A stretch of DNA of 33,131 nucleotides from Bacteroidota bacterium (GTDB lineage: Bacteria > Bacteroidota > Bacteroidia > Bacteroidales > JAUZOH01), in assembly GCA_030706565.1 (NCBI GenBank), contig JAUZOH010000004.1, forward strand, positions 1 to 33,131, read 5' to 3'. The translations under genes were made by a program, and so were the position numbers. The notes beneath the pieces were generated by a model. It saw only the letters and a list, made by a program, of their open reading frames with translations, did not search any database and was not told the origin of the DNA. Shown here piece after piece: positions 1-33,131 of the stretch; the first letter of the stretch is position 1; the number at the start of each line of letters is the position of its first letter.

Positions 1-104
1 CGGTATATTTTACTGAATAAAAATACTATATTTTATTTTATTAAAGAAAATAGTTTGGCGTATTTTTTTTTTAACCAACTATTAAAAATCATACAAAAGG
101 AGAT

Positions 105-854
105 TTAAACTTTGAAATTTTTAGTTAGCAACATAAAATCATCAAGAATTGAAATATTTTTCTCTACAGCACTTCCCACAACTGCAATATCGGCACCCGC
201 CCGGTAAACAGATTCCAGATCTTCTACAGAGGATATCCCTCCTCCCACTACAAGTGGAATGGAGATATTCTTCCTTACCTCCGAGATCATCCGGTCATTT
301 ATTCTGTTGTGTGCCCCACTGCCGGCTTCAAGATAAATAAGTTTCAATCCCAGCATTTCTCCGGCAATAGCTGTTGCCACAACAATATCGTATTTATCGG
401 CAGGAATAGGCTTGGAATTGCTTATATATTCAACCGAGGTCATTTTCCCATTTTCAATCAGAATATAACCGGTAGAAATAACTTCCAGGTTGCTTTTCTT
501 TAACACAGGAGCCGCAATCACATGGTTTCCTATCAACAGTTCGGGATTTCGCCCGGAAATGAGGGATAACAGCAATAATCCATCGGCCTTATCCGAAATT
601 TGCAATAAACTACCCGGGAACAGTAATACAGGAATACTGCAGAGCTTTTTGATCTGCAGGATATGGTTATCCATACCGGAGGAAATAAGGCTACCCCCTA
701 CCAGCAATAAATCCACCCCAGCCCTTTCAGCCCGGTTAAGAATTTCAACAAGGGATTTATTGGTCTGCTTGTCAGGATCAATAAGCAAGGCGAAGATTTT
801 CCTCTTCCTGGTATTTTGAAGGATTGAATGATATATGGAACAATTGATATTCAC
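105..854 (-). CDS. Geranylgeranylglyceryl/heptaprenylglyceryl phosphate synthase family protein (GGGPS, PcrB-like)
   Basis: A TIM-barrel prenyltransferase expected to join a polyprenyl diphosphate to sn-glycerol-1-phosphate, giving an archaeal-type ether lipid precursor. Family motifs are visible in order: LIDPDK near residue 25 (start of the barrel and phosphate side), DLLLVGGS near 48, YLEAGSGA near 174, VGGGIS near 202 and GADIAVVGSAVE near 221, the last two forming the standard phosphate-binding loops. The length of 249 residues is normal for the family. The start is a GTG codon; no upstream ATG keeps the frame, and the family normally begins just before the IY segment seen here. It lies 22 bp downstream of the phosphopantetheinyl transferase gene and probably shares its transcript. 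Prenyl chain length and physiological role cannot be read from the sequence. The family call is secure. Confidence 0.9.
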   Translation of the reverse strand: MNINCSIYHSILQNTRKRKIFALLIDPDKQTNKSLVEILNRAERAGVDLLLVGGSLISSGMDNHILQIKKLCSIPVLLFPGSLLQISDKADGLLLLSLISGRNPELLIGNHVIAAPVLKKSNLEVISTGYILIENGKMTSVEYISNSKPIPADKYDIVVATAIAGEMLGLKLIYLEAGSGAHNRINDRMISEVRKNISIPLVVGGGISSVEDLESVYRAGADIAVVGSAVEKNISILDDFMLLTKNFKV

Positions 855-876
855 GACAGCTAGTGAAATTTTCTGA

Positions 877-1515
877 TTATTTGCTACACCAGACTATGAT
901 ATAATTGTCAATACTAAAAAAGTCCATCAGAAATCTTTCGCGCAGAAATTCATTATTGACCCATCCATAAATCTGACCTTCATCTTTCAACTCAAAAGGT
1001 TCAATAGTCAAATTTTGCTTGAAATTAATATTCTGCTTGTCGCAAATTTTATAAAGAGCCTCCTTGGCGCACCAATGAATATACAAGTGCCTCTTTTTCT
1101 TTTCTTTGCTTCCCCTGCAAATAACTTCATCATCGTTGATGAACTTAAAAGCCACCTTTTTGATTTTATGCGACATGAATTCCAGATCAATTCCTACTTT
1201 TTTGTTTCGGCTCATTAATACGGAAGTCAGTTTGTAAGAATGTGAAATGCTGATGTTATAGGAGCCATCCATTAAGAAAGGCTTTCTTTCCTTATTATAA
1301 ACAATTTTTGCCTCAGGATCCCCGGTGATGTCAACCAATAACGCCCTGACACTCAGCCACTCAAGTTTCCTGTCCGTGCTGAGGAAACTGTCTAAAATGG
1401 CTTTTTCGGTAGGATCAAGATTTATTTTGGAATAGAGTGTGTCATAATCTTCGGTAATTTCCCAAAGACCGAGCAGACAATCACTATTCATTTGTTTTTT
1501 TAATATTACACCCAT
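877..1515 (-). CDS. 4'-phosphopantetheinyl transferase superfamily protein
   Basis: Transfers the phosphopantetheine arm of coenzyme A to a conserved serine on acyl or peptidyl carrier proteins, turning them into active holo forms. The Sfp/AcpS-type metal-binding motif VGIDLEF is at residues 107-113 (D110 and E112) and the second signature W-C-A-K-E-A is at 148-153 (K151, E152). At 212 residues it is the size of the Sfp-like class, not of the short AcpS class. The ATG at 1515 is preferred over M9 because Bacteroidota relatives carry a comparable N-terminal strand before the LG-x-W segment. It lies between gldD (33 bp upstream) and the GGGPS gene (22 bp downstream). The target carrier protein is unknown; the housekeeping fatty-acid ACP is the simplest guess. 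Confidence 0.88.
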   Translation of the reverse strand: MGVILKKQMNSDCLLGLWEITEDYDTLYSKINLDPTEKAILDSFLSTDRKLEWLSVRALLVDITGDPEAKIVYNKERKPFLMDGSYNISISHSYKLTSVLMSRNKKVGIDLEFMSHKIKKVAFKFINDDEVICRGSKEKKKRHLYIHWCAKEALYKICDKQNINFKQNLTIEPFELKDEGQIYGWVNNEFLRERFLMDFFSIDNYIIVWCSK

Positions 1516-1548
1516 TGTTTTTTCCTTAACTGGGGATAAAAAATTAAA

Positions 1549-2139
1549 TTATTTCCATTTTATGGTCGCTATAAGGTGGTCAATATCTTTCTGAAAGAAA
1601 TCAATAACTGGTGCCAGCGAATCTTTATTGGGGTGAGTATCAAAATACAATGCTCCTCTCAAGAAATTATGCATACTATCGGTCAGTACAAAGTTAATAG
1701 ATGAAGCAGTATTACCTTTAATATGGTAAATAATTCCATAAATTTTCCTCTTTTTGTCCTGAACCAATTCCTCATTGATGGCATCGGCCTTGATGGTATG
1801 CTTATATGCAAGATTGCGGGATTCTTCAAAATATTTTGATAGATCATGGTTCAACCTGAAATAACTGATGTATATCTTCCCTTTATATTCTGGGAAATCT
1901 ATATTCATCCAATATGGTTCAGCTATTTCCCCCTTATATTTTTCAATTTTTCCATAAACCGGATATTCAAAAGAGTAAGGAAAATTACCGGCAAAAGCCC
2001 TATATTCTTTTTTAGGAAAATCTATTCGAAAATAACCACTGGGCTTAGGAGTATATTTTCTTTTACATGCCGAACCGCTGAACAAAACTAAAGTCAACCC
2101 GAAAAACCAGAAAACGCTCCTTAAATTTAATACTTTCAT
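1549..2139 (-). CDS. gldD: Gliding motility lipoprotein GldD
   Basis: A lipoprotein of the Bacteroidota gliding/type IX secretion gene set; in Flavobacterium its loss abolishes gliding. From the ATG at 2139 the protein begins MKVLNLRS, followed by a hydrophobic stretch and a lipobox ending G-S-A-C, with the lipidated cysteine at residue 25. The mature protein continues with the GldD-typical P-x-P-x-G-Y-x-R-I-D-F-P segment. An in-frame ATG lies at 2166, but it would add nine polar residues ahead of the signal peptide and sits inside a likely -7 promoter element (2164-2171), so the later start is chosen. It appears to head a gldD, phosphopantetheinyl transferase, GGGPS unit. The usual neighbour gldE is absent between ssb and gldD. 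Confidence 0.88.
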   Translation of the reverse strand: MKVLNLRSVFWFFGLTLVLFSGSACKRKYTPKPSGYFRIDFPKKEYRAFAGNFPYSFEYPVYGKIEKYKGEIAEPYWMNIDFPEYKGKIYISYFRLNHDLSKYFEESRNLAYKHTIKADAINEELVQDKKRKIYGIIYHIKGNTASSINFVLTDSMHNFLRGALYFDTHPNKDSLAPVIDFFQKDIDHLIATIKWK

Positions 2140-2163
2140 GAATTTCTTTTTACTACACCAGAA

Positions 2164-2171
2164 CAAATATA
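2164..2171 (-). promoter_or_regulatory. Probable -7 element of the gldD promoter
   Basis: On the minus strand this reads TATATTTG, an exact match to the Bacteroidota -7 consensus TAnnTTTG. It would start transcription about 20 nt before the gldD ATG at 2139. No clear TTTG -33 element is found at the proper 19-21 bp spacing; the nearest lies at 2201-2204, 29 bp away. The call therefore rests on the -7 box and its position after a terminator. Confidence 0.4.
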
Positions 2172-2237
2172 ACTACTAAATCGCAATATACCTGTTTACT
2201 CAAAGGTAGCAAAGGTGTAAAATTCTTATTTCTTTTC

Positions 2238-2279
2238 AAAAAAAAACCACTTTTCTCTAGAAAAATGATGAAAAGTGGT
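2238..2279 (-). terminator. Intrinsic terminator after ssb
   Basis: On the minus strand a perfect 9-bp stem (arms 2246-2254 and 2271-2279, ACCACTTTT and its complement) with a 16-nt loop is followed by an uninterrupted run of about nine T (2238-2246). This is a classic intrinsic terminator, about 90 nt past the ssb stop codon. It separates mutY/ssb from the gldD unit. Confidence 0.75.
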
Positions 2280-2368
2280 CTTAAAACATCTTGATTAAAA
2301 TCATTATAGAAGAAATAATAATGAAGTATAATTTTAAAAATTGATGTCGTGCAAATCCTCAATAAAGA

Positions 2369-2785
2369 CTAGAAAGGGAGATCATCGGCCTCATTTACAG
2401 AATCGGTCTGTGGCTCTTCTTCAGAAACCACTGGTTCGGCAGAAGAACCATTGTCAGTAGTTTTCTTTCCAAGCATTTGCATTGTATTGGCGAATATCTC
2501 GGTCATGTAATGTTTGGCACCGTCTTTCTCATAAGAACGGGTCTTTATTCTTCCTTCGATATAAAGCTGAGTTCCTTTTTTTACGTACTTCTCAGCAACC
2601 TCAGCAAGTTTATTCCATAAAACGATATTGTGCCATTCGGTGGATTCAACCCTTTCACCATTTTTATTTTTAAAGTTTTCACTGGTAGCCAGAGGAAACT
2701 TAGCCACGGTGATATTGTTGTCCAAATAACGAACTTCAGGATCTTTCCCAACGTTCCCTACTAAAATAACTTTATTTACTGCCAT
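2369..2785 (-). CDS. ssb: Single-stranded DNA-binding protein
   Basis: Coats single-stranded DNA during replication, repair and recombination and recruits partner proteins through its acidic tail. The N-terminal OB fold begins with the typical MAVNKVILVGNVGKDPEVRY and includes the W-H-N-I-V-L-W strand and the K-x-G-T-Q-L-Y-I-E-G-R segment. After a low-complexity linker rich in E, S and P the protein ends with D-D-L-P-F, the conserved partner-docking tip. At 138 residues it is slightly short but complete. It lies 59 bp downstream of mutY and is followed by an intrinsic terminator. A weak -7-like box (TATTTTTG, minus strand, 2836-2843) lies just upstream but has no -33 partner, so cotranscription with mutY is also possible. 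Confidence 0.96.
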   Translation of the reverse strand: MAVNKVILVGNVGKDPEVRYLDNNITVAKFPLATSENFKNKNGERVESTEWHNIVLWNKLAEVAEKYVKKGTQLYIEGRIKTRSYEKDGAKHYMTEIFANTMQMLGKKTTDNGSSAEPVVSEEEPQTDSVNEADDLPF

Positions 2786-2844
2786 TTTATATTTTTTTGG
2801 TTTATATATAAATATAATATTTTTTAAAGAAAGTTCAAAAATAT

Positions 2845-3924
2845 TTAAAAATATTCAAAATAATTGCCCAGGCTTAACGAATCCAGGAATTTATGAATCA
2901 GCCGGGGAAAAGTATAGTGCTGCATTTCAGCCAGATGTACTGCCTTAAAACTTTCAGAAAAAAGTCCGTCTTCACCTACTTTAAGAATGATAAATTTTGC
3001 GCTAATAACCTGATGTGTAAGAATATGTTTAAATATCCGGCTGGTTAATAAAATATCATACTTATTCTCATTAAAAATTTGTTTCCATCCAGCCGTTTCT
3101 TTTAATTGATAAAGATTCAGTTCATGTTCTGATTCAATAAGGGGAAACTCAAAAAGAGAGTTCCAGATATCCTGCTTCGTTCTTTTTTGAATAAAACACT
3201 TATCCTTTTTAATCATAACAAGATAATAGAAATGACGTATTTTCTTTTCTACCTTCTTTTTCCGTACAGGTAAAAAGTCAACTTGCTGATTTTTATAAGC
3301 AAAACATTCAGTATTAAAGGGGCAAACCAGGCATTTTGGGTTGCGTTCAGTACAATGCAAAGCCCCAAAATCCATTATGGCCTGATTGTACAGGCCGGGA
3401 TTATCTTTGTCCAATAATTCACTGGCTTGTTTTTCAAATGTAGATCTGCCCGGACTGCTGTCGACCGGCAGTTCAATACCAAAAATCCGGGACAACACCC
3501 TGAAAACATTACCATCTAAAACGGCATAGGGCTGATTAAATGAAAATGAAGCAATTGCAGCAGCAGTATACTTTCCTATTCCCTTTAATTTGATAATTTT
3601 GTTATAGTCGGAAGGGAATATCCCATGATAATCATTCAGAATGGTTTTGGCAGCAGAATGAAGATTCCTTGCCCGGGAATAATAACCAAGGCCTTCCCAG
3701 AGTTTTAAAACCTCATCGGTTTGAGCTTCGGCCAATTTTTTTATATCCGGAAAATGCTTGATAAAACGGTAATAATAATCTGTTCCCTGTGCAATCCGGG
3801 TTTGTTGCAGAATTATTTCAGAAACCCATATATAGTAAGGATTCAGTGTATGACGCCAGGGAAGATCCCGCTTATTATGGGAGTACCAATGCAGAAGAAC
3901 AGTTTGAAAAAAGACGGATTCCAT
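2845..3924 (-). CDS. mutY: A/G-specific adenine glycosylase MutY
   Basis: Removes adenine mispaired with 8-oxoguanine or guanine at the start of base excision repair. The catalytic glutamate is E36 in S-E-I-I-L-Q-Q-T. The helix-hairpin-helix is at about 112-125 (L-K-G-I-G-K-Y-T), with the catalytic aspartate D137 in V-L-D-G-N-V. The iron-sulfur loop has four cysteines at 191, 198, 201 and 207 with the expected C-x6-C-x2-C-x5-C spacing. The C-terminal part (about 225-359) is the NUDIX-like domain that recognises 8-oxoguanine. The length of 359 residues is normal. The gene diverges from the HU gene at 4062 and is followed by ssb in the same direction. Confidence 0.96.
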   Translation of the reverse strand: MESVFFQTVLLHWYSHNKRDLPWRHTLNPYYIWVSEIILQQTRIAQGTDYYYRFIKHFPDIKKLAEAQTDEVLKLWEGLGYYSRARNLHSAAKTILNDYHGIFPSDYNKIIKLKGIGKYTAAAIASFSFNQPYAVLDGNVFRVLSRIFGIELPVDSSPGRSTFEKQASELLDKDNPGLYNQAIMDFGALHCTERNPKCLVCPFNTECFAYKNQQVDFLPVRKKKVEKKIRHFYYLVMIKKDKCFIQKRTKQDIWNSLFEFPLIESEHELNLYQLKETAGWKQIFNENKYDILLTSRIFKHILTHQVISAKFIILKVGEDGLFSESFKAVHLAEMQHYTFPRLIHKFLDSLSLGNYFEYF

Positions 3925-3974
3925 TATTTTACAGGCTGGTTAAAAAAAATACCTGCCAAAAATAATTCAAATGT

Positions 3975-4006
3975 TTTTCATTAAATTAATAAATCGTTTA
4001 TATTTG
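3975..4006 (+). promoter_or_regulatory. Probable promoter of the HU gene
   Basis: TATATTTG at 3999-4006 matches the Bacteroidota -7 consensus TAnnTTTG exactly. Twenty bases upstream, TTTT at 3975-3978 matches three of four positions of the -33 TTTG. The start of transcription would fall near 4013, leaving a leader of about 49 nt before the HU ATG. Confidence 0.5.
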
Positions 4007-4061
4007 CAATTCAGAAAATTAAAAAAATTATATAAATAATTGAAAATTAAAGTATTTTAAA

Positions 4062-4346
4062 ATGACAAAAGCAGACATTGTTAACGAAATTTCCAAAAAT
4101 ACTGGAATAGAAAAGATCACTGTTCAAAAAACGGTAGAGTCTTTCATGGAGACAATCAAAGACTCTTTGTCGAAAGACAAAAATGTATATCTGAGAGGTT
4201 TTGGCAGTTATATTGTAAAGAAAAGAGCTAAAAAAACAGCCAGGAATATCTCTAAAAACACCACCATTATTATTCCAGAACACTTTATTCCTGCTTTCAA
4301 GCCAGCGAGGACATTTGTGAGCAAAGTAAAAAATAATGTCAAATAA
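4062..4346 (+). CDS. HU family DNA-binding protein
   Basis: A small histone-like protein that bends and compacts DNA as a dimer. The sequence starts M-T-K-A-D-I-V, the usual first helix of HU/IHF proteins. The central G-F-G-S-Y signature is followed by a basic, DNA-gripping arm (K-K-R-A-K-K-T-A-R-N) and the closing P-A-F-K-P-A-R strand. At 94 residues it is full length. It cannot be assigned to HU or to an IHF subunit from sequence alone; Bacteroidota usually carry several paralogues. It diverges from mutY. The gene for the 29-residue basic peptide follows after 43 bp and is probably cotranscribed. The start region has no Shine-Dalgarno sequence. Confidence 0.93.
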   Translation: MTKADIVNEISKNTGIEKITVQKTVESFMETIKDSLSKDKNVYLRGFGSYIVKKRAKKTARNISKNTTIIIPEHFIPAFKPARTFVSKVKNNVK

Positions 4347-4389
4347 TTATAAATAGACGTTGTTTTAATTTTAATATAAATCTAAAATC

Positions 4390-4479
4390 ATGCCAAGCGG
4401 AAAGAAGAGAAAGAGACATAAGATGTCGACGCATAAACGTAAAAAACGTTTACGCAAAAATAGGCATAAGAAAAAGTAA
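4390..4479 (+). CDS. 29-residue basic peptide of the AURKAIP1/COX24 (mS38/bS22-like) type
   Basis: A very short but convincing gene: ATG, 29 codons, TAA. The product begins MPSGKKRKRHKM and ends R-K-N-R-H-K-K-K; about two thirds of its residues are K, R or H. The K-R-x-H-K-M ... H-K-R-K-K-R-L-R-K-x-R-H-K pattern is that of the C-terminal domain of mitochondrial AURKAIP1/COX24 (mS38) and of the short proteins annotated with that domain name in Bacteroidota. By analogy with mS38 and mycobacterial bS22 it may be a small-subunit ribosomal protein near the decoding site; that role is inference. It lies 43 bp after the HU gene and before the RNase G gene. Confidence 0.85.
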   Translation: MPSGKKRKRHKMSTHKRKKRLRKNRHKKK

Positions 4480-4526
4480 TTGTATTTTTCAAATACCTTA
4501 TTCATAAGAACAATTTAAGCATTGTA

Positions 4527-4575
4527 AAACCTAAAAAGCCCTAGGGATTTTTAGGTTTGCTTTGTTATTTTCGTT
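4527..4575 (+). terminator. Probable terminator after the basic peptide gene
   Basis: A perfect 11-bp AT-rich stem (AAACCTAAAAA at 4527-4537, its complement at 4548-4558) encloses a 10-nt GC-rich loop and is followed by an interrupted T-rich stretch. It lies about 48 nt after the stop codon of the peptide gene. The T tract is not continuous, so termination may be partial and some readthrough into the RNase G gene is possible. Confidence 0.5.
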
Positions 4576-4622
4576 CCTATAAAAAATTATTATGCATATA
4601 TTTTAGCTAATAAGTAGAAGTT

Positions 4623-6179
4623 GTGAGCAACGAATTAGTGATTGATGTAACTCCCTCTGAAATTGCGATAGCTTTATTGGAAGACAAACGACTGGTTGAG
4701 CTGAACAAGGAAAAAAGTAACATTCAATTTTCTGTAGGTGATATATACCTGGGGAAAGTTAAAAAAATAATGCCCGGCCTGAATGCTGCATTCGTAGATG
4801 TAGGCTATGAAAAAGATGCTTTTCTTCACTATTTGGATTTAGGACCCCAATTCCGTACCTTACACAGGTACCTGACTTACGCACTATCAAATTCTAAGAA
4901 AAACAAACTCATCCCTTTACAAAAATTCAATGGGGAACCTGATATTGATAAAAATGGAAAAATAGGCCAGGTTTTAACTACAGGTCAGCCGGTACTTGTC
5001 CAAATTGCCAAAGAACCTATCTCCACCAAAGGGCCAAGATTAAGTTCTGAAATTTCAATTGCCGGCAGAAATCTTGTGCTGATTCCTTTTTCGGATAAAG
5101 TTTCCATATCGCAAAAGATTAAATCTAACGAGGAAAAAATCAGATTAAAAAAACTTTTATTAAGCATTAAACCCAAAAATTATGGGGTTATAGTTCGCAC
5201 TGCTTCTGAAGGGAAAATGGTGGCTGTGTTGGATTCTGAATTAAGAGGCCTGGTGAAAAAATGGGAGGTATCTTTTGAACAGTTAAAAGGGTCTACCCCC
5301 CCCAAGGTGATAATTAATGAAATAAACCGCACCTCTGCGATTTTGCGCGACATGCTTAACGGATCCTTCAGTAGTATTTATGTAAACGACGAAACTATAC
5401 TTCACGAAATAAAGGAATATATAAGCTCAATTGCCCCTGAAAAAGAAAAAATCGTCAAATTATATGAGGGAGGCGAACCTATCTTCGATCATTTCGGGAT
5501 AGAAAAACAAATTAAAGCCTTATTTGGCCGGACGGTCTCTTTTAAAAACGGGGCTTATTTAATTATTGAACATACAGAAGCTTTACATGTTATTGATGTC
5601 AACAGCGGAAACAGATCTAAATCCGGAAGCGATCAGGAGACTAATGCCCTGGAGGTAAACCTGGCTGCTGCAGAAGAAATTGCCCGTCAATTACGCCTTC
5701 GCGATATGGGCGGTATTATCGTCGTTGATTTTATCGATATGCACGATCAGGAACACAAACAATTGTTGTTTGAAAAGATGAAAGACTTCATGTCTACTGA
5801 CCGTACCAAACATAATATCCTTCCTTTAAGTAAATTCGGCCTTATGCAAATCACCCGGCAAAGGGTCAGGCCTGAAATGAATGTAGCAACACTTGAAAAG
5901 TGTCCTACCTGCAAAGGAACCGGAGAAATAACCTCAAGTATTCTGCTGATCGATGAAATTGAAAATAACCTGAGCTATCTGATTTCAAATGAAAAAATTA
6001 AAAAAATGACCTTAAAAGTACACCCTTATATCGCAGCATTCATTAATAAGGGGCTTATATCCTGCAGGTTAAAGTGGTTGTTTAAATACCATTGCTTTAT
6101 AAAAGTTCTGCCTATTTCTTCCTATCATTTTCTGGAATTTCATTTCTTCTATCCGAACGGTGAAGAAATTCTTTCATAG
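4623..6179 (+). CDS. rng: Ribonuclease G/E family endoribonuclease
   Basis: A single-strand-specific endoribonuclease for mRNA decay and rRNA/tRNA maturation. The S1 RNA-binding domain lies at about 37-130 (V-G-D-I-Y-L-G-K-V, G-L-N-A-A-F-V-D-V-G). The DNase I-like catalytic region has the two metal-binding aspartates D325 (D-V-N-S-G-N) and D369 (V-V-D-F-I-D-M). The zinc-link cysteines are C427 and C430 in C-P-T-C-K-G-T-G. At 518 residues without the long E. coli RNase E scaffold tail it is RNase G-sized. The start is GTG at 4623, giving the expected M-S-N-E-L-V-I-D beginning. A run of eight C at 5296-5303, in frame as T-P-P-K, is unusual for this AT-rich gene. A bidirectional terminator follows. 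Confidence 0.94.
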   Translation: MSNELVIDVTPSEIAIALLEDKRLVELNKEKSNIQFSVGDIYLGKVKKIMPGLNAAFVDVGYEKDAFLHYLDLGPQFRTLHRYLTYALSNSKKNKLIPLQKFNGEPDIDKNGKIGQVLTTGQPVLVQIAKEPISTKGPRLSSEISIAGRNLVLIPFSDKVSISQKIKSNEEKIRLKKLLLSIKPKNYGVIVRTASEGKMVAVLDSELRGLVKKWEVSFEQLKGSTPPKVIINEINRTSAILRDMLNGSFSSIYVNDETILHEIKEYISSIAPEKEKIVKLYEGGEPIFDHFGIEKQIKALFGRTVSFKNGAYLIIEHTEALHVIDVNSGNRSKSGSDQETNALEVNLAAAEEIARQLRLRDMGGIIVVDFIDMHDQEHKQLLFEKMKDFMSTDRTKHNILPLSKFGLMQITRQRVRPEMNVATLEKCPTCKGTGEITSSILLIDEIENNLSYLISNEKIKKMTLKVHPYIAAFINKGLISCRLKWLFKYHCFIKVLPISSYHFLEFHFFYPNGEEILS

Positions 6180-6192
6180 GAATAAAAAGCAT

Positions 6193-6225
6193 AAAAAAAA
6201 GGAAGTCAAACGACTTCCTTTTTTT
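6193..6225. terminator. Bidirectional intrinsic terminator
   Basis: The 7-bp stem GGAAGTC/GACTTCC (6201-6207, 6212-6218) with a 4-nt loop is flanked by eight A (6193-6200) and seven T (6219-6225). It works as a terminator in both directions: for the RNase G gene on the plus strand and for the outer-membrane protein gene ending at 6240 on the minus strand. Confidence 0.9.
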
Positions 6226-6239
6226 ATGTTTTTATAAAA

Positions 6240-6755
6240 CTAGAACCTGAATTTCAATGATAAACCCAGGTCAAATAAGTTTATTCCTGCATAATGGGGG
6301 GCAATTTCAAAAAAAGGCTTGTAATCCAGGCCAATAACCAGAGGTATTTCTTTAATCCTGTACTCAAGGCCTAAATACCCGTCTATACCAATAAATGGAC
6401 CATAATCTACATTATTATCATAAGAATAATAATGATGATAACCGAAAAATTCCTCATTTCTGTCATAATAAGCCGCACCCACATGCAAACCATAACCGCT
6501 CATGAAATAAAAACCATTGGCAAGGTCAAGTAAAGCGGGAGTATGATTTATTCGCAAGCCGGTAAGTTTAAAACCCCCATACCATACATCGCCAAGGATA
6601 CCTTCATAAGCAACATCGCTACTTACAAAATGTTTGAAAGTTATCCCTGAAGAATAACCGCCCCTTATACCAACAGAATTTTTATAGCTCTGAGAAAAAC
6701 CTGTAGTTAAACTCAAAAACAAAAAAGAAATTACTATTAAACGTTTCATATTCAT
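6240..6755 (-). CDS. Small outer-membrane beta-barrel-like protein, function unknown
   Basis: Not assigned to a named family. The protein has an N-terminal signal peptide: a short basic start (M-N-M-K-R), a hydrophobic core L-I-V-I-S-F-L-F-L-S-L and a cleavage region ending G-F-S-Q. The mature part of about 150 residues alternates polar and hydrophobic residues with many G and Y, and ends in L-K-F-R-F. A terminal phenylalanine is the usual C-terminal signal for outer-membrane barrels. Its size suggests about eight strands. ATG codons at 6755 and 6749 are both possible starts; a TTG further upstream is less likely. Barrel topology is inferred from strand pattern only. Confidence 0.7.
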   Translation of the reverse strand: MNMKRLIVISFLFLSLTTGFSQSYKNSVGIRGGYSSGITFKHFVSSDVAYEGILGDVWYGGFKLTGLRINHTPALLDLANGFYFMSGYGLHVGAAYYDRNEEFFGYHHYYSYDNNVDYGPFIGIDGYLGLEYRIKEIPLVIGLDYKPFFEIAPHYAGINLFDLGLSLKFRF

Positions 6756-7060
6756 CAATTTAAAATTAATTTTTCATCTATCTTATTTTATCTGCCCACC
6801 TCACTAACAATATATTATAAATCTTAAGCCCTTCAAAATAAATACTCCCATACATTCCTTAAAAGAATGCCGGCTCATCATTTCGGTACAAATGTAGAAA
6901 ATAAATCGGGAAATACATTGACCAACAAACTCATAACATAAATTGAATGGATTTTGTTGTTTAATTCTTATCCTTAATTTTAAAATTTTTTAAGCTAATC
7001 TTCAATAAAAAACCTCTTCCATTTTGGGAAAGAGGTCTTTTATACTATTTCTTGAGGATA
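6756..7060. other. Intergenic region between the beta-barrel gene and the DUF3467 gene
   Basis: About 305 bp of AT-rich DNA with no credible gene. It holds the terminator of the RNA polymerase operon at 7006-7041 and, at 6889-6896 on the minus strand, TACATTTG, an exact Bacteroidota -7 box. That box could drive the beta-barrel gene with a leader of about 125 nt, but no TTTG -33 element stands at the right distance. Confidence 0.6.
7006..7041 (-). terminator. Terminator of the rpoBC-DUF3467 operon
   Basis: On the minus strand the stem ACCTCTT/AAGAGGT (7012-7018 with 7030-7036), extended by inner C-G pairs past a bulge, is followed by a T tract complementary to the A run before 7012. It stands about 20 nt after the DUF3467 stop codon, the expected place for the end of the long expression operon. 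Confidence 0.75.
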
Positions 7061-7381
7061 TTATGCTTGTGCAGTAGGCCCTCCAAAAGCCATTGGAATA
7101 ACAGGCCCTGAATCCACATGCTCAATAGTTCCATTGGCAGCCTCATATTTAGATATGTTGTCTTTTAAAGCATACAAAAGGCGTTTGGCATGTTCCGGAG
7201 TTAAAATAATTCTTGATTTTACCTCAGCCTTGGGAACACCAGGCATAATTCTGACAAAATCAAGCACAAATTCAGAAGATGAATGGGTAATAATGGCCAG
7301 GTTAGAATAAATGCCCTGGGCAATTTCCTCTTTCAATTCAATATTAATCTGACCTTCTTCTTCTTCTTTTTTCTGTTCCAT
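7061..7381 (-). CDS. DUF3467 domain-containing protein
   Basis: A 106-residue protein of unknown function. After an acidic, charged start (M-E-Q-K-K-E-E-E-E-G) come the features of DUF3467: I-N-I-E-L, the G-I-Y-S-N-L-A-I-I-T-H-S-x-x-E-F-V-L-D-F core, then R-I-I-L-T-P-E-H-A-K-R-L-L-Y-A-L-K-D-N. The C-terminal tail is short and rich in G, P and A. There is no signal peptide or membrane segment, so it should be cytoplasmic. It starts 8 bp after rpoC, the same adjacency known in many Bacteroidota, and is the last gene before the operon terminator. The position suggests co-expression with RNA polymerase, but no direct role is shown. Confidence 0.88.
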   Translation of the reverse strand: MEQKKEEEEGQINIELKEEIAQGIYSNLAIITHSSSEFVLDFVRIMPGVPKAEVKSRIILTPEHAKRLLYALKDNISKYEAANGTIEHVDSGPVIPMAFGGPTAQA

Positions 7382-7389
7382 GGTTATAA

Positions 7390-10300
7390 TTATTTTCCGG
7401 TTTCTACCTTTTCTTCTACTTCTTCAGACTTTGTATTGACAAGCTTATCATATTCCTCCATAGAGCCTACAATTATCTTATTGTATTCTCTAATTCCGGT
7501 ACCAGCAGGAATAAGATGTCCTACAATTACATTTTCCTTTAATCCGTCCAGTTCATCAACTTTACCGTAAATAGCAGCTTCATTCAAGACTTTTGTGGTT
7601 TCCTGGAACGAAGCAGCCGACATCCAACTCTTGGTCTGCAAAGATGCCTTGGTAATACCCTGAAGTACCTGACTTGAAGTAGCAGGAACTGCATCACGAG
7701 CCTCAACCAACTTCATATCCTTGCGTTTAAGTATGGAATTTTCGTCGCGTAACTTACGGGCAGTAATAATCTGACCGGCTTTCACATTGACCGAATCGCC
7801 CGGATCTTCTACAACCTTCTTCCCAAAGATCCAATCATTTTCAGCCATAAATTCAAGTTTATCAACCACCTGTTTTTCAAGGAAATGAGTATCACCAGCA
7901 TCCTCTATAACCACTTTACGCATCATCTGACGAACAATTACTTCAAAATGTTTATCGTTAATCTTTACACCCTGAAGCCTGTATACTTCCTGTACTTCAT
8001 TGACAATGTATTCCTGAACCTTGGTTGGACCTTTAATAGCCAGAATATCAGCAGGAGTGATTGCTCCGTCTGACAAAGGAGTACCGGCACGTACATAATC
8101 ATTTTCCTGAACCAAAATCTGCTTTGACAAAGGAACCAGGTACTTTTTAACTTCACCGGATTTTGACTGGATAATAATTTCCCGGTTACCACGTTTAATT
8201 TTCCCATAAGAAACTTCACCATCGATTTCAGAAACAACTGCAGGATTAGATGGGTTACGGGCCTCAAATAACTCAGTTACACGGGGCAAACCACCGGTAA
8301 TATCGCCGGCTTTACCTAACGAACGAGGAATTTTAACAAGCACCTCACCCGCATTAACCTTATCTCCTTCATTGACAACGATATGAGAGCTTACAGGCAA
8401 GTTATATGACTTAAGCACTTCACCCTCGCCGGAAACAATTTTAATAACCGGGTTCTTTGTTTTATCTCTGGTTTCAACCACAACTTTTTCTTTGAAACCG
8501 GTTTGTTCATCGGATTCTTCGCGGTATGTGGTCCCTTCTATAATGCTTTCAAATTCAATCTTACCCGTCATTTCAGAGATGATCACGGCATTGTATGGAT
8601 CCCAGTCGCAAATCAGTTCACCCTTCTTCACTTCAGCCCCATTATCTATATAGAGTTTGGAACCATAAGGAATACTATGGTTGGTAAGAGAGATATTTGT
8701 ATTTTTATCAACAATTCTAAGTTCGGCCAAACGACCAATCACAATCTGAACTTTCTTACCGCTTTCATCAACCTGTTCAACAGTACGAAGTTCGTCAATA
8801 TCGGCAATACCATCATACTTGGCAACCACACTAGCATTGGCAGCAATATTTGAAGCAGTACCACCGACGTGGAAAGTACGAAGTGTCAACTGTGTACCAG
8901 GTTCTCCGATTGACTGGGCAGCAATAACGCCACAAGCTTCACCTGCTTGAACCATACGTCCGGTTGCAAGGTTACGGCCATAACATTTAGCACAAACCCC
9001 TTTCTTCGATTCGCAGGTAAGTACGGAACGTATTTCAACCTGTTCAATAGGGGAATCCTCAATAATCTGGGCAATATCCTCGGTGATTTCTTCACCGGCG
9101 GCAATAATCAACTTACCGGTCAGAGGATGATAAACATCATGAACGGTAGTACGTCCCAGAATTCTATCATAAAGAGATTCAACTAATTCTTCATTATGTC
9201 TGATGGCAGTAGCAACCAAACCACGAAGTGTACCGCAGTCACTCTCAGTTACAATCACATCCTGAGACACATCAACAAGACGGCGGGTAAGATAACCGGC
9301 ATCAGCAGTCTTTAATGCAGTATCAGCCAAACCTTTTCGGGCACCGTGAGTTGAAATAAAGTATTCCAAAACCGAAAGCCCTTCTTTGAAGTTAGCCAAA
9401 ATTGGGTTCTCAATGATCTGGGCTTCAGAAGCACCGGATTTCTGAGGTTTTGCCATCAGTCCACGCATACCGGAGAGCTGACGAATCTGTTCTTTAGAAC
9501 CACGGGCGCCGGAATCAAGCATCATATAAACTGCATTGAATCCCTTTTTGTCTTTAACCAACTGGTTCATCAGACTTTGGGTCAACTTGGCATTGGTATG
9601 TGTCCAAATATCGATAATCTGATTGTATCTTTCATTGTTGGTAATGAAACCCATATTATAGTTGTTCATTACCTCATCAACCTGCTTGTATCCTTCGTTA
9701 ACCAGTTCAGCCTTATCTTTAGGAATAATCACATCTTCAAGGTTGAACGAAAGTCCGCCTCTAAATGCCATATAATATCCCAGGTTCTTGATATCATCAA
9801 GGAACTGTGCAGTACGGGAGGTACCGCATTGTTTCATCACCATACCAATGATATCACGCAATGATTTCTTGGTAAGTAATTCATTGATGTACCCAACTTC
9901 TTTAGGAACCAACTCATTAACAATGATTCTGCCCAAAGTGGTTTCTACCAGTTCGTAATGGGCATCAGTTTTTTGTTTTTCCTTGGGAAGACGCAGCTTA
10001 ACAATAGCATGCAGGTCAACCCGACCTTCATTGTAAGCAATGGTTGCTTCTTCGGCAGAATAGAAAATAAGCCCTTCACCTTTAACTATATCATCAGGAG
10101 TACTTTTACGGGCTTTGGTTATATAATACAAACCCAGAACCATATCCTGAGAAGGAACGGCAACTGGGGCACCATTTGCAGGATTAAGAATATTGTGTGA
10201 AGCCAGCATCAATAATTGGGCTTCAACAATAGCGGAATTCCCCAAAGGTAAATGCACAGCCATCTGGTCACCATCGAAATCCGCATTGAATGCAGTACAA

Positions 10301-11694
10301 ACCAATGGGTGCAACTGAATAGCTTTGCCTTCAATTAATTTGGGCTGAAATGCCTGAATACCCAAACGGTGCAAAGTAGGTGCACGGTTAAGCAGAACCG
10401 GATGACCCTTAAGTACATTTTCAAGTATATCCCAAACAACAGGATCCTTGCGGTCAACTATTTTCTTGGCCGATTTAACAGTTTTGACGATGCCTCTTTC
10501 AATCAGCTTGCGAATGATAAAAGGCTTATATAACTCGGCAGCCATATCTTTAGGCAAACCACATTCATGAAGATGAAGTTCCGGGCCTACCACAATTACT
10601 GAACGGGCAGAATAATCAACACGCTTACCTAACAAATTCTGACGGAAACGGCCCTGTTTACCTTTCAAGCTGTCGCTCAAAGATTTCAATGGCCTGTTGG
10701 CATCAGTTTTAACAGCGTTTGATTTACGCGAGTTATCAAATAAAGAATCAACAGCTTCCTGAAGCATACGTTTTTCGTTACGCAGAATAACTTCCGGTGC
10801 TTTAATTTCAATTAATCTTTTCAGACGGTTGTTACGAATGATCACCCTTCTGTAAAGGTCGTTCAGATCGGAGGTGGCAAAACGGCCGCCATCCAGGGGA
10901 ACCAAAGGCCTAAGCTCAGGAGGAATAACCGGGATAACCTTCATGATCATCCACTCAGGTTTATTTATCCCCTTGGATTCTCTGAAGGCTTCTACAACAT
11001 TCAGGCGCTTCAAAGCCTCACTTTTACGTTGCTGGGAAGTTTCCTTGCTGGCTTTATGCCTTAAAGAATAGGAAAGATCATCCAGATCAAGTCTGGACAA
11101 AAGACTATACAGAGCCTCAGCGCCCATCCCTGCAATAAACTTGTTGGGATCGTTATCATCAAGGTTCTGATTATCTTTGGGTAATGTATCCAGAATATTC
11201 AGATATTCCTCTTCAGTAAGGAAATCCATATATTTTACACCGTCAGCTTCTTTGATACCGGGGTTTATTACGACATATCTTTCATAATAAATGATAGCAT
11301 CCAGCTTCTTGGTCGGCAATCCTAAAAGATACCCAATCTTATTGGGAAGCGATCGGAAATACCAAATATGAGCGACAGGGACAACCAATGAAATGTGCCC
11401 CATCCTTTCACGTCGAACCTTTTTTTCAGTTACCTCTACCCCACAACGATCACAAACAATGCCCTTATACCGAATTCTTTTATATTTTCCGCAATGGCAC
11501 TCGTAATCTTTAACAGGACCAAAAATTCTTTCGCAAAAAAGCCCGTCACGTTCGGGTTTATAAGTCCTGTAGTTAATGGTTTCCGGCTTCAACACTTCTC
11601 CACTTGAATGCTCCAAAATCTCCTCAGGAGAAGCCAAACCGATAGAGATTCTTGTAAAATTACTTTTTACTTTGGTATCTCTTCTAAATGACAT
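7390..11694 (-). CDS. rpoC: DNA-directed RNA polymerase subunit beta'
   Basis: The largest RNA polymerase subunit, carrying the active-site magnesium and the clamp. The N-terminal zinc ribbon C-H-C-G-K ... C-D-R-C-G lies near residues 66-84. The absolutely conserved [12 protein letters not shown] motif, whose three aspartates hold the catalytic metal, is present. The second zinc site (C-G-T-L-R-G ... [13 protein letters not shown]) and the bridge/trigger region follow. The 1434-residue length is normal for Bacteroidota and slightly longer than in E. coli. The gene begins 79 bp after rpoB, with a strong hairpin between them. The C-terminal extension is glutamate- and lysine-rich. Confidence 0.98.
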
Positions 11695-11734
11695 ATTTCG
11701 AAAATTAATTATTTATCAGAACAATAATAAGAAA

Positions 11735-11761
11735 TGGATATGAAGCCAAGCTTCATATCCA
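11735..11761 (-). promoter_or_regulatory. Perfect hairpin between rpoB and rpoC
   Basis: A 12-bp perfect inverted repeat (TGGATATGAAGC and its complement, 3-nt loop) lies 13 nt after the rpoB stop codon. The minus-strand sequence after it is TTTCTTATTATT, not a clean T run, so it is a poor terminator. Roles in RNA processing, mRNA stability or partial attenuation between the two polymerase genes are possible. The structure is plain; its function is unknown. Confidence 0.6.
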
Positions 11762-11773
11762 ATATTATAATAT

Positions 11774-14700
11774 TTACTCGAGGTTAATGCTTAACCCCAA
11801 TCCGCGGAGTTCATGCAGCAGCACATTGAAAGACTCCGGAATTCCGGGAATTGGCATTGGCTCACCTTTAACAATACTTTCATAAGCCTTAGCCCTGCCC
11901 ATCACATCATCACTCTTAACAGTAAGTATTTCCTGTAAAATATGAGATGCTCCGAAAGCTTCAAGTGCCCAAACTTCCATTTCACCAAAACGCTGACCAC
12001 CAAACTGAGCTTTACCGCCAAGAGGCTGTTGCGTAATAAGCGAATATGGTCCAATAGAACGGGCATGCATCTTATCATCAACCATGTGTCCCAGTTTCAA
12101 CATATAAATCACCCCGACAGTGGCAGGCTGATCGAAACGTTCACCGGTTCCACCATCATAGAGGTATGATTTACCGAAACGTGGTAATCCGGCCTTATCG
12201 GTAAATTCAGAAATCTGATCAAGGGAAGCACCGTCAAAAATAGGAGTTGCAAAGTTAACGCCAAGCACTCTACCTGCCCAACCCAAAACAGTTTCATAAA
12301 TCTGTCCCAAGTTCATACGGGAAGGCACACCCAAGGGGTTCAAAACAATATCCACAGGAGTTCCGTCTTCGAGGAAAGGCATATCTTCATCAGGTACAAT
12401 CTTAGAAACAATACCTTTATTTCCATGTCGACCGGCCATCTTATCACCAACTTTCAGCTTACGTTTTTTAGCAATATAAACCTTAGCCAGTTTGATAATT
12501 CCTGTAGGAAGATCATCACCAACTGTAATATTATATTTCTTACGTTTATAAATTGCATCAATCTCTTTGAACTTCAGATTGTAATTGTATACCAGTTGTT
12601 TAATGGTATCGTTCTTGGCCTTATCTGTAGTCCATTTGTTCGGATTTACTGAAGAATAGTCAATTTCCTGTAAAAGTTTCTGGGTAAACTTAACCCCTTT
12701 GGCCACTACATCAGCGTTATAATAATCCTTAACGCCCTGTGAAGTTTTTCCATTGACCAGGATAAACAGCTTGTCGATTAACTTATTCTTTAGCTCTTCA
12801 ATACTGCCGTTAAATTCCTCTTCAATCTTATCCAGCATCATTTTTTCAGAAGTCTTTCCTTTCTTGTCCTTCATGGAACGGGAGAAAAGTTTCTTGTCAA
12901 TAACAATGCCTTCCAGGGATGGAGATGCTTTTAATGAGGCATCTTTAACGTCACCCGCTTTATCACCAAAAATAGCCCTCAGCAATTTCTCTTCAGGAGA
13001 AGGATCTGATTCACCTTTAGGAGTAATCTTGCCAATCAGGATATCACCCGGCCTGACATAAGCACCAACGCGGATCAAACCGTTTTCATCCAGATTTTTG
13101 GTGGCATCTTCGCTGACATTAGGAATATCAGAAGTAAGTTCTTCCAAACCTCTCTTCGTATCCCTAACTTCAAGTTGATACTCGTCAATATGAACTGAAG
13201 TGAAGATATCTTCACGGACAATTCTTTCGGATATCACGATAGCATCCTCGAAGTTATACCCTTTCCAAGGCATAAATGCAACTTTCAGGTTACGGCCTAA
13301 GGCAAATTCCCCTTTATCTGTAGCATAACCTTCAGTCATAATCTGACCTTCAATTACTTTTTCACCTTTTCTTACAATAGGACGAAGGTTGATACAGGTA
13401 CTCTGATTGGTTTTTCTATACTTGGGTAAATGATAATGTCTGATATCATCGTCGAAACTGACAAAACGTTCGTCTTCCGTACGTGCATAACGGACAACAA
13501 TTTCATTAGAATCGACAAATTCAATAATCCCTTCACCCTCGGCAGCAACCATAAGCCTTGAATCCTTTGTAAGAATTCCTTCAATACCAGTACCAACAAT
13601 TGGAGCTTCTGGATTGAGCAATGGAACCGCCTGACGCATCATGTTTGATCCCATCAAAGCACGGTTGGCATCGTCGTGTTCAAGGAATGGAATTAATGAT
13701 GCTGCAATAGAAGCAATCTGGTTAGGTGCAACATCCATTAAATCTACCTTTGTGGCTTCAGCAAATGGGAAATCACTTTCGTAACGAGATTTAACCTTAG
13801 TATTAATAAAGGCGCCATCATCATGCAAAGGAGAATTAGCCTGAGCTATAACTTTCTCTTCTTCTTCTTCGGCAGTCAAATAAACAATATGGTTGTTTTC
13901 CAGGTCAACCTTGCCATTATCAACCTTACGATAAGGAGTTTCAATAAACCCTAAAACATTGATTTTTGCAAATACGCACAAAGAAGATATAAGACCGATA
14001 TTAGGCCCTTCAGGTGTTTCAATAGGACACAAACGGCCATAATGAGTATAGTGAACGTCTCGAACTTCAAAACCTGCTCTTTCACGGGACAAACCGCCAG
14101 GCCCTAAAGCTGATAAACGCCGTTTATGGGTTAACTCAGCCAAAGGATTGGTTTGATCCATAAATTGAGAAAGCTGGTTGGTCCCAAAAAAAGAATTAAT
14201 AACCGACGATAAAGTTTTAGAATTAATCAGGTCAATTGGTGTAAATACTTCATTATCGCGTACGTTCATACGTTCACGAATGGTTCTGGCCATACGGGCC
14301 AATCCTACACCAAACTGATTACTCATTTGTTCTCCAACAGTTCTAACCCTACGGTTACTCAGATGGTCGATATCATCAACATCTGCTTTGGAGTTGATCA
14401 GTTCAATCAGATATTTGATAATTTCAATAATATCTTCCTTAGTCAGGACTTTGGTATCCATTGAAGTACTAAGTCCCAGCTTCTTATTAATTCTATACCG
14501 GCCCACATCACCCAAATCGTAACGTTTGTCGGAGAAGAACAATTTATCAATTACATCACGGGCAGTCGCCTCGTCAGGTGGTTCAGCATTACGAATCAAC
14601 CTGTAAATATGCATTACAGCTTCCTTCTCTGAGTTACAAGGATCTTTCTGTAATGTGTTATATATAATTTCGTAATCTGATGAACTTTGATTTTCTTTAT

Positions 14701-15583
14701 GAAGCAAAATAGAAGCTGCACCCGAATCAACAATAGCATCAATATGTTCAGGTTCGATAACCGTTTCACGATCGACAACTACTTCATTACGTTCGATAGA
14801 AACAACTTCGCCGGTATCTTCATCGACAAAATCTTCTACCCATGTTCTAAGTACACGGGCGGCTAACTTACGGCCAACAATTTTCTTTAAACCGGTTTTT
14901 GAAACTTTAAATTCATCGGCCAGGTTAAAAATTTCCAGGATATTTTTATCTGTTTCGAAACCGATAGCGCGCAACAAAGTAGTCACCGGAAGTTTTTTCT
15001 TACGGTCGATGTATGCATACATCACATTGTTGATATCGGTAGCAAATTCTATCCAGGAACCCTTAAAAGGAATGATACGGGCAGAATATAATTTTGTACC
15101 GTTAGCATGAACACTTTGTCCGAAGAAAACCCCCGGAGAACGATGAAGTTGAGAAACCACAACACGTTCAGCACCATTAATCAGGAAAGTACCCCGTTTG
15201 GTCATATATGGGACGGTACCCAAATAAACATCCTGTATCACGGTGTCAAAATCTTCATGTTCAGGATCAGTACAATAAAGTTTCAGCTTTGCTTTAAGCG
15301 GTACACTGTAAGTCAGTCCTCTTTCAAGACATTCGTCGATGGAATAACGAGGTGGGTCGACAAAATAATCGAGGAATTCCAGCACAAAATTATTGCGGGT
15401 ATCTGTGATGGGAAAATTATCAGTAAATACTTTGTACAAGCCTTCATTCCGCCTATTTTCAGGTGTAGTATCCATCTGAAAAAAGTCAACGAAAGACTTT
15501 AATTGCACTTCCAAAAAATCTGGATAGTTAGGTAGATTTTTGGTAGAAGCAAAACTTATTCTTTCAGAATTTTTTAAAGACAT
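11774..15583 (-). CDS. rpoB: DNA-directed RNA polymerase subunit beta
   Basis: The second catalytic RNA polymerase subunit and the rifampicin target. The rifampicin region reads [12 protein letters not shown], then [14 protein letters not shown]. The residues equivalent to E. coli D516, H526 and S531 are the sensitive wild-type ones. The R-P-G-D-I-L-I-G-K segment, the [14 protein letters not shown] active-site stretch and the C-terminal [17 protein letters not shown] motif are intact. The 1269-residue length is typical for Bacteroidota. An attenuator-like hairpin lies between rplL and this gene, and another before rpoC. Confidence 0.98.
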
Positions 15584-15620
15584 GTATTTATGGATTAATT
15601 GAACTTATATAAATAACGAC

Positions 15621-15660
15621 AAAAAGGCTTAGAATCCTGTAAAAACAGGAATCTAAACCC
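15621..15660 (-). terminator. Attenuator-like hairpin between rplL and rpoB
   Basis: On the minus strand a 15-position stem with two mismatches (arms 15626-15640 and 15645-15659, loop of four) is followed by TTTTT at 15625-15621. It lies just after rplL and about 40 nt before the rpoB ATG, with no other promoter-like sequence seen between them. A partial terminator at this place is known in E. coli, where it keeps RNA polymerase output below that of L7/L12. The same use here is inferred from position and structure. Confidence 0.7.
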
Positions 15661-15683
15661 TGAAAATTTATCTAGTAAAGATA

Positions 15684-16058
15684 TTACTTAAGTTCAACTT
15701 CTGCTCCAGCTTCTTTCAATTTAGCGATTAACGAATCAGCTTCTTCTTTAGTAATTCCTTCTTTAACAGGCTTAGGTGCACCGTCTACTAATTCCTTAGC
15801 TTCTTTTAATCCAAGACCAGTTAATTCTTTAACCAATTTAACTACTTGTAATTTGCTGGCACCAGCTGCTTTGAGAATAACGTCAAAAGAAGTTTTTTCT
15901 TCAGCAACTTCAGCGGCACCGGCAGCTGGACCTGCAGCTACAACAGCAGCAGCGGCTGGTTCGATTCCATATTCATCTTTCAGAATTGCTGCTAATTCAT
16001 TAACATCTTTTACAGTCAAGTTTACCAACTGTTCTGCAATTGCTTTTAAATCTGCCAT
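15684..16058 (-). CDS. rplL: 50S ribosomal protein L7/L12
   Basis: The flexible ribosomal stalk protein that recruits and activates translational GTPases. It has an N-terminal dimerisation part (about 1-35), an alanine-rich hinge ([15 protein letters not shown], about 36-52) and the compact C-terminal domain with K-L-Q-V-V-K-L-V-K and [12 protein letters not shown]. The 124-residue length is standard. It follows rplJ by 50 bp. A weak purine stretch, AAAAAGGT, lies upstream of the ATG but is not a full Shine-Dalgarno sequence. The next gene, rpoB, is preceded by an attenuator-like hairpin. Confidence 0.98.
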
Positions 16059-16108
16059 TTTTATTACCTTTTTAAATTACTTTTTTGATTACTTTTTTAA
16101 TTAATTAT

Positions 16109-16624
16109 TTATTCTCTCTCGGAAAGGGTTTTTACAACACCTGCAATGATATTCTTTCCGGACTGTAAAGAAGAAACCACATTCTTCATAGGCGATTGCA
16201 ACAAAGCAATAATATCGCCGATAAGTTCTTCTTTAGATTTCATGCTTGCCAGTACATCCAGTTGATCGCCCACATAAATGGATTCTTCAACATAAGCACC
16301 TTTAATTATAGGTTTTTCGTGATTTTTACGGAATTCCTTAATTAATTTTGCAGGTGTACTCGCTTCATCGCAGAACATTACTGAAGTAGAATTCTTCAAT
16401 AAACCGAAAAGTTCAGTATACTTATCACCAGACTTTTCCAAAGCTTTCTTCAGCAAATTGTTTTTTACCATCTCTAACTTAATCTGCTTTTCGAAACATT
16501 TCCTACGTAAAGCAGATGTATCTGCAGCATTTAAAGTTTCAATATCTGTCAGATAAAAATGTTTTGAATTGGCAAATTCCTGGGTTAGATGGTCAATTAT
16601 CTTATTTTTCTCTTCGATTTTCAT
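16109..16624 (-). CDS. rplJ: 50S ribosomal protein L10
   Basis: The base of the ribosomal stalk; it binds 23S rRNA and carries the L7/L12 dimers on its C-terminal helix. The N-terminal rRNA-binding domain contains the usual F-Y-L-T-D-I-E-T-L and L-R-R-K-C-F motifs and K-N-N-L-L-K-K-A-L. The C-terminal helix (about 140-171) ends in S-E-R-E. Its 171 residues fit the family. The gap to rplA is only about 42 bp, too short for a large L10-binding leader like the one in E. coli, so autoregulation of that kind is not evident here. Confidence 0.97.
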   Translation of the reverse strand: MKIEEKNKIIDHLTQEFANSKHFYLTDIETLNAADTSALRRKCFEKQIKLEMVKNNLLKKALEKSGDKYTELFGLLKNSTSVMFCDEASTPAKLIKEFRKNHEKPIIKGAYVEESIYVGDQLDVLASMKSKEELIGDIIALLQSPMKNVVSSLQSGKNIIAGVVKTLSERE

Positions 16625-16666
16625 TTCTCTTAAATTTACAACAAAATCTACTTACACAAACCCCAG

Positions 16667-17368
16667 CTATTCTTCGGTTGAAATTGATTTAGAATCAACA
16701 TGTAAACCTGGACTCATGGTAGTGGAAAGATAAATACTTTTAACGTAAGTACCTTTAGAGGTAATAGGTTTCATCTTAATCACATTAGCGATGAATTCCT
16801 TTACATTATCCACAATTTTCCCTGGTTCAAAAGAAACTTTCCCAATAGAATTATGAATAATTCCGGCCTTATCAACTTTAAATTCGATTTTACCTTGCTT
16901 TACCTCCTTAACAGCTTTTCCAATTTCCATGGTAACAGTACCACTTTTGGGGTTTGGCATCAAGCCTCTAGGACCTAAAATTCTACCTAATTGACCTACT
17001 TTTCCCATTACTGATGGCATAGTAATAATAATATCCACATCAGTCCAACCACCTTTAATTTTGTCTATGTATTCTTCCAATCCTACATAGTCAGCTCCGG
17101 CTTCTTTGGCCTCAGCTTCTTTATCAGGTGTACATAAAACCAAAACGCGGATTACTTTTCCAGTTCCATGAGGCAAAGTAACCACACCACGTACCATTTG
17201 ATTGGATTTCTTAGGATCTACACCTAAACGAACGTCAACATCGACGGAAGCATCAAATTTGGTAGTGGTAATATCTTTAAGCAAACGTGTAGCCTCGCTC
17301 AATTTATATTGACGGCCGGCTTCAATCTTGCTTAACGCTAACTTTCTATTTTTTGTAAGTCTTGTCAT
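16667..17368 (-). CDS. rplA: 50S ribosomal protein L1
   Basis: Forms the mobile L1 stalk next to the ribosomal E site and helps release deacylated tRNA. Recognised from [21 protein letters not shown], the central [21 protein letters not shown] region and the [16 protein letters not shown] end. The length of 233 residues is standard. A GGAG lies only two bases before the ATG, too close for normal Shine-Dalgarno use. It lies 22 bp after rplK in the ribosomal protein run of the operon. Confidence 0.98.
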
Positions 17369-17390
17369 TTCTCCAACGAAAAATTAAAAT

Positions 17391-17828
17391 TTAAAAAGGA
17401 GGATTGCCCTTAATTGTTATACCCATGCTTCGAGCTGTACCAGCAACCAACCTCATAGCCGATTCAACAGTAAAGGCATTCAAATCCGGCATTTTATCCT
17501 CAGCGATTTCCTTAACCTGATCCCAAGAAATGTTGGCAACCTTAATACGGTTAGGCTCAGCTGAACCTGATTTCACCTTTGCAACCTCGAGCAATTGAAC
17601 TGCAACAGGAGAAGCCTTAGTAATAAAATCAAAAGATTTATCCTTGTATACAGTTATAATTACAGGTATAACTTTTCCTGCTTTATCCTGAGTTTTTGCA
17701 TTAAACTTCTTGCAAAAATCCATGATGTTTACTCCTTTGGAACCCAAAGCAGGACCTACTGGAGGAGATGGATTTGCTGCACCACCCCGAATTTGCAATT
17801 TAATGATTCCTGTAACTTCTTTTGCCAT
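17391..17828 (-). CDS. rplK: 50S ribosomal protein L11
   Basis: Part of the GTPase-associated centre of the large subunit and needed for stringent-response sensing of uncharged tRNA. It begins with the basic/hydrophobic segment [22 protein letters not shown], the hallmark of L11. It continues with N-I-M-D-F-C-K-x-F-N and closes with G-T-A-R-S-M-G-I-T. At 145 residues it is normal length. The 20-bp gap to nusG leaves no room for a separate regulatory leader. Confidence 0.98.
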
Positions 17829-17848
17829 AATTCGATTCTTTTCTCAAT

Positions 17849-18394
17849 TTATTCTTTTTCTACTTGCATGAAGCTAAGTTCTAAGGGAGTTTTTCTTCCG
17901 AAAATCTTCACCATGACCTTCAACTTCTTTTTTTCATCATTAACTTCTTCAATGATACCGGTAAAACTATTGAACGGACCATCGATCACTTTCACTGATT
18001 CACCGACACAAAATGGAGTAGTTAACTCTTCATCTTCAGCAGCCAGTTCATCAACTTTCCCTAAAATTCGGTTAATTTCAGAAGTACGCAAGGGAATAGG
18101 AACATCACCCCTATTACCCAAAAAGCCCATCACATTAGGAATATTACGCAAAACATGAGGTACCTCCCCAACTAATGCAGCTTCTACTAAAATATAACCG
18201 GGATAGAAATTTCTCTCTTTACTAATCTTTTTTCCCCCCCTCACTTGATAAACTTTTTCGGTGGGAATCAAAACCTGAGAAACGTAATCCTGTAGATTAA
18301 GTCGGCTTACTTCATTTTCGATATATTCTTTGACTTTTTTTTCTTTTCCACTAATAGCTTTAAGAACATACCACTTTTTTTCGACTTCACCCAT
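17849..18394 (-). CDS. nusG: Transcription termination/antitermination protein NusG
   Basis: Binds RNA polymerase at the clamp and links it to Rho or the ribosome. The NGN domain starts [13 protein letters not shown] and includes F-Y-P-G-Y-I-L-V. The C-terminal KOW domain begins [16 protein letters not shown] (about 128-143) and ends L-S-F-M-Q-V-E-K. The 181-residue length is usual. On the coding strand the gene contains G7 directly followed by A6 (plus-strand 18228-18240), in frame as R-G-G-K-K-I, a homopolymer junction prone to slippage. secE lies 12 bp upstream. Confidence 0.97.
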
Positions 18395-18406
18395 TCAGTT
18401 TAGAGA

Positions 18407-18598
18407 TTAAAAAAACATACTAAAGATTAATTGTATCAGATTTTGGAAGCTAAAATCCATTACAAAAACGATTACTGCAATTATTAAGGAAGCAATCATA
18501 ACTACAATACCGCTATTTTGTAATTCTGACCAAGTTGGCCATGAAACTTTATGAAATAATTCGTTAAAAGCTTCTTGAATATAGAGTTTAATTTTCAT
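18407..18598 (-). CDS. secE: Preprotein translocase subunit SecE
   Basis: The small clamp subunit of the SecYEG channel in the inner membrane. At 63 residues it is the short, single-span type. An amphipathic N-terminal helix with the conserved K-V-S-W-P-T motif (about 18-23) is followed by one membrane span (about 29-57, rich in I, V and F). It sits between tRNA-Trp and nusG, the position seen in many Bacteroidota and matching the E. coli secE-nusG pair. Confidence 0.95.
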   Translation of the reverse strand: MKIKLYIQEAFNELFHKVSWPTWSELQNSGIVVMIASLIIAVIVFVMDFSFQNLIQLIFSMFF

Positions 18599-18614
18599 TT
18601 TCTCTTAAAGTATG

Positions 18615-18687
18615 CACGGGTGGAGAGACTCGAACTCCCAACCAATGGTTTTGGAGACCACTACTCTACCAATTGAGCTACACCCGT
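18615..18687 (-). tRNA. tRNA-Trp (anticodon CCA)
   Basis: A 73-nt cloverleaf with acceptor arm ACGGGTG/CACCCGT and discriminator G, D-arm GCTC/GAGT, anticodon loop CTCCAAA on stem GTGGT/ACCAT, and T-arm containing TTCGAGT. The anticodon is CCA. The 3' CCA tail is not encoded. It lies between tuf and secE and is probably cut out of the operon transcript. Confidence 0.97.
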
Positions 18688-18707
18688 AAAAATATTTCTG
18701 CCTTCAT

Positions 18708-18731
18708 AAAACAATGCTAAAGCATTGTTTT
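18708..18731 (-). terminator. Palindromic hairpin overlapping the tuf stop codon
   Basis: An 11-bp perfect palindromic stem AAAACAATGCT/AGCATTGTTTT with a 2-nt spacer overlaps the TAA of tuf. On the minus strand it ends in TTTT with no further T run. It may be a partial terminator that lowers expression of secE and later genes relative to tuf, or an RNA processing and stability element. Confidence 0.5.
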
Positions 18732-19914
18732 ATTCTACTATTTCGGTTACCTGACCAGCACCTACTGTTCTGCCACCTTCACGAATAGCGAAACGCAAAT
18801 TCTTGTTGATAGCAACAGGATAAATCAAAGTTACAGTGATGGTAACATTATCGCCAGGCATTACCATTTCTACTCCATCAGGTAATTTTATTTCACCTGT
18901 AACATCAAGAGTTCTTAAATAGAACTGAGGACGATATTCATTGTGGAAAGGAGTATGACGGCCACCTTCTTCTTTCTTCAACACGTAAACTTCAGCTTTG
19001 AATTTAGTGTGAGGAGTGATAGAACCAGGTTTGGCAATAACCATACCTCTTTTTATTTCTTTCTTATCAATACCTCTAAGTAATAAACCTACATTGTCAC
19101 CAGCTTCACCGTCATCAAGGATCTTACGGAACATTTCCACACCAGTTACAACAGTCTTCTTGCTGGGGCCTAAGCCAACGATTTCCATTTCATCACCGGT
19201 CTTAACAACACCCGTTTCAATACGTCCTGTAGCAACTGTTCCACGGCCTGTAATTGAGAAGATATCCTCAACTGGCATCAGGAAAGGTTTTTCATTCTCA
19301 CGGGGAGGTATCGGAATATAATCATCAACAAAGTTCATCAATTCCACAACCTTTTCTTCCCATTTAGGTTCACCATTCAGGGCACCTAAAGCAGAACCAC
19401 GAACGATAGGAGCATTTGCACCATCATAACCATAGAAAGTCAATAATTCACGAACTTCCATTTCAACCAAGTCGAGCAATTCGGGATCATCAACCTGATC
19501 AACTTTATTCATGAATACAACGATCTTGGGAACACCAACCTGACGAGCCAAAAGAATATGTTCTCTGGTTTGGGGCATAGGACCATCCGTAGCGGCAACA
19601 ACCAAAATAGCACCGTCCATCTGGGCAGCACCAGTAACCATATTCTTTACATAATCAGCATGACCCGGGCAATCAACGTGAGCATAGTGACGTTTTTCAG
19701 TCTGATACTCAACGTGTGCGGTATTAATAGTAATACCTCTTTCCTTTTCTTCAGGTGCATTATCAATCTGGTCGAATGTCTTTATTTCAGATAAACCTCT
19801 CTTTGCCAACACCATAGTGATTGCAGCAGTAAGAGTTGTCTTTCCATGGTCAACATGACCAATTGTACCAATATTAACATGGGGTTTTGACCTGTCAAAT
19901 TTTTCTTTAGCCAT
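18730..19914 (-). CDS. tuf: Translation elongation factor Tu
   Basis: The GTPase that delivers aminoacyl-tRNA to the ribosome. The G domain has P-loop G-H-V-D-H-G-K-T near residues 18-25, the switch region [17 protein letters not shown] (80-87 region) and N-K-V-D for guanine specificity. Domains 2 and 3 follow (G-R-G-T-V-A-T-G-R, then R-T-V-G-A-G-Q-V-T near the end). The 394-residue length is standard. It follows four tRNA genes and precedes tRNA-Trp and secE. Confidence 0.99.
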
Positions 19915-19982
19915 AACTTTAGTAATTAGATAAATTTAAAATTTATAAGTTATAAAAAAGCAAGGGATCTTCATTATATTAG

Positions 19983-20054
<72 letters not shown>

Positions 20055-20182
20055 ATTCTGTTCTTATTGATTCACTGCTCCCTTAAAGAGATAATCTTAA
20101 GAAAATCAACAGAACATTGCTCATTACCTTATCAGTTTCTCAACACGTTCTTTCCACCGAACCACGAAACTGAAAAATAAAG

Positions 20183-20255
20183 AGCGGGAAACGAGACTCG
20201 AACCCGCGACCCCAACCTTGGAAGAGTTGTGCTCTACCAACTGAGCTATTCCCGC
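20183..20255 (-). tRNA. tRNA-Gly (anticodon TCC)
   Basis: A 73-nt cloverleaf: acceptor GCGGGAA/TTCCCGC, D-arm GCTC/GAGC, anticodon stem CAACT/GGTTG with loop CTTCCAA (anticodon TCC), T-arm with TTCGAGT. It corresponds in order and anticodon to E. coli glyT. The CCA tail is not encoded. Confidence 0.97.
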
Positions 20256-20480
20256 ATACTTTCCAAATCAGCCTATAGCTAATTATCTATTTCAATAAAA
20301 TAAACCAATTAAAGTTCAAGTCTTAAAGCCAGAATAAATTGCAACTTTAAAATAATTTTAATACTTGAAACCTTAATTTTATTATTCTCAAAGAACCTTT
20401 TATGCTTTTTTGATTATACCAAACAGATCTATTTAAAGTTTTAGTATTTCTAAACTTTAAGAATATTTTAAATAAAAAAG

Positions 20481-20563
20481 TGGGGAGGGCAGGATTCGAA
20501 CCTACGAAGGCGTCAGCCAACAGATTTACAGTCTGCCCCAGTTGGCCACTTTGGTACCTCCCC
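20481..20563 (-). tRNA. tRNA-Tyr (anticodon GTA)
   Basis: An 83-nt class II tRNA with the long variable arm typical of bacterial tRNA-Tyr. The acceptor is GGGGAGG/CCTCCCC with discriminator A, the anticodon loop CTGTAAA on stem GCAGA/TCTGT gives GTA, and the T-loop contains TTCGAAT. The gap of about 225 bp between it and tRNA-Gly holds no gene and no consensus promoter. Confidence 0.97.
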
Positions 20564-20700
20564 CTTTTTAAAATATCTTTTTTAAATCTTAATTCAGTAC
20601 AACAAAATTTCAATCAACCCTTGCTAAAAAAGCAACATATATCAAGTTTCTCTAATTTATTCTACCATCAATAAAATAATTATCAATAGTCAAAATCACG

Positions 20701-20774
20701 AGCCGATGGAGGGATTCGAACCCCCGACCAGCTGATTACAAATCAGCTGCTCTGGCCAACTGAGCTACATCGGC
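20701..20774 (-). tRNA. tRNA-Thr (anticodon TGT)
   Basis: A 74-nt cloverleaf: acceptor GCCGATG/CATCGGC, D-arm GCTC/GAGC, anticodon stem GCTGA/TCAGC with loop TTTGTAA (anticodon TGT), T-arm with TTCGAAT. It is the first gene of the tRNA-tuf-ribosomal protein-RNA polymerase run, matching E. coli thrU. Confidence 0.97.
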
Positions 20775-20822
20775 AAAACAAAGAACGCTACACTTAACTT
20801 CCCCCCTTGAATTTTGGGTTGG

Positions 20823-20854
20823 CAAATGTATAAATATTTTATTTAACACACAAA
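20823..20854 (-). promoter_or_regulatory. Promoter of the tRNA-tuf-secE-nusG-rpl-rpoBC operon
   Basis: On the minus strand TTTG (20851-20854) is followed by exactly 20 bp and then TACATTTG (20823-20830), a full match to the Bacteroidota promoter TTTG-N19-21-TAnnTTTG. Transcription would start near 20815, about 40 nt before tRNA-Thr(TGT). It is the only full-consensus promoter seen ahead of this operon. Confidence 0.8.
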
Positions 20855-20881
20855 GAAAATGATTTTTTTTTCAAGAAAATC

Positions 20882-21178
20882 CTATTTTCTAAGCTTTGTT
20901 TTATGTTTATCAATTTGCGAACGCAAAGCATCAATTGCATTATCCGTTGATTCTTCGAAAGTTCTGCTCTGTTTTTTTGCGAACAAATCATTGCCTGGAA
21001 TTTCCAGCTTTATTTCTACAACCTTGTTTTCCAGCTCCTGATCCTTATCAATTCTTAAAAAGACTTCGGCACCAATAATCTCATCATAAAATTGAACTAA
21101 CTTTTTGACTTTTACAGTAATAAAGTCGAGTAATTTTTTATCGGCATCAAACCTGATAGATTTAATTTTCACATTCAT
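20882..21178 (-). CDS. hpf: Ribosome hibernation promoting factor HPF/RaiA (short form)
   Basis: Binds the 30S decoding region in starved cells and holds ribosomes inactive. The 99-residue protein starts MNVKIKSIRF and has the HPF/YfiA pattern: V-K-K-L-V-Q-F-Y-D, V-F-L-R-I-D, K-V-V-E-I-K-L-E-I-P-G-N-D and F-E-E-S-T-D-N-A-I-D-A-L-R-S-Q-I-D-K-H-K. It lacks the C-terminal dimerisation domain of long HPF. The true start is the ATG at 21178: an upstream in-frame TTG at 21184 would overlap the space between the Shine-Dalgarno sequence and the ATG. It is the last gene of the rpsU-xerC-hpf unit, 18 bp after xerC. Confidence 0.92.
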   Translation of the reverse strand: MNVKIKSIRFDADKKLLDFITVKVKKLVQFYDEIIGAEVFLRIDKDQELENKVVEIKLEIPGNDLFAKKQSRTFEESTDNAIDALRSQIDKHKTKLRK

Positions 21179-21184
21179 GATCAA

Positions 21185-21193
21185 CCTCCTTTT
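21185..21193 (-). promoter_or_regulatory. Strong Shine-Dalgarno sequence of hpf
   Basis: On the minus strand AAAAGGAGG, then TTGATC, then the hpf ATG: a near-perfect Shine-Dalgarno sequence with 6-nt spacing. No other gene start in the window has one; rplA has GGAG only 2 nt from its ATG and rplL has only a weak AAAAAGGT. It fixes the hpf start and is exceptional for Bacteroidota. Confidence 0.85.
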
Positions 21194-21196
21194 GAT

Positions 21197-22084
21197 TTAT
21201 GCCCTAGGATGAGCCTGATTATAAACTTTTTTTAATTTTTCAAACGTATTGTGCGTATAAATCTGTGTGGCCGAAAGATTGGCATGACCCAATAATTCTT
21301 TAATCGCATTTAGATCTGCACCGTTGTTCAATAATTCTGTTGCAAAGGTATGCCTTAAAACATGTGGACTTTTCTTTTCTATCGTGGTAACATATGGCAG
21401 GTAACGATGTACTACCCGGTAAACCAACTTTCCATATACCTTCTCCCCCTTTGCAGTGAAGAAAAGATAATCAGCAGCCCCCATGCTTTTTATTTCAGAC
21501 GCCAAGGCCTGGTAACTTTCAATATCCTTATAGAACCTGCGGCTGATGGGTATCAGTCTCTCCTTATTCCTTTTCCCTAAGACTTTAATGGTCAAATTGC
21601 TTTTGTCTATATCCGCATTTTTTAAACCCGTCAATTCTGATAACCTCATGCCGGTACAATACAGCATCTCCAAAATCAACCTGTCCCTTAGGCCCCAAAA
21701 ACCATCGCCGAAATCCACCTCTTTAAACAATTTGTCAATACCTTTATGATCGACAAACTCAGGTAATCTCTTCTCAGTTTTTAAGGACAACACATGCTCT
21801 ACAGGATTATCCTTAATAAGTCCTTCCTTTAGAAGATATTTAAAAAATGATTTTAATGCAGTAAGCTTACGATTGACTGAGCGGGATGATAATCCTTCTT
21901 CCATTAAACTTACCACCCATAACCTGATAATCTGATAATTAAAATGCAACAGATCAACCTCGTCCCCCTGGCCTCCACAAAAGATGAAAAACTGCGTTAA
22001 ATCAGTTTTGTATGATGTAACAGTATACTTCGAACATCGTTTTTCATTTTGCAGATAATCAAGGAATGAATCAGCATAAGTCAT
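21197..22084 (-). CDS. xerC: Tyrosine recombinase, XerC type
   Basis: A site-specific recombinase of the Xer family, expected to work with XerD at dif to resolve chromosome dimers. The N-terminal SAM-like core-binding domain covers about 1-95. The catalytic domain carries all six key residues: R147 (C-T-G-M-R-L-S-E-L), K171 (L-G-K-R-N-K-E-R), H241 and R244 (H-V-L-R-H-T-F-A), H267 (L-L-G-H-A-N-L) and the nucleophile Y276 (Q-I-Y-T-H). The length is 295 residues. It lies between rpsU and hpf, a chromosomal setting, which argues against an integrase of a mobile element. The XerC label rests on context and on the better XerD match of the gene at 31568. Confidence 0.87.
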   Translation of the reverse strand: MTYADSFLDYLQNEKRCSKYTVTSYKTDLTQFFIFCGGQGDEVDLLHFNYQIIRLWVVSLMEEGLSSRSVNRKLTALKSFFKYLLKEGLIKDNPVEHVLSLKTEKRLPEFVDHKGIDKLFKEVDFGDGFWGLRDRLILEMLYCTGMRLSELTGLKNADIDKSNLTIKVLGKRNKERLIPISRRFYKDIESYQALASEIKSMGAADYLFFTAKGEKVYGKLVYRVVHRYLPYVTTIEKKSPHVLRHTFATELLNNGADLNAIKELLGHANLSATQIYTHNTFEKLKKVYNQAHPRA

Positions 22085-22128
22085 GAGCTAACTTTTTACA
22101 TTTCTTCCCGGAAGAGCCTTTGTCTGGC

Positions 22129-22323
22129 TTATTGTTCTTCTTCTCTTTGCATCTGTTCAATATAGATGGCGTGCTTAATAATATCACGTCTCTTAACAGA
22201 AGGTTTTGTAAAAGATTGTCTTTCTCTCAGTTCTTTGATAACGCCTGTTTTTTCAAATTTTCTTTTAAATTTTTTCAGCGCTCTTTCGATGTTTTCGCCT
22301 TCTTTTAATGGTACGATAATCAT
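22129..22323 (-). CDS. rpsU: 30S ribosomal protein bS21
   Basis: A small basic protein of the 30S platform. The 64-residue product starts M-I-I-V-P-L-K-E-G-E-N-I-E-R-A-L-K-K-F-K-R-K-F-E with the family's lysine/arginine-rich helices and ends in an acidic E-E-E-Q tail. In Flavobacterium ribosomes bS21, with bS18 and bS6, hides the 16S anti-Shine-Dalgarno end; a tyrosine corresponding to the implicated Y54 is present here at residue 54. Its own start region has no Shine-Dalgarno sequence. A consensus promoter lies directly upstream, giving a leader of about 20 nt. xerC and hpf follow on the same strand. Confidence 0.96.
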   Translation of the reverse strand: MIIVPLKEGENIERALKKFKRKFEKTGVIKELRERQSFTKPSVKRRDIIKHAIYIEQMQREEEQ

Positions 22324-22350
22324 AAGTTAAATTTTTAGTAAAACGAGCCG

Positions 22351-22382
22351 CAAATTTATTCAAATAAAAAACACAAATCAAA
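22351..22382 (-). promoter_or_regulatory. Promoter of the rpsU-xerC-hpf unit
   Basis: On the minus strand TTTG (22379-22382), exactly 20 bp, then TAAATTTG (22351-22358): a full match to the Bacteroidota promoter consensus. Transcription would start near 22344, about 20 nt before the rpsU ATG. Confidence 0.8.
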
Positions 22383-22565
22383 TATTTAAGCCTTTAAATA
22401 AACTTTTTATTGAAATTATTTTGCCCACAATTCATAAAAAACTGCTGACAGAGCCTGAATAAACACATTATCAACTTTATAAAACTTCTCGTTTACTTAC
22501 ATCTGAACATAAAATTAAGTAATTTTTCCAATAAAAAGAAGCTTTCGCAATTTTTTGCATCAAAA

Positions 22566-23462
22566 CTACTGAACCGATAAGTAAGGTTTCAATTTTTCGT
22601 ATTCTGTTTTTGTCAACACATGATTATCAAGCAATTCAAAGGAATTCTGAATTCTTCCCTTTAATTCCCGGTATTTTACTATGCCTTTGGCCTGAAATAA
22701 CCGTAAATACGGATGATGTGCCAATTCAAAAGCCGATAACTTATTGATGTTGATTTTTTGAATATTCAAGCTGTCCAATATGATTTTGCCATCAAGTTGT
22801 GAAATCACTTCAGGACTCAATCCCCAAACTTCATACAATTGCTTTTTCGAAGAAAAACCACCTAACCTTTGGCGATATTTAACTATCCTTGCAGAAAGCG
22901 CCGTCCCTATTCCCGGCAACCTTTTTAATTCGGCCGTATCTGAGGAATTCAATTCAACCGGACGAAAGGCCGGTTTATTCACCGGAAAAACATTGGCTTT
23001 ATACTTGATATTTTCAGCAGGGATTACAATATATGGTTCTAAACGCAAGTAATCTCCGGATGAAATGCCATAAATTTTTTTCAAATCTTCTTTATGAAAA
23101 AACTTCCCTCCTTTGCTGGTATAATTAAGAATGATTTTTATCTGGAAGGGTTTTAATCCCAACTTTTCCCAATCGGAATCAGAGGTATGATTGGGATCAA
23201 AAGGGAACAAAGTAAATTTTCTTTGAGTTTTTGCCCTGTTTTCAACTTTTTCCTGAGTTTCCTTAAGTTTTAAACTTTTCTCAAAATTATTGATTTGCGT
23301 TCTGAATCGCTCATTTTCCTCCTGATTGGTCTTAGGAGGCATCATGCCGGTCAGATGGTTCAAAACGATCAGAACGACACAAATCACAAGCAATATGATG
23401 ATTCCGTTGCGATCGCCTTTGGAGAAAGTAAAATAATCTTTTACAAATCGTTTTAAATTCAT
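22566..23462 (-). CDS. Membrane-anchored triple helix-hairpin-helix protein (ComEA-like)
   Basis: A probable double-stranded DNA-binding protein held in the inner membrane. One transmembrane segment lies at about 20-40 (I-I-I-L-L-V-I-C-V-V-L-I-V-L), preceded by basic residues, so most of the protein should lie in the periplasm. A charged coiled-coil-like stretch follows (about 50-85). Then come three helix-hairpin-helix units: about 95-150, the best one at 170-225 with the classic L-K-R-L-P-G-I-G-T-A-L-S-A-R-I-V, and a degenerate one at 236-298. ComEA proteins carry only the central type and bind incoming DNA in natural transformation. That role is possible here, but no other competence gene is visible nearby. 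Confidence 0.8.
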   Translation of the reverse strand: MNLKRFVKDYFTFSKGDRNGIIILLVICVVLIVLNHLTGMMPPKTNQEENERFRTQINNFEKSLKLKETQEKVENRAKTQRKFTLFPFDPNHTSDSDWEKLGLKPFQIKIILNYTSKGGKFFHKEDLKKIYGISSGDYLRLEPYIVIPAENIKYKANVFPVNKPAFRPVELNSSDTAELKRLPGIGTALSARIVKYRQRLGGFSSKKQLYEVWGLSPEVISQLDGKIILDSLNIQKININKLSAFELAHHPYLRLFQAKGIVKYRELKGRIQNSFELLDNHVLTKTEYEKLKPYLSVQ

Positions 23463-23528
23463 TTATAAACAGATGACAAAAATTTAACATTTCTATTCAA
23501 GTTACGAAATATTGTCACCCCACCCAAA

Positions 23529-25754
23529 TTATTTTCTGGTTTTAATGATAAAAAACAAACCGCTTAGTACATTCAACAGGCAAACGATCATCCCAAATTT
23601 GAACATACCCAACCAGGGAATAAGAAAAACAGAGGCAAGCAAAATACCGAAGGCTGATCCTAAAGAATCGGCACTATATAAGGAACCTGCGACTTTTCCA
23701 TACTCACCCTTCTGAAAAATACTGGCCATCGAAAATTCCATTCCAATCAGTACAGCAATCATTAAGGTAAGGATGAAAAATAACAAATGAATAAGAACGA
23801 CATGCGTATTAATCTGTTTGAAAAAAAAGACGGCCATTGGCATCAATAAGGCATAAAGGGCAATAATAAGTTGTATTTGCAACATGGTTCTACGGTTGAC
23901 TTCCGCTATAATCCTGTGCCTGTAAAAAGCACCCAGTGCCAAACCTGCCATAAACAAAGTAATGATAACCCCTGTCATTTGAAATACATATCCATAAAGT
24001 ATTTGAAATGCCAATATCAGGGCAAATTCCAGCGAAGCAGCCGCAAAACCTCCGGCAAACATGGTTATATTCACTGCATTAAGACGCCAGTAAACAATAA
24101 TCATCAAAATAAACAGAAAAGACAGGATTAGCCAAAGATTAACCTTAAAATAGCTGAGCCAATACAAGGTTTGCCGGTAGCACGAAACCGGTATAAAATC
24201 CTTATTGACAGGTGCATTTTGATCAATCTTACGGAGGATATAGTGACTTCGTTGTGCAAGCAATTCATCCTCAATATAATATTTATTTACATACAGATTG
24301 GAGATTTTCAATGATTCAACCAGGCTTGCAACTTTCAGGCTCAAAGGTTTATCAGAGGCGATAAAATAATTCTTCATCCCGGGAATGATTAATACATTTT
24401 TAAATGAAGTTTTCAGGGTATTGTACAACACCGAATTCAAATCAGCAACTTCCCTGCTCACATAATCGGAAGTAGACATCAGCCTATAAGAAACCACCGC
24501 CCCGGGAAGAAGCTTACTTTTTAATTCCTTTAGAAATTCAACGGTATAGTAGCGGTTGATTTCAGAAGTGCCCGGTTCCGGTAAATTGATCAAAGCAACA
24601 TCATACAAAACAGGCGTCCGTTTGATATACAACCTGGCATCCTGATTAATAACATGAATCCCCCTATGGTTTAAAGAATGAGTATAGTGCAAACCAACTT
24701 GAATTAGCCATGGATTGATTTCTACATAATCAATTTGATTTACAGGATATTTGAAAATTTCATCGGTAATGCCTGAAATTCCTCCCGAAACAAGTAACAC
24801 TTTCCGGGAATAAGGACGCTGGACCATTGCATAATGTGTATTTTCTTCATTTTCAATCATATTGGCCGTATTAAAAAGCAGCACATTATTTTCATAAAAA
24901 TTGAGTTGCTCTCCGGTTTGAGTAACCACAAGATTTCCATAAGGTGTCCCCTTTTGATATATCAGTGTTTGTCCTTTAAAAAGGTACTTTTTCATCAACT
25001 GGTCCCCGTTGATGCCAAAAGAAACTATGCCGCCAATCAGAATTACCCAGGCAAGTATCACGTAATAATAATTATATCGCCAATGCAGGCTGAAGTAAAA
25101 AACGGCTAAAAAATTAATGCACATCATTACCTGCAGGCATTGGACAGAAGGAAGAAGAAATACAAGAATAAAATTGAATAAAGCACCACCTATGACACTT
25201 CCCAAAGACTCGTATGCATACGTTTTGTTGATTTGGTTTGATAAACAAGTGTGAGAAATCAGTTTTGCCAAAGTGGTAAAAACAGAACCGGATAACACAC
25301 AAAAAGGCAAAAGCAGGACAAACGAAGAGGCAAGAATCTGAAAAAAGCCCAACATACTGCCTTCGGGGAAAATAACATTCTTGTAATAATCAAGTAGAAA
25401 AACGATAAGGATAGGTAAAACGCCCAAAACAATAAGTGATATAAGAACAAACTTCCTGCTGTTCTTAATCTTGAAATTAAAATACCGGCCGAGAAAGGCT
25501 CCCAGTGCCGTTAAAAGCATCCAGTTGCACAAAATAGCCCCGATAACAAGTTCATTCCCATAAAAGACAGTTAGAAACTCACGGATCAGAACTGTTTGAG
25601 AAAAAATAGCCGACATTCCAAGAATAAAGACTGCTATTTTAAAATCTTTCAGCAAGAATGACTTGTTGGACGGTAAAAGGTAACTGTAAACATCATTTTG
25701 ATTAGGAGTAAAAGAATTACTTTTGATGAAATGCCAAAGATTAAAATTCTTCAT
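23529..25754 (-). CDS. Polytopic membrane protein with embedded spermidine-synthase-like domain
   Basis: A 741-residue protein. The N-terminal membrane region covers about 38-245 (six to seven spans). A soluble Rossmann domain of spermine/spermidine synthase type lies at about 262-515, and a second membrane region of about seven spans at 538-737. In the synthase domain Y-Q-K-G-T-P-Y-G-N-L (266-275), the nucleotide loop S-G-G-I-S-G (323-328), the acidic ligand E345 (Y-V-E-I-N) and N-Q-D-A-R (370-374) are recognisable. The usual catalytic D-x-x-D-P is N-L-P-E-P (390-394). The two membrane halves resemble each other around Y-E-S-L-G-S (181-186) and A-D-S-L-G-S (695-700). A true aminopropyltransferase role is therefore doubtful. 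It lies 106 bp after the MEMO-AMMECR1 fusion gene. Confidence 0.8.
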   Translation of the reverse strand: MKNFNLWHFIKSNSFTPNQNDVYSYLLPSNKSFLLKDFKIAVFILGMSAIFSQTVLIREFLTVFYGNELVIGAILCNWMLLTALGAFLGRYFNFKIKNSRKFVLISLIVLGVLPILIVFLLDYYKNVIFPEGSMLGFFQILASSFVLLLPFCVLSGSVFTTLAKLISHTCLSNQINKTYAYESLGSVIGGALFNFILVFLLPSVQCLQVMMCINFLAVFYFSLHWRYNYYYVILAWVILIGGIVSFGINGDQLMKKYLFKGQTLIYQKGTPYGNLVVTQTGEQLNFYENNVLLFNTANMIENEENTHYAMVQRPYSRKVLLVSGGISGITDEIFKYPVNQIDYVEINPWLIQVGLHYTHSLNHRGIHVINQDARLYIKRTPVLYDVALINLPEPGTSEINRYYTVEFLKELKSKLLPGAVVSYRLMSTSDYVSREVADLNSVLYNTLKTSFKNVLIIPGMKNYFIASDKPLSLKVASLVESLKISNLYVNKYYIEDELLAQRSHYILRKIDQNAPVNKDFIPVSCYRQTLYWLSYFKVNLWLILSFLFILMIIVYWRLNAVNITMFAGGFAAASLEFALILAFQILYGYVFQMTGVIITLFMAGLALGAFYRHRIIAEVNRRTMLQIQLIIALYALLMPMAVFFFKQINTHVVLIHLLFFILTLMIAVLIGMEFSMASIFQKGEYGKVAGSLYSADSLGSAFGILLASVFLIPWLGMFKFGMIVCLLNVLSGLFFIIKTRK

Positions 25755-25860
25755 GACCCGATATTTTCAAAATGAAAAATCTTGCACCGACAGTTAAATG
25801 CAGACGGCAGTAGTAAGATTTTCAAAATGGCCGTAAAACCGAAGCAAGCATTAAAAACTT

Positions 25861-27408
25861 TTATTTTTCTTCAGAAAACACGTAGGCTTCATAAGTATAT
25901 AATTCGGCATCCTTCCAGCCATCCCAACCAATTCCTGCTTTGTCGCGTGCACAATGCCCCAGGAATTCTTCTTTGCTCCAACCTGTTGATTTGGCAACTT
26001 GTGGCAAAAATGTTCCGCTTCTAAACCCTTTCTTTATATAAACGCCATGTTTTCCCAGGATGATTTCGTCAATGGAATGTATTCTCTTCATAGGTGTGAG
26101 GACAGAAATCTCAATTCGAAGCTGAGGAACCTCACTTTTTTCTACTTCAGGGAAACGGGGATCCTGCGTGGCAGCCGAAACAGCCATTTGCTGGACGACT
26201 TCATATAAAGGTTCGTTAGAAGTGAAATTCCCTATGCAACCTCTTAATTCACCTGCTTTGGTAAGTGTCACAAATGCCCCGCAGTTTGCAAGTAAGGCTT
26301 TGGGAAGCTCGTTTTTATTAATTTCAGGTATCTTTTTATTCTGTAAATATTGCTCAATAGTCTGACGGGCAATGGTCAGTAATTTCTTTTTCTCAACATC
26401 TGAAAGATTAAAAGCCGTCCGGTTTTCCTTTTTACCTTTTAATGTTGCTTTCAATCCAAAATAACCCACTACTTTGTCTTTATCCCCATAGGGGCTGTCC
26501 CCGGAATTTTTATATTGAACCGGAGTAATCGACACATTGGAATTACCCTGAGTCATGTACAAGAATGTCAGCACCGAGGGCCAGCCGCATAAACTGGTAA
26601 CCAGGTCAGGTATCCGCTTTGAGGCATTGCTTCTCAATGTTCTGATCAGCATATCAGGAGAATTGGACTCTATGGCTTTTGCCGTAAGATGATCTACTTC
26701 GATAGCATCCTGAAAGGATGGATAGTGGGAAAAATCTGAACTGATCACAAAAAGGTTGTCCATGGTCAAATAGGGTTTCAATGCCCCGGCAATTTCCTGG
26801 CAAGTTTCAACAGTTTGTGTCCCAAGCAAAATAGGTACAATTTTGAACTCTTTTTTCAGGTGATATTGGAGAAAAGGCAATTGAACCTCCAGGCTATGTT
26901 CCTGGCGATGCACATCAGCATCGCCGGAGAATATATCTGAATGTTCTTTAATTAGCTTATTGGCCAGGGGGATATCCACCTTAACAATTCCCAAAGGAGT
27001 AGCAAAATTGCCTTTGTTATATATGGCTGCACCTTCAAATGAAGCCCGATGGCTTGAGCCAATCACAAAAATATCCGTGTATTCACCCTCCGAAGGCAAC
27101 TGATTGATACTACTGGCAGCTACTCCTGCTGAAAACACATAACCCGCATGGGGACAAATAACTGCCACTACATGCCCCTCTCCTTCCCCGGAAAATTTGA
27201 TTGCCCTGGAAAAATATTTTTTCAGATCAGCGCGGAGGGAATCAGGATTGGAGGGATAAAATTGCCCGGCAACAGCCGGCTGTCTGGTCACCAGATTTTT
27301 ATCACTTTCAGACATCTTATTAACTTGTGAATGACAATAAGTAAATGAAAACAAAAGTCCCAATACAAAAAAAAGACACAACGGATCATTTGGCTTCCTT
27401 ATTCTCAT
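25861..27408 (-). CDS. AmmeMemoRadiSam system protein B/A fusion (MEMO1-like plus AMMECR1-like)
   Basis: Two conserved families fused. The MEMO-like dioxygenase-fold domain (about 42-325) keeps the residues matching the metal ligands of human MEMO1: H87 (C-P-H-A-G-Y), H120 (G-S-S-H) and C274 (S-L-C-G-W). The AMMECR1 domain (about 335-513) has its signature L-R-G-C-I-G-N-F at 388-395. Before them lies a probable export signal: basic R-I-R-K-P, hydrophobic L-C-L-F-F-V-L-G-L-L-F-S-F, then T-Y-C-H-S-Q. The ATG at 27408 is chosen. A TTG 12 bp earlier is less likely, and an internal ATG at 27315 would give a cytoplasmic form. The third partner, a radical SAM protein, is not in the window. The biochemical function of the system is unknown. 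Confidence 0.87.
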   Translation of the reverse strand: MRIRKPNDPLCLFFVLGLLFSFTYCHSQVNKMSESDKNLVTRQPAVAGQFYPSNPDSLRADLKKYFSRAIKFSGEGEGHVVAVICPHAGYVFSAGVAASSINQLPSEGEYTDIFVIGSSHRASFEGAAIYNKGNFATPLGIVKVDIPLANKLIKEHSDIFSGDADVHRQEHSLEVQLPFLQYHLKKEFKIVPILLGTQTVETCQEIAGALKPYLTMDNLFVISSDFSHYPSFQDAIEVDHLTAKAIESNSPDMLIRTLRSNASKRIPDLVTSLCGWPSVLTFLYMTQGNSNVSITPVQYKNSGDSPYGDKDKVVGYFGLKATLKGKKENRTAFNLSDVEKKKLLTIARQTIEQYLQNKKIPEINKNELPKALLANCGAFVTLTKAGELRGCIGNFTSNEPLYEVVQQMAVSAATQDPRFPEVEKSEVPQLRIEISVLTPMKRIHSIDEIILGKHGVYIKKGFRSGTFLPQVAKSTGWSKEEFLGHCARDKAGIGWDGWKDAELYTYEAYVFSEEK

Positions 27409-27760
27409 CTTTATTCTCAACTAGAATTTACAATTTAAGAATAAAAAATCAAAGAAGAATGGAATTTCTGAAATATTTTCAAGGAATGGAATTAAAAACA
27501 GGAATTATAAACTATTTATTAGAAAAATAATTAAATAATGACTCAGGTTAAAATAAAATTTATATATTTATATAGGTGAAAAATATCAGACAGATGATAA
27601 ATTGATTGTGTTTTTTGTATTCTTATCAATTAAATTTATTGTTAATCGTTTAAAAATAAAACAAATTCCCAGTGTTAAAGAGTACCCGGAAAATCTATAA
27701 GAGAGTACGGAGCGGTTGTCGAAAAGCTTTAAGAGTAGACCCAATAAAAAACTAATATTT
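27409..27760. other. Divergent intergenic region between the MEMO-AMMECR1 gene and the outer-membrane protein gene
   Basis: About 350 bp of very AT-rich DNA with no credible gene. It should contain promoters for both flanking genes, but no exact TAnnTTTG box with a TTTG partner was found on either strand. TTTTTTG at 27611-27617 is the only partial -33-like sequence on the plus strand. Confidence 0.5.
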
Positions 27761-28384
27761 ATGAAAAATTTTATAAAATTCTTATTAGTAATCTGTTGCA
27801 TGTTTGTTGTAAGCGGTGTTCAGGCTCAGATAAAATTTGGACCTAAATTCGGTTTAAATCTGTCGACCATGACCATGAAAGAATCAGGAATCAGTATTGA
27901 TCCCAAAACAAGGGCAGGCATACATTTAGGCCTTATAGGAGAAATACCTCTGCAAAACAATTTCAACATACAAACCGGTTTCTTTTTCTCAATGAAAGGG
28001 TCCAAGTATTCCGTAGGTAATACAGATATGACTATTTCACCAAATTACCTGGAAATCCCGGTTAATGCATTATATAAATATGAATTAGGTTCAGCAAAAT
28101 TATTGTTATTCGCAGGGCCCTACTTCGCTTATGGCATAGGCGGAAAATATAAAGCAGATGGTGAATCCCAAGATATTAAGTTTGGTTCAGGTGACAATAA
28201 TGACATGAAAGCATTTGATATGGGCTTAAATTTAGGAGCCGGCATTGAAATCAGTGATTTCCAAATTACAGCTCAATATGGTTTAGGATTGGCTAATTTA
28301 GCTCCCGTTTCTACAAATGATGCAAAAATGAAGAATAGGGTTTTCGGAATTTCTATAGCCTATTTAATGTCAGCAACTAAATAA
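27761..28384 (+). CDS. Porin-family outer-membrane beta-barrel protein (OMP_b-brl_2/PorT-like)
   Basis: A predicted outer-membrane barrel of 207 residues. The signal peptide begins M-K-N-F-I-K-F-L-L-V-I-C-C-M-F-V-V and ends at G-V-Q-A-Q, a standard cleavage site. The mature protein opens with I-K-F-G-P-K-F-G-L-N-L-S-T, the usual first strand of this family, and continues with alternating strands such as F-N-I-Q-T-G-F-F-F-S, Y-L-E-I-P-V-N-A-L-Y-K-Y and L-L-L-F-A-G-P-Y. An upstream in-frame ATG at 27716 is rejected because the 15 extra residues would hide the signal peptide. The gene is monocistronic, with a terminator 58 nt after its stop. Its ligand or role is unknown; PorT itself serves type IX secretion, but this general family is broader. 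Confidence 0.82.
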   Translation: MKNFIKFLLVICCMFVVSGVQAQIKFGPKFGLNLSTMTMKESGISIDPKTRAGIHLGLIGEIPLQNNFNIQTGFFFSMKGSKYSVGNTDMTISPNYLEIPVNALYKYELGSAKLLLFAGPYFAYGIGGKYKADGESQDIKFGSGDNNDMKAFDMGLNLGAGIEISDFQITAQYGLGLANLAPVSTNDAKMKNRVFGISIAYLMSATK

Positions 28385-28441
28385 GCTAATTTGAATTTAT
28401 TGAAAAGAAGTTAAATTCTTATTTAGTAAATAATTGATCAG

Positions 28442-28480
28442 GAAGTGAGCGGATTTTATCTACTCACTTCTTTTTATTTT
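28442..28480 (+). terminator. Intrinsic terminator of the beta-barrel gene
   Basis: An 8-bp stem GAAGTGAG/CTCACTTC (28442-28449, 28463-28470) with a 13-nt loop is followed by TTTTTATTTT. It terminates the plus-strand gene before the convergent AddB-like gene. It lacks a T tract on the minus strand, so it is not clearly bidirectional. Confidence 0.85.
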
Positions 28481-28515
28481 AAGGCTGGTTAAAAAATTTA
28501 ATATCCATTTCCTCA

Positions 28516-31389
28516 TTACCTGTGGCACATCCCATTATACGGGCATAACCTGCATGTATCCTGATTTGTGGTTTGCTCAAAGGACAAATCCTTATTGAAT
28601 AAATTGGCCAATAGATTGTATAATTGAACCTCAAATTCCTGAGAGATATCCCTGTAATTGGTGATTTTTTGAACCTTGTTCCTGATACCTGTTTCCAGAT
28701 GATAGTCCCAATTTCCCCCGAACAGCTCTTTTAAAAAATAAAGGCCTGGGACAATGGCAATAGCTTCGGGTCTTTCAGAAGCATAAAATTGAGAATATAT
28801 AAAGGTTTGCAAGGCGGCCTTGTTCCTCTTTCGGGTCATTGAGTCGAAAAGACTTTCAATGCTGATAAATTTCTTGTCGGGTTCACCTGTTTTGTAATCA
28901 ATGATCCGGATATTCCCTTCTTTCTCATCCACCCTGTCGATAATACCACCAATATTTACCTGAAGTGCCTGTGAAGAAAAGCTCACAGGAATTGTAAAAC
29001 TGCAAAACCTTTCAAGTTCGAGGATTTTAAAAGGAGAATAGGCTTCATCAGCTGTCAGCAGGCGGGTGATATATTTTTTCAGTACATTAAAAATGATGGA
29101 ATTTCTCCCTGTTATCTGAAAATCTTCTGTTTTATACACCACTTCTTTGAATGCCTGTTGCAGCGCTACCTGGATGATATTTTTATCGGAAATCATTTTA
29201 TGCAGGTTTTCTTTCTGAAGCAATGTTCCCTTCTCCTCCCTGTAAAGATATTCCATGGATTTGTGCAGCAGATTACCAAACATCATTTCATCAACTTCTT
29301 CGCTCACTTCCTGAGGTTCTTCAATTTGGGCGATATACTTAAAATAAAATTTCAGGCTGCAGTCGATATAAGTATTAATAGCACTGGGTGAAAGATATGC
29401 CTTTTCGGTATATGCCATCAATGCCTTCATTATTTCACTGTTCTTGGAAATTTTTATTTCCTTCGCGGACTGAATATTGACATTGTAAGTAATGTTGTGC
29501 TCTTCGATGGTAAATCCGGGCTCATATTTTAACTGGGTGAGGAAACGGCTCATCTCGCCGGTTTGCGAATCATCTGTCCTCGAATTATAGGTAAACACAA
29601 CATTTTTAGCTCTTTGAACAAGCCGGTAGAAATAATAGGCATAGATGGAATCCTGGTGTTCAATAGTTGGCAAACCGAAGGCCTTACGGAGGCTATAAGG
29701 AATGAATGACGGAGAAGTCCCGCTTTTAGGCAGATTCCCTTCATTCATCGAGAGAATAATTACATTTTCGAAATCTACTGCACGTGTTTCGAGTATTCCC
29801 ATAATCTGCAATCCGGATAAAGGTTCTCCGGTGAAAGGAACACTCAGTCCCCTGATGTATTTTTTCAGCAAACGGGTAAAAGTAACCAGCGAAAAATCAA
29901 TATTCTTTTCTGAAAGAACTTCCTTCAACCTTTTTATGGCTTTAAACAGATAATACAGATATTCGCTTTCAACCTTCGAAACATCAGCTTTATTTTCCTG
30001 CTCCGGATCCTCATCTTCTTCAGGTCCTTTTTTATCAAGGTTTTCAGCAGCCATATATAAAATATCCATCATGTAGTCTGCAAACTCAGACGGATTAGAA
30101 GGTTTGCTGAATATTTTCGCAACAATCTTATCATCCCCGAAATCAGAAGGTTTTAGGAATATCTTATTCTCATTTATCATCCTGGCCGAAAAATCGTTGG
30201 GCAATTTCAGGTGCAGATATTGCGAATAGGGATGTTTGAGGATAGACTGCACATTTTTATAATAAAAGATGAATTGCCCATTTTGCTGAACCCTCACATT
30301 GCGTTGCAGGTTTATCAGCTCTTCCAGGAAACTATACACAGGCGTGATCGTGACCGGATAACCCATGGTGACATTTATTTTCCGGATATCAGAAGGGATG
30401 GAATGCAAAACGGGCATCAACATTTGTTCATCGGCCAGCACCACGGCAGTGGTGTTATAATCATTGGTTCCCAGCTGATGGAGCAACGAAGGCAGAACCC
30501 TGGCCTGTCCTACGGCTGAAGGAACAGCTATACAGGTGAATTTTTTACCCTTCAGGTTATTTGACGTAAATGTGGCAGCAGGAGGAAAATCCCGGAGATT
30601 CTCCCGGATAAACTGCCCGGCTTCATGAACGGGATTATTCAGGTAATAGTCATCATAATCCCAGTAAAATTCCGCAATATTCAAGTTTTGAAGAATTTTG
30701 AAAAATGTTTTTTCACATTTGTTCAAAGCATTAAATCCTACAAAAATAATTTTCTGATAAGGCAGCTCCGGCTCCTTATCCTCATTTAACCGTTTAACGG
30801 CCTCACGGTATATCATTCCCTCATAACCAATACCTTTATCCTTGAGCATTGCCGTGTAGGTTTCATAGATGGGATGAAGGATATTCCAGACAGAAATAAA
30901 GTTTTGCTTTTGAGTGGTAAGATGTTCAAGGTTGAAGTTTTTCCAGAAAACCCTTATGGCCTGTATTTGGTTGTCAGTAAGATATTCAAACCTGTCCCTG
31001 AGGTCTTTCAATGATTCTATATTTTTAAACAATTCGACAGCATTGACCAGATTTTTGTCCACGTCGTCAAAATCGCTAAGCATGGTTTCTCCCCAAAAAT
31101 AAAACTCATCAAAGGTCTCTTCGGTATTCTTCAGTTTTTTGTAAATTTCGTAGAGGTCGAAGATCAAACTCAGATTATCGGCAAGTTGCAGTTGCGAAAG
31201 CTGTTGCATCAATTCATTGATGGCCGAGAACGAAGGCGCCCAAATCGGTCTGGCGATCATGTCTGAAAGGTAACGTGTGAAAAACAAGCTGGCCCTGCGA
31301 TTTGGGAATACCACACAACAATCAGAAAGCTTATCGCCATACCGTTGATAAAGGTCAGTGGCTACGTTATTCAGAAAACTATTGCTCAT
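28516..31389 (-). CDS. AddB-like PD-(D/E)XK nuclease with iron-sulfur cysteines
   Basis: A 957-residue protein of the AddB/RecB-nuclease type, the second subunit of an AddAB double-strand-break resection complex. The N-terminal two thirds form an inactivated helicase-like fold starting with V-V-F-P-N-R-R-A-S-L-F-F, where a true Walker A motif is missing, and including A-V-V-L-A-D-E and I-L-S-M-N-E-G-N-L-P. The C-terminal nuclease domain (about 665-957) has L-S-P-S-A-I-N-T-Y-I-D-C, G-N-L-L-H and the catalytic I-I-D-Y-K-T-G near 829. Three terminal cysteines, C-R-L-C-P-Y-N-G-M-C, together with the one in Y-I-D-C make the four-cysteine cluster site known in AddB. The helicase partner AddA is not seen on either side. 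No plain promoter or terminator was found for it. Confidence 0.85.
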   Translation of the reverse strand: MSNSFLNNVATDLYQRYGDKLSDCCVVFPNRRASLFFTRYLSDMIARPIWAPSFSAINELMQQLSQLQLADNLSLIFDLYEIYKKLKNTEETFDEFYFWGETMLSDFDDVDKNLVNAVELFKNIESLKDLRDRFEYLTDNQIQAIRVFWKNFNLEHLTTQKQNFISVWNILHPIYETYTAMLKDKGIGYEGMIYREAVKRLNEDKEPELPYQKIIFVGFNALNKCEKTFFKILQNLNIAEFYWDYDDYYLNNPVHEAGQFIRENLRDFPPAATFTSNNLKGKKFTCIAVPSAVGQARVLPSLLHQLGTNDYNTTAVVLADEQMLMPVLHSIPSDIRKINVTMGYPVTITPVYSFLEELINLQRNVRVQQNGQFIFYYKNVQSILKHPYSQYLHLKLPNDFSARMINENKIFLKPSDFGDDKIVAKIFSKPSNPSEFADYMMDILYMAAENLDKKGPEEDEDPEQENKADVSKVESEYLYYLFKAIKRLKEVLSEKNIDFSLVTFTRLLKKYIRGLSVPFTGEPLSGLQIMGILETRAVDFENVIILSMNEGNLPKSGTSPSFIPYSLRKAFGLPTIEHQDSIYAYYFYRLVQRAKNVVFTYNSRTDDSQTGEMSRFLTQLKYEPGFTIEEHNITYNVNIQSAKEIKISKNSEIMKALMAYTEKAYLSPSAINTYIDCSLKFYFKYIAQIEEPQEVSEEVDEMMFGNLLHKSMEYLYREEKGTLLQKENLHKMISDKNIIQVALQQAFKEVVYKTEDFQITGRNSIIFNVLKKYITRLLTADEAYSPFKILELERFCSFTIPVSFSSQALQVNIGGIIDRVDEKEGNIRIIDYKTGEPDKKFISIESLFDSMTRKRNKAALQTFIYSQFYASERPEAIAIVPGLYFLKELFGGNWDYHLETGIRNKVQKITNYRDISQEFEVQLYNLLANLFNKDLSFEQTTNQDTCRLCPYNGMCHR

Positions 31390-31567
31390 AAGTTATTATC
31401 TAAATCGCTTAAATCAATCTTAAAAATCAATATTGTTTTTAATCCTCCTTCCCATAAGGGAGCCAGAGTTTGAACTATCTTTTGCAGGGTTCCAAAACAA
31501 AAAATAACCAGGGATGAAAATACAAAAAATTACCAGCTTATAACCTTTAAGGAATGGATTTAAGAAA

Positions 31568-32464
31568 TCAAGCCCCTGGCAGGAAACGTAAAATCATATC
31601 ACGCAGGTATTCCCTGTCCAGATGGGTATAAATCTCAGTGGTAGTAATGGATTCGTGGCCAAGCATCTCCTGAACGGCACGCAAATCAGCACCTCCTTCA
31701 ACCAGATGGGTGGCAAACGAATGGCGAAAAGTATGGGGACTGATATTTTTCTGCAGGCCTATTTTTTCTGCAAGCTCCTTGACAATGGTAAAGACCATGA
31801 TGCGGGTCAGCATGGAGCCCCTCCGGTTTAAAAAGACAATATCTTCTGAATCCCGGTGTATCCTTTTTAATTTATTCCTATCCCCGAGATATAAATTGAT
31901 TTCTTTGATGGCTTTTGGACTGATGGGAACCAGCCTTTCCTTACTCCCTTTCCCAAAGATTCTGACAAAACCCTCCTCAAAATACAAATTGGAAAGTTTA
32001 AGACTGATTAGTTCCGAAACCCTAAGCCCGCAGCTGTACAAGGTTTCTATCATGGCTTTGTTGCGCTGGCCTTCAGGCTGGCTGAGATCAATGGCACCTA
32101 AAAGTTTGTTGATTTCGTCAACAGTAAGTATTTCGGGCAACTTACGGCCTGTCCTTGGCGCTTCGAGCAAATCGGCCGGGTTGGTTTCTACTTCATCCTC
32201 CAGCATCAAAAATTTGTAAAAAGCCTTTGTCCCGGAAACAATTCTTGCCTGGCTATTGGCGCTCATATCTAATTTGCCTACCCATTGAATAAAATCTTCC
32301 AGCATCTTCAGATCAATCTGGTCAGGTTTAAGGTTGAGCTTTTTAAATTCCAGATATTGAGTAAGCTTGTGGATGTCATTAGTATATGCTTCTATAGTAT
32401 TTGATGACAAAGATTTTTCCAGCTTTAAAAAATTGGAAAAGTCCTTCTGATAAGTCTCCCACAT
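31568..32464 (-). CDS. xerD: Site-specific tyrosine recombinase XerD
   Basis: Resolves chromosome dimers at dif together with XerC. The 298-residue length equals that of E. coli XerD, and the catalytic residues fall at the same numbers: R148 (S-C-G-L-R-V-S-E-L), K172 (F-G-K-G-S-K-E-R), H244 and R247 (H-T-F-R-H-S-F-A-T-H), H270 (M-L-G-H-E-S) and Y279 (E-I-Y-T-H). The N-terminal core-binding domain covers about 1-105. It is separated from the AddB-like gene by 178 bp with no gene. A -7-like promoter box lies just upstream. A XerC-type paralogue is at 21197 in this window. Confidence 0.92.
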   Translation of the reverse strand: MWETYQKDFSNFLKLEKSLSSNTIEAYTNDIHKLTQYLEFKKLNLKPDQIDLKMLEDFIQWVGKLDMSANSQARIVSGTKAFYKFLMLEDEVETNPADLLEAPRTGRKLPEILTVDEINKLLGAIDLSQPEGQRNKAMIETLYSCGLRVSELISLKLSNLYFEEGFVRIFGKGSKERLVPISPKAIKEINLYLGDRNKLKRIHRDSEDIVFLNRRGSMLTRIMVFTIVKELAEKIGLQKNISPHTFRHSFATHLVEGGADLRAVQEMLGHESITTTEIYTHLDREYLRDMILRFLPGA

Positions 32465-32489
32465 GATTGAAATTTGATCGTTTTTCTTA

Positions 32490-32497
32490 CAAATTTA
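32490..32497 (-). promoter_or_regulatory. Possible -7 element of the xerD promoter
   Basis: On the minus strand TAAATTTG, an exact -7 match, placed so that transcription would begin about 20 nt before the xerD ATG. No TTTG -33 element is present at 19-21 bp, so support is partial. Confidence 0.4.
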
Positions 32498-32709
32498 ACA
32501 AACAAAATTGTTTTAGTAGATTTCAATAGAAATTAATCAGAGGCAAGAAAAGTTGAAAACATCAGACGCAGGTCCTGCTAGCTTTGTGTTGGATAATTCA
32601 CGATCAGTTTTTTTAAGATTACTGAATATTAGCAACTAAATATTCCCCTGAGCGGAATAAAATTTAACGGCCGTTATTTACTAAGCGAAGCGATCTCATT
32701 CTCCTGTAT

Positions 32710-32886
32710 TTTATGGAGAATAAAAAGTTTGAATAAAGTTTTAATGCAAAGAATACCCCGGAGGTACATAGATTTTTCTCCGTGTAACTCTGTGTCTTCT
32801 CCGTGTATCTCTGTGTTAAAGTATTTAATTATTACACAGAGTACCACAGAGTTTTTCACGGAGAGCCACAGAGAAATTAAAGATAT
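32710..32886. repeat. Tandem palindromic heptamer repeat, copy A
   Basis: The first of two copies, offset 239 bp. The core 32751-32886 differs from copy B by one base; the 40 bp before it are similar but less exact. The left arm has four heptamers CTCYGTG starting at 32778, 32788, 32799 and 32809. The right arm has four complements CACRGAG at 32835, 32845, 32857 and 32867. The 10-12 bp spacing puts each heptamer on the same face of the helix. A shorter shared segment, CGGAATAAAATTTAA, precedes each copy at 32653 and 32923. Confidence 0.85.
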
Positions 32887-32948
32887 TCAAACGAATAAGC
32901 AGTATTGTCTTGTTTCCCGGAACGGAATAAAATTTAATGCCCATGTTT

Positions 32949-33125
32949 TTTATGGAGAATAAAAAGGAAGAATAAAGCTTAAAGACAAAGAATACCCCGG
33001 AGGTACATAGAATTTTCTCCGTGTAACTCTGTGTCTTCTCCGTGTATCTCTGTGTTAAAGTATTTAATTATTACACAGAGTACCACAGAGTTTTTCACGG
33101 AGAGCCACAGAGAAATTAAAGATAT
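32949..33125. repeat. Tandem palindromic heptamer repeat, copy B
   Basis: The second copy of the 177-bp unit, with the heptamer block at 33017-33112 and the same phasing. Similarity to copy A stops at about 33125, six bases before the window ends, so further copies beyond the edge cannot be excluded. Confidence 0.85.
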
Positions 33126-33131
33126 CCCAAA

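Follow-up and report, generated by a model that had tools for sequence, protein, structure and literature searches.

A gene whose product unites the MEMO and AMMECR1 domains (AmmeMemoRadiSam proteins B and A) in a single polypeptide, behind what looks like an export signal, raises the question of where this widely conserved three-part system operates and whether its radical SAM component goes to the same place. Radical SAM enzymes depend on a strong reductant and a reduced iron-sulfur cluster in addition to S-adenosylmethionine (SAM), supplies that are all regarded as cytoplasmic, and to our knowledge these enzymes are normally considered to be intracellular only. MEMO and AMMECR1 are both tied to human disease. 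A first-pass annotation of the window (the whole stretch of DNA analyzed here, 33,131 nucleotides) proposed that the fusion may act in the periplasm or at the membrane, which would keep it apart from a radical SAM enzyme in the cytoplasm. Both halves of this proposal are examined below, using the window and its genome, 59 genomes of the same order, and a larger set of loci containing relatives of the fusion.

The Fusion Gene and Its Neighborhood

Profile searches confirm the two domains on one chain, with both curated cut-offs exceeded (Table 1), and within the whole genome these domains are the sole match of each kind. The H, H, and C metal-ligand residues and the L-R-G-C-I-G motif, which the first-pass annotation had recorded as kept, are invariant in all 13 rows of an alignment comprising the window fusion and 12 relatives chosen as exported. 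The ligands were paired by eye, using motif and spacing, with H49, H81, and C244, the metal ligands of human MEMO1 (PMC11081632). No radical SAM family match was found among the 17 window proteins scanned, in keeping with the earlier remark that no such gene lies nearby.

Table 1. Positions of the features discussed in the text, numbered from the first letter of the window.
Feature	Coordinates	Strand	Remarks
Xer-type recombinases (XerC-like, XerD)	21197..22084; 31568..32464	-	Two genes on the same 33-kb contig
Third protein	23529..25754	-	741-aa membrane protein; follows the fusion downstream on its strand after 106 bases; recurrent neighbor
MEMO-AMMECR1 fusion (AmmeMemoRadiSam proteins B + A, one chain)	25861..27408	-	515 aa, stop included
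AMMECR1 domain, residues 342-511	25876..26385	-	TIGR04335 (protein A), 177.5 bits versus cut-off 99; LRGCIG at 388-393
MEMO domain, residues 42-319	26452..27285	-	TIGR04336 (protein B), 228.4 bits versus cut-off 26; putative metal ligands H87, H120, C274
Internal ATG (Met32)	27313..27315	-	Alternative start of the first-pass annotation; not conserved as a start among relatives
Predicted export signal, residues 1-27	27328..27408	-	Ends C-H-S, with Q28 next, as read for signal peptidase I under the Q-rule
Outer-membrane beta-barrel gene	27716..28384	+	Divergent from the fusion; weakly TDE1717-like (84.6 bits versus cut-off 135)
GldD gene			Marks the window as Bacteroidota-like

An operon with further genes was considered and rejected. 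In an all-against-all comparison of neighbors of at least 100 aa from 42 loci with the third protein, the neighbor families belonged mostly to one syntenic subgroup (L124, L128, L129, L131, L135, L141, L165, and partly L162). Two families spread more widely, one TPR-like (10 loci) and the other PAS/kinase-like, both named by eye and of common kinds; the latter lies near the cluster in L105, L106, L107, L177, and L180, which are otherwise non-syntenic. Small ORFs in 45 loci revealed nothing outside the syntenic subgroup, so a peptide substrate encoded next door is unsupported.

Export Signal and Start Codon of the Fusion

The N-terminus of the fusion (MRIRKPNDPLCLFFVLGLLFSFTYCHSQ) contains the basic residues and the hydrophobic stretch that had been described for it, followed by C-H-S before Q, and by eye and hydropathy it has the features of a Sec signal (i.e., a basic n-region, a hydrophobic core, and a small residue before the cleavage site). 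Here and in the surveys below, signals were called with a crude hydropathy/regex script and by eye. A hydrophobic N-terminus occurs at the same place in 13 of 13 aligned fusions, 12 of which had been chosen as exported, and in 11 of the 13 it ends with a small residue plus Q (eye count). In Bacteroidetes, Q is the new N-terminus of most signal peptidase I substrates (PMC5837995). Cys25, preceded by F-T-Y, lies three places before the Q, and since the same C-x-x-Q arrangement is seen in 8 of the 13 rows, the fusion could also be read as a lipoprotein.

The hydrophobic stretch would be left untranslated, and the fusion would be cytoplasmic, if translation began at the internal ATG, which supplies a methionine ten residues upstream of the MEMO domain. 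Among 76 signal-bearing fusions in the fetched loci, however, 40 lack any ATG between the hydrophobic core and the MEMO domain (script), and 18 lack ATG, GTG, and TTG alike; the long form is thus the only ATG form of those 40, and 27315 is not the start used by the family. The hydrophobic N-terminus is also kept in the aligned rows, although these were chosen as exported, and initiation at 27315 is considered highly improbable. Judged from these sequences, the hydrophobic N-terminus is a conserved export signal, and the first half of the proposal, an extracytoplasmic or membrane site for the fusion, is probably correct.

A Tat-Like Radical SAM Partner on Another Contig

In the window genome, TIGR04337 exceeds its cut-off at one place, on another contig (G000:C74; 340.2 bits versus a cut-off of 220). 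Three ATGs could start this ORF (L001 1270-2466), which is 398 aa long from the first of them and carries near its N-terminus the sequence MSKRDFIKCGIFGLGATAFLAKG, in which K-R (SKRDFIK) takes the place of the twin arginine. The protein resembles a Tat substrate but fails the strict motif, and is accordingly termed Tat-like. TatC is encoded in the same genome (G000:C20, E 1.5e-66) and in 56 of the 59 genomes of the order. The CxxxCxxC motif is intact in all 90 radical SAM proteins compared, including that of the window genome. The second half of the original proposal, that the fusion is separated from a cytoplasmic radical SAM enzyme, is consequently unsupported in this genome because the N-terminus of the sole TIGR04337 protein over the cut-off is Tat-like.

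The pattern [KR]R.F[LIVMA][KR] was found in 30 of 87 radical SAM ORFs versus 2 of 838 other ORFs from the fetched loci (both RR) treated by the same procedure. A looser Tat label, applied near the domain start, covers 41 of the 87 radical SAM ORFs (30 KR, 11 RR), 36 of which contain the strict pattern. Across 39 Tat-labeled N-termini, in rows chosen by the motif, the R is invariant, the F is present in more than 90%, and most keep KR/RR-x-F-[LI]-[KR]. As a sequence feature, the Tat-like motif on radical SAM proteins is not due to chance. Tat HMMs were dropped as proof of Tat export since their scores are weak and partial: at E values up to 1, PF10518 matches 7 and TIGR01409 matches 8 of the 39 N-termini (best E 0.007), and neither matches that of the window genome. 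Hydrogenases were likewise dropped as a calibrator for the KR form, as only three full-length genes were available from the order, all of them RR. Tat signals that have been tested tolerate a change from arginine to lysine poorly (PMC7317946). The KR form, found in the window genome and in 30 of the 41 Tat-type signals, counts against the Tat route and is the chief doubt about it.

Pairing of Export Signals across Genomes and Loci

The first survey covered 59 genomes of the order, the window's included, each from a different family. Radical SAM matches over the cut-off were obtained in 30 genomes and MEMO matches in 32. Signal-bearing fusions occur in 16 genomes including the window's (that of G036 is cut by a contig end), and in 12 of these the radical SAM protein is Tat-like (G000, G006, G010, G011, G018, G020, G036, G039, G042, G046, G048, and G053). 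The other four have a radical SAM protein with a hydrophobic N-terminus (G047), only an unsignaled one (G003 and G022), or none over the cut-off (G043). Fusion and partner are both unsignaled in G019, G025, G038, and G058, and in G023 and G054 the 5' end of the fusion is cut and the partner is Tat-like. Five genomes (G006, G011, G046, G047, and G048) possess an extra, separate MEMO gene adjoining a shorter radical SAM gene and hence have two parallel systems. In G034 (L094, on G034:C75), a run of three Tat-like radical SAM genes adjoins the third protein, and the sole MEMO match is a stand-alone gene. In addition to the two main MEMO classes, a distant third one is present in G010, G020, G029, G036, G039, G040, and G046 (open frames of 361-410 aa, 68-95 bits).

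The second survey covered 80 named loci, the best 80 of at least 584 relatives, with up to 9 kb fetched on each side; this set is biased because the query was an alignment of exported fusions. By script, a signal-bearing fusion was accompanied by a Tat-like radical SAM protein in 23 of the 80 loci, by one with a hydrophobic or Sec-type N-terminus in 6 (all Omnitrophota by title), and by an unsignaled one in 18. Both proteins were unsignaled in 7 loci (9 once two mis-started ones were corrected by eye), three loci contained single-chain forms, and a Tat-like partner was found once with an unsignaled fusion (L147, at a contig edge) and once with a cut fusion; 19 of the 80 had no radical SAM gene within the fetched stretch. 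By eye, the Sec label was withdrawn from the mis-started radical SAM proteins of L119, L136, and L084 (relabeled none), that of L063 was changed from none to hydrophobic, and all L094 rows were set to Tat; L080 was excluded from the label counts. When L063-L102 were added to the named loci, both proteins were readable in 66 loci, with both exported in 36, the fusion only in 18, neither in 11, and the radical SAM protein only in 1. That single locus is again L147, from the cultured marine Mangrovibacterium marinum DSM 28823, where a Tat-type radical SAM gene, the third protein, and the fusion form one cluster and the fusion, cut at the contig edge, has a 5' end unreadable in the record.

For the 19 named loci with no radical SAM gene in the fetched stretch, the search was extended to the whole genomes. 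Twelve of these loci have a signal-bearing fusion, and in seven of the twelve genomes a signal-bearing partner was found, with canonical R-R in L109, L170, L171, L176, and L181, K-R in L104, and a Sec-type signal in L167. The remaining five comprise one with only an unsignaled partner (L146), one with none (L152), and three that are unreadable (L106, a fragment; L125, at a contig edge; and L141, masked). Among the other seven genomes, L134, L137, L138, and L139 are unsignaled on both sides, L143 combines a signal-like fusion with an unsignaled partner, L147 has its Tat-like partner, and L132 encodes three radical SAM proteins, one of them Tat-like, alongside an unsignaled fusion, a combination that speaks against joint export.

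The separation of fusion and radical SAM enzyme proposed at the outset is thus unsupported in the window genome and in the paired majority, but holds by sequence in 18 of the 66 readable loci, which count against joint export. Fourteen of the 18 belong to one 17-member tree group, mostly of rumen Prevotella type by title, the others being L114, L133, L179, and L180. These loci fit the view closest to the original one, in which the fusion is exported for a separate job (e.g., metal binding), the radical SAM enzyme stays in the cytoplasm, and KR is a membrane hook or a decayed signal; the prevalence of KR over RR and the weak Tat-model scores fit it also. Some of the 18 signals are doubtful, however, because of TTG starts (L150, L158, and L180) or the lack of a basic residue in the first six positions (L114, L149, L157, and L160). 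The conservation of the N-terminal KR/RR motif, the R-R partners found in five of the whole genomes, and the single chains described below, which place the radical SAM domain behind a Sec-type signal, also stand against a cytoplasmic radical SAM enzyme, and this view is regarded as unlikely.

The loci L144-L163, which are of Prevotella type and mostly from rumen, show a short, signal-like fusion N-terminus (absent in some) beside an unsignaled radical SAM protein of ~290-300 aa, as if the system had partly returned to the cytoplasm.

Single-Chain Forms and the Radical SAM Tree

In L110, L122, and L172 (Bacteroidales by title), MEMO, AMMECR1, and radical SAM domains occur on one chain of 831, 843, and 838 aa, respectively, with hydrophobic N-termini that end in NAQ, FSQ, and FSQ. 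All three NCBIfam models exceed their cut-offs in L122. In chains of this kind, the location of the MEMO domain is necessarily also that of the radical SAM domain. The structure model of L122 is good for the domains (pLDDT 92.3) and unreliable in their arrangement (pTM 0.51), and domain contacts were dropped since this pTM is too low.

A quick tree of 90 radical SAM proteins, of unknown root and with 41 of 87 inner branches weak, sets the proteins of G003, G013, G022, G034, G036, G038, G039, and G042 opposite the other 82 (support 99). Seven of these eight are unsignaled and one is unlabeled, and they include the partners of the exported fusions of G003 and G022. The Tat, hydrophobic, and single-chain types are all found among the 82, the single chains as one group (98), with unsignaled groups nested inside: the Prevotella-type group (98), a group of L118, L136, L140, L071, L119, L126, and L127 (99), and a Thermodesulfovibrio-titled pair (99). 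This pattern may be read as export being old, with later returns to the cytoplasm. A tree-corrected association test was dropped because it offered only 2 to 6 independent pairs, too few for the associations to be shown free of ancestry. Some record titles may be misbinned: L120 is titled Aminicenantes, and its radical SAM protein forms a fully supported pair with that of G018.

The Third Protein

The membrane protein encoded downstream of the fusion matches the families of polyamine aminopropyltransferase and fused MFS-spermidine synthase (NF037959, 59.4 bits versus a cut-off of 40). Fusion, radical SAM, and third protein occur together in 24 of the 80 named loci, under titles of several phyla. 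Within the fetched stretch, the third protein accompanies 22 of 25 Tat-like, 1 of 6 hydrophobic, and 1 of 27 unsignaled radical SAM proteins of the named loci (Fisher 2e-10 for Tat-like versus unsignaled, a value that ignores ancestry). In whole-genome searches for 18 loci, the three single-chain genomes yielded no third protein, and three Tat-type genomes yielded none at full length (weak in L108, none in L111 and L121); these six assemblies may be incomplete. In the same searches the gene was absent from L133 and three Prevotella-type genomes (L144, L156, and L159), gave no clear match in the both-unsignaled L118, L126, and L140 and a weak partial one in L114, and was present in the Omnitrophota L168 (partial match) and L173 as well as in L179 and L137. 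The third protein is strongly linked to the Tat type but is not required for it. In L137 (Marinilabilia salmonicolor), the gene adjoins an unsignaled fusion, and the one radical SAM partner encoded in that genome has no signal either.

The model of the third protein (pLDDT 88.7, pTM 0.87) contains seven helices, a domain at ~250-534, and six helical elements extending to 740, the last of which could span the membrane twice (about 14 helices). In structure comparisons the inserted domain resembles spermidine synthases (Z 28 for 3anx with MTA; Z 22.9 for 3bwc with SAM), and the membrane part resembles MFS transporters including SV2A, OCTN2, PepT, and FLVCR1 (Z 22.7-27.2; 346-366 residues aligned at rmsd 3.7-4.7, and 385 at 9.6 in one row). 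Basic residues are located at the N-terminus, in the loops 89-102 and 609-626, and at the C-terminus, a pattern that would place the inserted domain on the outside, provided that it follows seven helices; the count of seven rests on the model, as the hydropathy script saw six, merging two neighbors. The inserted domain is therefore predicted to face the periplasm.

When the inserted domain was aligned to 1uir, the column taken here to be that of the catalytic Asp held D in only 1 of 25 third proteins and N in 15 (N390 in the window protein), and the columns of E345 and D372, presumed to belong to the nucleoside site, were kept in 22 and 24 of 25, respectively. Such a domain would still bind a SAM-like nucleoside and would make no spermidine. 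Alternatively, the third protein may be a polyamine synthase or transporter of the usual membrane-bound kind, a neighbor only by accident, as its family matches, its absence from some genomes with an exported pair, and its position beside the unsignaled pair of M. salmonicolor would allow. The rarity of Asp in the presumed catalytic column alongside retention of the nucleoside-site columns, and the co-occurrence of all three genes in 24 of the 80 named loci under titles of several phyla, are set against this alternative, which is judged somewhat unlikely; it is compatible with the favored explanation of the other two parts.

A further membrane domain of ~110 aa, in which the histidines are mostly conserved, is found at the N-terminus of 19 third proteins (L066, L067, L068, L069, L072, L085, L107, L112, L117, L120, L124, L128, L129, L131, L135, L141, L147, L162, and L165) and lacking in that of the window. 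Its motifs are HRKxWN (18 of 19), WHVxxG-like (19 of 19), and FHxxW-like (18 of 19), and in the four proteins scanned it had no Pfam match of its own. The histidine-rich domain is possibly heme-binding.

Where the System May Act

Computation establishes the genes, their signal-like N-termini, and a recurrent cluster, along with intact CxxxCxxC motifs and single chains behind a signal-like N-terminus; from these we infer the actual location, the formation of a complex, and the handling of SAM. Taken alone, an extracytoplasmic location is likely, and the chance that the window fusion belongs to an extracytoplasmic variant of AmmeMemoRadiSam is put at slightly better than even. In such a variant, the fusion would exit via Sec and have its signal removed in one of two ways, by signal peptidase I between C-H-S and Q or through lipoprotein processing. 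Its radical SAM partner, encoded elsewhere in the genome, would fold with its iron-sulfur cluster in the cytoplasm and cross by Tat. Their probable membrane partner would be the third protein, an MFS-fold transporter that carries its spermidine-synthase-like domain on the outside, and it may handle SAM or a related nucleoside for the exported enzyme. Tat, a hydrophobic N-terminus (mainly in Omnitrophota), and single chains behind a signal would then represent three routes to one side of the membrane.

The supplies are the difficulty for this variant, as we know of no periplasmic SAM or strong reductant. Both problems would be solved if the N-termini held all parts at the membrane with the catalytic domains in the cytoplasm, near SAM and electrons. 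A positively charged N-terminus followed by one hydrophobic stretch, however, normally adopts an N-in, C-out orientation. The ending in a small residue plus Q in 11 of 13 fusion signals also fits cleavage on the outside, given the report on Bacteroidetes signal peptidase I substrates (PMC5837995). An arrangement at the cytoplasmic face is thus quite improbable. For the extracytoplasmic variant, the supply problem would be solved if the third protein fed SAM to the exported enzyme, which is a guess; that it handles SAM for this enzyme is itself improbable. A complete exported set, with radical SAM chemistry outside, SAM supplied through its own MFS transporter, and the 19 extra domains perhaps bringing electrons across, is rather doubtful. 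As a guess, the substrate would be an envelope lipid, an isoprenoid, or an exported protein. If true, a wholly exported set would overturn the view that the supplies of radical SAM enzymes are found in the cytoplasm only, and the function of MEMO and AMMECR1 would be narrowed to something at the cell envelope.

Comparison with Known Systems

Among the matches listed by the literature search, with subscription papers mostly outside its scope, there was no description of an exported radical SAM enzyme, and no function for AmmeMemoRadiSam was found among them. Burroughs et al. reportedly studied the Memo superfamily in 2019. Among solved proteins, the nearest in sequence to the radical SAM partner is pyruvate formate-lyase activating enzyme (PDB 3c8f, E 3.5e-10), a cytoplasmic protein that is shorter (245 aa) and has no signal. 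Human MEMO1 is an intracellular single-domain protein, whereas the window protein is fused to AMMECR1 and is exported by prediction. The MEMO domain is nevertheless a sequence relative of human MEMO1 (PDB 7KQ8, E 6e-18) and shares its H, H, C metal site (PMC11081632). The third protein shares its sequence family and the fold of its inserted domain (Z 28) with fused MFS/spermidine synthase (NF037959) and polyamine aminopropyltransferase (1uir, 3anx), but differs from spermidine synthases in that the catalytic Asp column is not Asp in 24 of 25 proteins and in that the domain lies between two membrane halves, where it is predicted to be periplasmic. With the AmmeMemoRadiSam system itself, the window genome shares TIGR04335, TIGR04336, and TIGR04337 matches over their curated cut-offs and retains the metal-ligand residues, LRGCIG, and CxxxCxxC; it differs in that proteins A and B are fused and signal-bearing, the radical SAM protein is Tat-like at its N-terminus and unlinked, and there is a third, membrane partner.
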